Of a DNA stretch of 64,000 nucleotides, positions 1-64,000 are shown one piece after another; position 1 is the stretch's first letter, and every line of letters starts with the position of its first letter. The notes beneath the pieces were generated by a model that saw only the letters and a list, made by a program, of their open reading frames with translations, did not search any database and was not told where the DNA came from. The position numbers were made by a program, and so were the translations under genes. The stretch is taken from NCBI GenBank assembly GCA_938084565.1, contig CALKEU010000001.1:124001-188000 (forward strand), given 5' to 3'. The DNA is from Candidatus Kapaibacterium sp. GTDB taxonomy: Bacteria > Bacteroidota > Ignavibacteria > Kapaibacteriales > HRBIN21.

Positions 1-704
1 AGGGCACCACATTCTACGCTTTCGGGTTCGACGGCATTTTCTACAGCATGGACGCCGGTGTTACGTGGACCCAGCTGACGAGCTATCCCGGGGGAAGTTG
101 CTACTTTCTTGCTTTCCATTCGAGCTCACCATCCAGTCTGCTTGCCAGCTCAGCCGGGCCAATGATACGGAACGGCTCTCTTTACCGCAGTACTGACGGG
201 GGAGCCTCGTGGCACCTGCTTCCCACAACGGAGCTGCCCACTCGCGGGCTGACTGCCCTGGCAACTGGTCGCGCTCCCCAGCGGTGGTACGCCGGGACAC
301 TGGATGGGGAAGTCTTTGTCTCGCCTGACGATGGGCGGACGTGGTATTCGCTGGGGGTCGTTGCCGATGGACTGCCTATACAGACTCTCCTGGAGCTGGA
401 TCCGCACCTCCTGGCGGGGATCCCTCGCGGTTTGTGGCAGAACATCCTCCTCCACACTGCCGAATCTCGGCGTCCAGAGATATCCATCAGCGTCCTTGGG
501 GCAGGACTGCTGCTGAGCTTCCGGGAAGCCACCACTGCCGCAGTATCCCTCTACGATCTGGTAGGCCGTTGCCTTGGACAGTGGAGGACTCCGGGACCAA
601 CGCAAAGCTTCCTCATTCCTCTTCCGGGCGTAGCTTCTGGGGTGTACCTCTTGCGGCTCTCCACTGAGGGAAGCACTCAGCACGTGCGGCTTGCTTTGCC
701 GTAG
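1..704 (+). CDS. C-terminal part of a secreted Asp-box (BNR-like) protein with a T9SS type A sorting domain, cut by window start
   Basis: The reading frame is open from the first bases, so the start lies upstream of the window. Three Asp-box motifs are visible: SMDAGVTW, STDGGASW and SPDDGRTW, as in sialidase/sortilin-like beta-propellers. The last about 55 residues (from VSLYDLVGRCL to LRLSTEGSTQHVRLALP) have the form of the T9SS type A C-terminal domain that directs export across the outer membrane and surface attachment. The catalytic or binding role is unknown because the N-terminal part is missing. The next gene begins within 5 bases of the stop, so they may share a transcript. Confidence 0.85.
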   Translation, partial: GTTFYAFGFDGIFYSMDAGVTWTQLTSYPGGSCYFLAFHSSSPSSLLASSAGPMIRNGSLYRSTDGGASWHLLPTTELPTRGLTALATGRAPQRWYAGTLDGEVFVSPDDGRTWYSLGVVADGLPIQTLLELDPHLLAGIPRGLWQNILLHTAESRRPEISISVLGAGLLLSFREATTAAVSLYDLVGRCLGQWRTPGPTQSFLIPLPGVASGVYLLRLSTEGSTQHVRLALP

Positions 705-708
705 AAGC

Positions 709-1509
709 ATGCGCCTTTCTGTGTGCATGATTGCTCGCAATGAAGCATCGCGCATTGCCGCTGCTTTGGACAGTGTCGCTTGGGCCGATGAGCGGATCGT
801 GCTCGACTGCGGTAGCACAGACCACACTGCCGACATCGCTACCGCCCGCGGAGCATTGGTCTACCGGGCTGAGCATACGCCCAATCTGAACGCCAATAAA
901 AATCGCTGCTTCGAGCTGGCCCGCGGAGAGTGGATTCTCGCTCTAGATGCCGATGAACGTCTCTCGCCCACCCTCGCCGAGGAAATCCAGCGCGTGCTTG
1001 AGCGCTCACCGCAGGAGAACGGGTTTTGGATTCCCCGACGCAATTGGTTTCTCGGCCGTCCCCTTCGGTACGGGGGCCAGTATCCCGACTACCAACTCCG
1101 CCTCTTCCGACGCGGCTATGGACGATTCCCCGCTCGGCATATCCACGAGTACCTCATCGTTCACGGCCGTGTAGGCTACCTGCAGCACCCCATCGAGCAC
1201 TTCCCCTACCCAACCCTCTCACACTACCTGGCCAAGCTCGATCGAGACACCGATTTTCTGGCGCACTGGTTCCACCAGCGGTATGGACGGTTCCGAGTAG
1301 GAACCTTCATTCGCTTCGGCCTGTGGCGCTCGCTCCGGCGCTTCGTGGAGCGGTACTGCCTCCGAGGTGGCTTTCGGGATGGCTTCCCCGGTTTCCTGGC
1401 AGCCTGGCTCGACAGCGTGAACATTCTGGTGACGATGGCAAAGTGGTGGCACCTACAGCAGCAGACTCCTGCTCATGCGCTTCCCGAAACGGACGGCATA
1501 CTGCGGTGA
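709..1509 (+). CDS. Glycosyltransferase family 2, WaaE/KdtX-like
   Basis: 266 residues from ATG 709; a TTG at 691 is possible but would overlap the preceding stop. The N-terminus has the GT-A fold opening VCMIARNEASRI, the nucleotide-sugar motif LDCGSTDHT and the metal-binding ALDADERL. The pattern NANKNRCFELARGEW and the later PDYQLRLFRR with RHIHEYL are typical of the LPS core beta-1,4-glucosyltransferase family (WaaE/KdtX). It probably adds a sugar to LPS core or another envelope glycan on the cytoplasmic face of the inner membrane. The acceptor cannot be told from the sequence. Its 3' end overlaps aspS by 35 bases. Confidence 0.85.
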   Translation: MRLSVCMIARNEASRIAAALDSVAWADERIVLDCGSTDHTADIATARGALVYRAEHTPNLNANKNRCFELARGEWILALDADERLSPTLAEEIQRVLERSPQENGFWIPRRNWFLGRPLRYGGQYPDYQLRLFRRGYGRFPARHIHEYLIVHGRVGYLQHPIEHFPYPTLSHYLAKLDRDTDFLAHWFHQRYGRFRVGTFIRFGLWRSLRRFVERYCLRGGFRDGFPGFLAAWLDSVNILVTMAKWWHLQQQTPAHALPETDGILR

Positions 1510-3244
1510 ACTCCGTCCTACCGATGTTGGACGCCGCGTGGTCCTCAACGGCTGGATTGCCCGTATTCGCGATCTCGGCGGGGTGATCTTCCTGGACATC
1601 CGCGACCACAGCGGGCTCTGCCAGGCTCTGGTGCGTCCTGCACAACAGCCGGAACTGGCTCGCCGTGTCCGGCAGCTGAGCACCGAAAGCGTCATCTGGC
1701 TGGAAGGCACTGTTCAAGAGCGGGAAAATCCCAACCCAGCCCTGCCGACCGGCTTTGTCGAAATAGCTGTCGAGCACCTGGGAATCCTCAATGCTGCCTC
1801 CCCCCCACCCTTCCCGATCAGCGATGAGGTACCGCTGACGGAAGAGGTTCGCCTGCGCTACCGCTATCTGGATCTGCGCCGCCCCATAATGCAGCGCTAC
1901 TTGCGCACCCGGCACCGGGTCTACCAGATCATTCACCGCTACTTTGACCGCCATGGCTTTGTAGAAATCGAAACACCACTGTTGACTCGCTCGACCCCAG
2001 AGGGGGCTCGAGACTTCCTCGTTCCCAGTCGCCTTCACCCGGGGCGCTTCTACGCACTGCCGCAATCGCCGCAACTGTTCAAACAGCTCCTCATGGTGGC
2101 AGGCTTCGACCGCTATGTGCAAATTGTCAAGTGCTTCCGCGATGAGGATCTGCGCGCCGATCGCCAACCCGAGTTCACGCAAGTCGACGTAGAGATGGCC
2201 TTCGTCGAGCGGGAGGATATCCTCACGCTGATCGAAGGACTCTTCGTCGAGCTGTGGTATGAGCTCCTCGGTATTGAACTCCGCACACCCTTCCCCCGGC
2301 TGAGTTATGCCGATGCTATGATGCGTTACGGCAGTGATAAGCCCGATTTACGCTACGACCTGGCCATTCAGACCGTGACTGATCTCTTTGCCGACACACA
2401 GTTTGCCATCTTCCAGTCGGCGCACCGTCTCGGACATGTTATCGCCGGCATCCGTGTAGAGGGGGGCTCTGTTCTCTCACGCCGCGAGCTGGAAGAGCTG
2501 GCCGAGAGTGTGCGCCCCTATGGGCTCCCAGGCATGGTGTGGCTCAAGTACGAGGCCTCAGGATGGCATTCCCCGATTGCCAAACATCTGCAGCCGAGCG
2601 AGTTTGAAGCCTTGCGGGATCGCTTTCAGCTCCGCCATGGCGATCTGCTCCTGCTGGCGGCTGCTCCCTGGCAGACGTGCTACTCAGCTCTCGGAGCGCT
2701 TCGACAAATCCTAGCCCGCCGTCTTGGATTGCTCTCGGCTGAGTATCGCTTCGTCTGGATACTGGATTTCCCACTGTTCGAGTACTCTGCTACCGAAGGA
2801 CGCTATGTCGCTCGCCACCATCCCTTTACGGCGCCGCTCGAAGAAGACATACCTCTGCTAGAGACGGCCCCCGAACGTGTGCGCGCTCAGGCCTACGACG
2901 TGGTCCTCAACGGCGAAGAAATCGGCGGAGGAAGCATCCGTATCCACACCGCCGAGCTGCAGCAGAAGGTATTCACTCTCCTGGGCCTTTCGCCCGAGCA
3001 AGCACATGAGAAATTTGGCTTTCTGCTTGAAGCCTTCCGCTATGGGGCTCCTCCTCATGGAGGGATTGCGCTCGGCCTAGATCGCATCGTTATGCTGATG
3101 ACAGGTGCTGAAAGTCTCCGCGATGTCATCGCCTTCCCGAAAACCACCAGTGGGCTCTCACTCGTCGATGGTGCTCCAGCCCCAGTGGAGCCTGAACAGC
3201 TTGCCGAATTAGGTCTCGTTCTCTCCATCCCGAAAGAAGGATGA
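1475..3244 (+). CDS. aspS: Aspartate-tRNA ligase
   Basis: 589 residues, the usual length for a bacterial AspRS. It charges tRNA-Asp (and possibly tRNA-Asn, if non-discriminating) with aspartate in the cytoplasm. Visible parts are the N-terminal OB-fold anticodon-binding domain (residues 1-110), class II motif 2 FRDEDLRADRQPEF near residue 221, the bacterial GAD insertion in the middle, and motif 3 in GGIALGLDRIVML near residue 530. The ATG lies inside the end of the glycosyltransferase gene, and the stop overlaps the next start (ATGA), so translation is likely coupled. Confidence 0.97.
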   Translation: MRFPKRTAYCGELRPTDVGRRVVLNGWIARIRDLGGVIFLDIRDHSGLCQALVRPAQQPELARRVRQLSTESVIWLEGTVQERENPNPALPTGFVEIAVEHLGILNAASPPPFPISDEVPLTEEVRLRYRYLDLRRPIMQRYLRTRHRVYQIIHRYFDRHGFVEIETPLLTRSTPEGARDFLVPSRLHPGRFYALPQSPQLFKQLLMVAGFDRYVQIVKCFRDEDLRADRQPEFTQVDVEMAFVEREDILTLIEGLFVELWYELLGIELRTPFPRLSYADAMMRYGSDKPDLRYDLAIQTVTDLFADTQFAIFQSAHRLGHVIAGIRVEGGSVLSRRELEELAESVRPYGLPGMVWLKYEASGWHSPIAKHLQPSEFEALRDRFQLRHGDLLLLAAAPWQTCYSALGALRQILARRLGLLSAEYRFVWILDFPLFEYSATEGRYVARHHPFTAPLEEDIPLLETAPERVRAQAYDVVLNGEEIGGGSIRIHTAELQQKVFTLLGLSPEQAHEKFGFLLEAFRYGAPPHGGIALGLDRIVMLMTGAESLRDVIAFPKTTSGLSLVDGAPAPVEPEQLAELGLVLSIPKEG

Positions 3245-4110
3245 AGCGCCGCCAGTTCCTCCTCTTTCTCACAAGCCTCCCTGTGCTCCGCCCCCTTCAA
3301 AAACGCCAACGCGACACAGCCGACGGCGCCCTGACGCGCTTCATTCTCTCTCGTATGATGCAGAAAGCTCACACCGAAGGCTGGCACACACTGCCAATCG
3401 GGGAACTGATGTGTCGCTTTGGAGAACTCTTCGTGGGGACCCTCTATATTCCCGGCACTCTCGAAAGTCCTGATGGCACGGAGCAATATCGCGTGGACTT
3501 CACCGGGGTTGACTGTTTCACCTTCGTCGAAGCCACACTCTGCCTGGCTCGAGCATTCAAGCGCGGCACCCCAACGTACGAGGGCTTCCGAGAGGAAGTA
3601 CATTGGACCCGCTACCGCAACGGCCAACCTGGTGATTATCCCAGCCGACTCCACTACACAGCCGATTGGCTCAACGACAACGAGCGACGCGGGGTTCTCC
3701 GCAACATCACCCGAGAGCTCGGTGGACAACCATTGAGGCTAGCTGTCTCCTACATGTCGCGCCATCCGCATCAGTACCCGGCTCTCCGCATGCGTCCCGA
3801 GCTCCTTGAGCACATTCTCGCCACCGAGCAGCAGATCAATGCCCAACAGCATTGGTACATTCCTCGGGAGGCTGTCCCTGGCATCCTGGAGTATCTCCGA
3901 CCCGGCGATATCATCGCCTTTAGTACAAGCCGTCGCGGTTTAGACTATGCCCATCTCGGTCTGGCCTACCCGATCGCTGGTGTACCCCACCTCCTCCACG
4001 CCTCCCAGAGTGCTCGCAAAGTGCTCATAGACCAGCCCTTGGACCGATATTTGGCTAGCGTTCCGACACACACTGGTGTTACCATCGCTCGACCACTGGA
4101 GCCCCAGTAG
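3241..4110 (+). CDS. DUF1460 family putative cell-wall amidase, exported
   Basis: 289 residues, beginning at an ATGA overlap with aspS. The central GVDCFTFVEATLCLARA carries the family's nucleophilic Cys (about residue 92), and RLHYTADWLNDN plus DYAHLGLAYP (His near 238) complete an NlpC/P60-like papain fold known from DUF1460 N-acetylmuramoyl-L-alanine amidase-like proteins. The N-terminus MKRRQFLLFLTSLPVL looks like a signal peptide with a twin-arginine-like start. Expected role: hydrolysis of peptidoglycan-derived peptides in the periplasm. The family assignment is firm; the exact substrate is inferred. Confidence 0.85.
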   Translation: MKRRQFLLFLTSLPVLRPLQKRQRDTADGALTRFILSRMMQKAHTEGWHTLPIGELMCRFGELFVGTLYIPGTLESPDGTEQYRVDFTGVDCFTFVEATLCLARAFKRGTPTYEGFREEVHWTRYRNGQPGDYPSRLHYTADWLNDNERRGVLRNITRELGGQPLRLAVSYMSRHPHQYPALRMRPELLEHILATEQQINAQQHWYIPREAVPGILEYLRPGDIIAFSTSRRGLDYAHLGLAYPIAGVPHLLHASQSARKVLIDQPLDRYLASVPTHTGVTIARPLEPQ

Positions 4111-4322
4111 GTCCATGGTCTGTCACTCTGTGCCCGTGTGGGAGAGAAAAATGCTGCTACAAGGAACCGCCTGTGCAATCCCCCACACGCAAGCCACCTC
4201 CCCCGATGAGCACAGAGGTACCGTGAGAGCCCACGAGGGAAGATTTGCCCTCTTCTGTTTTCGAGCCCCTCGAGAGGATGTAACGCTGAGCTCCACTACC
4301 AGCAGTCAGAGAGTGACGTAAA
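4111..4322. other. Intergenic region with a weak terminator-like hairpin
   Basis: No gene is visible in these 212 bases. The only structure noticed is GAGGG (4235-4239) pairing with CCCTC (4248-4252) followed by TTCTGTTTT, a short weak terminator-like hairpin for the upstream DUF1460 gene. Just beyond it lies the methyltransferase remnant, so this stretch may also be part of a decayed insertion. Confidence 0.4.
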
Positions 4323-4775
4323 ATGGCGTCACGAAGCTCACGAACGAGCTCCTTTGGAAGCCCTGCTCGCATATCTCACGACTCTACATCCTTCTATAGC
4401 CGCCGGCTCTACGAAGGCCTGCCACAAGAGCAAGTTGTTCAGTATCGGGAGTCCCCTCTACCGCCTGAATGTATCAACCGCACTTTTTGCAAAAGTTCTG
4501 AGAGCATGGAAGAGCTGCCCGATTGTTCCGTCCACCTTATGGTCACTTCTCCGCCTTACAATGTTGGCAAGGAATACGATGACGACTTGACATTGGCCGA
4601 GTACAGGGCTTTCCTCAAACGGGTTATGGCGGAAGTATACCGTGTGCTCGTTACAGGTGGTCGGGCGTGTATCAACGTAGCAAACTTGTGGCTTTAGCCA
4701 ACCGACGTATCGAAGCCTTTGTGGCCCAGAGATTGCTATTGTGCAGGCAATGCCGATGCAGAAGCAGTTTGACGT
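4323..4775 (+). pseudogene. Remnant of a site-specific DNA methyltransferase with a large internal deletion
   Basis: From ATG 4323 the frame encodes 124 residues with the adenine/cytosine-N4 methyltransferase catalytic motif TSPPYN, preceded by FYSRRLYEGLPQEQ and ELPDCSVHLMV and followed by GGRACINVANL. Intact relatives run about 300 residues and continue with a GRKPY segment. Here the frame jumps at about 4687-4693 and ends at TAG 4695-4697. In another frame just after it, ALANRRIEAFVAQRLL (about 4691-4740, stop near 4775) matches the far C-terminal end of the same family. The middle, including the SAM-binding motif near the C-terminus, is missing. It is almost certainly inactive. The family is seen; the deletion is inferred from the join. 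Confidence 0.75.
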
Positions 4776-4843
4776 GAAAGAACCATGAGGACGAGCGCAG
4801 TTCAGTGGTATCGAGACGGCGACAAACTTCCGGTTGTGGACGA

Positions 4844-7321
4844 ATGGATCTCTTGAGTCTTCGGAGGCAGCAGTTTGTGTTTCTCAGCGCTGTGCTGCTC
4901 TGGAATGCCGCTCCTACCGCTGCCTTCCCAGAGCAATGGCTGCAGCGGTGGTCTATCCCTTTGCAGGGAAACTGGGAGATGTCGACCGACGGCGGACGGA
5001 CGTGGACGAGAGTGTCGCTGCCGCACACGACTGCCGCAAGTACACCCTGGTATCGGCGAACCATCCGCATGGATAGCGCAGCCCTGCACCGCCAGTGGCA
5101 CCTTGCAACCTTCGGCATAGGAGATGTGGCCGATGTCTTTCTCAACGGCCGGCATGCTGCACAACTGATTAGCTACGGCCTGCCTACTACCGTGGTTCTG
5201 CCAACAGCGCTGTGGCGCGTTGGCGACAACACTCTCGAGCTAAGGCTTTCGACAGAACCCTTGAGCACTTCGTTTCTGGGACCTCACAGACCGCGTGGCT
5301 GCTTTCGGGAACTTCTGTTGCTGGGGACTGCGTCCGCATGGCTTCAGTATCTGGAAACTCACGCTGTTGCCGAAGCAGGTGGGCGGCTCGGCCGCGTCCG
5401 CATCGCCCTGACTGCTACTGGATCAGCTCCCCCGGTGGAACCTCTGCAGGTACGGATTCGTCTCCTCCGCCCCACAGATAGCGCTGCTGTTGCTGAACAA
5501 ATTCTTCCCCTGAGACGACTGCCCCAGCGCATAACTGCCTTCCTCGAAGTACCCAATCCAGCATTGTGGTCACCGCAGACCCCTGTCCTCTATGCGTTGA
5601 CTGTTGAGCTCCTGAGGGGGACAACCCCTATTGACGGAGCGCGCACAGCGGTTGGATTCCGCACCATTGGTATTCACTCAGGGGACACAACCTCTTTCGT
5701 GACGTGCAACGGCCAGCGTTTGCCACTCTACGGCGTGGAGTACTACGCTTCACCATCCTTCCCCCTCCAGACATCGGCCGAGATTGATCTTTTACGCACG
5801 ACGGGCATGAGCGTTGTTCGCCTTCGAGGAGTGCTCCCCCATCCGGAGTGGCTCTGGGCATGTGCTCGAGCCGGCATTGCTCTCATTGTTGAGCTACCGG
5901 TCACGGAATTGCCCCCGTCGTTACTGTGGCGGCCTACAACGCGCTTTATGCTCGAACACTACCTCCGGCTCCTCACTCCTCTGTTCGGCAATCCAGCCGT
6001 CATAGGGCTGACACTCTGGCACGGTCTGCCCCAGCACCCAGCTCTTCGAGCTTATGAACAGGCTATGCAGCAGCGTCTACGCCCTTACAACCTCTTGCTT
6101 GGGGCAGAGCTCTACGGGGGCACTCATGGAGAACGGTTTTCGCAACTACCTTTGCTCTTTGTGCGTCTCCACCCACCGTTTGTGGACGGCCATAGCCTCG
6201 AACGGGAGCTGGATCGTTGGATACAGTTGCAGCGGGCCGGTTCAGCCCTCATTCCCGTCGGTGGCTTGGCCATCGATCCGCGGAGTGCCTCGGGATATCT
6301 CCTCCCCAACTCTGCTGAGGCACAAGCTCGCTGGATTTGGCAATTCCTCAGTCTCTGCAAAGCCCGAGCAACAGCTGGGGCTCTGCTGTGGAGCTGGAAC
6401 GACTATGTTACCGCCTACCCACTGGTGAGTTTTCCCTTTCCGGCCGCCTCCTTCTGTCGCACGGGGCTTATCGATACCAGTGGGATTGCCCGACCGGCCT
6501 ACGCTGCGCTCCAGGCCTTCCTCCAGGAGGACCTAGAGCCGATTGTGGCACCTGGTCAAGCACCCTGGGGAACTCTGCCGATATATGTCCTCTGGGCTAC
6601 GATCCTATTGCTTCTGAGCGGCTGGATGCTCAACCGCTCGCCACGGTTACGCCACTTACTCTGGCGGGCGCTGAGTCGCAGTTCCTCCCTTCTTGCGGAC
6701 TTCCGAGATGGGCGCTTCATCGATGGCGGGGCAACGCTGGCATGTTTGACTCTCTCGAGCCTCAGCATTGCTGCTTTTGGGTCACTCTTGCAAGAGTGGC
6801 TTCGCATGCAGCCGCCGTGGGTTATCCTACTGTGGCAGCTCTTGCCACTGGAGTCCCTCCGAGAAGTTGTGGGCTGGATATTGCCCCGCCGATGGGCGCA
6901 ACTGCTGGCCAATACGTTTGTTTGGCCGCTTACACTCGGGACACTCGCCCTCTTCATTCGGCTTGCTGCCCGTGTGCTCCAACGCCGCTTATCGTGGCGG
7001 ACAGCCATGCTGTTGCTGATTTGGGGAACACTTCCGCTGAGCCTTTCCCTTCCTCTCCTCCTGCTCGGTGAGCGTCTGTTAGAGACGGCGGGGTTACAGA
7101 TTACCACACTCGGCACGCTTGGCATTCTAGCACTCTGGAGCACATGGCGAATCCTGCAGGGGTTGCACGTTATATTGCGTCTATCTCTGTGGGCTGTCCT
7201 CTTGGCAGCCCTGTGGGGACTGCTCTTGGTGAGTGGGATCGGTTTTGGTCTCTACGAGCTCTTCGGGTCTCTGAGTGCTTATTTGCGCTACGTAGCGAGC
7301 CTGTGGTGGGTTTTACCCTAG
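4844..7321 (+). CDS. GH2-like protein lacking catalytic glutamates, fused to a polytopic membrane domain
   Basis: 825 residues from ATG 4844; a GTG at 4805 is an alternative. A signal peptide (FVFLSAVLLWNAAPTAA) is followed by a GH2 sugar-binding jelly roll (about 30-170), an Ig-like domain with PNPALWSPQTPVLYALTVEL, and a TIM-barrel region containing YGVEYYASP, LLRTTGMSVVRLRG and ALLWSWNDY. Where active GH2 enzymes have WSLGNE, this protein has GLTLWHGLPQ (near 385), and the nucleophile segment reads IPVGGLAID, so both catalytic Glu appear absent. From about residue 579 to the end there are some six hydrophobic helices. It is probably a non-catalytic, membrane-anchored carbohydrate-binding or sensing protein. 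The function is unknown. Confidence 0.75.
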   Translation: MDLLSLRRQQFVFLSAVLLWNAAPTAAFPEQWLQRWSIPLQGNWEMSTDGGRTWTRVSLPHTTAASTPWYRRTIRMDSAALHRQWHLATFGIGDVADVFLNGRHAAQLISYGLPTTVVLPTALWRVGDNTLELRLSTEPLSTSFLGPHRPRGCFRELLLLGTASAWLQYLETHAVAEAGGRLGRVRIALTATGSAPPVEPLQVRIRLLRPTDSAAVAEQILPLRRLPQRITAFLEVPNPALWSPQTPVLYALTVELLRGTTPIDGARTAVGFRTIGIHSGDTTSFVTCNGQRLPLYGVEYYASPSFPLQTSAEIDLLRTTGMSVVRLRGVLPHPEWLWACARAGIALIVELPVTELPPSLLWRPTTRFMLEHYLRLLTPLFGNPAVIGLTLWHGLPQHPALRAYEQAMQQRLRPYNLLLGAELYGGTHGERFSQLPLLFVRLHPPFVDGHSLERELDRWIQLQRAGSALIPVGGLAIDPRSASGYLLPNSAEAQARWIWQFLSLCKARATAGALLWSWNDYVTAYPLVSFPFPAASFCRTGLIDTSGIARPAYAALQAFLQEDLEPIVAPGQAPWGTLPIYVLWATILLLLSGWMLNRSPRLRHLLWRALSRSSSLLADFRDGRFIDGGATLACLTLSSLSIAAFGSLLQEWLRMQPPWVILLWQLLPLESLREVVGWILPRRWAQLLANTFVWPLTLGTLALFIRLAARVLQRRLSWRTAMLLLIWGTLPLSLSLPLLLLGERLLETAGLQITTLGTLGILALWSTWRILQGLHVILRLSLWAVLLAALWGLLLVSGIGFGLYELFGSLSAYLRYVASLWWVLP

Positions 7322-7358
7322 GCGCTCCCCTTCATTCGTCGCATTGGAGGGTATAGAC

Positions 7359-8438
7359 GTGGCCATAGTGGGGACGATGCCACAGCAGCGAGCTCATGAG
7401 GCACTAACGGAGCGGCAACGGTGTGTGCTGCAGGCCGTTGTGCATCTCTACATTCGCACTGGGCGTCCGGCAAGCTCCCGGCTTGTGGCGCGGCGGCTAC
7501 GGGGGCGGCTCAATCTGAGCGCTGCGAGCATTCGTGCTATTATGGCCGAACTTGAAGAGCGTCGCTACCTGACCCATCCCCACACGTCCGCCGGGCGGAT
7601 CCCAACCGATCGGGGCTACCGAGCCTATGTGGACAGTCTCACCTCTCCCCAGGAGCTCAGTGAACAAGCACGCAGCTTCATTGAACGTGAACTGAGCGCC
7701 CACTCTGAGCAGCCAACCCTCTGGCAGGAAGCCTCACGTGTGCTCAGCGCCCTCGTTTCGGCTGTTGGATTGGTCCAGCCCCCCATGATCGAACGCCTCC
7801 CGCTGCGGCGCATTGAGCTCATCTCGCTCAGTCTGACGCACGTGCTCGTAGTGCTCATCTTCTCCTCGGGAGCTGTGCGCACGCTCATCACCCAGCTGTC
7901 CTCAGAGTTGAAGCCGAAGTACGTGGAGCTACTGGCGCGCCTGCTCAACCAGTATTTGGCTGGACATTCGTTGGCCACACTCCGCCACGCCTATACAGCC
8001 CTGCAGCAGGAACTCTCGACCCTTCCAGACCCACTTCCCCAGACCCTCCAGCAATGGCTCGAGCAACTGCCCGAACTGTCGGAGACACCCGAGCAGATCT
8101 ATGTCAGCGGGACATCACGGCTCCTCCACTACCCGGAATTCACCGCTGCCGAGCAGCTGCGCACCCTGGCTGATCTTCTCGAGCATGGGTCTCTCCTGCG
8201 GCGGCTCTTGGCCCGATATGGGCCCGTGCTCGAGCAACATCCGATCTTCGTTGGCATTGGACGAGAGCTGGGGGAAGCTGCCCTTGCAGAGTATGCCGTC
8301 ATCTTGGGCCGTTACCAGCTCGGGACAACCCATGGGGTTGTAGGCATTATTGGTCCAAAGCGTATCTTCTACCCCAAAGCCATTTCGGCTGTGCACTCCG
8401 TGGCCCGATTCCTCACAGAGCTGAGCCCACAGACGTAG
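7359..8438 (+). CDS. hrcA: Heat-inducible transcription repressor HrcA
   Basis: About 359 residues. GTG 7359 is preferred because GGAGG (7346-7350) sits 8 bases before it; ATG 7377 and TTG 7344 are in frame. The N-terminal winged-helix region includes SAASIRAIMAELEERRYL and HPHTSAGRIPTDRGYR, and the C-terminus has GVVGIIGPKRIFY, both diagnostic of HrcA. It represses chaperone genes by binding CIRCE operators and is itself kept active by GroEL. It heads hrcA-grpE-dnaJ, but no CIRCE inverted repeat is visible upstream, so its operators probably lie elsewhere, for example before groESL. Confidence 0.95.
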   Translation: MAIVGTMPQQRAHEALTERQRCVLQAVVHLYIRTGRPASSRLVARRLRGRLNLSAASIRAIMAELEERRYLTHPHTSAGRIPTDRGYRAYVDSLTSPQELSEQARSFIERELSAHSEQPTLWQEASRVLSALVSAVGLVQPPMIERLPLRRIELISLSLTHVLVVLIFSSGAVRTLITQLSSELKPKYVELLARLLNQYLAGHSLATLRHAYTALQQELSTLPDPLPQTLQQWLEQLPELSETPEQIYVSGTSRLLHYPEFTAAEQLRTLADLLEHGSLLRRLLARYGPVLEQHPIFVGIGRELGEAALAEYAVILGRYQLGTTHGVVGIIGPKRIFYPKAISAVHSVARFLTELSPQT

Positions 8439-8497
8439 GGCCCATATTCGTCTTATACCGTCGCACGAAATGTCCCCTCACCGAGGGCCATGAGACC

Positions 8498-9166
8498 ATG
8501 GCAGATGTCCAACACGCCCCTGACTACTCTACCGGCGATATAGCAGGAAAGCTACGGCAGACCTATCTGCAGCATGAAGAGCCTTCTCCATCGGCAGCTT
8601 TCTCGAGCGAATCCTCCGCCGAAACGGCCAGTGCTGTGACCGAGACAACTGAAGCTGCTGACTCTGCACGAGCTGAACTGGAGCAACTTCAGCAGAAGTA
8701 CGAAGAGCTCCACGACCGCTACCTTCGTCTGGCAGCCGATTTTGAAAACTACCGCAAACGGATGCTGCGGGAGCGCGAGGCATGGGCTGAGACCCTTACC
8801 GAACAGCTCCTGCACCATCTCCTCCCCATTGTGGATCAGCTGCAGCTAGCCCTGGAAACATCTGCCGCCTCTCCAGAATCCCTGCGCCAGGGCGTGGAAC
8901 TCATTGCGCGCAACCTCACCAAACTGCTCGAGCAGCTCGGAGTCAAACCCATCGAGATTACCCCGGGTCAAGCCTTTGACGTCTACTACCACGAGGCCAT
9001 GCTCCATGTCCCCTCGGAGGAAATCTCTGCCGGCCATATCATCAAGGAGCTCCAGCGGGGATATCTCTTCCGAGACCGTGTACTTCGCCATGCGCGAGTA
9101 GCTGTCTCTTCAGGCCCACCGTCTGACCACCAGGACACCGCCACAGAGAGTTCTCCCGAGCTATAG
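8498..9166 (+). CDS. grpE: Nucleotide exchange factor GrpE
   Basis: 222 residues. An acidic, low-complexity N-terminal tail leads into a long coiled coil ([29 protein letters not shown]), then the C-terminal beta domain with [13 protein letters not shown] and [16 protein letters not shown], all typical of GrpE. It speeds ADP release from DnaK in the cytoplasm. It lies between hrcA and dnaJ in the standard heat-shock order. dnaK itself is not in the window. Confidence 0.96.
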
Positions 9167-9170
9167 GGCC

Positions 9171-10328
9171 ATGCGCGACTACTACCAGATCCTCGGTGTT
9201 CCCCGGACAGCCACGGCAGAAGAGATCAAAGCTGCATACCGTCGACTGGCTCTCCAGTACCATCCCGACCGCAACCCCGGCAATCCGGAAGCTGAGGAGC
9301 GCTTCAAAGAAATTGCTGAAGCCTATGCCGTGCTCAGCGATCCGGAAAAGCGACGTCTCTACGATCGCTACGGCCACGCTGGCCTGCAGTCCAGCGGTTC
9401 ACCAGTGCCGCACTTTACAACCCTTGAGGATGTCTTCAGCTACTTTGCGAACTTCTTCGCTGATGACTTCTTCGGAGACCTCTTCGGCCCCTCGTCGCAT
9501 CGAGCTCAGGCTACAGCTGAACGGGGTACCGATCTGCGGATCCGGCTACGGGTGACATTGGAAGAGATTGCCCGGGGAGCGGAGAAGACGCTCGAGATTT
9601 CCCGCTGGAATGTCTGCCAGCGGTGTGGTGGTAGCGGAAGTCTGGGCGGACAATTCTCCCCCTGCCCTCAATGTCAAGGCCGGGGGGAGGTCCAGCAGGT
9701 GTCTCGCTCGCTCTTCGGACACGTTATCCAGCTCTTCACGTGCCCGAGCTGCAGCGGCAGCGGAGTTATTCCCCGCAGCCCGTGCCCAGAATGCGGTGGT
9801 GAAGGCCGCCTGCGCGGTCATGCCACCGTTGCTATCCGTATCCCGCCTGGGGCCGTCACCGGCACTCAGCTGATCCTCCGCGGTGAGGGCAACGCCGGGC
9901 GTCGCGGCGCGCCGGCAGGGGATCTCATCGTCCTCATCGAGGAGGCTGAACATCCTCACTTCCGTCGCGAGGGCGCCGATATTCATGCCTCCTACACTCT
10001 GAGCTTCCCCGAAGCCGTGCTGGGAACTACTGTAGAAGTTCCCACCCTCTGGGGGACAGTACCGCTGACGGTCGAACCCGGCACCCAGCCAGGTACGGTG
10101 ATACGGCTGTCCGGCCAAGGGCTACCCATCGCAGATACACGCCGGCGCGGTGACCACTACGTTCATCTCTCTGTCTACATCCCCGAGACGCTTACCGACG
10201 AGGAGCTCAACCTTATCGAACGCCTGCAGAAGAGCCCGAACTTCTATCCCCCCGACCGCCGTGCACAGCAACCCCAGGAGAAGCGCCGAGATAACTTCTG
10301 GAAACGAGTGCGGAAAGCTCGTTCCTAG
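9171..10328 (+). CDS. dnaJ: Chaperone DnaJ
   Basis: 385 residues, 4 bases after grpE. The J domain (residues 1-70) carries HPD at 31-33, which stimulates DnaK ATPase. The linker is Phe/Gly/Asp-rich. The zinc-finger domain has the four expected CxxCxGxG repeats: [24 protein letters not shown] and CPECGGEG. The C-terminal substrate-binding beta domains follow. This is a complete type I DnaJ. Its 3' end is 5 bases from the ComEA-like gene, suggesting continued transcription. Confidence 0.97.
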
Positions 10329-10333
10329 AGCTC

Positions 10334-10795
10334 ATGGCTCTCTGGAATACACTCCAGCGCCTTCTAGGCATCAACCAACGGGAAGCGCTGGCCGTCACGG
10401 CCATCGTCGGCTTCCTAGCGCTTGGAGCTCTCTCCCGCTGGTTCTTACAGCCAGAGCCCGCTGCACTCCCACCGAATCTCCAGCAGCTACTGGATAGCCT
10501 TGCCCTTGCCTATTCAGCTACCCTGGCCGCAGAATCGGCATCAGAATTGTCAGCACCCTCTCCGGCTTCCGCAGAAGCAGTCCACAGCCGTCTGCGCTCT
10601 GCCAGACCCATTAATATCAACACGGCCACCAAAGCTGAGCTCATGACTCTTCCAGGCATCGGGGAGGTCATCGCGGAGCGAATCATCGAGTATCGCCGCC
10701 ACAAGCGCTTTGAGAGCGTCGACGAACTGATAGAGGTCAAAGGAATCGGGCCGAAGAAGCTAGAGCGGCTCCGCCCATATATCCGCGTGCAGTAA
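10334..10795 (+). CDS. ComEA-like helix-hairpin-helix protein, membrane-anchored
   Basis: 153 residues. One N-terminal membrane helix (AVTAIVGFLALGALSRWF) is followed by a variable linker and a double helix-hairpin-helix domain: INTATKAELMTLPGIGEVIA and RFESVDELIEVKGIGPKKLERL. ComEA proteins bind incoming DNA in the periplasm during transformation, but this short form is widespread in bacteria without proven competence. DNA binding is well supported; a role in uptake is inference. No other competence genes are nearby. Confidence 0.85.
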   Translation: MALWNTLQRLLGINQREALAVTAIVGFLALGALSRWFLQPEPAALPPNLQQLLDSLALAYSATLAAESASELSAPSPASAEAVHSRLRSARPININTATKAELMTLPGIGEVIAERIIEYRRHKRFESVDELIEVKGIGPKKLERLRPYIRVQ

Positions 10796-10798
10796 GCC

Positions 10799-11713
10799 GT
10801 GTACGCTGCCGCTGCCCATATGACCGCTGAAGCCCTCTGGGTGGTCTTCGTCGAGTACACCCCTGCTGGCCTCCGCCTTCATGCGGCAGAACGGCTTCCT
10901 TACGAGGACCGTGACCAGCTCTTTTCTACCGCCCACGGGCTTCTGTGCCACTGGCTCGAACAGCTCCCCGTTACTCCTACAAGGCTACACGTGGCGCTCT
11001 CCGCTGAACTAGCGGCGCTCGTTCACACGTTCCCGCTGGAGGGCCCTGCGTCAAGCGAAGAAGTACGAGAAGCTGTTGAATTCGAGCTGCAGCACTTCGT
11101 ACCCGACTACACCCGTCAGCACTACGCTACGTTTGTCCTCCCGCTCGGTAGCGATGGGCACACAGAAGCGCTCACTATCACATACAACCGCTCCGAGCTG
11201 GAATATCTCCGAGCACCGTACAGCCGGGAGATACCGACCACGCTGCTGCCGGACTGCTTCAGCATCCCCGCCCTCTGGCGGTATAACTACCCCGACTATG
11301 CCGAGCGCAATGTGCTCCTCTTGCATCTGCAGCCCCCGTACATTGACGCCTTCTTCCTCAGCCAAGGCCGCTTGGTGCTCTTCGAGACGGTGCCTGCCAC
11401 CGACAGTACGCCCGATGCCCTCGTGCAGCAGTGTCTTGAGATCCTTTCGGCCGAGCAGCTCCACCGACTACCTCCACCAGAGGGCATCTTCCTCTTCGGG
11501 CACGCAGTGCACCGGGCTCTTATCGAGCTCCTCTGCGAGCACCTTCCCCCGCAGACGAAGGCTACAATCCCGTGTACCCGTCTGAATGCCTTCCGGATGT
11601 CTCTGCCACCGGCGGAGCTCCGCGTGCGCCACTATGCCATTCGCACGGCGCATCTCTTCTGGGGATGCATCGGAGCATGTCTCCCGCAGGAGAGCACCAT
11701 CTTTGTCCTCTGA
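10799..11713 (+). CDS. DUF3822 family protein
   Basis: 304 residues from GTG 10799 (ATG 10820 is an alternative; neither has a good ribosome binding site). No catalytic motif is recognised. Its size, the acidic AVEFELQHFVPDY region, the pattern LLLHLQPPYIDAFFLSQGRLVLFE, and above all its place directly before rsmD and coaD match the DUF3822 proteins of Bacteroidota. No signal peptide or membrane segment is seen, so it should be cytoplasmic. The function is unknown. Its stop overlaps the rsmD start (TGATG). Confidence 0.65.
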   Translation: MYAAAAHMTAEALWVVFVEYTPAGLRLHAAERLPYEDRDQLFSTAHGLLCHWLEQLPVTPTRLHVALSAELAALVHTFPLEGPASSEEVREAVEFELQHFVPDYTRQHYATFVLPLGSDGHTEALTITYNRSELEYLRAPYSREIPTTLLPDCFSIPALWRYNYPDYAERNVLLLHLQPPYIDAFFLSQGRLVLFETVPATDSTPDALVQQCLEILSAEQLHRLPPPEGIFLFGHAVHRALIELLCEHLPPQTKATIPCTRLNAFRMSLPPAELRVRHYAIRTAHLFWGCIGACLPQESTIFVL

Positions 11714-12315
11714 TGCGAATTACTGGCGGTATCTGGCGTGGGCGACGTCTTCCCGTGGGAGCTCCCACTGGAGTGCGTCCTACGATGGATCGCGTGCGGA
11801 AAGCCCTCTTCGACCGGCTGAATGGCATGATTTCCCTACGCGGCGCCATCGTAGCTGATCTCTTCGCCGGTTTGGGGACGCTAGGGCTCGAAGCGCTCAG
11901 TCGCGGCGCTACTTACTGCATCTTCGTCGAACGGAGCCGCCGCGTCGCCACACTCCTCCAGAACACGCTGAGCCTCTTCGGCCTCGAAACCGGTCGCTAC
12001 CGTATCGTGGTCGACGATGTCTTTCGCCTCTTACCGCGGTGGGATGTGCTGGGGCTACCCCGAGTACACCTCATCTTTGCCGATCCCCCCTACCAGAGCT
12101 ATGTTGCAAGCCGTCTGCTCGAGCTGCTTGCCGAAGTCCACTGGCTCTACCCCGGCGGTCTGCTCTGCTTAGAGCTCAGTCGGTGGGAGACCATTGCTCA
12201 CCCGCCGCCGGGCTGGCAGCTTGAGGGAGAACGCCTCTTCGGGGAAACACGGCTGCAGTGGTGGTATTGGCATGGAGCTCATAATGCGCCGAGCACTCTA
12301 TCCGGGAACCTTTGA
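11713..12315 (+). CDS. rsmD: 16S rRNA (guanine966-N2)-methyltransferase RsmD
   Basis: 200 residues from ATG 11713, coupled to the previous stop. MRITGGIWRGRRL followed by VRPTMDRVRKALFDRL is the RsmD signature. The SAM-binding VADLFAGLGTLGLEALSRGA and the catalytic FADPPYQ (a DPPY motif) are intact. It methylates G966 of 16S rRNA late in small-subunit assembly. The end overlaps coaD by 32 bases; rsmD-coaD pairing is common in bacteria. Confidence 0.95.
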   Translation: MRITGGIWRGRRLPVGAPTGVRPTMDRVRKALFDRLNGMISLRGAIVADLFAGLGTLGLEALSRGATYCIFVERSRRVATLLQNTLSLFGLETGRYRIVVDDVFRLLPRWDVLGLPRVHLIFADPPYQSYVASRLLELLAEVHWLYPGGLLCLELSRWETIAHPPPGWQLEGERLFGETRLQWWYWHGAHNAPSTLSGNL

Positions 12316-12769
12316 TCCCATCACGAACGGGCATGTGGATGTCATCGAGCGTGCTGCCCAACTCTTCGACCACGTCATTGTACTGATTGGCGAAAATCCC
12401 GCCAAACGCCCTCTCTTCAGCGAAGCGGAACGGCAGCAGATGGCCGCGGCATCGCTTGCCCATCTGCCCAATGTCAGCGTCGAGATCTATCACGGTCTCA
12501 TCGTTGACTACGCCCGGCAATGCGGAGCCATTGCCATCATTCGTGGGCTACGGGCCATCTCCGACTTCGAATACGAGCTGCAGATGGCTCTCATCAACCG
12601 CCGAATGGCGCCAGAGGTCTGCACCCTCTTCTTGGCGCCGAGCGAGCGGTACATATACGTCAACTCAAGCATCGTTCGGGAACTTGTCCGCTTCGGTTAT
12701 GTGCCCACCGACCTGGTGCCTGAACCCGTAGCCGCCCGGCTGCGTGCCTTTATCGAGCAAGGGGTTTAG
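12284..12769 (+). CDS. coaD: Phosphopantetheine adenylyltransferase
   Basis: 161 residues, usual for the family. ATG 12284 is chosen because GGAG (12275-12278) precedes it; ATG 12272 is the alternative. The nucleotidyltransferase HxGH-type motif is seen in YPGTFDPITNGHVDVIERA, and substrate-site motifs GLRAISDFEYELQMALIN and YIYVNSSIVREL are complete. It makes dephospho-CoA from 4'-phosphopantetheine and ATP, the fourth step of CoA synthesis. It converges on mutS with 4 bases between the stops. Confidence 0.96.
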   Translation: MRRALYPGTFDPITNGHVDVIERAAQLFDHVIVLIGENPAKRPLFSEAERQQMAAASLAHLPNVSVEIYHGLIVDYARQCGAIAIIRGLRAISDFEYELQMALINRRMAPEVCTLFLAPSERYIYVNSSIVRELVRFGYVPTDLVPEPVAARLRAFIEQGV

Positions 12770-12773
12770 AGGC

Positions 12774-15389
12774 TCACCGGCGGGCCTGTTCGCAGAGTTG
12801 GGCCAGCAGTTGCAGGGCCTCCAGTGGGGTCAAGCTCAGTGGATCGATCTCCCGGAGCCGTTGCCGGAGCGGATCTTCACCGAGCGGGAACATGTTCAGC
12901 TGCAGGGGTTGTCGCCGGCCAGCTGTACGCAGCACTGCTGAGGAGCTACTGTGTTTGGCTTCCAAGATAGTCAGGATCTCCTCCGCCCGCTGCACCACCC
13001 ACTCAGGGATACCCGCCATACGGGCAACGTGAATGCCGAAGGAGTGATCTGTCCCGCCGGGGAGGATACGATGGGTAAAGAGCAGCTGCCCATCGATGTC
13101 CCGAACTTCGGCGTGGTAGGCACGGATTCGTGGATACTGCTCCGCCAGGGCGTTGAGCTCATGGTAGTGCGTTGCAAAGAGCGTACGGGCGCGCACGACC
13201 TCATGCACATACTCCGCAATAGCCCATGCGATGGAGATACCATCGAGGGTAGCTGTGCCGCGACCCACCTCGTCTAGAAGAATGAGGCTCCGGCGCGTGG
13301 CATTGTGCAGAATTGCCGCTGCCTCATGCATTTCTACCAGGAAGGTGCTCTCCCCCCCTGTGATGTTGTCGTGCGCCCCCACACGGGTAAAGATCCGGTC
13401 AACCACCCCGATGCGCGCCCGCCGAGCTGGCACAAAGCTGCCCATTTGGGCCAAGAGGACGATGAGTCCAACTTGGCGCAGGTAGCAGGATTTCCCCGAC
13501 ATATTGGGGCCGGTGAGCACGTGGAGTTGCTCGCTCTCTGTATCGAGGTACGTGTCGTTGGGCACATACTGTTCCCCGGGTGGCAGCAGCCGTTCGACGA
13601 CGGGATGGCGGCCAGCATGGATCTCGATAATTTCGGAATCATCGACCTCGGGCTCGCAGTATCCGTATTGACTGGCAACCTCTGCCAAACTCTGGAGGCA
13701 ATCGACTGTGGCGACAGCTTGCGCCACCTCTTGAAAGGTCACCATGTGCTCGATGAGCTCGTGCCGAATGCGACCGATGAGCTCCTGCTCAAGGGCAGCA
13801 ATTCGCTCCTCGGCACGCAAGAGCTTGAGCTCCAGCTCCTTGAGGGCAGGAGTCGTGTAGCGCTCGGCGTTTGTGAGGGTTTGCTTGCGCTCGTACTCGG
13901 CCGGGACCTTCGCCCGATGTGGGTGCGTGACCTCGATGTAGTAACCGAAGACGGCATTGTAGCCCACTTTGAGGGAGGGAATACCCGTACGCCGACGTTC
14001 TGCCTCCTGGTACTGTGCAAGCCACTCTTTGCTGGAGCGTACCATCGAGCGCAGTTCGTCCAGCTCTGGCGAAATGCCCTCCCGGAAGATTGTGCCGCTA
14101 CCGAACTCCGATACCGGGGAGTCGTGGAACATAGCCTGGAGACGTTCTGCCACAGGCACAACCGTTGCCAGCCACGCATCCCACCGAAGGTCTGCCAGCA
14201 CCCCACAGAGAGGCAGCTCCTGGAGGAGTTTAGCCAGGTGCTGGCACAGCAGCAGGCTCCGTCCTAGCCCTACATACTCCCGCGGGAGGGCCCGCCCCGT
14301 AGCAATCCGAGACAATAGGCGCTCCAGATCCTCCATCTGCGCTAGCAGCTGACGGAGGCGCTGCCGTTGTTCGGGATGGTCAACCAGCAGACGGACAGCG
14401 GAGAGACGCTGTCGGATCGCTTCCGGACGGCGCAGGGGGCGGTGGAGCCAGAACCTGAGCAAACGCCCACCCATCGGGGTCTGCGTTTTGTCGAGAATAC
14501 GCCAAAGGCTACCGTCGGGCCTCCCTTCAGCAGCTGTGGCCAAGAGTTCCAAATTTCGCCGGGTGGCCGCATCGAGCTCCATGTACTCGGAGGCGTTGTA
14601 GTAGCGGATGCTCCGCAGATGCGGTGCCTGCTCCTGCTGGGTTTCCCGAACATAGTGGAGCACTGCCCCAGCCGCTGCCAGCCCCCGTGAGAGGTGGTCT
14701 ATCCCGAATCCTTTTAAGCTGTCCACGCCAAAGTGACGTTGAAGGAGCTGCCGCGCAAATTCCTCCTCTACCAGCCAATCCTCTAGGCGTGTGAGCACTG
14801 GCTTCCACGATAGCTGCTCACTCCAGCCCTGCACCGTCCGATAGTCCCGCCGAGCTAGCAGGAGCTCCGCCGGAGCGAAGCTCTCCAAGATGCTGACTGC
14901 CCGCTCCGGCTCTACTTCCGTGACGAAGAACTCCGCCGTTGAGGCCTCCGCACACGCAATCCCGGCCGGCTGCCCAGCCCGTACGGGAAGAGCAATAGCG
15001 GCAAGATATCGACTCCGCTTGGCCTCGAGCAGCTTATCGTAGAGCGCCACCCCCGGAGTGACTACCTCGACAACTCCTCGACGGACTATCCCCCGAGCCA
15101 GCTTGGGATCTTCCAACTGCTCGCAGACTGCCACCCGATATCCCGCCTGTACCAGCTTTGGCAAATACGTGTCCAACTGGTGGTAGGGAAAGCCAGCCAT
15201 TGGCACATCACCTGCAGCTCCATTGTTGCGCCGCGTGAGTGCAATGCCACAGACTCGCGCCGTTACCGCGGCATCTTCCTCGAAAGTCTCGTAGAAGTCA
15301 CCCAGCCGGAAGAGCACAATAGTGTCTGGATAGCGCCGTTTAATGTCCCGGTATTGCCGCATCAACGGCGTCTCTGCCATGCGTGCCAT
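12774..15389 (-). CDS. mutS: DNA mismatch repair protein MutS
   Basis: 871 residues from ATG 15389, which has AGGAGGG just before it; an in-frame GTG at 15404 is less likely. The mismatch-binding motif is in LGDFYETFEEDA (the Phe-x-Glu of MutS1). Connector, lever and clamp domains follow. The ATPase has Walker A GPNMSGKS, ILLDEVGRGTATLDG and FATHYHEL. It binds mispairs and recruits MutL. A perfect TAACTTTG promoter element lies upstream on the same strand (15415-15422). The gene stands alone between convergent coaD and divergent nosZ. Confidence 0.97.
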   Translation of the reverse strand: MARMAETPLMRQYRDIKRRYPDTIVLFRLGDFYETFEEDAAVTARVCGIALTRRNNGAAGDVPMAGFPYHQLDTYLPKLVQAGYRVAVCEQLEDPKLARGIVRRGVVEVVTPGVALYDKLLEAKRSRYLAAIALPVRAGQPAGIACAEASTAEFFVTEVEPERAVSILESFAPAELLLARRDYRTVQGWSEQLSWKPVLTRLEDWLVEEEFARQLLQRHFGVDSLKGFGIDHLSRGLAAAGAVLHYVRETQQEQAPHLRSIRYYNASEYMELDAATRRNLELLATAAEGRPDGSLWRILDKTQTPMGGRLLRFWLHRPLRRPEAIRQRLSAVRLLVDHPEQRQRLRQLLAQMEDLERLLSRIATGRALPREYVGLGRSLLLCQHLAKLLQELPLCGVLADLRWDAWLATVVPVAERLQAMFHDSPVSEFGSGTIFREGISPELDELRSMVRSSKEWLAQYQEAERRRTGIPSLKVGYNAVFGYYIEVTHPHRAKVPAEYERKQTLTNAERYTTPALKELELKLLRAEERIAALEQELIGRIRHELIEHMVTFQEVAQAVATVDCLQSLAEVASQYGYCEPEVDDSEIIEIHAGRHPVVERLLPPGEQYVPNDTYLDTESEQLHVLTGPNMSGKSCYLRQVGLIVLLAQMGSFVPARRARIGVVDRIFTRVGAHDNITGGESTFLVEMHEAAAILHNATRRSLILLDEVGRGTATLDGISIAWAIAEYVHEVVRARTLFATHYHELNALAEQYPRIRAYHAEVRDIDGQLLFTHRILPGGTDHSFGIHVARMAGIPEWVVQRAEEILTILEAKHSSSSAVLRTAGRRQPLQLNMFPLGEDPLRQRLREIDPLSLTPLEALQLLAQLCEQARR

Positions 15390-15414
15390 GGTGCCCTCCT
15401 GCACGGCTAACCTA

Positions 15415-15422
15415 CAAAGTTA
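15415..15422 (-). promoter_or_regulatory. Putative -7 promoter element for mutS
   Basis: Read on the minus strand this is TAACTTTG, a full match to the Bacteroidetes TAnnTTTG element, 26 bases before the mutS start codon. No TTTG -33 box is seen at the usual distance, so the call rests on the -7 match and position alone. Confidence 0.45.
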
Positions 15423-15533
15423 CACCGCGCTAGCAAATCGCCCGAACCGCAGACTTTGCGCGCACAGCACAGGAGCTGACCTCCATCAACCCCCTCCATG
15501 CTCTATATCATTGGCAATCCGATGTGTCCACCA

Positions 15534-15541
15534 GAAGTTTG
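15534..15541 (+). promoter_or_regulatory. Weak candidate -7 element for nosZ
   Basis: GAAGTTTG differs from TAnnTTTG at one position and has TTGG 19 bases upstream, 71 bases before the nosZ start. No FNR/CRP-type TTGAT-N4-ATCAA palindrome was found in the mutS-nosZ gap. This is a weak suggestion. Confidence 0.2.
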
Positions 15542-15597
15542 CGTCAGGCAGCCACAAGAGATCCTCTCTGTGCAAGCCTGTCCAGAGGTACAACATC

Positions 15598-15611
15598 AGG
15601 AGGGTACTCCT
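15598..15611 (+). promoter_or_regulatory. Hairpin that encloses the nosZ ribosome binding site
   Basis: AGGAG (15598-15602) pairs perfectly with CTCCT (15607-15611) around a GGTA loop, ending at the base before ATG 15612. The Shine-Dalgarno sequence AGGAGGG would be partly hidden in the stem. A second complementary pair, CCTCT (15563-15567) and AGAGG (15583-15587), lies just upstream. Control of translation is inference. Confidence 0.35.
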
Positions 15612-17582
15612 ATGACAGCTCGGACACTTTCTCGGACAGCACTGTGGCTATTGCCAGTATGCGTTGCAAGCATCGCCATTTTCCTAAGTGGGTGCCCCGG
15701 CCCAAAGCAGACGGTCGCGACAGGCGATGCAGCATCGCTTGTCTATGTTCCACCGGGACAGTACGATGAATTCTACGCCTTCCTCTCCGGTGGCTTCAGC
15801 GGGCAGGTTACAGTCTACGGCTTACCAAGTGGACGCCTCTTCAAAATCATCCCCGTCTTTGCCGTCCACCCTGAGAACGGATATGGCTATACACCGGAGA
15901 CGCAACCGCTCCTGATGACATCCTATGGGTTCATCCCATGGGATGACACGCACCACCCAGAGCTCTCCCAAACAGACGGAGTTCCCGATGGGCGCTGGTT
16001 ATTCATCAATTCGAACAACACCCCACGCGTAGCCCGCATCGATCTCCGAACCTTTGAGACAGTGGAGATCCTGGAAATTCCCAACTCGGCGGGGAACCAT
16101 GCCTCACCATTCGTAACGCAGAATACCGAATACGTCGTGGCCTCTACACGCTTCAGTGTACCGATTCCCCAGAAAGATGTCCCCATTGCCACCTACAAGC
16201 AGAACTTCAACGGGACCATCAGCTTCATCAAAGTTGACCCACAGACCGGACGGATGGAGCTTGCTTTCCAGATCTTGGTTCCGGGATACAACTACGATCT
16301 TTCGCACGCAGGCAAGGGCCCATCCCATGGCTGGGCTTTCTTTACCGCTTACAATACCGAACAGGCTCACACCTTGCTGGAAGTCAATGCCTCGCAGCAT
16401 GACAAGGACTTTATTGCCGCCGTCAACTGGAAGAAAGCCGAAGAGTACCTGGCACAGGGTAAGTACCGTGAAATGCCGGCAGAGTACTATCACAATGTCT
16501 ACGACGAACGCAAACACATGGCCACCTCGCGCGTACTGACGAAGGTGAAAGTCCTCATACCTTCCGAATGCCCCGGCATAATTTACTACCTACCAACACC
16601 GAAGTCGCCCCATGGGGTCGATGTTGACCCTTCGGGTGAGTACATCGTGGCGGGGGGCAAGCTCGCAACAGTTATCCCTGTCCACTCCTTCTCAAAGATG
16701 CTCAAGGCTATCGAGGAGCGGCAATTCGATACCATTATCGACGGTATCCCTGTTCTCAAGTACGATGCCGTAATCGCTGGGGAGGTCAAGACCCCTGGCC
16801 TTGGACCACTACACACGGAGTTCGACGGTAAGGGGTATGCTTACACGTCACACTTCGTCTCCTCTGAAGTGGTCAAGTGGAAGTTGGGAACATGGGAGGT
16901 CGTCGACCGCATTCCAACGTACTATAGCCTTGGCCACATTATGATCCCCGGTGGGGACAGCCGGAAACCGTGGGGCAAGTATCTGGTTGCCATGAACAAG
17001 ATCACGAAGGACCGCTACTTACCCACGGGTCCAGAGCTTGTGCAATCGGCACAACTCATCGATATCAGCGGCGAGAAGATGCGCCTTCTCCTGGACTTCC
17101 CCACCCTCGGCGAACCACACTACGCACAAGCTATCCCGGCTGAGATCGTTATGAAGAACTCCCTCAAAGTCTACCCACTCCAGGAGAACGCACACCCCTA
17201 CGCTGTCAAGTCTCCTGAGCAGGCCCGGGTGGAGCGTAAGGGCAATGAGGTCCACGTGTACATGACCGCCGTGCGTACCCACTTCCGCCCCGATAACATC
17301 GAGGGGATACAGGTGGGGGACAAGGTCTACTTCCATGTCACCAACCTGGAGCAGGATTGGGACATCCCGCACGGCTTTGCTATCCTGGGATCGAACACAG
17401 CGGAGCTTCTCATTATGCCCGGGCAGACGAAGACGTTAGTGTGGGAGCCGAAGAAACCCGGCGTCTATCCCTTCTACTGCACTGACTTCTGCTCAGCGCT
17501 CCACCAAGAGATGCAAGGGTACGTGAGGGTCTCCCCGCGCGGAGCCAACGTACCGCTGACGTACGGGACCGGAACTGAGTAA
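15612..17582 (+). CDS. nosZ: Nitrous-oxide reductase, Sec-exported clade II type, probable lipoprotein
   Basis: 656 residues from ATG 15612 behind AGGAGGG; the frame stays open further upstream but lacks a site. It reduces N2O to N2 in the periplasm. A Sec lipoprotein signal ends in the lipobox FLSGC rather than a Tat signal, as in clade II NosZ. The CuZ-domain propeller has WDDTHHPELS (His 114-115) plus His in PSHGWAFF, SPHGVDV, GPLHTEF, TSHFVSS and GEPHYAQ. The CuA domain has PHGFAILGSN (His 587) and CTDFCSALHQEM (Cys 623, Cys 627, His 631, Met 634). All copper ligands expected of an active enzyme can be found. It is the first gene of nosZBLDFY. Confidence 0.96.
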   Translation: MTARTLSRTALWLLPVCVASIAIFLSGCPGPKQTVATGDAASLVYVPPGQYDEFYAFLSGGFSGQVTVYGLPSGRLFKIIPVFAVHPENGYGYTPETQPLLMTSYGFIPWDDTHHPELSQTDGVPDGRWLFINSNNTPRVARIDLRTFETVEILEIPNSAGNHASPFVTQNTEYVVASTRFSVPIPQKDVPIATYKQNFNGTISFIKVDPQTGRMELAFQILVPGYNYDLSHAGKGPSHGWAFFTAYNTEQAHTLLEVNASQHDKDFIAAVNWKKAEEYLAQGKYREMPAEYYHNVYDERKHMATSRVLTKVKVLIPSECPGIIYYLPTPKSPHGVDVDPSGEYIVAGGKLATVIPVHSFSKMLKAIEERQFDTIIDGIPVLKYDAVIAGEVKTPGLGPLHTEFDGKGYAYTSHFVSSEVVKWKLGTWEVVDRIPTYYSLGHIMIPGGDSRKPWGKYLVAMNKITKDRYLPTGPELVQSAQLIDISGEKMRLLLDFPTLGEPHYAQAIPAEIVMKNSLKVYPLQENAHPYAVKSPEQARVERKGNEVHVYMTAVRTHFRPDNIEGIQVGDKVYFHVTNLEQDWDIPHGFAILGSNTAELLIMPGQTKTLVWEPKKPGVYPFYCTDFCSALHQEMQGYVRVSPRGANVPLTYGTGTE

Positions 17583-17592
17583 AAGAAGGGAC

Positions 17593-17630
17593 GCCCCCGC
17601 ATCCGCCACATCAGATGCGGGGGCATTTTT
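17593..17630 (+). terminator. Rho-independent terminator after nosZ
   Basis: An 11-base perfect GC-rich stem, GCCCCCGCATC (17593-17603) with GATGCGGGGGC (17614-17624), is followed by ATTTTT. It begins 10 bases after the nosZ stop and 24 bases before nosB, so it should cut transcription between nosZ and the accessory genes. CATTTTTG in its tail is one base off the TAnnTTTG promoter element. Confidence 0.9.
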
Positions 17631-17653
17631 GTAACCGATGGAAGGGTCTTGCC

Positions 17654-18265
17654 ATGCGACCAGTTATGCGCCTCCTCGTACTTGCTGCCGTCGTAGCGCT
17701 TGGGCTCCTCTTCGTTCTCCCGCTGTGGCGTATCACCCTTCAGGCGCCGCAGTATCCAGAAGGGGTGGTGATGGAAATTTGGCTCAGGGAGTTCCGTGGG
17801 CAGATCGATCTCATCAACGGCCTCAACCACTACATCGGTATGCGCCCTATTCGGCAGGAAGACTTCCCCGAGTTTGCCATCATGCCGTGGCTCATCCTCG
17901 GCCTCATAGGTAGCGGACTCTTGGTAGTCCTGCTCAATCGGCGATGGCTGCTCGGGGTATGGAATGCCCTCTTTGCGCTCATCATCCTCATTGGCCTGGC
18001 CGATTTCTATCGGTGGGGCTACGAGTACGGACACAACCTCGATCCTCGAGCTCCCATCAAGGTCCCAGGCATGTCATATCAGCCCCCGCTCATCGGCTCA
18101 AAGCAGTTGCTCAACTTCACTGCTTACTCCTATCCCGCTGCTGGTGGGCTCATTGCTTTTGCCTCCTTCCTGGTGGGGACTGCTGTGTTTACGGCGGAAT
18201 GCCTCTACGCCCGAAAGCAAGGGCTATTGTGTTTGGAGCGTCGTGCCACGCTTCCGACGGCGTGA
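17654..18265 (+). CDS. nosB: NosB-like membrane protein of the clade II nos cluster
   Basis: 203 residues from ATG 17654 with GGAAGGG in front; an in-frame ATG at 17615 lies in the terminator. There are about four hydrophobic helices: LLVLAAVVALGLLFVLPLW, IMPWLILGLIGSGLLVVLL, LGVWNALFALIILIGLADF and GGLIAFASFLVGTAVFTA. The loop between the first two contains LINGLNHYIGMRPI. Clade II nos clusters carry a membrane protein of this kind (NosB) next to nosZ; its precise job is unknown. The name rests on position and topology. The stop overlaps the nosL start (TGATG). Confidence 0.65.
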   Translation: MRPVMRLLVLAAVVALGLLFVLPLWRITLQAPQYPEGVVMEIWLREFRGQIDLINGLNHYIGMRPIRQEDFPEFAIMPWLILGLIGSGLLVVLLNRRWLLGVWNALFALIILIGLADFYRWGYEYGHNLDPRAPIKVPGMSYQPPLIGSKQLLNFTAYSYPAAGGLIAFASFLVGTAVFTAECLYARKQGLLCLERRATLPTA

Positions 18266-18759
18266 TGCGGTGGAGTATCTTCAGTGTGGGAGTGATGGGC
18301 GCAGGGTTGCTGCTCATTGCAGGGTGCCAGCCCAAGCCGCGCCCGATTCGGTTCGGGGAAGAAGTCTGCGCATACTGTCAGATGGGAATTTCCGACCCGC
18401 GGTTCGGAGCGGAACTAGTCACACAGCAGGGAAAGATTTTCGTCTTCGACGCTCTCGAATGCATGGTAGGATTTGAGCATGCTGAACTCATCCCTGTCGA
18501 GCGTATTCACTCCCGCTGGGTTATTGACTTCAGCCAACCGGGGGAGCTCATTGCAGCAGAGTCAGCCGAATTCGTCTTCACTGTTGAAGTGCACAGTCCG
18601 ATGGGCCTCAATGTATACGCTGTTCCCCGAGGGCGCTATGTTCAAGATCCGGAGCTCCCACGGGGCCGCGTTCTCACCTGGCAGGAGGTCGTCGAGCTGG
18701 TTCGCACGCAGTGGCGCGAGGGCCCTCCGCGTGGCTCTCCCACACCACAGACACAGTGA
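18265..18759 (+). CDS. nosL: Copper chaperone lipoprotein NosL
   Basis: 164 residues. The N-terminus is a lipoprotein signal ending LLLIAGC. The Cu(I)-binding motif CAYCQMGISDPRFGAEL is the NosL hallmark, followed by KIFVFDALECMVGF. NosL delivers copper to NosD or NosZ in the periplasm for CuZ assembly. It sits between nosB and nosD in a tightly overlapping cluster. Confidence 0.95.
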   Translation: MRWSIFSVGVMGAGLLLIAGCQPKPRPIRFGEEVCAYCQMGISDPRFGAELVTQQGKIFVFDALECMVGFEHAELIPVERIHSRWVIDFSQPGELIAAESAEFVFTVEVHSPMGLNVYAVPRGRYVQDPELPRGRVLTWQEVVELVRTQWREGPPRGSPTPQTQ

Positions 18760-20005
18760 ACGGCCCCAGTCCCTTTCGTGGAGGGTCGGCACGCTCCTTC
18801 TCTTCCTGCTCGTCTGCGTGCCATCTCCAGCTCGGCTTCTCCTCGTAGGATCCCCAGAAATACCGACGTTGCGAGCAGCCCTCCAACAGGCGCACCCGGG
18901 AGATACGCTCCGCCTCTTGCCCGGCATCTATCGGGAGCAGGAGCTGACGGTCACGGTTCCGCTCCTCATCGAAGGAACCCACTCGGCCATCATCGACGGA
19001 GAGGGTAAAGGGCAAATCCTCCAGATCTCCGCCTCCGGTACCACAATCCGGGGGCTGACATTTCGCCGCTCAGGCCTGAGTTTCCTACGGGATAATGCTG
19101 CCATCCGGGTAGAGGGAGCCACAGACTGCCGAATCGAGCAGAACCGACTGGAGGAATGCTTCTTCGGAATTTACCTGGCGAAAGCTGCCCGCTGTACGGT
19201 CGAGGGGAATATCATCGCTGGCCAAGCCCAACGGGAAGCCACCTCCGGCAATGGCATCCATGCATGGTACTGCCGTGATCTGGTCGTCCGCGCCAACGTC
19301 GTCATGCGCCACCGCGACGGCATCTATTTCGAATTCGTCCGCCACAGCCTCGTCGAACACAACACATCGGAGAACAACCTCCGCTATGGACTCCACTTCA
19401 TGTTCTCCGACAGCTGCCGGTACGCCTATAACCTCTTTCGCGGCAACCGATCTGGCGTCGCTGTGATGTACTCGCACTCCATCCTCGTACAGCACAACCG
19501 CTTCGAGTACAACTGGGGCTCTTCCGCCTACGGCCTCCTCCTCAAAGACATTAGCCGCAGCCGAATCCAGCACAACCTGTTCCTCAGCAACACTACGGGG
19601 CTCTATATGGAATCGGCCACAGACAATCTCATCGATAGCAACCGCCTACAGGCCAACGGATGGGCTCTGCGCCTGATGGCTAGCTCGACAGGCAACCTCT
19701 TCGTGGCGAATAGCTTCGTTGCCAACACTACGGACCTGGCAACCAATAGCTCCTACACCCTCAACACCTTTCGCGCTAACTACTGGAGCCGCTATCGGGG
19801 CTATGACCTTAACCGGGATGGGTACGGCGATACCCCCTTCTACCCGGTCAATGCCTTTGCCATACTGACGGAACGCTACCCTGCGCTCCTCATGCTATTA
19901 CGGAGCTTCATCGTCGAGCTACTCGAACTCGCCGAGCGTATCTTCCCCGTCCTGATCCCAGCAGCCATTAGCGATCCAACACCACTGATTGCGCCTGCCG
20001 TATGA
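18731..20005 (+). CDS. nosD: Periplasmic copper-site maturation protein NosD
   Basis: About 424 residues. No ATG fits; GTG 18731 is the best start, giving a signal peptide (WRVGTLLLFLLVCVPSPA) and overlapping nosL by 29 bases. The body is a right-handed parallel beta-helix of repeated asparagine-rich rungs (for example LVEHNTSENNLRYGLHFMFS and SRIQHNLFLSNTTGLYMES), with the NosD-typical end YDLNRDGYGDTPFYP. NosD works with the NosFY transporter in building the CuZ centre. The start is uncertain; the identity is not. Confidence 0.93.
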   Translation: MALPHHRHSERPQSLSWRVGTLLLFLLVCVPSPARLLLVGSPEIPTLRAALQQAHPGDTLRLLPGIYREQELTVTVPLLIEGTHSAIIDGEGKGQILQISASGTTIRGLTFRRSGLSFLRDNAAIRVEGATDCRIEQNRLEECFFGIYLAKAARCTVEGNIIAGQAQREATSGNGIHAWYCRDLVVRANVVMRHRDGIYFEFVRHSLVEHNTSENNLRYGLHFMFSDSCRYAYNLFRGNRSGVAVMYSHSILVQHNRFEYNWGSSAYGLLLKDISRSRIQHNLFLSNTTGLYMESATDNLIDSNRLQANGWALRLMASSTGNLFVANSFVANTTDLATNSSYTLNTFRANYWSRYRGYDLNRDGYGDTPFYPVNAFAILTERYPALLMLLRSFIVELLELAERIFPVLIPAAISDPTPLIAPAV

Positions 20006-20709
20006 TCGAATTCCACAACGTCACGAAGCGCTTCGGGAAACATACAGCTCTGCAGGATGTCTCCTTCGCCCTGCAGTCGGGCACGAGTGTGGCTCTCCTC
20101 GGGCCCAATGCCTCGGGAAAGACCACGCTGTTGAAGTGCCTGCTAGGACTGATCCATCCGGACGCGGGCGCTATTACTGTCGGTGGTATCCCAATCACGC
20201 AGTCGCCCACCTACCGCCAGCGCATTGGCTACATGCCTCAGCATCCCCACTTTCCGGACAACCTCCGGGCTGCTGAAGTCATTGAGCTGGTCAAGCGTGT
20301 CCGCGGTCTATCGGGGCCGGTTGAGACCCCCTATATCGAGCGCTTCCAACTCGAGTCGGAGCTGGCAAAACCAATTCGCGCCCTTTCTGGAGGTACACGA
20401 CAGAAACTCAGCGCTGTGCTGGCATTTATGGCGGAGACGGATATCCTCGTGCTCGACGAGCCGACAGCTAGTCTCGACCCACTGGCCTTGCGCGCTTTGA
20501 AAGACGAGCTCCACCGTCGCCGCGCCAGCGGCTGCACGATTATGATGACAACCCACACACTTGCTGATGTTCCAGAGTTGAGCGACGAAATCTTCTTTCT
20601 GTTCGAAGGCCGGATTGCCCTCCACGAACGTGTAGCCGATCTACTGGCTACCGCTCAGGGGAACCGCTTCGACGAAGCCCTCATCGGTCGACTCCGGCAA
20701 CGGCTATGA
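20002..20709 (+). CDS. nosF: ABC transporter ATPase NosF
   Basis: 235 residues, ATGA-coupled to nosD. Walker A GPNASGKTT (34-42), Q-loop in IGYMPQHP, signature ALSGGTRQKLS, Walker B DILVLDEPTASLD and switch His in MMTTHTLAD are all intact. It powers the NosFY complex, which works with NosD in maturation of the NosZ copper-sulfide centre. It overlaps nosY by 4 bases. Confidence 0.95.
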   Translation: MIEFHNVTKRFGKHTALQDVSFALQSGTSVALLGPNASGKTTLLKCLLGLIHPDAGAITVGGIPITQSPTYRQRIGYMPQHPHFPDNLRAAEVIELVKRVRGLSGPVETPYIERFQLESELAKPIRALSGGTRQKLSAVLAFMAETDILVLDEPTASLDPLALRALKDELHRRRASGCTIMMTTHTLADVPELSDEIFFLFEGRIALHERVADLLATAQGNRFDEALIGRLRQRL

Positions 20710-21488
20710 ACACTGGTCGAATCATCCTGGACTTCCAGCTCCGCCATGCTGTCCGCAGCCGCTGGCTGCTCCTCTACGGGGGGAGCTTGCTCGTGCTCAC
20801 CACCCTCCTGATCTGGTTCGGGGGCACGGCTGAACATGCGGTTGTGAGCCTCCTCAATGTTGTCCTCCTGCTCGTGCCGCTCATTGCGCTCCTCTACGGC
20901 GTTCTCGGGATCAGTCAAGCACGGGAGTTCCTCGAGCTCATGCTGGCTCAGCCTCTGGAGCGCCGCGTGCTGTTCTGGGGTGTGTTCACGGGTATGGCTG
21001 CCCCTCTGGCGCTCATTGTCCCCGTAAGCTTTGGTATTCCCTGGCTCTTAGGAGTACGGCAGCTGTGGGGAGTCTATGCAACGCTTGCCGGTGGGAGCAT
21101 TGCTCTCACGCTCATCGGCACTGCTTTCGGGATGGCCTTTGCACTGCGGTGGGATGACCGTCTGCGAGCCTTCGGTATGACTATAGCTCTCTGGTTCCTG
21201 CTTGCGGTAGTCTACGATGCTGTCATCCTCGTGCTCGGTATCACCTTGCGGGACTATCCCATTGAGCATGGGCTCTTGGTGCTCCTGTTCCTGAATCCCA
21301 TCGACCTGGTGCGGGTTGCGACATTACTCCAACTGGATGCCGCAGCCCTCCTGGGATACACCGGTGCTCTGCTACAGCACTTCGTCGGCAATATTGCCGG
21401 CATCATGCTCACGATTGCAGCACTCCTCCTCTGGACCCTTCTCCCGCTGGCCCTGGCTATGCGCAGCTTTGTACGGAAGGATTTCTAA
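20706..21488 (+). CDS. nosY: ABC transporter permease NosY
   Basis: 260 residues with six predicted membrane helices, beginning with WLLLYGGSLLVLTTLLIWFG and ending LLWTLLPLALAMRSF. ABC-2-type permease architecture and its ATGA overlap with nosF identify it as NosY, the membrane half of the NosDFY machine. It is the last gene of the cluster and converges on lpxB with a 25-base gap and no visible terminator. Confidence 0.93.
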   Translation: MNTGRIILDFQLRHAVRSRWLLLYGGSLLVLTTLLIWFGGTAEHAVVSLLNVVLLLVPLIALLYGVLGISQAREFLELMLAQPLERRVLFWGVFTGMAAPLALIVPVSFGIPWLLGVRQLWGVYATLAGGSIALTLIGTAFGMAFALRWDDRLRAFGMTIALWFLLAVVYDAVILVLGITLRDYPIEHGLLVLLFLNPIDLVRVATLLQLDAAALLGYTGALLQHFVGNIAGIMLTIAALLLWTLLPLALAMRSFVRKDF

Positions 21489-21513
21489 GGCGACTGCACT
21501 TCTGGCGATCTGC

Positions 21514-22629
21514 TCACGCAGCTTTGACAGGGATGCGCTCGAGCTCTGCGGCAAGGACTGCTGCCGCACGTTGTGCTACCCCTGGTCCGCCCAAGAGGGC
21601 GCGCAGATGCTGGAAGCTCTCCCATTGGTGTCGGGCAACTTCGGGATCGAGAAGGCGCAGGAGCGCTCCGACCAACGTAGCCGGGCGTGCCCGATGCTGC
21701 AAGAATTCTGGCACAATTGGAGCCCTCAGCAGTACATTGACCAGCACAACCGACGGCAGTTGCACGAGCAGTCGGGCAATCCCGTAAGAGAGCCACGACA
21801 TTCGATAGAATGCCACAAAGGGCATGCCGCACAGAGCCGCCTCCAGTGTCGATGTTCCTACCTTCACCAGTCCCGCTCGGCTTGTCTGCAGGAGCCCATA
21901 GGGATCCGCATGCCACTTCCAGAGCTGTTCTGCCGCAACGCTTGCCGACCACGGCGCCGAGGGGATTGCCGCAGCGACGGTCGCCTGCGGGAGCTCCCGC
22001 CGCAACTCTAACGCCACTTGCTGCAGGAGGGGCAGATGGTAACGGAGTTCCTGAGGACGACTGCCGGGAAAGAGGGCAATCTGCAGCGGCCGTCTCTCTG
22101 GCGGTTCGGGAGCATGAGCAAGCTGAGGCTCGTCCATGAGTGGATGTCCCACAAAGGTGCACCGCACCCCCGCTTGCCCGAAGAATTCCACCTCGAAGGG
22201 GAAAGCAACGAGGAGGAGGGTGACCGCACGGGCCAGTGTCTGCAACCGCCACCGCCCCCACGCCCACGTCTGCGGGGCAATGTAGTAGTAGACAGGCTTC
22301 CCAAGCCGGGCCACTCGTTCTGCCAAGCGGAGATTGAAGCCGGGATAGTCCACAAGGAGCACCGCATCCACCCCTTGGGTCCGAACAATTCCTTCGCACC
22401 GCCGCAGAAGACCTCGGAAGAAACCATAGTGGCGCATGGCTTCCCAGAAGCCGACCACGCTCAGGCGGGAAAGCGACACCAGGGAGTGCAAGCCCTCTGC
22501 CTCCATCCGCGGCCCCCCAATACCGATGAATTCCACCTCCGGATCGAGCTGTCGCCAGGCTGCCATGAGCCGCGCGGCGTAGCGCTCCCCGGAAGGCTCA
22601 CCGGCAACAATGAAAACACGTCGGCCCAT
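21514..22629 (-). CDS. lpxB: Lipid-A-disaccharide synthase
   Basis: 371 residues. The start at 22629 (MGRRVFIVAGEPSGERYAA) overlaps the preceding stop as TAATG; longer frames upstream lack support. GEPSGE at the N-terminus, GIGGPRMEAEGL, LLVDYPGFNLRLA and YYIAPQTWAWGRWR are the LpxB signatures. It joins UDP-2,3-diacylglucosamine and lipid X to make the lipid A disaccharide at the inner membrane. It shows that the cell makes lipid A and ends a long minus-strand run that includes acyl- and heptosyltransferases. Confidence 0.95.
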   Translation of the reverse strand: MGRRVFIVAGEPSGERYAARLMAAWRQLDPEVEFIGIGGPRMEAEGLHSLVSLSRLSVVGFWEAMRHYGFFRGLLRRCEGIVRTQGVDAVLLVDYPGFNLRLAERVARLGKPVYYYIAPQTWAWGRWRLQTLARAVTLLLVAFPFEVEFFGQAGVRCTFVGHPLMDEPQLAHAPEPPERRPLQIALFPGSRPQELRYHLPLLQQVALELRRELPQATVAAAIPSAPWSASVAAEQLWKWHADPYGLLQTSRAGLVKVGTSTLEAALCGMPFVAFYRMSWLSYGIARLLVQLPSVVLVNVLLRAPIVPEFLQHRARPATLVGALLRLLDPEVARHQWESFQHLRALLGGPGVAQRAAAVLAAELERIPVKAA

Positions 22630-23432
22630 TACGGCTCTAATTGCACCAGCTGACGAAGAGCTGCAATCTCCGTCCGCGTCAGATGTCGCGCTCGCCCTCG
22701 CGGAAGCCCCTGGCATGTCAAAAACGCAAAGGCCCGCCGGTGGAGAGCACGCACGCGATAGCCTAACTTGGCAAAAGCTCGATGCAGCAAGCGATCGCCT
22801 CCGAGCACCTCTACATATACACGACGCCGATCGTGTGGATCGAGCTCAAGAGCGTTAGCCTTGAAACTGCCCTGCCGCATTGTGATTCCGTCAAGCAGCC
22901 GACGGAGATCCTCCGGACGCACGGCACGGTCTAGGGTAACCGTGTAAGTCCGCGGCACCTTGTAGCGCGGGTGTAAGAGCCGATTGGCCAATTCGCCATC
23001 ATTGGTCAGCAGCAGTGCGCCTGTGGCATTGCGGTCGAGACGCCCCACCGGGTAGACGCGCTCCTTCGTCCAGACAAGCTGCACAACGGTCTTGCGCCCC
23101 TTCTCGTCCCGGACCGTGCACAGATAGTCCTTCGGCTTGTGGAGCAGAAGATAGACCAGACGTCGTGAGGAGCGCACTCGATTGTTGTCCACCGTGACCT
23201 CATCCCAGGGGAAGACCCGCATGCCGATGACAGCTGGCTGACCGTTGACCTTGACGCGCCCCTGCCGAATGAGTTCATCGGCCTTGCGCCGCGAGGCAAT
23301 CCCTGCATCGGCGAGAAACTTATTCAGTCGTATGCCGCGCTCAGACGACGTCTCCCGACGTTGCTGCTGCACCATGGCCACCAGAGAACACCTAATCTCC
23401 AGCGGACACAGACGCACGTGGGGCTTGCTCAT
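22629..23432 (-). CDS. rRNA large-subunit pseudouridine synthase, RluB/RsuA family
   Basis: 267 residues if begun at ATG 23432, which overlaps the heptosyltransferase stop as TAATG; ATG 23375 is an alternative giving 248. An S4 RNA-binding domain (IRLNKFLADAGIASRRKADE) precedes the catalytic domain with GRLDRNATGALLLTNDGEL, where the Asp is the nucleophile, and KVPRTYTV. It isomerises a uridine in rRNA, probably 23S U2605 if RluB. The RluB, RluE, RluF and RsuA subfamilies are hard to separate by eye. Its stop is coupled to lpxB. Confidence 0.88.
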   Translation of the reverse strand: MSKPHVRLCPLEIRCSLVAMVQQQRRETSSERGIRLNKFLADAGIASRRKADELIRQGRVKVNGQPAVIGMRVFPWDEVTVDNNRVRSSRRLVYLLLHKPKDYLCTVRDEKGRKTVVQLVWTKERVYPVGRLDRNATGALLLTNDGELANRLLHPRYKVPRTYTVTLDRAVRPEDLRRLLDGITMRQGSFKANALELDPHDRRRVYVEVLGGDRLLHRAFAKLGYRVRALHRRAFAFLTCQGLPRGRARHLTRTEIAALRQLVQLEP

Positions 23433-24508
23433 TATTCGAGCACTGCCAGCACCCGCTGGAGCACCATTGCCGGGGAGATCTCCTGCAAACAGGCATGGGT
23501 CCGCACAGGACAGCGATTCCCACCGTGGAGAGAGCAGGGGCGACACGGCAGAGAACGTTCCACCACAGCCGAGCCAGGCAGCCGCGGAGCAAATCCAAAC
23601 TGCGGGATCGTCGGCCCAAAGAGTGCTACCACTGGGGTGCCCACCAGCTCGGCCAGATGAATTGGAGCACTGTCATTGCAGACAACGCATCCGGCGCGAC
23701 GCAGCAAGGCCAGCAAATGCGGTATCTCCAAGCGACCTGCTAGCGATATACCCCCGCCGGCATCGGCGATGGTCTCGCACAGCTCCCGCTCAGCCGCACT
23801 GCCGATGAGGACAACAGCACAGCCACGTCGCCCGAGTTCATGCGCCAGTGTAGCATAATGGCGTGCACTCCAGCGCTTGGTCTTCCAAGCCGATCCAGGC
23901 GCCAGAACGACGAGCCGACTCTGTTCTCCGACGCCGATTGCACTCAGCAGCTGCGTAACACTCTGCTCGGCCTCCCCCAGCGGACGCAGAGCAGCAACCA
24001 CCCCTGCCAAAGCACGCCACCGATCCCCTACATCCGCAAAGGCGCTCAAGAAGGCCAGGGTGCGCTCGACTTCGTGCAGATGCCAATGGTAGGGGACACA
24101 CACGTTGTAAACCCACGGCAGAGCACTCCGACTGCTCCCGACAGCATAGCGCGGTGAACTCCACAGCGCCAGTAGCGCCGTCCGCATTGAGCGGTGGGGG
24201 ACCAAGAGCACTTCCGCCCCCCACTGACGCACACGCTGTGCACAGCGGCGCAATCCACTCCAGCCAGCGTCCGCACCACGCTTATCGTAGAGAATTACCT
24301 CATCGACAGCCTCCACGCACGCAGCCAAAGCAGCCGCTGCCGGTCTGCCCACAATGAGTGCACGCTGCGCTTCTGGATGAAGCTGCCGCAGTGCCTCCAG
24401 CAAGGGCAGTGTCAGAACCACATCGCCAAGATAGGCCGTCTGCACGACGGCAATACGGCTGAATTCACGCAGATACGGTCGATGGCGTCCCGTAAAGCGG
24501 GCGAGCAT
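23432..24508 (-). CDS. ADP-heptose:LPS heptosyltransferase family (GT9)
   Basis: 358 residues from ATG 24508 with GGTGGA in front. The GT9 fold is shown by IAVVQTAYLGDVVLTLPLL at the N-terminus, LVVLAPGSAWKTKRW in the middle and CVVCNDSAPIHLAELVGTPVVALFGPT near the C-terminus. The family transfers heptose onto the Kdo-lipid A core. Whether it is the first or second heptosyltransferase (WaaC or WaaF) is undecided, though the WaaF-like end seems closer. The start overlaps the acyltransferase end by 44 bases. Confidence 0.9.
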   Translation of the reverse strand: MLARFTGRHRPYLREFSRIAVVQTAYLGDVVLTLPLLEALRQLHPEAQRALIVGRPAAAALAACVEAVDEVILYDKRGADAGWSGLRRCAQRVRQWGAEVLLVPHRSMRTALLALWSSPRYAVGSSRSALPWVYNVCVPYHWHLHEVERTLAFLSAFADVGDRWRALAGVVAALRPLGEAEQSVTQLLSAIGVGEQSRLVVLAPGSAWKTKRWSARHYATLAHELGRRGCAVVLIGSAAERELCETIADAGGGISLAGRLEIPHLLALLRRAGCVVCNDSAPIHLAELVGTPVVALFGPTIPQFGFAPRLPGSAVVERSLPCRPCSLHGGNRCPVRTHACLQEISPAMVLQRVLAVLE

Positions 24509-25412
24509 ATTTCCACCGGCGGTGCTGCCAGAGCCACAGCTCTGGATGTTGTCTGACAAGGGTTTCGACACGGTGCAGATAGCGCAGCGTCAACTCTCGT
24601 ACTCCATCGGCCGTATTGGGGACATCGGCACTGGGGAGCTCTTCCAACGGCACGAGGTAGCGCCCGTCCGGCTGACGGATGGCGAAGCCAAGGATAATGG
24701 GAACACGGAAGCGCAGGGCCAGGGCTGCCGGAAAGGTATGCACGGGCACTTCAGCCCCGAAGAAGGGGAGCCAGAGTGGCGACTCAGGCCTTGCGCGTTG
24801 ATCGGCCAACAGAGCAACAGCTTCCCGCCGTTGCAGGGCCCGAGCAATAGCCCACGGAGCTTGCTCAAGCTCGACGACGCGATTGCCCCATCGAGTCCGA
24901 TACCGGTTGAGCCATGCGTGGACCACTGGGTTGCTCTGCCGCTTGACCAGAACGGTCAAAGGGATGCCCAGCCGGCGCAGTGCCAGTCCGGCCGCACAGG
25001 CAAGCCACTCCCAATTCCCGTAGTGCGCCGAAAGGAGGAGCATGCCACGCCCTCGAGCAGCACACGCAGCAAAGAGCTCAGCGTTGAGGAACTGCAGTCG
25101 CTCCTCAAGCTCTTCCTCTGAAAGCCAGGCCAGACTGAGAACCTCCAAAAGCACAATGCCGCTGTTCGTGTAGCACCCCCGGGCCGTGTGTCGATGCCAC
25201 TGGAGCGTACGTTGGGGAAACCCTCGCCGGAGATTCTCTATCGCCGTCTGCCGTCGAGCAGGCTCGGCCCACCACCACAGCCGTCCCAGTGCCCATCCCA
25301 GCCTCCTGTAACACTGCCACGGTACGAAGCGAAGCAGGGGAGCTCCAAAACGCAAAACAGCTACAAGCAATCTCTCAGCCCACCGGAGGAGCCATGAGTG
25401 CATGGGTGACAT
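24465..25412 (-). CDS. Lysophospholipid acyltransferase family, LpxL/HtrB-like lipid A acyltransferase
   Basis: 315 residues from ATG 25412 (ATG 25403 possible). An N-terminal hydrophobic anchor is followed by the acyltransferase motif SAHYGNWEWL (His-x4-Glu), then KRQSNPVVHAWLNRYRTRWG and ALLADQRA, as in LpxL/HtrB. The C-terminal QHPELWLWQHRRWKY is also typical. It adds a secondary acyl chain to lipid A at the inner membrane. It sits in a run with heptosyltransferase and lpxB and overlaps the uracil-DNA glycosylase gene by 52 bases. Confidence 0.9.
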   Translation of the reverse strand: MSPMHSWLLRWAERLLVAVLRFGAPLLRFVPWQCYRRLGWALGRLWWWAEPARRQTAIENLRRGFPQRTLQWHRHTARGCYTNSGIVLLEVLSLAWLSEEELEERLQFLNAELFAACAARGRGMLLLSAHYGNWEWLACAAGLALRRLGIPLTVLVKRQSNPVVHAWLNRYRTRWGNRVVELEQAPWAIARALQRREAVALLADQRARPESPLWLPFFGAEVPVHTFPAALALRFRVPIILGFAIRQPDGRYLVPLEELPSADVPNTADGVRELTLRYLHRVETLVRQHPELWLWQHRRWKYARPLYGTPSTVSA

Positions 25413-26224
25413 GAGGCCCTATCCACATAGGCATCATAGAGACGGCGCAAGAGTTGCAAGTCCTGCCATGCTAATGATTTCCACTGCGGGTTGCGGAGCA
25501 GCGCTGCCGGATGGTAGGTCACCACCATCACCATCCCATGGAACGGGATGGGGCGTCCCCGGAGTTCGGCAATCTTATACTCCTTCTCCAGAAGCGCTGT
25601 GGCTGCCGTGGCACCGAGCACGAGCAGAAAAGCCGGCTGGATCAGCTCCAGCTGCTTCCACAGATATGGACGGCAGGTGCTGATCTCCTGCGGGGTCGGA
25701 CGACGATTGTTGGGTGGGCGGCATTTGAGGACGTTGCAGATATAGACATCCTCACGCCGTAGCTGAATGGCTTGCAGCATGCGGGTCAGAAGCTGTCCCG
25801 CTGCTCCGACAAAGGGCTCTCCACGAGCATCCTCCTCGGCCCCGGGAGCTTCCCCAATGACGACAATCTCCGCCCGTGGGTTGCCAGAACCAAAGACGAA
25901 GTTCGTACGTTGCAGGCCCAGCGAGCAGGCCGTACATGTGTGAATGAGCGCATAGAGCTCCGACAGGCTCTGACTCTGGAGCCACGGAGGACCCATCGCG
26001 AAAAGATCCTCTCCACCGATGGCCGGCATATGGAAGCGGGGCCGTTGTGGGCTCGGTAAGGGCAGCTCCTGCTCAGAGGTTCCTTGAGACCCGGCCATGG
26101 GAGAGGGAAACGGTCGGGAGGCTGCAGGTTCTACATAGAGCCGCTCCCCCACTACGGAACGCCGCAGCTGGATCCATTGCTGGAGCTGCGCCAGCAGCCT
26201 CGACGGCTGTCCCCCCGTTGTCAT
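25361..26224 (-). CDS. Uracil-DNA glycosylase, family 4 (iron-sulfur)
   Basis: 287 residues from ATG 26224. After a variable N-terminal extension of about 90 residues comes the family 4 core: [18 protein letters not shown] with two cluster cysteines, motif [18 protein letters not shown], the other cysteines in [11 protein letters not shown] and STCRPYL, and motif [10 protein letters not shown]. It removes uracil from DNA and holds a 4Fe-4S cluster. This family is common in thermophiles but also widespread elsewhere. The long N-terminal tail is seen in many FCB and other bacterial homologues. It follows gyrB after 2 bases. Confidence 0.93.
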
Positions 26225-26226
26225 GG

Positions 26227-28514
<2,288 letters not shown>

Positions 28515-28518
28515 CGGA

Positions 28519-29613
28519 CTACCTAGCCGGAGGAGCAATGAGCCAGTGCACACACCTGGCTGCATCGCGGAGCAAAGCGGCCGTCAGCGCAACCGCAAGT
28601 GCCGCTCCTACCAGGAGGTACGTTCCTGCAACCGGATACAGCAACACTGCCCATATCATCCACAGGGGGGCAACAAGCAGTGTCGAGCCCAGAGCTTCTC
28701 CTCCAATCACGACGAGCAGGCCCCCGGCAGAGAGTCCAGCCAAAACGAGCACCACAAACCCATGGAGCTGTGCCTCACTGCGAGCCCGCACAGCCAACCA
28801 CAACCCTAGAGCTGACATGAAGCCATAGCTGACCACAAGTACGCCCACACTGGCCAACCAGTTCCCTTGCAGCTTGCCCGCACTCTCCAACAGGCCCACG
28901 AGCACGGCCGTCTGGGCCAACCCAATCCCACTCAGCCCAAGAAACTTACCGGCTATAAACTCCCCTGCACTGACAATGCTCACAAGGAGTTCGGTTACCC
29001 GCGAAAATCGCTCCTCCGTCAGCGAACGAGCAGCCCATACAAGCGCATCGATCACCAGTATCAGTCCAGCAACACCCAGCAAAATCTGAGCCGAGCCAAA
29101 GGTCCGCTGCGGCAGAGGGTGCTCAGAGACCGAGATGGGCCAGAGAAGCTCTCGAGTGAGCTCTTCCGGAACTCCGCTCTGTTGTACCATCTCCACTCGC
29201 ATACGCTGCTCGAGGGAGCGGAGTAGTGCGCGCATAAGCGGCCGTGTTCCTGGGTGGCTCCAGAGACGAGCCTCCAGCCCACTTGCTGCTGGACGGAGGT
29301 GCAGTAGCCCTATCCACTGCCCACGCTCAACCCGCTCCAACAATTGCTGCCACACCATCGTATCCTCCGCAGCCAAGGGATAGACCACGAGTGGCCGTCC
29401 GATGGCTTCACTGCCCACCTCATGTAGCCACCGAAGCCATCGCCCGGTCTCATCCCAGACAGCCACTACCACCGGTCCCTCGCCTTCGGCTCGATCTGCA
29501 GTCCACCAGAGGAGTCCGACCAACCCGAAGGGCAGTACAAGGGTCAGTACGAAACTCCACTGGCGAAACTGCTGCTGCCACTCCCAGAGGGCAATCCGTC
29601 CGAGCCGGGACAT
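28519..29613 (-). CDS. ABC-2 type transporter permease
   Basis: 364 residues. One N-terminal membrane helix (WSFVLTLVLPFGLVGLLWW), an extracytoplasmic domain of about 150 residues, then five further helices from QILLGVAGLILVIDALVWAA on. The SLTEERFSRVTELLVSIVSAGEFIAGKFLG stretch is the NatB/YhaP-like ABC-2 signature. A partner ATPase is not adjacent; NosF is far off on the other strand. It lies one base after the TonB receptor gene. The substrate is unknown. Confidence 0.85.
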   Translation of the reverse strand: MSRLGRIALWEWQQQFRQWSFVLTLVLPFGLVGLLWWTADRAEGEGPVVVAVWDETGRWLRWLHEVGSEAIGRPLVVYPLAAEDTMVWQQLLERVERGQWIGLLHLRPAASGLEARLWSHPGTRPLMRALLRSLEQRMRVEMVQQSGVPEELTRELLWPISVSEHPLPQRTFGSAQILLGVAGLILVIDALVWAARSLTEERFSRVTELLVSIVSAGEFIAGKFLGLSGIGLAQTAVLVGLLESAGKLQGNWLASVGVLVVSYGFMSALGLWLAVRARSEAQLHGFVVLVLAGLSAGGLLVVIGGEALGSTLLVAPLWMIWAVLLYPVAGTYLLVGAALAVALTAALLRDAARCVHWLIAPPAR

Positions 29614-29614
29614 C

Positions 29615-31870
29615 TTACCACTCGCCCGACAGCTGGAGGAGGAGTTGGCGCGGAGGTGCGAGCGTACCGGGCACTTCCGTGTAGTAGTAATCCAACGCGT
29701 TCCGCACGTTGAGCGTCAGCGCCAGGGGAAGACCGAGCGTGCGCGCGCCCGTAACGGTTGCCCGGATATCGAGGACATGCACCGGTACACGGACATCGGC
29801 GTTGCGGATGAGCTGCAAATTCCGCAGCTCTTCATCGACCCGTTCCACACGGCTCTGGTAGCGATACTCCATCTGGAGTTCTCCCCAGGGCAGCAAGAGT
29901 GTACCGCTGATTGTGAAAAGCCGTCGCGCCCGATAACGCAGCCAGTCATTCTGCCTCAGATCTCGTGGCTCGAGCATCGTCAGACCGCCCTCGAGCTGGA
30001 GCATCCCTGCCGGCGCCCACGGCGCAGATGGTCCCAACCACGTCCGAAGAATCAGCTCAGCTCCTTGCACACGAGCCCGCGTTAGGTTCGCAAACCGCAC
30101 TACTACGGCTCCCTCGCTCTGCTCGAAGCGGGGTTCGATGAAGTCGTAGTAATCCGACTGAAAGAGGGCCAAATCGGCAAAGAGCCGGAGGCGCCATCTC
30201 CAGAGAGAGAGCCAGAGGGTATCCATGGCACCAAGCTCTGCACTCCATCCCCGTTCGGGCCGGAGTTCCGGATTGGGGCTCACCGTAAAGCCGGCTGCCC
30301 GTACTGCTGCAAAGCGTTCGGCCACTGTCGGAGCCCGGAAGGCACGTCCAAGAGTGGCGCGGAACTGTACACCAAACCAGCTCGCATACGTAAGGCCAAT
30401 CCGCGGACTGGCCTCGACCGCCTGTGTGGAGGCCCCCTCTGTGCGTTCCCAATCAAGCCGCGCTCCAACCGTAATGCCTACAGGCCGCATTGCCCCTAGC
30501 TCGAGCTGCCCATAGAGAGCCCCCATGAGCTGATGTCGATCCCCGTAGAGCACCGATTTCACGCCGTTGAGGAGTCCGTGGAGACCGGCCGTCCACAGGA
30601 GCTGCGGATGCAGCTGCCCGCTCCACTGCCACTCGGCCGAGAGCGCAGACGCTGTCGACTGCGGGAGGCTATCGGCATGCCCACCCGGCTCGGTGTTGGC
30701 GAAATCGGTCCAGTAGAGCCCACAGCGTAGCGTGCTCGTCAGATAGCCGCTCCAGAGCTGCTGCCATTGTGTTGCCACGGCCGCCTTGCGCGAACGAACT
30801 CGCTGCGCACTGTCCGGATTCCCCGGTGCCGTAGCCCGACGCAGACTGGCCCAGTAGATCCAGTTGCCTCGATCATCGTCGGCGTAGAATCCCACAGCCG
30901 TTACCGTGCTGGCTGCCGAGGGCGCCCACTGCAGCTTGCCGAAGAGTTGCCACCGACGGGAATCCCCCGCAGAGCGGTAGCTCTCATCACGTACTGTAGC
31001 CCCACTCAGGACAAGGCCCACAGAGCCCCAACGCTGCCCGTAGCCCAGATCAAGGCCCCAGAGCCCACGCTGCCCGACATCCCATTCGGCAAAGCGCGGG
31101 CGCCCGTAGACTCCCCCGTAGAGCCGAAACCGATACCGCGCCACTGCAGAAGGCTCCTCCGTCAGCACGTGGATGACCCCCCCGAGAGCCGCCGTTCCAT
31201 ATAAGGCCGAAGCAGCCCCTTTAAGGATCTCCACCCGCCCGACCGCCAGCAGCGGCAGAGCATCGTACTTGAGCTCCCCACCATCGCCCGACAACAGCGG
31301 AATCCCATCCACGAGCAAGAGTGTCCGCGACCCTACCCCGAAGGCAAACCCAGAAGAGCCGCGAATACTGACCTGGTCCCGACTGATCGTCACCCCCGGC
31401 ACCGTCCTCAAGACCTCATCCAAACGGCTCCAGCTCCGTTCCTGAAAGGCACGAGCCTCTACCGTCGCAATGCTCACGGGAGCTTCCTGCAGGGTCTGCG
31501 CGCGCTTGGCTGCCGTAACCACCACCTCGCTGAAGCCTACCGGCTGCGGTTCGAGAGCAAGCCGCAGACGGAGCGTATCACCAGGTTGCAGACGCACCGC
31601 CTGCCGTAAAGCTCGATAGCCCACCATGGAGACACTGAGCACATACTCCCCCGGCGGGACTCCCCGCAGCAGAAAGCTCCCCTGGCGTGTAGTGACTGCC
31701 CCAAGGAGCGTTCCTTCCAGCCGGATGGTAGCACCCACGAGTGGTTGCCCCGTTGGGGCTTCCACAACGTGTCCCTGCAGGACTGCCGTCGGCTGCTGTG
31801 CCAACAGTGGCCCAGCGGCCAGCAGCATCCCAAGCCCTATATGGACGCCCCACCGTCCCGGATCCACCAT
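29615..31870 (-). CDS. TonB-dependent outer-membrane receptor with N-terminal carboxypeptidase-regulatory-like domain
   Basis: 751 residues from ATG 31870, overlapping the lipoprotein stop (TGATG). A signal peptide (GLGMLLAAGPLLAQ) is followed by a carboxypeptidase-regulatory-like beta-sandwich (LQGHVVEAPTGQPLVGATIR to VRLQPGDTLRLRLALE), a TonB-box-like SEVVVTAAKR, and the plug domain (LRTVPGVTISRDQVSIRGSS, LLVDGIPLL, VEILKGAASALYGTAALGGV). The rest alternates strands for a 22-strand barrel ending in an aromatic-rich tail (LLLQLSGEW). It imports or senses an unknown ligand across the outer membrane. The ligand may be linked to the lipoprotein upstream. Confidence 0.93.
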   Translation of the reverse strand: MVDPGRWGVHIGLGMLLAAGPLLAQQPTAVLQGHVVEAPTGQPLVGATIRLEGTLLGAVTTRQGSFLLRGVPPGEYVLSVSMVGYRALRQAVRLQPGDTLRLRLALEPQPVGFSEVVVTAAKRAQTLQEAPVSIATVEARAFQERSWSRLDEVLRTVPGVTISRDQVSIRGSSGFAFGVGSRTLLLVDGIPLLSGDGGELKYDALPLLAVGRVEILKGAASALYGTAALGGVIHVLTEEPSAVARYRFRLYGGVYGRPRFAEWDVGQRGLWGLDLGYGQRWGSVGLVLSGATVRDESYRSAGDSRRWQLFGKLQWAPSAASTVTAVGFYADDDRGNWIYWASLRRATAPGNPDSAQRVRSRKAAVATQWQQLWSGYLTSTLRCGLYWTDFANTEPGGHADSLPQSTASALSAEWQWSGQLHPQLLWTAGLHGLLNGVKSVLYGDRHQLMGALYGQLELGAMRPVGITVGARLDWERTEGASTQAVEASPRIGLTYASWFGVQFRATLGRAFRAPTVAERFAAVRAAGFTVSPNPELRPERGWSAELGAMDTLWLSLWRWRLRLFADLALFQSDYYDFIEPRFEQSEGAVVVRFANLTRARVQGAELILRTWLGPSAPWAPAGMLQLEGGLTMLEPRDLRQNDWLRYRARRLFTISGTLLLPWGELQMEYRYQSRVERVDEELRNLQLIRNADVRVPVHVLDIRATVTGARTLGLPLALTLNVRNALDYYYTEVPGTLAPPRQLLLQLSGEW

Positions 31871-32355
31871 CACTCAAACGGCTGTGGCGGTAAGTGGTCA
31901 AAATCCACCACAATGTCCACCCCCGGGTAGACCTCGCCCGGCTCTACCCAGAGGCTGTCCGGTTGTGAGCTGTCCCGACCATAGACACCCACAACACGCC
32001 AGTGCCGGAATAGATCCGGCCCGTACTGTTGCGCTACGATGATGTAGCGGAACACAACCGGCGGCTGTTCAACTGTGAGCTCGTACGGTGCCAACTCTAC
32101 ATTGAAGGGCAGCCGTTCCTTGGAGAAAACCGCTCGCCCGCTCACGATCTCCTCGAACACGTTTCGCGGTGGGTAGTGCTGGAAAGCCACCACTCGCAAA
32201 TCGAGCACACTGTCGGCCGGAGGCCATGTCCCGCGGAAGATGACCCTCCCCCGTAGAAATGCTTCCCGGGGCAGCTGTGTGGGGTCCAGCCCGCCCGTAC
32301 AGCCACCCACGAGGCTTCCCAAAAGCAGCACCCCTGAAAGGACCCGTCCCTGCAT
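31870..32355 (-). CDS. Lipoprotein of unknown function, partner of the TonB receptor
   Basis: 161 residues starting MQGRVLSGVLLLGSLVGGC, a clear lipobox. The mature part reads like an Ig or carboxypeptidase-regulatory-like beta-sandwich: FLRGRVIFRGTWPPADSV, APYELTVEQPPVVFRYIIVAQQ and VYPGVDIVVDFDHLPPQ. No enzyme motif is recognised. Its stop overlaps the TonB receptor start, so the two are made together. It could be a surface or periplasmic ligand-binding partner, which is inference from position. Confidence 0.7.
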   Translation of the reverse strand: MQGRVLSGVLLLGSLVGGCTGGLDPTQLPREAFLRGRVIFRGTWPPADSVLDLRVVAFQHYPPRNVFEEIVSGRAVFSKERLPFNVELAPYELTVEQPPVVFRYIIVAQQYGPDLFRHWRVVGVYGRDSSQPDSLWVEPGEVYPGVDIVVDFDHLPPQPFE

Positions 32356-32372
32356 CGGTTACCGTAGAGAGC

Positions 32373-34157
32373 TCACAGCGAAAATACGGGCTTCGCCACA
32401 CTCCCCAACGGTTCGAACAGCTGCAATTGTGCCGCACGGGTGTAATCGAGTTCCTGCGGTATGGTCACTTCTACGCGTGTCCCCGCCGGCCTGCCCTCGG
32501 CATCGAAGCGATCCATGATCCGCAATCCGAACAGCCCGCCGAGATGCTCGCTCAATAGCCGCAGGCGCTCCGTCGCCAGGCGTAGCCCCACCCCCTCGTG
32601 GCTACTCTTGCGCCGCCCAACCCCGTCGTCCTCGATGGTACAGAGGACACACCCCTCATCCCTTGCGATCGCAACCCGTACTGTCCCGTGCCCTCCCCGA
32701 GGCGCCAGCCCATGCTTGAGCGCATTTTCAACCAACGGCTGCAGCAACAGAGGCGGAATCCAGATTTCGTCGAGCTCCAGCCCTGGATCGACTTCTATCA
32801 CAGAGATGAAGGCGCCGCGAAACCGAGTCTGCTCAATGCGCAAGTACAGTTCCACGATCTCCACCTCCTCCCGCAGCGGGACAAGGCCGCGCTGGGCACT
32901 CCGCAAAATGCGCCGTACGAGCTCGGCAAACTCTGCAATGAATTGCTCCGCCTCCGTGCGCTCTCCCCGAGCCACGATGTATTGCACAGTGGTGAGTACG
33001 TTGAAGAGGAAGTGCGGGTTCATCTGCGCCTGTAGTGCTCGGTACTGCCATTCCACCAGGAGACGGCGGAGCTCTTCCTGCTCACGCCTCTGGCGCTCCA
33101 GTTCATAGCGCGCTTCTACTTGCACGAGAGCCCGCTGTATGCGCTCGGAGAGCAAACCTTCCGTCAGCTCCAGGCAGCGGCGAAGGAGAAAGAGGGCTCT
33201 CTCGGTATCCCCCCGCCGATGAGACAGCTCGGAGAGCTCCCGGGCTACCTCTAGCTCGAGCATCCGTTCATGGAGCTCAACGGCGAGCGACCACGCTTCC
33301 GATAGAGCCTCCTCGGCAGCGTCCTCCAGCCCCTGCCGGCGATACAGTTGCCCCAAGTTTACCAACACGTAACCTCTGCCCCGCTGGTCTCCGAGCTGTT
33401 TTCGCATTTCGAGCGAGCGCCGATAGGCTGCCTCGGCCTCCTGCCAGCGCCCCATGCTCGCATAGAGGTAGCCCAACGTCCCATAGGCCACAGCAACACC
33501 GTAGACATCCCCCTGCTGCTCCTTGAGCCGGAGGCTCTCTTGCTGCCATGCTAATGCCTGTGCGTATTCCCCACGGCGAGCCAAGAGCAGCGCTGCGTTG
33601 TTGTATGCTCGCGCTAAGGTCTGCCACTCCCGCAACTGCTGGGCTTGCGTAATCAGCTCCGTGAATATTTGCAACGCCCGATCGTGCTGCCCTAATTCGG
33701 CCAATACAATCGCCAGATTCTGCAGCGCTTTCAGGTGGACTGAGGGAAAATCCGCTACCCCTTGCTGCAAGACCTGCTGCAATTCCTCCACGGCCAGGGC
33801 GTGTTCCCCGACGGCATGATAGGCCATGGCTCGGTTGACGAGTGTATGGAGTACCTTCGCCCGATCTCCGAGTTCATGGAAGAGAGCTAGCGCTTGAGCA
33901 AACCACTGCTGAGCCTGCCCGTACTGCCCCGCAAAGAGGGCTGCAACTCCTAAGAGCCGAGCCGCCTCGGCCATCCCAGAGCGGAACCCGCCGTGGAGTG
34001 CCCGCTCATATGCACGTTGTGCCAGGTCACGAACGAGTGCAGGATAATGCTGCGTTGCTAGCTCAGCGAGCTGATTCAGATACTCTACAGCCTCCCGCGG
34101 CGAGAGCTGCCGCAGCTGCTCCTCTAGGGCCGCCTCATCGGGCAGCTGTACTGCCAT
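32373..34157 (-). CDS. Cytoplasmic TPR-containing histidine kinase, LytS family
   Basis: 594 residues with no signal peptide or membrane helix. Residues 1-330 form tandem tetratricopeptide repeats (for example AVAYGTLGYLYASMGRWQEAEAAYRRSLEMRKQLGD), then a coiled-coil linker. The His_kinase domain has the phosphoacceptor in QAQMNPHFLFNVLTTV (His near 382), and the ATPase domain has LLLQPLVENALKHGLAP and IEDDGVGRRKS. It should phosphorylate the LytTR regulator encoded 9 bases upstream. The TPRs suggest it senses a protein or intracellular signal rather than an external one. Confidence 0.92.
   Translation of the reverse strand: MAVQLPDEAALEEQLRQLSPREAVEYLNQLAELATQHYPALVRDLAQRAYERALHGGFRSGMAEAARLLGVAALFAGQYGQAQQWFAQALALFHELGDRAKVLHTLVNRAMAYHAVGEHALAVEELQQVLQQGVADFPSVHLKALQNLAIVLAELGQHDRALQIFTELITQAQQLREWQTLARAYNNAALLLARRGEYAQALAWQQESLRLKEQQGDVYGVAVAYGTLGYLYASMGRWQEAEAAYRRSLEMRKQLGDQRGRGYVLVNLGQLYRRQGLEDAAEEALSEAWSLAVELHERMLELEVARELSELSHRRGDTERALFLLRRCLELTEGLLSERIQRALVQVEARYELERQRREQEELRRLLVEWQYRALQAQMNPHFLFNVLTTVQYIVARGERTEAEQFIAEFAELVRRILRSAQRGLVPLREEVEIVELYLRIEQTRFRGAFISVIEVDPGLELDEIWIPPLLLQPLVENALKHGLAPRGGHGTVRVAIARDEGCVLCTIEDDGVGRRKSSHEGVGLRLATERLRLLSEHLGGLFGLRIMDRFDAEGRPAGTRVEVTIPQELDYTRAAQLQLFEPLGSVAKPVFSL
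32379..32386 (-). promoter_or_regulatory. Imperfect -7 element ahead of the lipoprotein-TonB receptor genes
   Basis: On the minus strand this reads TATTTTCG, one base from TAnnTTTG, 24 bases before the lipoprotein start and inside the last codons of the kinase gene. It could give the transport genes their own transcript. Confidence 0.25.
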
Positions 34158-34166
34158 CGTCTACCC

Positions 34167-34913
34167 TCAGCGCTGGAGCCACTCGAGCACAAGTGCCAGC
34201 CGTCGGCGGGATATGGGCAACTCCTCCCCGGTGCTCAGAACAACCGCTGCGCCCTCGCCCTCCACATCGCGCCGTACCTTGCGAATGTGCTGTGCGTTGA
34301 CCAGGAAAGCCCGATGGATGCGCAGAAAGCCCACCGGCCCGAGGAGCTCCTCCCACTGTCCGAGAAGCCGCGTAGTCAAGATAATCCGTTTCGGCACAGT
34401 CACAACACGGCTATAGCTCCCCTCGCTCTGGCAGTAGAGCACCTCCTCCGCCGATACAATCTCGAAGCCATCGGGTGCCGGAAGCACAAGCCGCCGCAGT
34501 TTGGGCTGTTCGATATTGCCAAGCAGTACTTGGAGCCTCTCTCGCTGCCATTGGCGCTGCCGCAAAGCTCGCTCGACAGCTGCGCGCAGCTCCGCCGGAT
34601 TGACCGGCTTGAGGAGATAGTCCACTGCACTCATGCGCAAGGCCTGGATGGCATAGTGCTCGTGCGCAGTCACGAAGATCACAGCCATCTCCTGCGGTGG
34701 CATAGAGCGCACAAGCTCAAAGCCACTCTCGCCCGGCATCTCCACATCCACAAAGAGCACCTCCGGCCTGACCTGCTGCACGAGCTGGCGCGCCTCTGCA
34801 ACAGAGCGCGCACACCCCTCTACATGGACAAGATCCCCACAGTGCTGCCCAAGCAATAGGCACAAGGTCTCGAGGGCTGCCGATTCGTCGTCCACCACAA
34901 TCGCCCGCAACAC
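34167..34913 (-). CDS. LytTR-family response regulator
   Basis: 248 residues from GTG 34913, with GGGGAG 7-8 bases ahead. Receiver domain: VVDDESAALETL acidic pocket, phosphoacceptor Asp 56 in LFVDVEMPG, and Lys in DYLLKPVNPAELR. A C-terminal LytTR DNA-binding domain follows with VLYCQSEGSYSRVV, RLLGQWEELLGPVGFLRIHR and LVNAQHIRKV. It is the partner of the TPR kinase. A good promoter element lies upstream (34957-34964). Targets are unknown but may include the lipoprotein and TonB receptor genes that follow. Confidence 0.94.
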   Translation of the reverse strand: MLRAIVVDDESAALETLCLLLGQHCGDLVHVEGCARSVAEARQLVQQVRPEVLFVDVEMPGESGFELVRSMPPQEMAVIFVTAHEHYAIQALRMSAVDYLLKPVNPAELRAAVERALRQRQWQRERLQVLLGNIEQPKLRRLVLPAPDGFEIVSAEEVLYCQSEGSYSRVVTVPKRIILTTRLLGQWEELLGPVGFLRIHRAFLVNAQHIRKVRRDVEGEGAAVVLSTGEELPISRRRLALVLEWLQR

Positions 34914-34956
34914 GAGACCGCTCCCCTACCGTGGCCGACCCTCTTGGATGCGAGTG

Positions 34957-34964
34957 CAAATATA
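34957..34964 (-). promoter_or_regulatory. Putative -7 promoter element for the LytTR/kinase operon
   Basis: The minus strand reads TATATTTG followed by CAC, a full TAnnTTTG match 43 bases before the GTG start, within a 110-base gap that holds no gene. The same TTTGCAC ending recurs at other starts in this window. Confidence 0.55.
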
Positions 34965-35023
34965 GAGCACGCAAAAGATATACCACCTCTGCCCTCTCGG
35001 CCATTGCACATAGGGATGAGTCT

Positions 35024-36010
35024 TCACGGTCCCTCCTCTGCAGCGGCAGCAGCTGCTTTGCGGAGGCGATCCGAGAGCGCAGGCTGTGCACGGACTGCCG
35101 GAGTGTAGAGCACAAGGACGTGCGTACGGCCCTCTGCATCCGCCCGACGGAACTCAGCATAGAGCGTTGCCGGTTGCAAGCGGCGGACTGGCAGTATCAG
35201 CCCTTCCGGAGGTTCCTCAGCAGAGAGTACGACAGGATTGGCCGCCGGATGCGCCTCCACCCACCGTTGAAGCTCGTCCCACGAGGCAAAGAGGAGAACG
35301 GCCGCATTCGGTGCATAGTGTCGGTACTTCAAGCCAGGTGATGGCACAGCCCTGCAGCTTCGGCCCTGCCAGTATCCAACGGGCTGCCCGAGGACGGAGG
35401 CTAGCTCCTCGGCCGTGATGGCGCCCGGGCGCATCACCAGCGGAGGCTGCGTCAGCAAGTGGAGCACCGTCGATTCCAACCCAATCTCGCACGGCCCACC
35501 GTCGACAATGGCAGCAATGTGCCCCCCGAGATCCTCGAGCACATGCTCCACCTGCGTTGGACTTGGGCGACCCGAACGGTTCGCCGACGGTGCAGCAAGC
35601 GGCTCGCCCGTCAGGCGAATCAGCTCGAGGGCATAAGGGTGGCGAGGCATGCGCACCGCTATGGTCTCCAGGCCCGCCGAAACAATCCCCGGAACATCCG
35701 GATGGCGACGCAGAATCACCGTCAATGGGCCCGGAAAGAAGTGCTCTGCCAGCTTCCAGAAATGATCTGGGATGCCGACGGCAAGGCGATGGATATCCTC
35801 GACAGCAGCAATGTGAACAATGAGCGGATTATCCGCAGGACGCCCCTTGACAGCGAAGACTCGGGCAAGAGCCTCGTTGCAGAACACACGCGCCCCTAAA
35901 CCATAGACGGTCTCCGTGGGGAAGGCAACCAACTCGCCCGCACGCAGCAGCGCTGCCGCGCGCGCCAGCGCTGTCGAATCACGCCGAGGGTCGAGCACGA
36001 GCGTTGTCAC
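35024..36010 (-). CDS. Threonylcarbamoyl-AMP synthase, Sua5 type
   Basis: 328 residues from GTG 36010; a longer frame to 36454 is only overlap with the HAD gene. The YrdC/TsaC domain (1-200) has AFPTETVYGLGA, KGRPADNPLIVHI, FFPGPLTVIL and PLAAPSANRSGRPSPT, including the KxR and SxN residues that bind substrate. The C-terminal Sua5 domain (AVPSPGLKYRHYAPNA onward) is present. It makes threonylcarbamoyl-AMP from threonine, bicarbonate and ATP for the t6A37 modification of ANN-decoding tRNAs. Confidence 0.95.
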   Translation of the reverse strand: MTTLVLDPRRDSTALARAAALLRAGELVAFPTETVYGLGARVFCNEALARVFAVKGRPADNPLIVHIAAVEDIHRLAVGIPDHFWKLAEHFFPGPLTVILRRHPDVPGIVSAGLETIAVRMPRHPYALELIRLTGEPLAAPSANRSGRPSPTQVEHVLEDLGGHIAAIVDGGPCEIGLESTVLHLLTQPPLVMRPGAITAEELASVLGQPVGYWQGRSCRAVPSPGLKYRHYAPNAAVLLFASWDELQRWVEAHPAANPVVLSAEEPPEGLILPVRRLQPATLYAEFRRADAEGRTHVLVLYTPAVRAQPALSDRLRKAAAAAAEEGP

Positions 36011-36752
36011 GGTCCGTCCCCTGGACACACTCGATGAGTCGTGGAATGTGCTGCCAATGATGGGCAACAGCGTCCGCGCTCGTCTGCGCAGGTGGCGGGA
36101 ATTCGCTCTCGGGATCCCCGAGAAAGAGCACAGCGTACATACCCAGCTGCTTTGCTCCCTGGATGTCCGTGGCCTCCAAATCTCCAATGTGGAGGGCCTC
36201 TTCAGGGCGTGCCTGGAGCGCCTCCAGCACAGTTGTATAGGCTCGGGGGTGAGGCTTAGCAACCCCGGTTTCGTCGCTGAAGCTGTAAACGGCGAAGAAA
36301 TCCGCCAGCCCATAGCGGCCGAGCAGTTCACGGAGGACCCTGCCGGGAGAGAAGGCCGTATCAGAGATGAGCCCAAGCCGATAGTGCTCGGCCAAGACTG
36401 CCACTGTCTCCTGTGCCTGCGGCAACAGCGGTGGCGGGGATTCCAGAACCCCATAAGCCAGCTCCTCGGCCAGCTGCTGTACCATGCGAGGCTCCTCCGG
36501 CAATGTGAGAACGCGCCAGAGGAAAGCCGTCAGCTCCTCCGAAGTCGGTGTCCGCTGCTGGCCACGCCAGAGGGACCTGTAGTAGCGCCACGTCTCCTGC
36601 AGGGCTTGCAAAACGGCGCCCTCCGACAATTCTACTCCGATACGAGCTGCATATGCCTGAATGCGCCGCAGGCGATCAGCTTGCCGGCGGTTGCTCCCAG
36701 CTGCCCCTACGAGCGTATTCCACAGGTCTACAGTCACAACACGAATCCCCAT
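35979..36752 (-). CDS. HAD-superfamily hydrolase
   Basis: 257 residues from ATG 36752. Motif I is VTVDLWNTLV, with Trp where most HAD phosphatases have the second Asp; this form is known from a HAD subgroup. Motif II LISDTAFSPG, motif III Lys in GVAKPHPRAY and motif IV HIGDLEATDIQGAKQLGM are intact. A helical cap lies between motifs I and II. It is probably a cytoplasmic phosphatase of unknown substrate. Its end overlaps the Sua5 gene by 32 bases, so the two are co-translated. Confidence 0.88.
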   Translation of the reverse strand: MGIRVVTVDLWNTLVGAAGSNRRQADRLRRIQAYAARIGVELSEGAVLQALQETWRYYRSLWRGQQRTPTSEELTAFLWRVLTLPEEPRMVQQLAEELAYGVLESPPPLLPQAQETVAVLAEHYRLGLISDTAFSPGRVLRELLGRYGLADFFAVYSFSDETGVAKPHPRAYTTVLEALQARPEEALHIGDLEATDIQGAKQLGMYAVLFLGDPESEFPPPAQTSADAVAHHWQHIPRLIECVQGTDRDNARARPSA

Positions 36753-36783
36753 GAGCAGAAGCTTGCCACTGCGCCGGATCACA

Positions 36784-36791
36784 CAAAAATA
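36784..36791 (-). promoter_or_regulatory. Putative -7 element for the HAD-Sua5 operon
   Basis: The minus strand reads TATTTTTG, a full TAnnTTTG match, 31 bases before the HAD start. It mirrors an identical element facing the other way at 36826-36833. Confidence 0.5.
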
Positions 36792-36800
36792 CGCCCTTCC

Positions 36801-36816
36801 CCCCCAGAGCCGGGGG
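36801..36816. repeat. GC inverted repeat between two divergent promoter elements
   Basis: CCCCC (36801-36805) and GGGGG (36812-36816) flank AGAGCC. It lies midway between the outward-facing TATTTTTG elements and could be an operator or merely a DNA structure. Confidence 0.35.
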
Positions 36817-36825
36817 CAAAAGCCG

Positions 36826-36833
36826 TATTTTTG
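36826..36833 (+). promoter_or_regulatory. Putative -7 element for secD-secF-purA
   Basis: TATTTTTG followed by CACC is a full TAnnTTTG match 43 bases before the secD GTG. No -33 TTTG is at the usual distance. Confidence 0.55.
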
Positions 36834-36876
36834 CACCTGCTGTGCCCGTCTGTCTCACTCCAGCGAGGGAACACCC

Positions 36877-38919
36877 GTGCCGAAGCGCTTCCGACAGCTA
36901 TGGGCAAAGTGGGCCTTGGTAGTTCTCCCCCTGGCCCTCGGCATTTACATCCTCATACCCACCTACCGTGCCTGGGACCTCGAACGCCGGAAGACTTCCC
37001 TCCAAGAGGCCGGGGATTCGGTTCAGCTACAAGAATTCGAGAGGCTCTACGGAGCTACCCTCCAGAGCGCCAAACAGAACGCCCTCAAGCTTGGACTCGA
37101 CCTGCGTGGGGGCATGTATGTGACGCTGGAAGTTGATGTCCTCAAGCTCTTGGAGGAAGCAGCCGAGCGCGAGGCTATCGATGAGACCTTCAGGCAGGTC
37201 CTCGATGCCACCCGTCGTGATGTTGAGCGCACGGACCAGCCAGTGCTAGAGGCCTTCCTCCGCCATTTCGACCGCATTGCCCGCCCGCAGGGGCGCTCCC
37301 TGATTTCGTACTATGACGTCAGCGATCTTCGCGAAGTCACCGAAGAGGCAATCCTCGAGCGCTTACGGCGTAACATCGATGGAGCTGTCGATCAGGCCCT
37401 GGAGGTCATCCGCCAGCGTGTGGATAAGTACGGTGTCGCCGAAGCCAATATCCAAAAGCAAGGGGGCCGGCGCATTGTCCTGGAGCTACCTGGCGTGACG
37501 AATGAAGCCGAGATGCGCCAACTCCTGCAAACCACCGCTCGGCTCGAGTTCAAACTGGTCCGTAACACCGAGGAGGCTGTGCGTGCCTTCTATGCTATCG
37601 ACCAATTCCTCAAGCGGGAACGCGCAGGCCAGCCCCTCGACACCACTCCTCGGCCATCTGCGGAGGCGGGAGCCACGGCCGATACAATGGCTCAGCAAGC
37701 AGCTTCCCAGGCCTCCCCAGGCGATACTGCCGATCCTTACGCTGGCCTATCAGAAGAGGAACGTCGCCGCCGCATTCGGGAAGACTTCCCCTTCACCTCC
37801 CTCTTCATCACCTACTACATCCGCAACGAGCGCTTCGTGCCGATTGACTACCGCCAGCCCGATTTCCCCGAAGGCGAGTACTTTTTCCAGCTCCCCAAGG
37901 AGCAGCTGCCCGAGTTTCAAGCTATCCTGGAGCGGCCCGATGTCCGGCGGCTGCTGCCCGTAGACTATGAAATCGCCATCAGCGCAAAGCCTGATGAGCG
38001 GCTCAAACGGCAAGGCTACGAGATCCACACCTTCTACGTCCTCAAGCGTGAGCCAGAGCTCACCGGCGATGTCGTCACCGATGCTCGAGCCACCTTCGAC
38101 CCTACCACGAATGCCCCGATTGTGCTCATGGACATGAACGCCGAAGGAGCCGAGCGTTGGGCACGTATTACGGGAGCAAATGTCGGCAAGAAAATCGCCA
38201 TCGTACTGGACGGCCGCGTCTATTCCGCCCCCGTAGTACAGACCAAAATTACGGGCGGACGTTCCCAGATTACGGGGATGAGCAGCATCCAGGAAGCCCA
38301 TCTCCTGGAGATCGTTCTCAAAGCAGGCGCCCTCAAAGCCCCCGTAAAGATTATCGAGGAGCGCATTGTCGGGCCTTCGCTCGGGGAAGACTCGATCCGA
38401 CGGGGGTTACTGGCCAGCCTGGTGGCGTTTCTGCTTGTGGTGCTCTTCATGGTGGGCTACTATACTGGCAGCGGAGCTGTGGCCATTTTCGGGCTTCTGG
38501 TCAACATCACGCTCATCTTTGCACTTCTGTCCGCCTTCAAAGGCACCCTGACGCTGCCCGGTATTGCGGGCATCATTCTCACTATGGGGATGGCTGTCGA
38601 TGCCAACATTCTCATCTTCGAGCGCATCCGAGAGGAGCTCCGTCGAGGGCGCTCGCTGCGCTCTGCCGTCGACGAAGGCCACAAACGGGCCCTGTCAGCA
38701 ATTCTGGATTCCAACATCACAACCTTCATCACGGGGCTCATCCTCTATTTCTTCGGCACAGGGCCCATCCAAGGTTTTGCCATCACGCTCATGATCGGTA
38801 TTGTCATGACGCTGTTTTCAGCGCTCATCGTTGCGCGGGCCCTCATCGAGATCCTCCTCGCCTATGACCTGCAGCTCAGCTATGGACTTCCACGTCGGTG
38901 GCTGGTAGCGACAACCTGA
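36877..38919 (+). CDS. secD: Protein translocase subunit SecD
   Basis: 680 residues from GTG 36877 with GAGGG 7 bases ahead. SecD features are LGLDLRGGMYVTLEV (the D1 motif), the P1 periplasmic domain, and the C-terminal six-helix core with GPSLGEDSIRRG and MAVDANILIFERIREELRRG. With SecF it uses the proton gradient to pull exported proteins through SecYEG. A proline/alanine-rich, charged insertion at about residues 245-300 (TPRPSAEAGATADTM onward) makes it longer than the E. coli protein. secF follows after 10 bases. Confidence 0.96.
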   Translation: MPKRFRQLWAKWALVVLPLALGIYILIPTYRAWDLERRKTSLQEAGDSVQLQEFERLYGATLQSAKQNALKLGLDLRGGMYVTLEVDVLKLLEEAAEREAIDETFRQVLDATRRDVERTDQPVLEAFLRHFDRIARPQGRSLISYYDVSDLREVTEEAILERLRRNIDGAVDQALEVIRQRVDKYGVAEANIQKQGGRRIVLELPGVTNEAEMRQLLQTTARLEFKLVRNTEEAVRAFYAIDQFLKRERAGQPLDTTPRPSAEAGATADTMAQQAASQASPGDTADPYAGLSEEERRRRIREDFPFTSLFITYYIRNERFVPIDYRQPDFPEGEYFFQLPKEQLPEFQAILERPDVRRLLPVDYEIAISAKPDERLKRQGYEIHTFYVLKREPELTGDVVTDARATFDPTTNAPIVLMDMNAEGAERWARITGANVGKKIAIVLDGRVYSAPVVQTKITGGRSQITGMSSIQEAHLLEIVLKAGALKAPVKIIEERIVGPSLGEDSIRRGLLASLVAFLLVVLFMVGYYTGSGAVAIFGLLVNITLIFALLSAFKGTLTLPGIAGIILTMGMAVDANILIFERIREELRRGRSLRSAVDEGHKRALSAILDSNITTFITGLILYFFGTGPIQGFAITLMIGIVMTLFSALIVARALIEILLAYDLQLSYGLPRRWLVATT

Positions 38920-38929
38920 GAGGCTCTTC

Positions 38930-39910
38930 ATGGAGTTCTTCAGCAAGACGAACATAGATTTTCTCGGCAAGCGACGCTTCTTCTTCCTCCTGTCGCTCAC
39001 TACGAGCGTTGTCGGGCTGCTGGTAACCGCTATCTGGGGCTTAGAGTACGGTATCGACTTTGAGGGCGGGGCAGAAATCGCTGTGGAGGTACGCCCTGCA
39101 CCTGATGTGGCCGATCTTCGCGCCACCATCGGCAGCGCTGGCTTTCGCGGAGCCGAGATTAAGTCGTACGGACAGCCCAACCAATTTCTGATTCGCGTCA
39201 AGGAATCGCTCACCACCGCTCACGGCGAGGAACCCACCGCAGCGGTTGTGTCAGCCCTGAAACAGCGCTTCCCCGATCGCAGCGTGACACTGCTCAAATC
39301 CGATAAAGTCGGCCCGAAAATCGGGGCTGAAATGCGCCTCAATGCGCTCATCGCTGTGATCCTGGCTACTGTAGCCATCCTCCTCTACATCGCCTTCCGC
39401 TTCGAGTTCGTCTACGGGCTTGGAGCAACCGTGGCCTTGCTCCATGATGTCGTCATTGCCATCTCGGCCATTTCAATTGTCCACCACCTTGGCATCTTGC
39501 GCATTGAGATCAACCAATCTGTCCTGGCAGCCCTGTTGACGGTGGTCGGGTTCTCGGTCAATGATACCGTCATCATCTTCGACCGTATTCGCGAGAACCG
39601 AGAACGCCACAAGGGGATGAACCTCATCAAGCTCATGAACCTGAGCATCAACGAGACGCTGAGCCGGACAATCAACACCGTGCTGACGACCGTGCTCGTT
39701 CTACTGGCCATCTTGGCGCTAGGGGGCGAGGTGCTTCAGGGCTTCGCCTTCACGATGCTGGTGGGCATTATCACGGGGACTTACTCTTCGATCTTCATCG
39801 CCAGCGCCTTCGTGATATGGTTCTTGCAAACGGTCCGGAAGGTAGATCTTGAAACCGAGTACCGTCGTCTCCGAGAGGCTGAACGGCAGGCAGCGGCAGC
39901 ACAGGCGTAA
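38930..39910 (+). CDS. secF: Protein translocase subunit SecF
   Basis: 326 residues with six membrane helices. YGIDFEGGAEIAVEV near the N-terminus and SVNDTVIIFDRIRENRERHKG with INETLSRTINTVLTT in the core are SecF motifs. It pairs with SecD in the inner membrane. It lies between secD and purA in a co-directional run. The final residues are Ala/Gln-rich. Confidence 0.96.
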   Translation: MEFFSKTNIDFLGKRRFFFLLSLTTSVVGLLVTAIWGLEYGIDFEGGAEIAVEVRPAPDVADLRATIGSAGFRGAEIKSYGQPNQFLIRVKESLTTAHGEEPTAAVVSALKQRFPDRSVTLLKSDKVGPKIGAEMRLNALIAVILATVAILLYIAFRFEFVYGLGATVALLHDVVIAISAISIVHHLGILRIEINQSVLAALLTVVGFSVNDTVIIFDRIRENRERHKGMNLIKLMNLSINETLSRTINTVLTTVLVLLAILALGGEVLQGFAFTMLVGIITGTYSSIFIASAFVIWFLQTVRKVDLETEYRRLREAERQAAAAQA

Positions 39911-39934
39911 GTATCCTCAACGATTGGGAAACTC

Positions 39935-41209
39935 GTGCCGGTAACGGTCGTCGTCGGGGCACAGTGGGGCGACGAAGGAAAGGGGAAGGTGGTCGATTTC
40001 CTGGCACGCGAGGCCGATATCGTCGCCCGTTACCAGGGCGGACCTAACGCCGGGCATACGGTTACCTACAACACGCAGCGTCTCGTACTGCACTTGATTC
40101 CGTCAGGAATTCTGCACCCTCACGTACAGTGTGTCATCGGCAACGGTGTTGTCATCGACCCCGTAGCCTTCCGGGAAGAGATTGCTCTGCTCGAGCGGCT
40201 CGGCATCACTACCGTTGGGCGTCTCTATGTGAGTAACCGCGCCCACCTCATCATGCCGTATCACAAGCTGCTCGATCAGGCTCATGAGCAGCAGAGCCAA
40301 CAGCCCATTGGGACAACCGGCCGCGGTATCGGTCCAGCCTACATTGACAAGTTCCGCCGTACGGGCATCCGCATTGTCGACCTCCTCCATCGCCAGGTTT
40401 TGGAGGCCAAGCTCCGAGCCAACGTAGAGGAGAGTAATGCGCTCTTGCGCACGCTGTATAAGGCCGAGGAACTCGACGTAGAAGCTATCGTGCAGGAGTA
40501 TCTGGCCTTCGATGCCTTCATCGATCCCTATGTCACCGATACAGCTGCCCTGCTGGCTGAGGCTCTCCGGCAGCAGAAGCACATCATCGCCGAAGGGGCC
40601 CAGGGTGCCTTACTCGACGTCGACCACGGAACGTATCCGTATGTTACAAGTTCCAATCCCACAAGCGGCGGCGCTTGCACCGGCCTTGGTATCCCACCGA
40701 CGGCCATTACTCGCATCCTTGGAGTGGCAAAGGCCTATGTGACGCGGGTCGGTTATGGCCCCTTCCCCACTGAACAGAAGGGCCCTATTGGCGAACAGCT
40801 CCGCCGCCTCGGCGAAGAGTTCGGCGCTACCACAGGGCGCCCACGCCGCTGCGGATGGCTCGACTTGGTAGCCCTGCGCTACTCCGTCACGATTAACGGA
40901 ATCACCGAACTTGCCCTGACAAAACTGGATGTGCTGAGCTACTTTGCCGAAATCCCCGTCTGCGTTGGCTACCGCATCGGGCGGAAACCCTTACGCTATT
41001 TCCCCCCAGACTGCACAACCCTTGAACAGATCGAACCCGAATACGTTGTCCTCCCCGGCTGGCAACAGCCCCTCAATGGGATCGACCGTGTCGAGGATCT
41101 TCCGCAGGCTGCCCGACGCTACATTGCTTTCATCGAAGAGTTTCTCCGCATCCCTGTCCGGATGCTCTCGCTGGGGCCTGAACGAGCTGCAACGCTGCTC
41201 TGCTCCTAG
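39935..41209 (+). CDS. purA: Adenylosuccinate synthetase
   Basis: 424 residues from GTG 39935. VVVGAQWGDEGKGKVVD and RYQGGPNAGHTV at the N-terminus, GTTGRGIGPAYIDK and the C-terminal GWLDLVALRYS and TKLDVLS are PurA signatures. It converts IMP, aspartate and GTP to adenylosuccinate in AMP synthesis. Its stop overlaps the convergent PolX-like stop by four bases (the CTAG palindrome). Confidence 0.97.
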   Translation: MPVTVVVGAQWGDEGKGKVVDFLAREADIVARYQGGPNAGHTVTYNTQRLVLHLIPSGILHPHVQCVIGNGVVIDPVAFREEIALLERLGITTVGRLYVSNRAHLIMPYHKLLDQAHEQQSQQPIGTTGRGIGPAYIDKFRRTGIRIVDLLHRQVLEAKLRANVEESNALLRTLYKAEELDVEAIVQEYLAFDAFIDPYVTDTAALLAEALRQQKHIIAEGAQGALLDVDHGTYPYVTSSNPTSGGACTGLGIPPTAITRILGVAKAYVTRVGYGPFPTEQKGPIGEQLRRLGEEFGATTGRPRRCGWLDLVALRYSVTINGITELALTKLDVLSYFAEIPVCVGYRIGRKPLRYFPPDCTTLEQIEPEYVVLPGWQQPLNGIDRVEDLPQAARRYIAFIEEFLRIPVRMLSLGPERAATLLCS

Positions 41210-42918
41210 GAGAGGGACCGGCAGAAACGCTGCAATTCCTCCAGCGTCAAGGTATTGAGTACCTGTTCGGGCGGGAAGAGCGCCTTCCGCGCCAGCCTCA
41301 TGCCAAAGTCCACGTATTCGAGCTCTGCTACCGTATGAGCGTCCGGATTGATGGCAATCCGTACCCCCCGAGTGCGCCATCGGCGAAGCACATGCCAGGA
41401 TACGTCCAGACGGTACGGCTGTGCGTTGAGCTCGATGACTTTACCCAAGCGGAGAGCGGCCTCCATGATGGCATCGATATCGACCTCATACGGCGGGCGA
41501 GAGAGCAAGAGGCGCCCGGTGGGATGGCCGAGAATATGAACGGCGGGGTGCTCCAAAGCTCGCAGAAGACGTGCGGTCATGGCCGAGCGCGATTGCTTGA
41601 AATGCGAATGGACAGAGGCGACAACGAGCTCCAGTTGCTCGAGAATCTCCTCCGGGTAGTCCAGCGAGCCATCGGGCAAGATATCTACCTCGGCTCCCTT
41701 GAGGATGCGAATACCTAACGATTGGCCATTGAGGCGATCGATTTCCGCATGCTGCTGTCTGAGCCGTTCTGGATCTAATCCGCCGGCGTAGAAAGCCGAG
41801 GGGCTGTGGTCGCAGATGGCAATGTAGGAGTACCCTAATGCCTTTGCAGCCAGAGCCATTTGGCGGATCGAGGCCTTGCCGTCGCTCCAAGTCGAATGAA
41901 CGTGGAGCATTCCCCGCAAGTCCGATGGCAAGACTAACCGAGGCAGCCCCTCACGGCGGACGCTGCCGATGATAGTGGCCTCTTCTCGAAGCTCTGGTGG
42001 AATAACTGGAAGCCCAAGGAGCGCAAAGAGTTCCTCCTCTGTCCGGAGCGGTACCGGAACCCCTTGGCGAAGGAGAGCCTGCGGGGTTGGGTCAAACCCT
42101 CGTGCACGGAGCTCTTCCTCGAGCGCGGCTACGAACGCCCTAGTCCCGGTCGTGCGGAGAAGCACCCAGCCAGCATGCTCGACAGAGACGAGCTCAATCT
42201 GGACAGCCACACCCCGCTCCCCATATCCGCGGAAGCTCCACTCCCCTGCGGATTGCAGCTCCGGCAGCTGTTTACCGAGCACCCTTGCGAGGCGCTCGGG
42301 GCGAGGAGAGGCAACGACAAAAACCAGCTCGCCGATCGTCTCAGCGAAGCGGCGCAGCGTGCCCGTCACCGAGACCTGGGCTACCTCGGGAAGGGCCAGC
42401 AGGAGTTCCCGCCACCGCTGTGCTTCACGGAGGGCCGTATGCACGTGCAGCTGTCGGCGGGATTCCTTCCAGAGGCGCACGGCCGCCAAGAGAGCTTGCT
42501 CCCGCTTTGGCCCAAATCCCTTCAGGGCCGCTACACGATGCTCCCGACACGCTTCTTCTAATGCCTCAATACTTGCAATGCCGAGCTGTTCGTAGAGCTG
42601 TCGTGCCCGCCTCGGGCCAACTTCTGGCAACTGAGTCAGCTCGAGCAGCCCGCTGGGAATCTGCTGCCGCAACTGTTCGTAGAGTGAGATTGTGCCTCTC
42701 CGAACGTACTCGGCTATGGCCTCCTCCAACGAGGGGCCGATACCGGGCAGTTGGCGCAGCGTACCTTCCTCAACGGCACGCTGCACATCTACCTCCTGTT
42801 CTGCCAACGTCCGAGCAGCACGAGCATAGGCTTGGGCCTTGTAGGGATTCTCCCCCTGCAATTCTAGCAGCAGGGCAATCTCCTCCAGCAGCTCAATGAG
42901 TTTCGGATCCGTCCCCAT
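41206..42918 (-). CDS. PolX-family protein with degenerate polymerase site and intact PHP domain
   Basis: 570 residues, full PolX length. The N-terminal 8-kDa-like domain, helix-hairpin-helix motifs (LRQLPGIGPSLEEAIAEY, LPEVGPRRARQLYEQLG) and palm/fingers layout are recognisable. Yet at the palm the family's DxD is replaced: VTGTLRRFAETIGELVFVV aligns where active PolX has (G/K)DIDxxV, and the third Asp site reads VAVQIELVSV. The PHP domain is complete: LHVHSTWSDG near residue 338, CDHS, GAEVDI, ASVHSHF, LGHP, NAQPYR and NPDAH. It is likely a metal-dependent 3' exonuclease or phosphoesterase for DNA repair rather than a polymerase. Confidence 0.88.
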   Translation of the reverse strand: MGTDPKLIELLEEIALLLELQGENPYKAQAYARAARTLAEQEVDVQRAVEEGTLRQLPGIGPSLEEAIAEYVRRGTISLYEQLRQQIPSGLLELTQLPEVGPRRARQLYEQLGIASIEALEEACREHRVAALKGFGPKREQALLAAVRLWKESRRQLHVHTALREAQRWRELLLALPEVAQVSVTGTLRRFAETIGELVFVVASPRPERLARVLGKQLPELQSAGEWSFRGYGERGVAVQIELVSVEHAGWVLLRTTGTRAFVAALEEELRARGFDPTPQALLRQGVPVPLRTEEELFALLGLPVIPPELREEATIIGSVRREGLPRLVLPSDLRGMLHVHSTWSDGKASIRQMALAAKALGYSYIAICDHSPSAFYAGGLDPERLRQQHAEIDRLNGQSLGIRILKGAEVDILPDGSLDYPEEILEQLELVVASVHSHFKQSRSAMTARLLRALEHPAVHILGHPTGRLLLSRPPYEVDIDAIMEAALRLGKVIELNAQPYRLDVSWHVLRRWRTRGVRIAINPDAHTVAELEYVDFGMRLARKALFPPEQVLNTLTLEELQRFCRSLS

Positions 42919-42948
42919 TGCGGTCTTTCCGTCCCAGGATACACCCGC

Positions 42949-43677
42949 TCACGGGATACGGAAGCGATAGTAGAGCATGAGAGCCACAACCACAACCGGT
43001 GCATAACTCTCGTTCCGCTCCTCCAGTCTGACCGGAGTGAGCAGTTCGCCACGCTCCGGACGACGTCCGAGAAGATTGAGCACGCCAAAGCCAACCGTTG
43101 CCCGGAAGTGCCATAATTCAGTCAACTCACCCCCGAGACCACATCGCCCGACCAGACCGAAACGGAAAACCGGCTCAGGTGGCTTGCTAATCAGGGTATC
43201 GAGCCGCTCTACAACCCGGCCCTGCCGAGTATCGACCTGCTCGTACACATAATGCCCACGGGAGATACTACTCCAGCGCGGTTCTACTCCCACGAACACA
43301 TAGCCCCGCGCCAGCGGAAAGCTCAGCAGAACGTACTCCAGCAGTGCGGCAAGGGTGGTCACCGTTTGGGTGTAGCGAAGGTAGATATTGAGAGTGCGCA
43401 ATCGAAAGCGTTGGAGCCCTTCAAAGTAGGTCTGCTCCACGCCGATCCCAACCCGCCAGTCTGTCGCAAAGGGATGGAGCAGTTGGACAGCAGCCCCGGG
43501 CTGTATGCCAGCAAAGCCGGCCCCAAGTGTCCGCTGTGCCGTGTCACGGGAGATAATCGGTGTCCGCGCCGGATTGTCGCCTACGAGCCACGTCGTTGCC
43601 AACCCTCCACCGAGTTCGACCGTCGGCTGCGCCCGCGCCAATACCGCCAGCACAAAGCCCAGAGCCAAACGCACCAT
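42949..43677 (-). CDS. Probable outer-membrane beta-barrel protein of unknown function
   Basis: 242 residues. A short signal peptide (LALGFVLAVLARAQ) is followed by alternating amphipathic strands rich in aromatic and small residues, and the chain ends in an outer-membrane-type aromatic strand (ALMLYYRFRIP). No family is recognised with confidence. It lies 30 bases before the PolX gene and 8 bases after a glycosyltransferase gene, all on the minus strand. An eight- to ten-strand barrel is inferred. Confidence 0.65.
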   Translation of the reverse strand: MVRLALGFVLAVLARAQPTVELGGGLATTWLVGDNPARTPIISRDTAQRTLGAGFAGIQPGAAVQLLHPFATDWRVGIGVEQTYFEGLQRFRLRTLNIYLRYTQTVTTLAALLEYVLLSFPLARGYVFVGVEPRWSSISRGHYVYEQVDTRQGRVVERLDTLISKPPEPVFRFGLVGRCGLGGELTELWHFRATVGFGVLNLLGRRPERGELLTPVRLEERNESYAPVVVVALMLYYRFRIP

Positions 43678-43685
43678 CGCTCACC

Positions 43686-44636
43686 TCACAGCCGTTCAGC
43701 CACGTTGTAGCTCGCCTGCCCCAGAGCCCCCCTGACGATCAGCTCCCCGAGCAACCCAAGCGAGATGAGCTGAACTCCAACAATAATGAGCCCAAGCCCG
43801 AAGAAGAGCAGCGGACGGTTGCTCAACGCAGTACGCCGGAGAGCCCATTCCACGGCCAGGTACGCATCAATTAGAAAGCCCACAGCCGCAAAGAGCACCC
43901 CCACGGTGCCAAAGAGGTGGAGCGGACGCTTGATAAAGCGCGTGGTGAAGAGAACCGTCAGCAAATCCAGAAAGCCCTTAATGAAGCGACTGGCACCGAA
44001 TTTCGAACGTCCGTACTTGCGCCGGTGGTGGCGTACGGGTAGCTCGGTCACGCGGAAGCCCTCCCAGTGAGCGAGAGCTGGAATGTAGCGATGCATTTCA
44101 CCGTAAATCTGCAGCGCCTTGACAACCTCCCGGCGATACGCCTTCAGACCACAGTTGAAATCGTGTAGCCGAATCCCGCTCGCCAGCGATACAACGGCAT
44201 TGAAAAGCTTCGACGGAAGCGTCTTGCTCAAAGGGTCCTGTCGCTGCTTCTTCCATCCGGAGACCAAATCATACCCCTCGTCCAGCTTTGCCAGAAGGCG
44301 TGGGATTTCCTCGGGCTCATCCTGCAAATCGGCATCGAGCGTGACGACGTATTGCCCCTGCGCTTCGGCAAAGCCGACGGCCAGAGCGGCCGATTTTCCG
44401 TAGTTGCGTCGGAAGCGTATCCCCCGAACACGGGGATTGCGCTGGTGGAAACGGCGGATGAGCTCGAAGGAGCCATCGGTTGAACCATCGTCGACGAGCC
44501 AAATCTCGTAGGCCTGCCCCGCTACGCGCTCGGCTACAGCTTCCAAGCGTGGGACAAGCTCCGGGAGCGACTCCGCTTCGTTGTAAAGCGGCACCACCAC
44601 AGAGAGTAGACACTCTCGCGGGACACTCCCTCCCAT
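43686..44636 (-). CDS. Glycosyltransferase family 2, GtrB/DPM1-like, membrane-anchored
   Basis: 316 residues. GT-A motifs VVVPLYNEAESL, LVDDGSTDGS and TLDADLQDEPEEI are followed by SGWKKQRQDPLSK and DFNCGLKAYRREV, as in bactoprenol-glucose or dolichol-phosphate-mannose synthases. Two C-terminal membrane helices (LFGTVGVLFAAVGFLIDAYL and LLFFGLGLIIVGVQLISLGL) anchor it. It probably loads a sugar onto undecaprenyl phosphate for envelope glycan modification. The sugar is unknown. Confidence 0.92.
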   Translation of the reverse strand: MGGSVPRECLLSVVVPLYNEAESLPELVPRLEAVAERVAGQAYEIWLVDDGSTDGSFELIRRFHQRNPRVRGIRFRRNYGKSAALAVGFAEAQGQYVVTLDADLQDEPEEIPRLLAKLDEGYDLVSGWKKQRQDPLSKTLPSKLFNAVVSLASGIRLHDFNCGLKAYRREVVKALQIYGEMHRYIPALAHWEGFRVTELPVRHHRRKYGRSKFGASRFIKGFLDLLTVLFTTRFIKRPLHLFGTVGVLFAAVGFLIDAYLAVEWALRRTALSNRPLLFFGLGLIIVGVQLISLGLLGELIVRGALGQASYNVAERL

Positions 44637-44641
44637 GGGCT

Positions 44642-45343
44642 CTACGGGGTCCGCTTGAGAGCCTTGAGCGCGTTACGCAGATTTCTGTCGATGAGGCTAC
44701 GATGAGCCTCCCGGCGAGGATCCACCAAGTTCCCTGCTACGACAAAAGCTTGGGCCGGATCGAATTGGAGGAGAAGTCGGAGCAGTGACTGCGAGCTTAC
44801 CTCCACCGGCGGCTCGAGCTGTAGCGCAACATTGGCCGTAACCCCTGTCTGATACAGAAAAGCAACAGCGCTGTCCCCAACGTACACCGTGCCCTCGATC
44901 AAAAGGTTATAGCGCTCGGGCGTGGCAAAGTCCCGCAAGAGCGTATCGTTGGCCGAGCGCGCGGCTTCCGCGTCCGTCAAGCGGTGAAACTCCAGCTTCA
45001 TCCAGCGATAGGTACCCGGCGGAAGGCTACCAAGGGCCAGTTGTTGCGTCTGTGCGGTGAATACCGCTACAAAGGGGCCGGTTTTAATATCAGAGCCGCC
45101 AGAAGCTGTATCAGATGCGGGATGCAACTTGAGCCTGCTCAGGAGTATACGGACTCGGGTCACCGTCAGGGAATCGATCTCCGATTGGCTCAGAGGGGTG
45201 GGGCTCGGGGCTACTGCTGTAGAGCGCACAGTCGTTGCCGTAAGCTGCGTGGATACCTCTACCGTCGTCCCCGCTCCGGTCCCCTCCTCAGCGCAGCCCG
45301 ATATGATGGCAAGACAGACCGCGCCTATGAGGAGCAGCCACAT
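44642..45343 (-). CDS. DUF4382-like lipoprotein
   Basis: 233 residues with a lipoprotein signal ending AIISGC. After a Ser/Thr-rich linker, VTRVRILLSRLKLHP, LALGSLPPGTYRWMKLEF and VALQLEPPVEV resemble the DUF4382 beta-sandwich found in surface proteins of many FCB bacteria. The function is unknown. It is the first gene of a minus-strand group and has a clear -7 element in front (45379-45386). Confidence 0.7.
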   Translation of the reverse strand: MWLLLIGAVCLAIISGCAEEGTGAGTTVEVSTQLTATTVRSTAVAPSPTPLSQSEIDSLTVTRVRILLSRLKLHPASDTASGGSDIKTGPFVAVFTAQTQQLALGSLPPGTYRWMKLEFHRLTDAEAARSANDTLLRDFATPERYNLLIEGTVYVGDSAVAFLYQTGVTANVALQLEPPVEVSSQSLLRLLLQFDPAQAFVVAGNLVDPRREAHRSLIDRNLRNALKALKRTP

Positions 45344-45378
45344 AGGTACGACCCTCTCGGTTGTCTGACTGGTCGGTG

Positions 45379-45386
45379 CAAAAATA
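45379..45386 (-). promoter_or_regulatory. Putative -7 element for the DUF4382-like lipoprotein operon
   Basis: The minus strand reads TATTTTTG followed by CACC, identical through twelve bases to the element before secD. It sits 35 bases before the start codon. Confidence 0.55.
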
Positions 45387-45438
45387 GGCGATTCTGGCCC
45401 TACCAGGCTGTCTCAGGAGGCGTGCATGGGCTTTCGCG

Positions 45439-45446
45439 TAATTTTG
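45439..45446 (+). promoter_or_regulatory. Putative -7 element for the amidotransferase-nuo genes
   Basis: TAATTTTG is a full TAnnTTTG match 31 bases before the amidotransferase ATG, in a 134-base divergent gap that also holds the opposite-facing element at 45379-45386. Confidence 0.5.
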
Positions 45447-45477
45447 CCTTCTAGCAGCTAGTCATGCGCTCCTGAGA

Positions 45478-46380
45478 ATGTGTCGCTTTGTGGCCTACAT
45501 TGGGCCGCCCGTACTGGCAGCCGACCTCCTCTATCGGCCTCGGCATTCCCTGATTCGGGCGCAGACGATTCATGCCGAAGAAATGTCGGTCACCGTCAAC
45601 GGGGATGGGTTTGGGGTTGGGTGGTACGTACCGGAACTTGACAACGAACCGTGTGTCTTCCGGAGCATTAAGCCGGCCTGGAGCGACTTAAATCTGCGCA
45701 ATCTAGCGCGCAAGATCTTCTCTCCGCTCATCTTTGCCCACGTCCGAGCGGCTTCTCCCGGATTTCGGGTGGAGGAGGTGAACTCGCACCCCTTCTGGTG
45801 CGGACGCCTCATGTTCATGCACAATGGTGTTGTGGGAAGCTTCCGGGCCATTCGACGGAAGCTGCTACGCCAGCTTAACGACACAGCGTACGATGCCATT
45901 ATGGGATCGACTGATTCGGAGCACCTCTTTGGGCTCCTGCTCAACTTCCTTCGCGATCCCTTCGGAGAGGTCAGCTGCGAGGAGCTGGTTGAGGCCGTCT
46001 GGAATATGCTCTACGAGCTGAGCAATCTGCTCATTGAGGCCAATGTGCGGGAACACTCCTATCTGAATCTCTGCGTGACGAACGGCACCAGCATTGTGGC
46101 AACACGCTACACGACTAATCCCAATGCACAGCCAGCGACACTGTACTACATGTACGGCAAGCGCTACTACTGCGACGGGGAGTGGTGCGGGATGGAGCCC
46201 ACCTACGGGCATCCCTCTGCTGTCGTTATCGCCTCGGAACCCTTCACGGGGACACACTCAGACTGGATTAAGGTCGAACGCAACACGATGATGGTCATTG
46301 ACGAGACGTTGCGTATCCGCTTCTTCCCCATCGAGCTCCCCTTCGAGCGCTTTGTGGCTGAGGAAGTTGAAGTGCTGTAG
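45478..46380 (+). CDS. Class II glutamine amidotransferase
   Basis: 300 residues. After Met removal the N-terminal Cys of MCRFVAYIG would be the catalytic nucleophile of an Ntn hydrolase. NGDGFGVGWY, FAHVRAASPG, NSHPFWCGRLMFMHNG and TDSEHLFGLL are the YafJ/EgtC-like family motifs. It hydrolyses a glutamine or gamma-glutamyl amide, but no synthase domain is attached and the substrate is unknown. nuoL starts 16 bases downstream, so they may be co-transcribed. Confidence 0.9.
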   Translation: MCRFVAYIGPPVLAADLLYRPRHSLIRAQTIHAEEMSVTVNGDGFGVGWYVPELDNEPCVFRSIKPAWSDLNLRNLARKIFSPLIFAHVRAASPGFRVEEVNSHPFWCGRLMFMHNGVVGSFRAIRRKLLRQLNDTAYDAIMGSTDSEHLFGLLLNFLRDPFGEVSCEELVEAVWNMLYELSNLLIEANVREHSYLNLCVTNGTSIVATRYTTNPNAQPATLYYMYGKRYYCDGEWCGMEPTYGHPSAVVIASEPFTGTHSDWIKVERNTMMVIDETLRIRFFPIELPFERFVAEEVEVL

Positions 46381-46396
46381 TGTGAGGTATGCACAG

Positions 46397-48355
46397 ATGG
46401 ATTTCCTCATCGCAGCGATTCCGCTAATTCCGCTAGCAGGATTTCTCACGCTGGGACTCTTCGGATGGCGGTGGCGTTCTGAAACGGTACTCGGAGCCCT
46501 GGGCAGCGGCACAGTTGGACTTTCGTTTCTCTTGAGCACCATTGTGCTGGGCTGGCTTCTCCAGCTGCCCGAGCCTCAGCGCTCGTATACTGTCGTGCTC
46601 TACCGCTGGATTGAAGCGGGAACATTTCGCGTGGAGCTGGCCTTCACGGTGGATCCACTCTCGATTGTGTTTGCTCTGGTCGTCACTGGCGTGGGCTTCC
46701 TCATCCACGTTTACTCCATTGGCTACATGCAGGGGGACGCTGGCTTCTGGCGTTTCTTTGCCTATCTGAACCTGTTCATCTTCATGATGCTCGTGCTGGT
46801 GCTGAGCAACAATCTGTTGCTCACCTTTCTGGGATGGGAAGGGGTGGGGCTCTGTTCGTATCTACTCATCGGCTTCTGGTACAACCGACGCTTTGAGGGG
46901 GTTGGTATCCTCTGGACGACCGATGCAGGGCGCAAGGCTTTCATTATGAATCGCATCGGGGATGCTGGAATGCTGCTGGCCATGTTTCTGCTTGTTCAGC
47001 AGTTCGGCAGCCTGGAGTATTCAACCATCAATGCGCAAGCCGCCTCACTCGCCATGGGCTCGGGGACCATCGTAGCTATCACGCTCCTGCTATTTCTGGC
47101 ATGCACTGGGAAATCAGCGCAGATTCCGCTAGCAGTCTGGCTTCCCGATGCCATGGCTGGCCCAACGCCCGTCTCAGCCCTCATCCACGCAGCGACGATG
47201 GTAACAGCGGGGGTATTCCTCGTTTCTCGATTGGCTCCGCTCTTTGCCCTGGCTCCGGCAACGCTGAACATTATAGCGGCTGTTGGAGCTCTCACAGCTC
47301 TGACAGCTGCCACAATCGGCTTGGTACAGACAGACATCAAGAAGGTGCTGGCATACTCGACCATCAGCCAGCTGGGGTTTATGTTTACGGCTGCTGGTGT
47401 TGGGGCCTTCTCAGCAGCAGTGTTTCACGTTGTCACCCATGCTTTCTTCAAGGCCCTGCTCTTTCTCGGGGCTGGGGCTGTAATCCATGCTCTGCATGAG
47501 CAGCAAGACATTCGTGCCATGGGCGGCCTCAGGCGCTCCATGCCTACAACGTATCGTCTCTTCCTTGTGGCTGGGTTAGCCATCGCTGGTATCCCGCCCC
47601 TGAGCGGCTTTTTCTCTAAGGACGCCATTCTCTGGCATGTCTTTGAGGAGGCGGGTATCCTGGGCTGGCTGGTGCTTGTGGCAGCTGCTTTTTGTACGGC
47701 ATTCTACACCTTTCGCCTGATTGCTCTTGTCTTCCACGGTGAGGAGCGGTTTGACCGGCGTCATCTACACCCGCACGAAGCTCCTGCCGTCATGCGCGTG
47801 CCGCTTCTGATACTGGGCTTCCTCTCCGTTGTTGGAGGCTTCTTGGGTATCCCGCATGCTCTCTTACCCTTCGTGGACAGTCCGAACCTCTTGGAGCACT
47901 TCTTGGAACCACTCTTTACACCGGCTGCTGCGTTGCTTGGGAAAATTTCCGCACCAGCTCTCCACTGGGAGGAGTACGTGCTCATGCTGCTTGCCACAGC
48001 TGTCAGTGGTGCTGGGGCTCTCTCTGCGTGGCGCCTTTTCAGCGCTGACGGTCTGGCCGCTGAGCAGAAGATTCAACAACGCCTGGGCCGGCTCTACCAA
48101 CTGCTATGGCGGAAGTACTATGTCGACGAGTTCTACCAGAAACTCATCGTGGAGCCGGTACAGCAGGTTTCGGAACGCTTCTTCTGGCGCTTCCTGGATG
48201 CAGCTCTCATCGATGGTGTAGTCAATGGTGTTGCGCGCTTGGTCGGCCAACTAGGTAGCATCGTGCGCCGCCTGCAGACAGGCGTTGCGCAGAGCTATGC
48301 GATGGTCATGCTCGTAGGGATTCTCGCCCTGCTGTCGTGGTTGGTGCTCTTCTGA
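46397..48355 (+). CDS. nuoL: NADH-quinone oxidoreductase subunit L
   Basis: 652 residues from ATG 46397. It is an antiporter-like subunit with about 16 membrane helices. FLGWEGVGLCSYLLIGFW, FLACTGKSAQIPLAVWLPDA followed by AGPTPVSALIHAATMV, and VTHAFFKALLFLGAGAVIHA are NuoL motifs, including the conserved Lys and Glu of the proton path. A long C-terminal helix region with KYYVDEFYQ is present. It pumps protons in complex I at the inner membrane. Confidence 0.97.
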   Translation: MDFLIAAIPLIPLAGFLTLGLFGWRWRSETVLGALGSGTVGLSFLLSTIVLGWLLQLPEPQRSYTVVLYRWIEAGTFRVELAFTVDPLSIVFALVVTGVGFLIHVYSIGYMQGDAGFWRFFAYLNLFIFMMLVLVLSNNLLLTFLGWEGVGLCSYLLIGFWYNRRFEGVGILWTTDAGRKAFIMNRIGDAGMLLAMFLLVQQFGSLEYSTINAQAASLAMGSGTIVAITLLLFLACTGKSAQIPLAVWLPDAMAGPTPVSALIHAATMVTAGVFLVSRLAPLFALAPATLNIIAAVGALTALTAATIGLVQTDIKKVLAYSTISQLGFMFTAAGVGAFSAAVFHVVTHAFFKALLFLGAGAVIHALHEQQDIRAMGGLRRSMPTTYRLFLVAGLAIAGIPPLSGFFSKDAILWHVFEEAGILGWLVLVAAAFCTAFYTFRLIALVFHGEERFDRRHLHPHEAPAVMRVPLLILGFLSVVGGFLGIPHALLPFVDSPNLLEHFLEPLFTPAAALLGKISAPALHWEEYVLMLLATAVSGAGALSAWRLFSADGLAAEQKIQQRLGRLYQLLWRKYYVDEFYQKLIVEPVQQVSERFFWRFLDAALIDGVVNGVARLVGQLGSIVRRLQTGVAQSYAMVMLVGILALLSWLVLF

Positions 48356-48382
48356 AAGTGACACAGTCGCCCGAATGGCCAC

Positions 48383-50020
48383 ATGGAATGGATACTCCTG
48401 GGCCTTTTGGCCACACCGCTAGTAGGGTTTGTGCTCATACTGCTCCTTCCTCGTGAGCGCCTCCGGTGGATCCATGCTCTCAGCATAGCTGTAGGCCTCA
48501 TCACATTCGGCTTGGCTATTGCGCTATGGATTGCTTTCCGCCCTGAGCAACCCGGCTTCCAGTTCCGCATCGCACTTCGGTGGATCGAGTCGCTGGATAT
48601 CGGCTTCCGAGTTGGAGTGGATGGCATCTCGCTCCTGCTTGTAGTGCTGACAACACTCCTGACGTTGGTAGCGCTGCTGGCTTCGCTTGAAGCAATTCGC
48701 CACCGGCAGAAGGAGTACTACGCCATGCTCCTGCTGCTGGAGACCGCCATGCTAGGGGTATTCGTGGCGACGGACACCTTTCTGTTCTACGTCTTCTGGG
48801 AGCTCGTGCTCATCCCGATGTACTTCATCATCGGTATCTGGGGAGGGCGCAACCGCATTTACGCCGCCCTCAAGTTCTTTCTCTACACCTTGGTGGGCTC
48901 GCTCCTGATGCTGGTGGGCATCGTCTGGCTGGGGGTCTATGCCCAGCAGCATGCTGGCGGCTTTACGGGGGATTTGGAACGGCTGCAGCAGATCGGGCCC
49001 ACTCTGCCCTTGACGGCCCAGCGCTGGCTGTTTTGGGCTTTTGCGCTGTCTTTCTGCATCAAAGTACCGCTCTTCCCGCTGCACACGTGGTTGCCCGATG
49101 CTCACGTTGAGGCTCCCACTGCTGGCTCGGTTATCCTAGCGGGGGTATTGCTCAAGATGGGGACCTATGGTCTGGTGCGCTTCAATCTGGAGCTCTTCCC
49201 GCAGGCCAGCTTCGAATATGCCCCACTACTTGCATGGTTAGGGGTCATTGGCATTGTCTACGGTGCCCTGGTGGCATTTGCACAGAGCGATATGAAGAAG
49301 TTGATTGCGTACTCCTCCGTCAGCCACTTGGGGTTCATCGTGCTGGGCATTTTCTCGATGACGGTAGAGGGACTCCAGGGAGCTCTCCTCCAGATGGTCA
49401 ACCATGGACTCTCGACGGGGATGCTCTTCCTGTGTGTGGGTATGCTCTATGAGCGGCGACACACACGGGAGCTTGCCGAATTCGGCGGGCTAGCCCGACG
49501 AATGCCGCTCTTTGCTGTACTGCTGGCCTTAGCGGTACTCTCATCGGCAGGCCTACCCGGTCTGAACGGCTTCGTCGGGGAATTCCTCAGCCTCCTCGGG
49601 GCAGCACAGTCTCGCTTTCTGGACAACTTCGTGTTCGCTGCAATAGGAGTGTCGGGAGTTATTCTTGCGGCAGCATACCTGCTCAAGTTTTACCACGCTC
49701 TCATGTTCGGCGAGCCAAGCAATCCAGAAAACTACCATCTACGAGACATTGGCTGGCTTGAACGCTTACAGCTGATACCCTTGGTGGTGCTCTTTGTCTG
49801 GATCGGGCTCTTCCCGCGCCCATTCTTGCACCTCAGCGAGCTCAGCTTCCGGAGCATGGTAGCCAAGCTCGAACAACTGCGGTTTGGCATCACGACAATT
49901 GAGCTTCCAACCCCACAGGCAGCTCCAGCAGCAGAGCCGGTGCAACCCTCCCCAAGTCCACTCGAGCCGCAGCGCTTCCTCGAAGAGCAGCTCCGCCGTA
50001 TGCCGCCTCCCCGGCCATGA
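48383..50020 (+). CDS. nuoM: NADH-quinone oxidoreductase subunit M
   Basis: 545 residues, about 14 membrane helices. FRVGVDGISLLLVVLTTLL, FYVFWELVLIPMYFIIGIWG, FCIKVPLFPLHTWLPDAHVE with APTAGSVILAGVLLKMGTYG, and KLIAYSSVSHLGFIVLGIF are typical of NuoM. The C-terminus is extended with a proline-rich tail (TPQAAPAAEPVQPSPSPLEP). Its stop overlaps the following non-nuo gene as ATGA. Confidence 0.97.
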   Translation: MEWILLGLLATPLVGFVLILLLPRERLRWIHALSIAVGLITFGLAIALWIAFRPEQPGFQFRIALRWIESLDIGFRVGVDGISLLLVVLTTLLTLVALLASLEAIRHRQKEYYAMLLLLETAMLGVFVATDTFLFYVFWELVLIPMYFIIGIWGGRNRIYAALKFFLYTLVGSLLMLVGIVWLGVYAQQHAGGFTGDLERLQQIGPTLPLTAQRWLFWAFALSFCIKVPLFPLHTWLPDAHVEAPTAGSVILAGVLLKMGTYGLVRFNLELFPQASFEYAPLLAWLGVIGIVYGALVAFAQSDMKKLIAYSSVSHLGFIVLGIFSMTVEGLQGALLQMVNHGLSTGMLFLCVGMLYERRHTRELAEFGGLARRMPLFAVLLALAVLSSAGLPGLNGFVGEFLSLLGAAQSRFLDNFVFAAIGVSGVILAAAYLLKFYHALMFGEPSNPENYHLRDIGWLERLQLIPLVVLFVWIGLFPRPFLHLSELSFRSMVAKLEQLRFGITTIELPTPQAAPAAEPVQPSPSPLEPQRFLEEQLRRMPPPRP

Positions 50021-51102
50021 GTATTGCCTGCCGTACCATACCGGCTGTCTGTTCGGTAGCGCTCATCGGTCTCAGCTGTACCGAGAGCATCCCGCCGCTT
50101 TCTCCCTCTCATCCGAGTGATTCTCACGGAGCTTATGTCCTGTGTGAAGGGCTGTGGGGACACGACAATGCAACGCTCGCCCGCATTGAACTGCCCAGCG
50201 GGCGTGTCATTGCCGACGTCTTAGCTGGCACAGGACTCCGCTTGGGCGATATCGGGAACGACATGCAACGACTCGGAGACACCCTCTATGTGGTCGTTTC
50301 AGGTGCGCGTAGCATCGAGTGCTTCCAGGTCAGCACAGCACGCTGGATTGGGCGGATTCGACTCCAGCACAATCTCTATCCGCGCCAGCTCTGCATCGTC
50401 AATGACACATTCGGGCTCGTCACCGATCTCTACGCTGATGCTGTCACATCGGTTCACCTACGGCGCTTGGAGGAACTTCCGGAGCGTTACGTCGTCGGTC
50501 CTGCCCCAGAAGGCATTGCCGCTTTTGGGGACATGGTCTTTGTGGCCAATTCCGGATACGGGGACTATCGAGCGCAGGAACCAAAGGCCGGAACCCTGTC
50601 CGTGCTTTCCCTTAGCCGGCGGACCGAAATTGCCACCCTGGCCGTAGGGCCTAACCCAGTCACGGTGACTGTCAATCCTCGGTGGCAACGCCTCTACGTC
50701 CTCTATCTCCACGTGCCGAGCGCATGGTCGCACGACTCTCTTGGCGGAATCGTGGAATACGGTCTTCCCTCGCTGCAACGGTTGCGCACATGGCGCGCTC
50801 CCATTGCGGGCTATGATGTTGCGTGGACAACACGTTACGATACTCTGCTCTTCCTAACCCCCCAGGGGGTTTGGGGCATTGCACTAGCCGATACGAGCTC
50901 TACCCCAATGGCAATCTGGCCCAACCCGCAGCCGCACTATGACAACTGGTACACCGTAGCGGTAGATCCCGAAGGCGCACTCTGGATCGGGAATGCCCGG
51001 AGCTTTACTGTTGCAGGGGAAGTCCTCCGCATTCAGAGAACTACAGGTCAAATACGCCGTTTTGCTGTCGGCGTCAATCCCGGGGCAATCCTCTTCTTTT
51101 GA
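50017..51102 (+). CDS. Beta-propeller lipoprotein encoded between nuoM and nuoN
   Basis: 361 residues beginning at an ATGA overlap with nuoM. The N-terminus ends in a lipobox-like LIGLSC, so export and lipidation are likely. The body is a YVTN/DUF5074-like seven-bladed propeller: GAYVLCEGLWGHDNATLARI, RLGDTLYVVVSGARSIECFQ, GLVTDLYADAVTSVHL, DMVFVANSGYGDY, NRRWQRLY-type strands and YTVAVDPEGALWIGNA. No catalytic motif is seen. The family often sits with TonB systems or binds metals or peptides; a complex I role would be new. nuoN follows after 30 bases. Confidence 0.82.
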   Translation: MSIACRTIPAVCSVALIGLSCTESIPPLSPSHPSDSHGAYVLCEGLWGHDNATLARIELPSGRVIADVLAGTGLRLGDIGNDMQRLGDTLYVVVSGARSIECFQVSTARWIGRIRLQHNLYPRQLCIVNDTFGLVTDLYADAVTSVHLRRLEELPERYVVGPAPEGIAAFGDMVFVANSGYGDYRAQEPKAGTLSVLSLSRRTEIATLAVGPNPVTVTVNPRWQRLYVLYLHVPSAWSHDSLGGIVEYGLPSLQRLRTWRAPIAGYDVAWTTRYDTLLFLTPQGVWGIALADTSSTPMAIWPNPQPHYDNWYTVAVDPEGALWIGNARSFTVAGEVLRIQRTTGQIRRFAVGVNPGAILFF

Positions 51103-51132
51103 CGAAGTCAGACCAAGCACAGGCAGTTGGCA

Positions 51133-52557
51133 ATGGACATGGGAAGCCAGCTTCTCTCCGTAGCACCGGTCGTGCTAGTCGGTGGGCTCGCAACAGTTGT
51201 TATGCTTGTGGATGCACTCGTCCGCGACAGCACACGCTGGACCTTCTGGATGAGCCTAGCAGGACTTATAGGGAGCGCTATTGCTGGGCTGGCAACCCTT
51301 TCGGCATCAGGCACTGTCTTCAATGGGATGCTGGCTGCTGGCGGCACTGCAGCGCTCTTCGACACACTCCTATCGATGGCAGGGATTCTCACGTTGTTGG
51401 CTGCCCGCCCCTATCTGCGGCGTGAGGGACAGGAGTACGATGAGTTTTACACCCTCTTGCTCTTTGCCCTGGCTGGGGCAATGCTTTTGGTCCATGCCGC
51501 GCATCTGGTCATCTTCTTCCTCGGCATCGAGCTGATGTCTGTAGCTTTCTACGTGCTAGCGGGGTACTTTCGACGGCAAACTCGCTCGGTTGAGGCAGCG
51601 CTGAAGTACTTCCTCCTGGGGGCTTTCGCAACGGGCTTTCTGCTCTACGGTATTGCCATGGTGTACGGAAGCAGCGGAGCTCTCGCCTACGCAGCAATCC
51701 AGGAGCAGTTACGCCATGGCTCGGCCCTCCCAACATTACTCCTCATCGGCATTGGACTCCTCGTGGTTGGCGTCGGGTTCAAAATCGCCATTGTGCCCTT
51801 CCACCAATGGGTGCCCGATGTCTACCAGGGGGCTCCAACGGTGGTGACCGCTTTCATGAGCACCGTAGGCAAGGCTGCTGTAGTGATTGCGTTAGTGCCC
51901 CTCTTTCGCGCTCTGCAGCCGGCCGTTGAGACCAAGCTCCAGCTGGCTGTGGCCACCCTGGCAGCCGCTACGATTCTGCTCGGGAACATCACGGCCGTTG
52001 TGCAAAGCAACATCAAGCGCATGCTAGCTTACTCCTCCATTGCACACGCCGGGTACCTTCTGATGGGCCTGGTTGCGCAGAACGACCGCGGCTGGGCGGG
52101 AATGCTCTTCTATGCTGCCGCCTACCTCTTCATGCAGCTGGGAGCCTTTGTCGTCGTAGCCAGCGTAGAAACAAACAACGAAGAGCGACTGGAGATCAGT
52201 GAATACGCCGGGCTGAGCCGCCGGCATCCCGTACTGGCCGCCCTCATGGCCATATTCCTCTTCTCGCTGACAGGGTTACCACCGTTTGCCGGCTTCTTCG
52301 GGAAGTACTACCTTTTCACTGCCGCCATCGAAGCCGGCTACACGTGGTTGGCTGTCATTGCCGTTGTGGGAACGATGATTTCTGCATACTTCTACCTGGG
52401 GGTGCTAGTGGCCATGTACTTCCGTGAGCCCCACGAGCGACTTGTCCCGGCTCTCGGGGGAACAGCAACGCTGACCGTCTGGCTCAGCAGCCTGGCAGTG
52501 CTCGCCCTGGGGATCTTCCCAAGTACCCTCCTGCAGTTACTCGAGCGCTTCCTCTGA
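51133..52557 (+). CDS. nuoN: NADH-quinone oxidoreductase subunit N
   Basis: 474 residues from ATG 51133. FYTLLLFALAGAMLLVHAAHL, FFLGIELMSVAFYVLAGYFR, VGVGFKIAIVPFHQWVPDVY followed by QGAPTVVTAFMSTVGKAAVV, and MLAYSSIAHAGYLLMGLVAQ are NuoN motifs with the conserved lysines. It is the third antiporter-like pump of complex I. The remaining nuo genes are not in the window. Its end overlaps the convergent yraN by 21 bases. Confidence 0.97.
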   Translation: MDMGSQLLSVAPVVLVGGLATVVMLVDALVRDSTRWTFWMSLAGLIGSAIAGLATLSASGTVFNGMLAAGGTAALFDTLLSMAGILTLLAARPYLRREGQEYDEFYTLLLFALAGAMLLVHAAHLVIFFLGIELMSVAFYVLAGYFRRQTRSVEAALKYFLLGAFATGFLLYGIAMVYGSSGALAYAAIQEQLRHGSALPTLLLIGIGLLVVGVGFKIAIVPFHQWVPDVYQGAPTVVTAFMSTVGKAAVVIALVPLFRALQPAVETKLQLAVATLAAATILLGNITAVVQSNIKRMLAYSSIAHAGYLLMGLVAQNDRGWAGMLFYAAAYLFMQLGAFVVVASVETNNEERLEISEYAGLSRRHPVLAALMAIFLFSLTGLPPFAGFFGKYYLFTAAIEAGYTWLAVIAVVGTMISAYFYLGVLVAMYFREPHERLVPALGGTATLTVWLSSLAVLALGIFPSTLLQLLERFL

Positions 52558-52917
52558 GCGAAAGGCATCCTGGTAAAGGCGTATGGTTGGGGGCTGCGTC
52601 CCTAAATCGAGAGCAATAACATCGAACCGACACGGCCCCTCCTCCAGACCGGCTATTGCTCGATAGGCCTGAGCAACACGGAGAATCTGACGCCGCTTTC
52701 GAGGAGTGAGCGCCTCTTCCGGAAGTCCAAAGCGTGCCGATGTCCGTGCTTTGACTTCGACGAAGACCAGTACTTCCCCGTCGTAAGCAACAAGATCCAG
52801 CTCGCCAAGACGCCCAATGCGTACGTTGCGCCCTATGATGCGGTACCCGCGCTCTTCGAGATACTCTGCGGCCCGAGCCTCAGCCGCACGCCCTCTGGCC
52901 GAGGGAGAGGTTTTCAT
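52537..52917 (-). CDS. yraN: YraN family (UPF0102) putative endonuclease
   Basis: 126 residues from ATG 52917; the longer frame to 53055 has no support. ARGRAAEARAAEYLEERGYRII, GELDLVAYDGEVLVFVEVKAR (the restriction-endonuclease-like Asp and Glu-x-Lys) and FDVIALDLG are diagnostic. The family has a nuclease fold, but its cellular role is unsettled. Confidence 0.93.
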   Translation of the reverse strand: MKTSPSARGRAAEARAAEYLEERGYRIIGRNVRIGRLGELDLVAYDGEVLVFVEVKARTSARFGLPEEALTPRKRRQILRVAQAYRAIAGLEEGPCRFDVIALDLGTQPPTIRLYQDAFRSEEALE

Positions 52918-53041
52918 GGTATGGCACAGCCGTTGGCAGATTCTTTTGACGGAGACGGATGCGCTGTAATTTCCGTCTGATGTGGAACTCCATCGAACGA
53001 GAAGCGGTTCTCGTATACGGCAGCACAGTGAGAGCAGCGCC

Positions 53042-53773
53042 ATGTACGTCACCAAGTCAGCTCAGGGCATTCGTATTTCCCGTGACCTTGTGCGCGTGCT
53101 GATTGCTGACGACCATGAGATCGTACGCGTTGGGCTTCGTCACTTATTGAGCAAAGAGCCCACGTTTGAAATCGTTGGCGAAGCCGGTACAGGAGAAGAA
53201 GCCATTGCCCTTGCACGCCACCACCGGCCCGATGTTGTGCTAATGGATATCATTATGCCTCGCCTCAACGGAATTCAAGCAACCCGCATCCTGCGCTCTA
53301 TGCTACCGGAGATACGCGTCTTGATTCTGACCTCCTACGAGGACGCCTTCCACGTTGAGCAGGCGCTGCGCGCAGGTGCTCACGGGTATCTGACAAAGAG
53401 CATGAAACCCGAAGAGGTGATAGAGGCCATCCGTGCCGCCATAGCTGGAGAGCAGGTCTTTAGCCCCGCTATCCTCGCCTTCATCCAAGGCATAGAAATA
53501 CGCCCCGGGACAGAGGATCACGCGCTCGTGCACATCACGCAACAAGAAGCGCGTGTCCTACAACTCGTAGCCGAGGGGCTCACCACAAAGGAAATTGCCT
53601 TCCGGCTCGGCATAAGCCCGAGGACGGTTGAGACACACCGGTCTCACCTTATGGAGAAACTCCGCGCCCGAAGTACCGCAGCCCTCGTGCGCTTTGCCCT
53701 TCTGAATGCAGACTACCTAGCCCACCTCAGCACACACTCGGAGAACGCTCAGCAGAGAGGGGAAATTTTGTAG
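53042..53773 (+). CDS. NarL/LuxR-family response regulator, orphan
   Basis: 243 residues from ATG 53042. Receiver domain: VLIADDHEIVRVGLRHLL, phosphoacceptor Asp 69 in VVLMDIIMPRLNG, and Lys in YLTKSMKPEEV. The helix-turn-helix domain has ITQQEARVLQLVAEGLTTKEIAFRLGISPRTVETH. It activates or represses genes when phosphorylated. No kinase is adjacent. A large surface protein gene starts 31 bases downstream and may be co-transcribed or controlled by it (inference). Confidence 0.94.
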   Translation: MYVTKSAQGIRISRDLVRVLIADDHEIVRVGLRHLLSKEPTFEIVGEAGTGEEAIALARHHRPDVVLMDIIMPRLNGIQATRILRSMLPEIRVLILTSYEDAFHVEQALRAGAHGYLTKSMKPEEVIEAIRAAIAGEQVFSPAILAFIQGIEIRPGTEDHALVHITQQEARVLQLVAEGLTTKEIAFRLGISPRTVETHRSHLMEKLRARSTAALVRFALLNADYLAHLSTHSENAQQRGEIL

Positions 53774-53804
53774 TTTCCCACAGACACGCCGTTCAGGCTC
53801 CTCA

Positions 53805-56800
53805 ATGAGCTTCGTGCATCGGATGCTGGGGATGGCCCTTCTTTTCTGCCCCCTTTTGGGACAGCCGCAGGCAGAGCGTCCCTCGATGTTTGCGGGCACA
53901 CACTTTCTGGTCGGCTTTTTGCAGAATGAAATCGAGAGGGGATCCTCGCTGCGCTTGCAGCTGAGCATTGCCGCTCGTAGATCGACTACCGTTTGGGTGC
54001 ACCTGCCAACAGAGCCTCAGCCTCGCCAGTATCGCCTCTCAGCAGGGGGCTATGCCTGGATTGCCGTTCCCCCGGCAGCAGAAGTGCGCACACCTGAACG
54101 CCCTGTGCGTGCTGCTGTTGAAATCCGCTCCGATGCTCCAATCGTGGTTTACGCCTTCAATAGCCAATGGACCACCACGGATGCCTACACTGCCATTCCA
54201 GTCACCAACTGGGGCACAGCATACGTAGTTGCCTCCTTCCCCAACGATGCCTATACTCCGCGCCCAGGCGACACGACAGCCAATCGCCTACGGGATCTGA
54301 CACTCCGCCGAAGCCAGTGGATGGTTGTGGCAGCTTATGACTCAACGGTAGTCACCTTCACTCCGTCGGTCCAGACATCGGGCGGCAAGGCGGCTGGGAT
54401 TCCGCATACGGTGGTGCTCAATCGCGGCGAATGCTATCTCGTCCAATCCGACTCAACCCCCCGAGGTCTCGGGGACATGACGGGAACCCTGGTACAGAGT
54501 TCGAAGCCTATCGGACTCCTCTCCGGGCACGTCCGTACTTCCCTCCCACAGCAGCTCTCAGCCGAGGCTGATACGAAGGACCACCTTGTGGAAATGCTCC
54601 CGCCTGTCCCGGCTCTCGGGAAACGCTACATCACTACACCCTTTGCGATCGGGACAGGAGACTGGTTCCGTGCAATCGCCGTCTTCCCGCAAACACGCAT
54701 ACGGTTGAGCCGCGCTACTACCGGACAGGTGGTCGAGACCGTGCTGTCCCAGCGCGGGGAAGTAGCCGATTTCCCTGCCGAAGCCTCACCGTTGCTGTGG
54801 GAAGCCGACAAACCATTCTTACTCGTGCAACTCATGTACTCTGCTGTCCTCGGTGGGCCACGAGCACTCACCGACCCCTACGTGAGTTTTGACCCCTCCA
54901 TGGTGATCGTACCCCCCGAGGAACAGTACATCCAGCAGGCACACTTCTTTGTGCCTGATACCTCTCTCGGTGGCTTTAGCCAGTTCAAGCGTCACTGGGC
55001 CAATTTGGTCGTCAGCGCTTCTGCCGTTCGTTCTCTCCGCCTCAATGGAATCCCTATAACACAAGTAGCCCCAGAACTTTCTACTCGACGGCTACCCTGG
55101 ACTTCCAGCGAGGGGGAGCCGTACCACTGGATTGCACTGCCAGTAGAACCGGGCCGAGTGTACGAGCTCCATACCCCCACCGGAGTCTTTACCGGCATCC
55201 TATACGGGACGGGATATGTTGACTCATACGCCCTTGTGCTGGGCAGTGGGCTTCTCCCAGCGGGATCGAAGGACACCGTACCACCGAAGGTACTGCTCCA
55301 GGCAGAGCCTTGTGGGATGGTCGAATTACGGGCTTCCGATAGCAGCTCCGGCATTGCATGGATAGAGCCTCTTGCTGACAGCACGTGGAACTACACTTGG
55401 GACTACCAGCAGTTGAACCGGTGGGAAGCCCTCATGCGGGCACATCCCATCGAGCCGGCACAGGATGGCCAGTTAATGGCGGAGGTCCGTACTAATGCTG
55501 GCGTGCGCCAATGGGTGCGACACCGCTACTGGGCTCCTCGCCTGGAGCCACATCCTGCAATGCTTCAATTCCCAGGGATCCTGCTCGGCACGACACAATG
55601 CCAGAGCATCACGCTGACAAATACCGGGGCGGATACTCTCCACCTGGTTCAGCTTTCAACTCGTGATCGACGACTTGCACTCTACGACATTCTCCTGCCT
55701 CTGACACTCCCTCCCGGTAGCTCGGCCACCCTACGGGTCTGCTTCCGCGCCGAGGAGGCTCGTCCGCTCCGGGACACTCTGTGGCTCCACACAATGTGCA
55801 CCGTCTCGTTCGCTATTCCGCTCGAGGGATCGGTCGACTCGGTTGGGCTCCGCGCTCAGGGATGCTCCGCAGGAGTGCTTCTCGTCGGGGAAGAGAGGGC
55901 CTGCATTGCACAGTGGATCAACACAAGCACCCGCCCGCTCCAAGTGCTAGCAGCCCGAGCCAGCCGAGGCGAGAGAGCCTTTGCGCTGGATACAGCTGGG
56001 CTCTTCCCCACCGTACTAGCGCCAGGCGATACACTGTCCCTCCCCATCAGATTCCGACCATACCAGCGAGGGCAGTTCTGGGAAGAGATCGAGTTGCAAA
56101 CCGTGCCACCGGCGAGTGCCAGCGCTCGTATCGAAGGTCGGGGTATAGCTCCCGCCGTCACTGATGTCACCCTCGACTGGCGCCGACGTCGTATCGGGTT
56201 GCGCTACGATTCAACTGTCGTGCTGGTCAATACCGGGGATGCTCCAACGGATGTCCATCTTGTAGCCGACAGCGGTTCTTCTCCACTGGGGCACGCCATT
56301 CCCCAGCGCTTCCGACTCCGCGAAGGCGACACGCTGTACGCTGCTGCCTGGTTTGCTCCCCTTGATCGCCAGCGCTACGAGCGGCGCCTCACTCTGCAGA
56401 GTTCATGGACGCTCCATCCCCCGATCACTGTGACACTCCTCGGGGAAGGGAGCGCCCCGGAAGTGCATCCCGAGGCAGTCGATTTTGACACCGTGCTCGT
56501 CGGCCGTTCTCGCGATAGCCTAGCTCTAGTGGCGAGATGTGCTGGCAATGAAGAAACCCTCCTCGATACGCTCTGGCTCGAAGGTCCCGATCGCACAGCT
56601 TTTGAGCTGACTACGATGCCCACCCTGCCTCAACGTTTTGCTCCCGGGGAGGCTCTCTGGCTCCGGGTTCGATTTTTCCCGCAACGGCCGGGGCCCCATG
56701 TGGCGTGGATAGTGCTGCACCACAACGGGAAACCACCCTCCCTCACCGATACGGTGCATGTTCCTCTCCAAGGCTATGGCCTTGCTGCACCACCGGTTGA

Positions 56801-57857
56801 TACTGCCGTCGTCCGCTGGGAAGCTCGCTCAGTGCTGCCATCTACGGCCGTTGCCTGTACGGAAGTTCAAGGGCAGCTGTGCGTGTGGAATCGCGGGAAC
56901 ACACTCCTCATTGCAGACAGCCTGATGCTCTACGGTGCTTCCTTCTGGATGCTTGAGCAAAGTTTTCCCATCACTATTGCCCCCGCAGACTCTATGTGCC
57001 TGAGGTTCTCTCTGGCGGGTCTTCCAGCCGGCCGGACTGCCATTACACTGCGCTTGGCCCTCCATTCTGAGTACACCTTTGCCGATACCGTGCGCATCCT
57101 GCCTCTCGTATGGGAAGAGCACCTCTCGCTATCAGCTTTCCCACAGCAATGGAGCATTGAGGAGCTAGACACCCTTGCACTATCTCCGGGGGAGCGATCG
57201 GTCCTCCACATTAGCGGGAGACTTCCCAGTACTAACGGGATAGGAGCCGGCGGGACCGTATGTGTGACAATTCCGCCCCAGGTCTGGAGCCTCGAGGCAG
57301 CCGAATACGTCGTGGAACATGACGGACAATCCCACTGGACATACCTGGCAGAGAGACGAGAACACCCGTGGGGCTTCTGCTTCTACATCCCCTCTGTCGC
57401 CATAGGTGCAGATTCTCCCGCGCGGTGGCAGCTACGGATACCAGTACAGGCGTTTCTAGGACGTGAACAGCGTTACGAGCTCGCTGTGGCAACGCATCCA
57501 GATTCTCTCACCTGCTTCCAGGGAGATAGCACTACGGGAGAAGTCCTCCTCAGTGGACTGTGCGCCCCTCGAATCCGCTCGATCCGCCTGCAGCAGAACC
57601 CAGCAATTGCGCTGGGCCAATTGTGGCCACAACCTGCTTCTGACTTCTTCTTTGTCGAACTACAGAGCTCTATACCCACAGTGGCCCGCATACAGCTCCT
57701 GACCCTGCACGGAGACATCGTTGCCGAATGGGGCGAACAGCTACCGGAAGGTACGGCTTTGCGTAAATTTGAAGTAACTAACCTGCCAGCTGGTGTCTAC
57801 TGCTTCCGTCTGCTGACACCGGTGGGCAGACAGCAGCGTCTGCTCGTCATACAGTAG
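53805..57857 (+). CDS. Large secreted protein: IgGFc-binding-like domain, choice-of-anchor D repeats, T9SS type A sorting domain
   Basis: 1350 residues. A signal peptide (MLGMALLFCPLLGQPQA) is followed by an IgGFc-binding-like N-terminal domain of about 380 residues (TTTDAYTAIPVTNWGTAYVV, KPIGLLSGHVRTSLP, HLVEMLPPVPALGKRYITTP). The middle has repeated ASPM/SPD-2/Hydin-like beta-sandwiches (LQFPGILLGTTQCQSITLTN, VDFDTVLVGRSRDSLALVA). The end, LGQLWPQPASDFFFVELQ to RLLVIQ, is a T9SS type A sorting domain. It should be displayed on the surface or released; adhesion or structural roles are plausible. No enzyme site is seen. Confidence 0.9.
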   Translation: MSFVHRMLGMALLFCPLLGQPQAERPSMFAGTHFLVGFLQNEIERGSSLRLQLSIAARRSTTVWVHLPTEPQPRQYRLSAGGYAWIAVPPAAEVRTPERPVRAAVEIRSDAPIVVYAFNSQWTTTDAYTAIPVTNWGTAYVVASFPNDAYTPRPGDTTANRLRDLTLRRSQWMVVAAYDSTVVTFTPSVQTSGGKAAGIPHTVVLNRGECYLVQSDSTPRGLGDMTGTLVQSSKPIGLLSGHVRTSLPQQLSAEADTKDHLVEMLPPVPALGKRYITTPFAIGTGDWFRAIAVFPQTRIRLSRATTGQVVETVLSQRGEVADFPAEASPLLWEADKPFLLVQLMYSAVLGGPRALTDPYVSFDPSMVIVPPEEQYIQQAHFFVPDTSLGGFSQFKRHWANLVVSASAVRSLRLNGIPITQVAPELSTRRLPWTSSEGEPYHWIALPVEPGRVYELHTPTGVFTGILYGTGYVDSYALVLGSGLLPAGSKDTVPPKVLLQAEPCGMVELRASDSSSGIAWIEPLADSTWNYTWDYQQLNRWEALMRAHPIEPAQDGQLMAEVRTNAGVRQWVRHRYWAPRLEPHPAMLQFPGILLGTTQCQSITLTNTGADTLHLVQLSTRDRRLALYDILLPLTLPPGSSATLRVCFRAEEARPLRDTLWLHTMCTVSFAIPLEGSVDSVGLRAQGCSAGVLLVGEERACIAQWINTSTRPLQVLAARASRGERAFALDTAGLFPTVLAPGDTLSLPIRFRPYQRGQFWEEIELQTVPPASASARIEGRGIAPAVTDVTLDWRRRRIGLRYDSTVVLVNTGDAPTDVHLVADSGSSPLGHAIPQRFRLREGDTLYAAAWFAPLDRQRYERRLTLQSSWTLHPPITVTLLGEGSAPEVHPEAVDFDTVLVGRSRDSLALVARCAGNEETLLDTLWLEGPDRTAFELTTMPTLPQRFAPGEALWLRVRFFPQRPGPHVAWIVLHHNGKPPSLTDTVHVPLQGYGLAAPPVDTAVVRWEARSVLPSTAVACTEVQGQLCVWNRGNTLLIADSLMLYGASFWMLEQSFPITIAPADSMCLRFSLAGLPAGRTAITLRLALHSEYTFADTVRILPLVWEEHLSLSAFPQQWSIEELDTLALSPGERSVLHISGRLPSTNGIGAGGTVCVTIPPQVWSLEAAEYVVEHDGQSHWTYLAERREHPWGFCFYIPSVAIGADSPARWQLRIPVQAFLGREQRYELAVATHPDSLTCFQGDSTTGEVLLSGLCAPRIRSIRLQQNPAIALGQLWPQPASDFFFVELQSSIPTVARIQLLTLHGDIVAEWGEQLPEGTALRKFEVTNLPAGVYCFRLLTPVGRQQRLLVIQ

Positions 57858-57867
57858 AGGAGGGGAA

Positions 57868-58722
57868 ATGCTGCAGAGGTTCCTGCTCTTGACGGCGGCC
57901 ATCGGCGCAAGCTCATCCCTGACGTGGGCGCAGTTAGAGCCGAGCCCACTGGCACCGGAGGTGGTGCCACCCCGTGTCTTCATTGGCCCAGCAGCTGGCT
58001 ACGACCGTAGCTTCCACACAGCCAATATTGCTTCGTTCGCAACACAGGCCGAATGCCCAGTCTTTGAACGGGGTTCAGCCAACGGCTTCTTCGTGGGCGT
58101 GACAGCTGAGTATATTTTGGGCGATCCACGCACCTCGCGCTCTTCGGTCATACTGCGCCTCTTGTTCGACAACCTGCCCACCACTTTTGAAGTTGTCGGC
58201 GACAACTATCCCAGCCGGTTGTCTGTTACTCTAGAGGGGCGCGATACGCAGATTGTCATCAACACATCTACACGCCACGTGGCACAGGTGAGCTACTACC
58301 TTCTCAACGCTGAGCTCCTCTACCGTATGGACATTGGTGAGCTCCCCGTAGGGGTAGTGGTTGGCCCTACGTTCGGCTTTCCCGTGAAGGGGACATTCCA
58401 ACAGCGCTACGAGCTGACCAGCCCAGACTACGTCGAGATTGGAGGTCGCCGCTACATTCCTGTCTTTGTTCGCGACGAGAGTGATCCAACATTGGGATAC
58501 ACGAACAACGACCGCACGATCATCGTTCGAGACGGGGATATTGAGGAGCGAAGCGGCTTCCGTCTCGGCATTAAGGCTGGACTGCAGTATGAGCTTACCC
58601 TTGGGCGTTGGCGTGTATTGCCGGGCATCTTTTACAACTTCGGTGTCACGAAGGTAACGGGACGGGAAAACTGGCGCGTCAACGCTTTACAGATGGGGGT
58701 TGACTTCCGGACAGCCTTCTAG
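57868..58722 (+). CDS. Outer-membrane beta-barrel protein
   Basis: 284 residues with GAGGAGGGG directly before the ATG. A signal peptide (LLLTAAIGASSSLTWAQ) leads into strands such as FIGPAAGYDRSFH, FFVGVTAEYILG, VGVVVGPTFGFPVKGTFQQ and GFRLGIKAGLQYELTLGRW, ending WRVNALQMGVDFRTAF with the aromatic last residue of outer-membrane barrels. Resembles PorT-like or OmpA-like barrel families of FCB bacteria. It lies 10 bases after the T9SS cargo gene, so a partner role is possible. Confidence 0.75.
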   Translation: MLQRFLLLTAAIGASSSLTWAQLEPSPLAPEVVPPRVFIGPAAGYDRSFHTANIASFATQAECPVFERGSANGFFVGVTAEYILGDPRTSRSSVILRLLFDNLPTTFEVVGDNYPSRLSVTLEGRDTQIVINTSTRHVAQVSYYLLNAELLYRMDIGELPVGVVVGPTFGFPVKGTFQQRYELTSPDYVEIGGRRYIPVFVRDESDPTLGYTNNDRTIIVRDGDIEERSGFRLGIKAGLQYELTLGRWRVLPGIFYNFGVTKVTGRENWRVNALQMGVDFRTAF

Positions 58723-58789
58723 TCAGAGCCGCACATACTGAATAGAGGGCCTACACTGTCATCCCAGGAACGGGGACACACAAGCCTTC

Positions 58790-59284
58790 ATGGAACGTCT
58801 ATGGGCACCTTGGCGAGCGCAGTATGTCTCCTCGGTTGCGCAGGCAAATCAGGAGGCCTGCTTCTTCTGCGAGGCCCTCAAGAGCGAGCGTAGCCGTGAT
58901 GTAGAGCTTCTGGTTGTGGCTCGCTGGGAGCACTGTTTCGCCATGCTAAACCGGTATCCCTACAACAGTGGGCACGTCATGGTTGCCCCCAACCGGCATG
59001 TTGGGGATTTAGCAGAGTTGACCGAAGCGGAGCTCTGCGCGCTCATGCTACGGATGCGAGAGGTCGTCGATGCCCTCCAGCGCGCTTTCGCTCCCCACGG
59101 CTTCAATATCGGCCTCAATCTCGGACGAGCAGCCGGCGCCGGAGTGCCCGACCATCTGCACCTCCATATCGTCCCACGATGGTACGGCGACACCAACTTT
59201 CTCCCCGTTACGGCCGATTTGAAAGTCATCTCCCACGCTCTAGAGGATGTCTACGAACGGCTCCGTACGGAACTACAGCCGTAA
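58790..59284 (+). CDS. HIT-family hydrolase
   Basis: 164 residues. MERLWAPWRAQYV at the start, a zinc-type CFFCEAL, YNSGHVMVAPNRHVGDL and the histidine triad HLHLHIVPRW are seen. This subgroup resembles bacterial Ap4A phosphorylase or dinucleoside-polyphosphate hydrolases. The middle His is the nucleophile. It overlaps rsmA by 38 bases, a strong sign of co-translation. Confidence 0.92.
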   Translation: MERLWAPWRAQYVSSVAQANQEACFFCEALKSERSRDVELLVVARWEHCFAMLNRYPYNSGHVMVAPNRHVGDLAELTEAELCALMLRMREVVDALQRAFAPHGFNIGLNLGRAAGAGVPDHLHLHIVPRWYGDTNFLPVTADLKVISHALEDVYERLRTELQP

Positions 59285-60131
59285 GCGTGCAGGTATTATC
59301 CCTCGCAAACGCTGGGGGCAGCACTTCCTGCAACAGCGCCACATAGCCCAGCGCATCGTGGGGCTACTCAATGCCGCCCCTGGTGACTCTGTACTGGAGA
59401 TTGGGCCAGGGACGGGCATCTTAACCGAACACGTGCTCCGTCTGCCCATTTGTGCCTTCGCCGTCGAAGTGGACGAGCGCTGCATCACCTTCCTACGGGA
59501 ACGCTTCCCTGAGACCCTATTTCCTCACCTGAAGCTCATCCACGCCGACATTCTCCAGTTTGACCTACCAGCGCTGGCACAGCACATACTGCAGCAGACG
59601 GGCAAAAAGCTCCTCGTGCTTGGCAACCTGCCATACAATATCAGCTCTCCACTCCTCTTCCGGCTCTTCCACTCAGCTCCTGTGCTCTCTCGAGCGGTCC
59701 TCATGGTACAGCGAGAGCTCGCCCAACGGCTCGTTGCGCGCCCGGGCACTCGAGATTATGGGATCCTACGGCTTGCATGCTGGGCTGTTGCCGAAGCACA
59801 TCTTCACTTTCATGTGCCCCCCGCAGCATTTGTCCCACCTCCAGCTGTTACCTCCTCTGTCGTCTCCCTTCGATTCCGCCCGGACGCTTGGACTGGGGCA
59901 GCCTACCGTGGCTTTCTCGAGCTTCTCCATGCAGCTTTTCAACAACGCCGCAAACAACTCCGGAACTCTCTCCGCCGGCACCTCGCACATCGGTGCCCCT
60001 GTTGTACGGCTGAGGAGCTCCTCCGGCACATCGGCATCGATCCCCACTGTCGGGCTGAAGAGCTCGAGCCCGAGGCTTTTGTAGCTCTCTACAATACACT
60101 TGCCACCCAGCGCTGCAATGAGCACGCCTGA
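59247..60131 (+). CDS. rsmA: 16S rRNA dimethyladenosine transferase
   Basis: 294 residues; ATG 59247 is the only good start, inside the HIT gene. PRKRWGQHFLQQRHIAQRIV, VLEIGPGTGILTEHVL, VLGNLPYNISSPLLFRL (the NLPY active motif) and MVQRELAQRLVARPGTRDYG are RsmA/KsgA motifs. It dimethylates A1518 and A1519 of 16S rRNA. The stop overlaps the next start by 14 bases. Confidence 0.96.
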   Translation: MSTNGSVRNYSRKRAGIIPRKRWGQHFLQQRHIAQRIVGLLNAAPGDSVLEIGPGTGILTEHVLRLPICAFAVEVDERCITFLRERFPETLFPHLKLIHADILQFDLPALAQHILQQTGKKLLVLGNLPYNISSPLLFRLFHSAPVLSRAVLMVQRELAQRLVARPGTRDYGILRLACWAVAEAHLHFHVPPAAFVPPPAVTSSVVSLRFRPDAWTGAAYRGFLELLHAAFQQRRKQLRNSLRRHLAHRCPCCTAEELLRHIGIDPHCRAEELEPEAFVALYNTLATQRCNEHA

Positions 60132-61113
60132 GGTTGCCTCTCAAGTTTACCGCACACCTATCGTACGTGCCCAATACCGATGGAAGTGGTATGCCCACGA
60201 CATCTATACGCTCGCTCTCGTGGGTGTGTATAGCACCATAGGGATTGCGCTCTATCCCAAAGTGGAGCGTGCATCGTTATGGCTGCTTCTCAATGGGCTG
60301 ATTGTCATGCTAATTGCTGCGCTGGCCTGGGCTGAAGGTCACTGGGCTCCTCGGTGGATACGGCTTCTCCATTGGCTCTACCTGCCGCCTGTCATTTACC
60401 TCATGTACCAGCAGGTGCACGCCTATATCCCTGTCGTCAATCCCCAGCTCTACGATGAGCTTCTCATTGCGTGGGACTATGCCCTCTTTGGCACCCACCC
60501 GACGCATTGGATTGCCCGCTTTGCACACCCACTGCTGACAGAATATTTGCAGACGACGTACATGCTCTTCTACTTCCTGCCCCTCATCCACGCAGCGGAA
60601 TTATTCACTCGAGGGCGGCTGAAGGCAGTATCGGTGCTCGCACGTTCGATGGCTCTGGGATTCTACGTCTCCTATCTGTGCTATTTCGCTTTGCCCGCCA
60701 TAGGCCCTCGCTTTACACTCCACGACTTCCACCAGCTTGACGCCGAGCTTCCTGGGCTCTACCTTACTCCAGTCTGGCGGGCTTACGTCAACGCTGGAGG
60801 CGGCATCCCGGACGGAGTCCCCAATCCTGAGGACTGGGTTCATCGAGACTGTATGCCCAGCGGGCATACAATGATGACGCTGATTAACACTGTGCTAGCC
60901 TTCCGCTTCCGCTCACGCACGCGCTGGCTCTTGGCAGGACTTGGCGGAAGCCTTATCGTAGCGACGGTCTACTTACGCTACCACTACGTTGTCGACCTCA
61001 TTGCAGGGGCTCTCTGTGCTCTCTGCATCCTCTGGCTGGAGCCACGTCTATATCGACTTCTAGCCCGTAGGGGCCTTGTGCAGAAGGCAGCCCATGACGG
61101 CATGGCGCGTTGA
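60118..61113 (+). CDS. PAP2-family membrane phosphatase, Aur1/Ipt1-like
   Basis: 331 residues with about six to seven membrane helices. The PAP2 phosphatase motifs are CMPSGHTMM and TVYLRYHYVVDLIAG, with the first Lys/Arg-type motif weak or displaced, as in the inositolphosphotransferase-like (PAP2_3) branch. It may remove or transfer a lipid-linked phosphate at the inner membrane. The substrate is unknown. Overlaps with rsmA and the aminotransferase gene put it in their operon. Confidence 0.87.
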   Translation: MSTPEVASQVYRTPIVRAQYRWKWYAHDIYTLALVGVYSTIGIALYPKVERASLWLLLNGLIVMLIAALAWAEGHWAPRWIRLLHWLYLPPVIYLMYQQVHAYIPVVNPQLYDELLIAWDYALFGTHPTHWIARFAHPLLTEYLQTTYMLFYFLPLIHAAELFTRGRLKAVSVLARSMALGFYVSYLCYFALPAIGPRFTLHDFHQLDAELPGLYLTPVWRAYVNAGGGIPDGVPNPEDWVHRDCMPSGHTMMTLINTVLAFRFRSRTRWLLAGLGGSLIVATVYLRYHYVVDLIAGALCALCILWLEPRLYRLLARRGLVQKAAHDGMAR

Positions 61114-62209
61114 ACGCTGCAATCTCCGACGGCATACCGAAGAGCTACTGCCGCAGCTCCTTGCAGCAGCGGAAGAAGTGCTGCGCCGTGGGGCGTATAT
61201 CCTTGGCCCTCAGCTAGAGCAGTTTGAAGCTGAGTTTGCTCATATGCTGGGTGTCAAGCACGTTGTCGGTGTTGCTTCCGGGACGGAAGCTCTAGCGCTG
61301 ACATTGGTTGCTGTCGGCGTGCAGGCCGGGGATGAGGTCATTACCTCCCCCTTTACTGCCATCCCAACAATTGCTGCCATCGTTATGGTGGGGGCGCGAC
61401 CGGTATTCGTCGATATTGATCCCACCACGTACACACTCAACCCAGAGCATCTGCCTCAAGCTCTCACCCCCCGCACACGAGCTATCGTTCCTGTACACCT
61501 GTTTGGGTACTGTGCCGCAATGGAGCCCATCCTGGAGATCGCCCGCTCGGCAGCGCTGCCTGTGATTGAAGACGCCGCCCAAGCTCATGGCAGCCGCTAC
61601 CACGGGCGCTACGCCGGAACGCTCGGGACAGCGGGCTGCTTTAGCTTTTACCCGACGAAAAACTTGGGGGCTTACGGTGATGGGGGCGCTGTGGCTACCA
61701 ATGAGGACGAGCTCGCTCATCGGCTGCGTTTGCTACGCAACTACGGGCAGATCTCCCCCTATCGCTGTGTCATATCCGGCTACAATAGCCGGCTGGACGA
61801 ACTCCAGGCTGCCTTCCTCCGCGTCAAGCTCCCACACCTTGAACGCTGGAATCAGCAGCGTGCCCGGATTGCCGAGCTCTACCGCCAGCTTTTGGATATT
61901 CCGGAAGTTCGCCATCCTCTTGTGCCCTCCGACCAACAGCCCAATTGGCACCTCTATGTCATCCGAGCCGAGCGCCGAGACGAGCTCTGGCAGTATTTGG
62001 ACGAGCATGGGATTCAGGCAAACGTCTACTACCCTATCCCAGCCCATCTCCAACCTGCATACGCTGCTCTCGGATACCGGGAAGGAGATTTTCCAGAAGC
62101 TGAGAGCGCTGCTTGCGAGGTACTAGCCCTGCCGATGTTTCCGGAACTGAGTCGCGAAGAGGTCGAACTCGTCGCGGCAACAATCCGCCGCTTCTACCGA
62201 CGGGACTGA
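61094..62209 (+). CDS. DegT/DnrJ/EryC1-family aminotransferase
   Basis: 371 residues from ATG 61094. GVASGTEALALTLVAVGVQ, ITSPFTAIPTIAAIVMVGA, VIEDAAQAHGSRYHGRYAG and the PLP lysine in FYPTKNLGAYGDGGAVAT are diagnostic, with RLDELQAAFLRVKL near the C-terminus. These enzymes transaminate nucleotide keto-sugars to amino sugars for surface glycans. The following glycosyltransferase supports that reading. Sugar specificity is not visible. Confidence 0.94.
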   Translation: MTAWRVERCNLRRHTEELLPQLLAAAEEVLRRGAYILGPQLEQFEAEFAHMLGVKHVVGVASGTEALALTLVAVGVQAGDEVITSPFTAIPTIAAIVMVGARPVFVDIDPTTYTLNPEHLPQALTPRTRAIVPVHLFGYCAAMEPILEIARSAALPVIEDAAQAHGSRYHGRYAGTLGTAGCFSFYPTKNLGAYGDGGAVATNEDELAHRLRLLRNYGQISPYRCVISGYNSRLDELQAAFLRVKLPHLERWNQQRARIAELYRQLLDIPEVRHPLVPSDQQPNWHLYVIRAERRDELWQYLDEHGIQANVYYPIPAHLQPAYAALGYREGDFPEAESAACEVLALPMFPELSREEVELVAATIRRFYRRD

Positions 62210-62221
62210 GCAACACCGAGC

Positions 62222-63388
62222 ATGCGCTGGGCGCTACTGTCACAGGTATGGCCGGAAGAGCCCGATGTTGTTGTCTCTGGCTCAAACGTACAGGTATACT
62301 ACATCGCCCGGGAGCTCGCCCAGCGTGGAGAATCCGTACTCGTTGTTCTCTCCGGCCACAGCTCTCCCTGGGAACGGAGTGAGGGGAATCTCCGGGTAGT
62401 ATCCGTTCCCGCCGTCGGGAAAGGTCTGCGAGGTTGGCTTCATCCTTACTGGATGCGGCAAGCCACAGCAGTGCTCGAAAGTTTCTCCCCCGATGTACTC
62501 TATCAACGGGGGAAGCTCCCCGAGACTATTCTGGCTGCCCGCTATGCTCGGCGCCATCATAGGCTCTTTGTCTGGTGTAGCAATGCCGACAACAGCGCCC
62601 GCCCCTGGAAATACGTCCGCAAGCGTCTCCGGTATCGCCGCAAGCCCCTCTGGCTCCTCCCTGCCCGATTGGCTGAAGCGGCCTTAGCCGATCTGCTCAT
62701 CCAGCGTTCCCTGCGTTGCGCCGACCTCCTGATTGCCCAGACGCGCTGGCAGTATCAAACGCTGTATCGCTACCTGGGCAGGGAACCAGTCCTTTTGGGC
62801 TCTGGTCACCCACTCCCTCCGCCACCCTCATTCACGCTCCCCAAAGGCCCTCCGACGGTACTGTGGCTGGCCAACATAACCCCCATGAAACAGCCTCAAG
62901 TCTTCCTGCGCCTTGCCCGCCGTCTCCGCCATATGGACGCCCGCTTCATCATGGCAGGGGCTGCCCCCAATCCGGAACTCAGCGCCCTCGTTCACCGCGA
63001 GGCAGAGCAGCTCCCAAACTTGACCTATCTCGGAGCGGTGGCCTTCCGCGAAACCGCTCGGCTCTTCGCCGCTGCCCAACTTTTCGTCTTAACCTCCGAA
63101 TTCGAATTCGAAGGGCTCCCCAATACTCTCATCCAAGCCTGCCTCCACGGCGTTCCCATACTCAGTCTCCGTAATGATCCCGATGGACTCATCCGCACCT
63201 ACGGTATCGGCGCCGTTGCTGCCGACGAGGAAGAGCTTGTGACTCTGACACAGGACTGGATTGCCGATCCCGAACGCCGTCGACAGGCAGGACAGAAAGC
63301 CTATGAGCTGGCCTGCCGAGCCTTCGACATTCGAGTCGTCGTCGAGAGACTCACCGAACTAGTCAGGAAGCACATGCATCACGGCTGA
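62222..63388 (+). CDS. Glycosyltransferase family 4 type (GT-B)
   Basis: 388 residues. The N-terminal domain has VVVSGSNVQVYYIARELAQR. The C-terminal Rossmann domain has PPTVLWLANITPMKQPQVFL, YLGAVAFRETARLFAAAQLF and the nucleotide-binding FVLTSEFEFEGLPNTLIQA. It probably transfers a sugar during surface polysaccharide synthesis, in line with the aminotransferase 13 bases upstream. It converges on speE with a 26-base overlap of coding ends. Confidence 0.92.
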   Translation: MRWALLSQVWPEEPDVVVSGSNVQVYYIARELAQRGESVLVVLSGHSSPWERSEGNLRVVSVPAVGKGLRGWLHPYWMRQATAVLESFSPDVLYQRGKLPETILAARYARRHHRLFVWCSNADNSARPWKYVRKRLRYRRKPLWLLPARLAEAALADLLIQRSLRCADLLIAQTRWQYQTLYRYLGREPVLLGSGHPLPPPPSFTLPKGPPTVLWLANITPMKQPQVFLRLARRLRHMDARFIMAGAAPNPELSALVHREAEQLPNLTYLGAVAFRETARLFAAAQLFVLTSEFEFEGLPNTLIQACLHGVPILSLRNDPDGLIRTYGIGAVAADEEELVTLTQDWIADPERRRQAGQKAYELACRAFDIRVVVERLTELVRKHMHHG

Positions 63389-64000
63389 GGAGCTCCGTAA
63401 CGAAGGCCGGCAGAGCAAATGCCGCACGGTGGAGGTAGGGAGTATAGTAGCGCAGCGAGCCTCTGAGCAGGCGATAGCGCTCTAGCGCAGCCTGGAGCTC
63501 AAAGTCCTGTAACGGATCCCATCGGGAGGAAGCGAGGGTGAAGGACCACAGCACCGCTGGGTATGTGGGGATGGGAGCAAGATAGATGGCCACCACGGGG
63601 AAGAGTTCTCGCAACAGCCTCTGTATGCGCGGAAGCGCCTGGCGATAGAGCGAATGGAGCGGAGATCCAGACTGCAAGACACATACGCCCTCCGACCGTA
63701 ACACCCGACAGCAGTGCGCGTAGAAGTGCTGGCTGAACAACCCGGAGGCAATGCCGATCGGATCGGGAGCATCGACAATAATGGCGTCGTAGCACGCTGC
63801 CGGGGCTTCAGCGACGAACTCGGCTCCATCCCGGTGGTAGATATGCACCCGCGCATCCTCCAACGCTGCGCTTATCGTCGGAAGGAACTCCCGCGCAACG
63901 GCTATGACATCGGGATCGATTTCGACCAGATCAACATGCTCAATCGTAGGATGGCGCAAGATCTCTCGCACAGCCCCTCCGTCACCGCCACCGATGACTG
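63363..64000 (-). CDS. speE: Spermidine synthase family protein, 5' end beyond window
   Basis: About 212 residues are visible and the frame stays open to the window edge, so the start is missing. VIGGGDGG, VDLVEIDPDVIAVAREFLP, the catalytic VDAPDPIG and SGSPLHSLYR are typical of aminopropyltransferases. It would transfer an aminopropyl group from decarboxylated SAM to putrescine, though the family also includes other polyamine synthases. Confidence 0.92.
   Translation of the reverse strand, partial: VIGGGDGGAVREILRHPTIEHVDLVEIDPDVIAVAREFLPTISAALEDARVHIYHRDGAEFVAEAPAACYDAIIVDAPDPIGIASGLFSQHFYAHCCRVLRSEGVCVLQSGSPLHSLYRQALPRIQRLLRELFPVVAIYLAPIPTYPAVLWSFTLASSRWDPLQDFELQAALERYRLLRGSLRYYTPYLHRAAFALPAFVTELLSRDACAS

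Follow-up and report, generated by a model that had tools for sequence, protein, structure and literature searches.

Membrane receptors and scaffolds built on pseudo-glycosidases are known mainly from animals, where the Klotho co-receptors use a pseudo-glycosidase ectodomain as part of the receptor. In the rBAT and 4F2hc heavy chains, a membrane-anchored ectodomain of glycosidase fold likewise serves as a scaffold or chaperone and not as an enzyme (PMC8537225). Among integral membrane domains, the Yip1 family (PF04893) comprises bacterial and eukaryotic proteins with five transmembrane (TM) helices (PMC6682643, PMC8327215). The protein analysed here is encoded in a 64,000-nucleotide stretch of a Candidatus Kapaibacterium sp. 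genome, the whole of which is referred to as the window, and it joins a GH2-like ectodomain without catalytic glutamates to a Yip1-like membrane domain in a single chain.

Architecture, fold and predicted topology

The gene (window 4844..7321, forward strand, stop included) is an uninterrupted open reading frame with a TAG stop that encodes a pseudo-GH2/Yip1-like membrane protein of 825 aa, its extent being supported by full-length homologues. An alternative GTG start at 4805 would add 13 residues, but the ATG at 4844 is preferred because it fits an N-terminal signal peptide, read from the sequence at approximately residues 1-27 (4844..4924) and modelled as a hydrophobic helix over residues 2-20 with a low-confidence break at 21-29. 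Approximately 730 bp (window 4111-4843) separate the gene from its upstream neighbour, and Rfam and tRNA scans of the window, including this interval, returned no match.

The ectodomain follows the GH2 order of jelly-roll, Ig-like and TIM-barrel domains, with a sugar-binding-like jelly-roll at residues 30-175 (4931..5368), an Ig-like domain at residues 176-280 (5369..5683) and a TIM-barrel-like domain lacking the catalytic glutamates at residues 281-565 (5684..6538). In the divergent window copy, the Ig-like model PF00703 matched at 40.6 bits (cut-off 23; E 4.8e-10), whereas the jelly-roll models (PF02837 and PF22666, both weak) and the barrel model fell below the cut-off or gave no match; among the 21 members of alignment A1, PF02837 was matched in 18, PF22666 in 12 and the barrel model PF02836 in 16. 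A Pfam search with PF02836 returned no match in the window protein or anywhere in the window genome, which by that test contains no other recognisable GH2 barrel. A search of solved-structure sequences with the window protein recovered GH2 enzymes at 1e-10. An AlphaFold2 model built from 65 natural sequences (mean pLDDT 88.4, pTM 0.85) aligned over residues 33-576 with solved beta-glucuronidases and beta-galactosidases at Z 34.6 and 2.9-3.0 Å across 525-526 residues, at 16% identity. The initial annotation had recognised sugar-binding, Ig-like and barrel segments of GH2 in the sequence and had suggested a comparison of predicted with solved structures; that comparison matched the complete GH2 fold and, together with PF00703, bore out all three segments. 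By its fold the ectodomain is GH2 in descent, yet it lacks the catalytic features that define GH2 enzymes.

The C-terminal tail, initially read as a run of hydrophobic helices, contains six hydrophobic segments centred near residues 587, 641, 696, 733, 762 and 794, which were modelled as helices at high confidence. When modelled alone (pLDDT 88.7), the tail forms one helix and a juxtamembrane segment followed by five membrane helices. On the evidence of the hydrophobic segments, the models and the distribution of lysine and arginine, TM1 (residues 580-598; 6581..6637) is predicted to run from periplasm to cytosol and to be followed by a conserved, K/R-rich cytosolic loop (residues 599-627; 6638..6724) and by the five further TM helices that complete the Yip1-like domain (residues 628-825; 6725..7318). 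Five TM helices preceded by a cytosolic amphipathic segment, a Yip1 feature, are present in this arrangement, as TM1, the conserved RPYNFYADIRDQR loop and the five helices. As a family average, the loops that follow TM1, TM3 and TM5 are enriched in K/R and the other loops are not, so that the GH2 part, behind its signal peptide, would lie in the periplasm; an inner-membrane protein with a periplasmic GH2 part and a cytosolic loop after TM1 is therefore predicted. That loop, with the family consensus RFREYxxRALLRPYNFYADIRDQR, has a mean pairwise identity of 60%, against about 28% elsewhere (26-30% for neighbouring regions, 26-29% for the jelly-roll, barrel and other membrane helices, and 23% for the Ig domain), and is on this basis the best candidate for a docking site.

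Yip1 PF04893 matches 25 of 34 family members (best 6.6e-8) but not the window copy, and several relatives pass its gathering score of 28.6 bits, at 29.2-33.0 bits. Profile comparison with the ordinary Yip1 proteins of the class was weak (probability 16-37%). The isolated membrane domain had no match in the PDB at E <0.001, with a best Z of 4.7 in a second look, so that no fold relative can be named for it, although novelty of the fold does not follow. Membership of the Yip1 family is likely for the membrane part across the family and unproven for the window copy. The initial annotation had considered such a protein on a multi-helix membrane base to be undescribed; this holds for the GH2-Yip1 fusion, for which no description was found in the open-access literature searched, but not wholly for the membrane domain, given the relatives that pass the Yip1 cut-off.

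Distribution, conservation and domain loss

In the order to which the window belongs, the gene is matched in 60 of 61 genomes, mostly along its entire length. Across the class, the full family profile finds a match in 188 of 197 genomes; as it can also hit ordinary GH2 proteins or the membrane part alone, full-length copies number somewhat fewer than 188. The nine class genomes without a match fall mostly in family f19; the remainder includes G181 and G183, which lack the chromosome-organising gene smc, the usual neighbour, too and look like bins missing a contig. When the membrane part alone served as query, matches came from 91 of the 296 phylum genomes, including 20 that do not belong to the class. 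Hits of the family include metagenome-assembled genomes of Candidatus Kapaibacterium, Ignavibacteria and Chlorobiota. These searches point to a gene that is nearly universal in the class and has forms in further classes of the phylum, and not to an oddity of one genome.

Reduced forms are found at several points. Genus g36 of family f19 has just the membrane module, immediately in front of smc; in L127 it is 258 aa long and, at 32.8 bits, exceeds the Yip1 cut-off. Other f19 genera carry smc with no module beside it. The stand-alone Yip1-like modules without a GH2 part that lie directly upstream of smc in f19 are located at L127:6929-7705 and L258:7835-8737. Short forms of 520-623 aa in L128, L130, L131 and L132 consist of the barrel and membrane domain without the jelly-roll and Ig domain, and such forms occur in families f50, f52 and f56, outside the class.

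One explanation of these losses, which we consider unlikely, is that the membrane module alone is functional and that the GH2 part is a slowly decaying, dispensable remnant. The retention of just the module in g36, at the same place before smc, would fit such a decay, as would the Salinibacter-like genomes that keep barrel and membrane domain without jelly-roll and Ig domains, and the repeated loss of catalysis described below. However, most of the class keeps the full-length form, no internal stops occur among the matches listed, and invariant residues are distributed across all three GH2 domains. Further, the mean identity of the ectodomain (27.8%) is close to that of the membrane part (30.4%), indicating that the ectodomain is under constraint and not drifting, although it is no longer an enzyme.

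Loss of catalysis across the family

An alignment was made of 154 distinct full-length members, in which the catalytic columns were placed via relatives that keep 'GNE' and 'TEYG'. In the window protein, the acid/base glutamate of 'GNE' is replaced by Gly394 (6023..6025) and the nucleophile glutamate of 'TEYG' by Val472 (6257..6259), and no glutamate was found in this alignment near the end of either catalytic strand. The loss of both catalytic residues claimed in the initial annotation is thereby confirmed, and the finding that was named as capable of overturning it, two glutamates in the active cleft, was not obtained at either strand end. Across the family, glutamate occupies the acid/base column in 21 of the 154 members and the nucleophile column in 30; neither is present in 107 members, only the nucleophile in 26, only the acid/base in 17 (a class in which some members read 'EE' or 'DE', maybe by chance) and both in four. 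As to the check proposed there, whether homologues share the lost glutamates and the membrane tail, the tail is shared and the loss of the glutamates is shared in part, 43 members retaining one of the two. The four members with both glutamates belong to one genus code, g51 of family f23 (L226, L227, L228 and L234), and are full-length fusions that may be active membrane-anchored GH2 enzymes; L226, the one scanned, is an ordinary GH2 protein by Pfam (PF02836 E 9e-52).

In a FastTree phylogeny, the state of having neither glutamate required 20 changes, at least 16 of them being forced by well-supported branches, although the tree is unrooted and fast and letter make-up differs between rows, so the exact number is untrustworthy. 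The most likely history, as judged from these sequences, is that an ancestral active membrane-anchored glycosidase lost catalysis many times. The initial annotation had envisaged the opposite order, in which catalysis was lost and a membrane domain then gained, but the g51 members and the relatives with a single glutamate already carry the full fusion, and the active membrane-anchored enzyme therefore probably came first.

It is improbable that the window protein is still an enzyme, with another residue or mechanism in place of the two glutamates or with an unusual substrate. The four relatives with both glutamates, and the strong GH2 match of the one scanned, speak for such activity, as does the conservation of Glu492 (86%) and Asp520 (96%). 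Against this, both glutamate positions vary freely across the family (Gly, Ser, Asn, Asp, Cys, His and others), and Glu492 sits in the helix that follows strand 7, a place at which active GH2 enzymes also carry a glutamate, so that it is not a special substitute.

Gene neighbourhood, possible role and comparison with known systems

Of the 123 loci with sufficient flanking sequence, 67 have smc as the next gene downstream. Among loci of known family code that lie outside the window's order, the count is 63 of 70, spread over 19 of 22 families, some of which do not belong to the class. The gap to smc has a median of 8 bp across the 41 loci where it was measurable, with a one-base overlap in six. 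Directly upstream, tpiA is found in 26 loci, and as the genes farther out near smc are those of ordinary metabolism (tpiA, gatB, sucC), this operon could be historical. Within the window's order, hrcA-grpE-dnaJ (window 7344-10328) lie downstream instead, a linkage common within the order and not seen outside it. The window genome has smc approximately 58 kb from the gene, which lies there beside hrcA-grpE-dnaJ, suggesting that the protein need not be tied to smc in function in every genome. Because the place of the gene differs in this order, the smc operon is probably ancestral and was lost there. Further along the window, a forward-strand stretch at 15498-17582 resembles nitrous oxide reductase (nosZ) on a reading of its sequence.

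Retention nearly throughout the class, usually just before smc, suggests a probably basic envelope function as a receptor or scaffold that does not cut. More specifically, the protein is quite possibly, though tentatively, a non-catalytic receptor or scaffold through which the state of the envelope or of a periplasmic glycan would be relayed to a partner in the cytosol, a reading that builds on its anatomy, the loss of both glutamates, its conservation, the repeated losses and the adjacency to smc. Most likely descended from an active membrane-anchored glycosidase and now acting without catalysis, its pseudo-barrel would bind a putative periplasmic glycan or partner protein, the bound state would be passed through the six-helix Yip1-like membrane domain, and a putative cytosolic partner would dock on the conserved loop; the recurrent smc operon would point to a function that couples the envelope to the cell cycle or the chromosome. 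A counter-point is that some f19 genomes lack the ectodomain or the whole gene. A bolder form of this proposal, which we regard as doubtful, is that the protein is a membrane partner of SMC that has gone unnoticed on the scale of a phylum, in Ignavibacteria, Kapabacteria and relatives; its pseudo-glycosidase part would act as a sensor in the periplasm and its conserved loop as a cytosolic docking site, tying the glycan state of the cell wall or envelope to the organisation of the chromosome or to division.

The initial annotation had suggested a receptor, transporter partner or scaffold, of which receptor or scaffold is the best remaining class; nothing specific supports a transporter partner, and the smc operon is the strongest clue. 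A role as transporter chaperone or subunit, in the manner of 4F2hc for LAT1, would draw on analogy, in that a dead glycosidase ectodomain is combined with a membrane part (PMC8537225), and is quite improbable given that the neighbourhood clusters examined contain no conserved transporter gene and that 4F2hc is single-pass and of another fold family. An accessory role in type IX secretion is very unlikely: sprA is a divergent upstream neighbour in families f2, f4 and f9 of the window's order (TIGR04189 E 9.8e-263 for the L038 copy), but it is not a neighbour outside the order, is unlinked in the window genome (contig 5) and is kept in f19 genomes without the pseudo-GH2 protein. The gene thus shows neither stable linkage nor co-distribution with sprA, and since sprA occurs throughout the class and is not linked elsewhere, its co-occurrence lends no support to such a role. 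Within the window itself, a forward-strand fragment at 48-704, away from the sprA on contig 5, reads as BNR/sialidase-like repeats with a C-terminus resembling a type IX secretion sorting domain. Lastly, an artefact in which a GH2 gene and a membrane gene were joined by a frame error, named in the initial annotation as a possible refutation, or by assembly has a negligible probability. Only the unusual architecture and one relative split over frames (G008) lend it colour, and it is rejected because independent relatives, one of them a finished chromosome, carry the same fusion in a single frame. In G008, a one-contig genome, the gene (G008:C1:1992542-1994925) runs over three frames, reflecting either sequencing errors or a real pseudogene.

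The family thus offers a pseudo-glycosidase membrane protein kept across a bacterial class, together with a natural graded series of both glutamates, one, none, partial ectodomain and membrane module alone, in which the change from enzyme to non-enzyme is open to direct test. The persistence of the operon with smc suggests that envelope and chromosome biology are connected in bacteria where this has been little studied. For annotation, it is a warning that genes of this family are likely counted as active GH2 enzymes.

Compared with the GH2 beta-glucuronidases and beta-galacturonidases (PDB 3cmg, 5z1a and 6ncw), the window protein has the same three-domain fold (Z ~34 over >510 residues) but differs in lacking the acid/base and nucleophile glutamates, in its polytopic membrane fusion and in its low identity (16-18%). 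With the Yip1 proteins the family shares a model that matches 25 of 34 members and the stand-alone f19 module (32.8 bits), whereas the window copy has no match to that model and a large GH2 ectodomain has been added. The rBAT and 4F2hc heavy chains may be similar in their way of working, with no homology claimed, and differ in having an alpha-amylase (GH13) fold and one TM helix and in being animal proteins. The Klotho co-receptors resemble the pseudo-GH2 protein in their use of a pseudo-glycosidase ectodomain and differ from it in their GH1 fold, their single membrane pass and their occurrence in animals.
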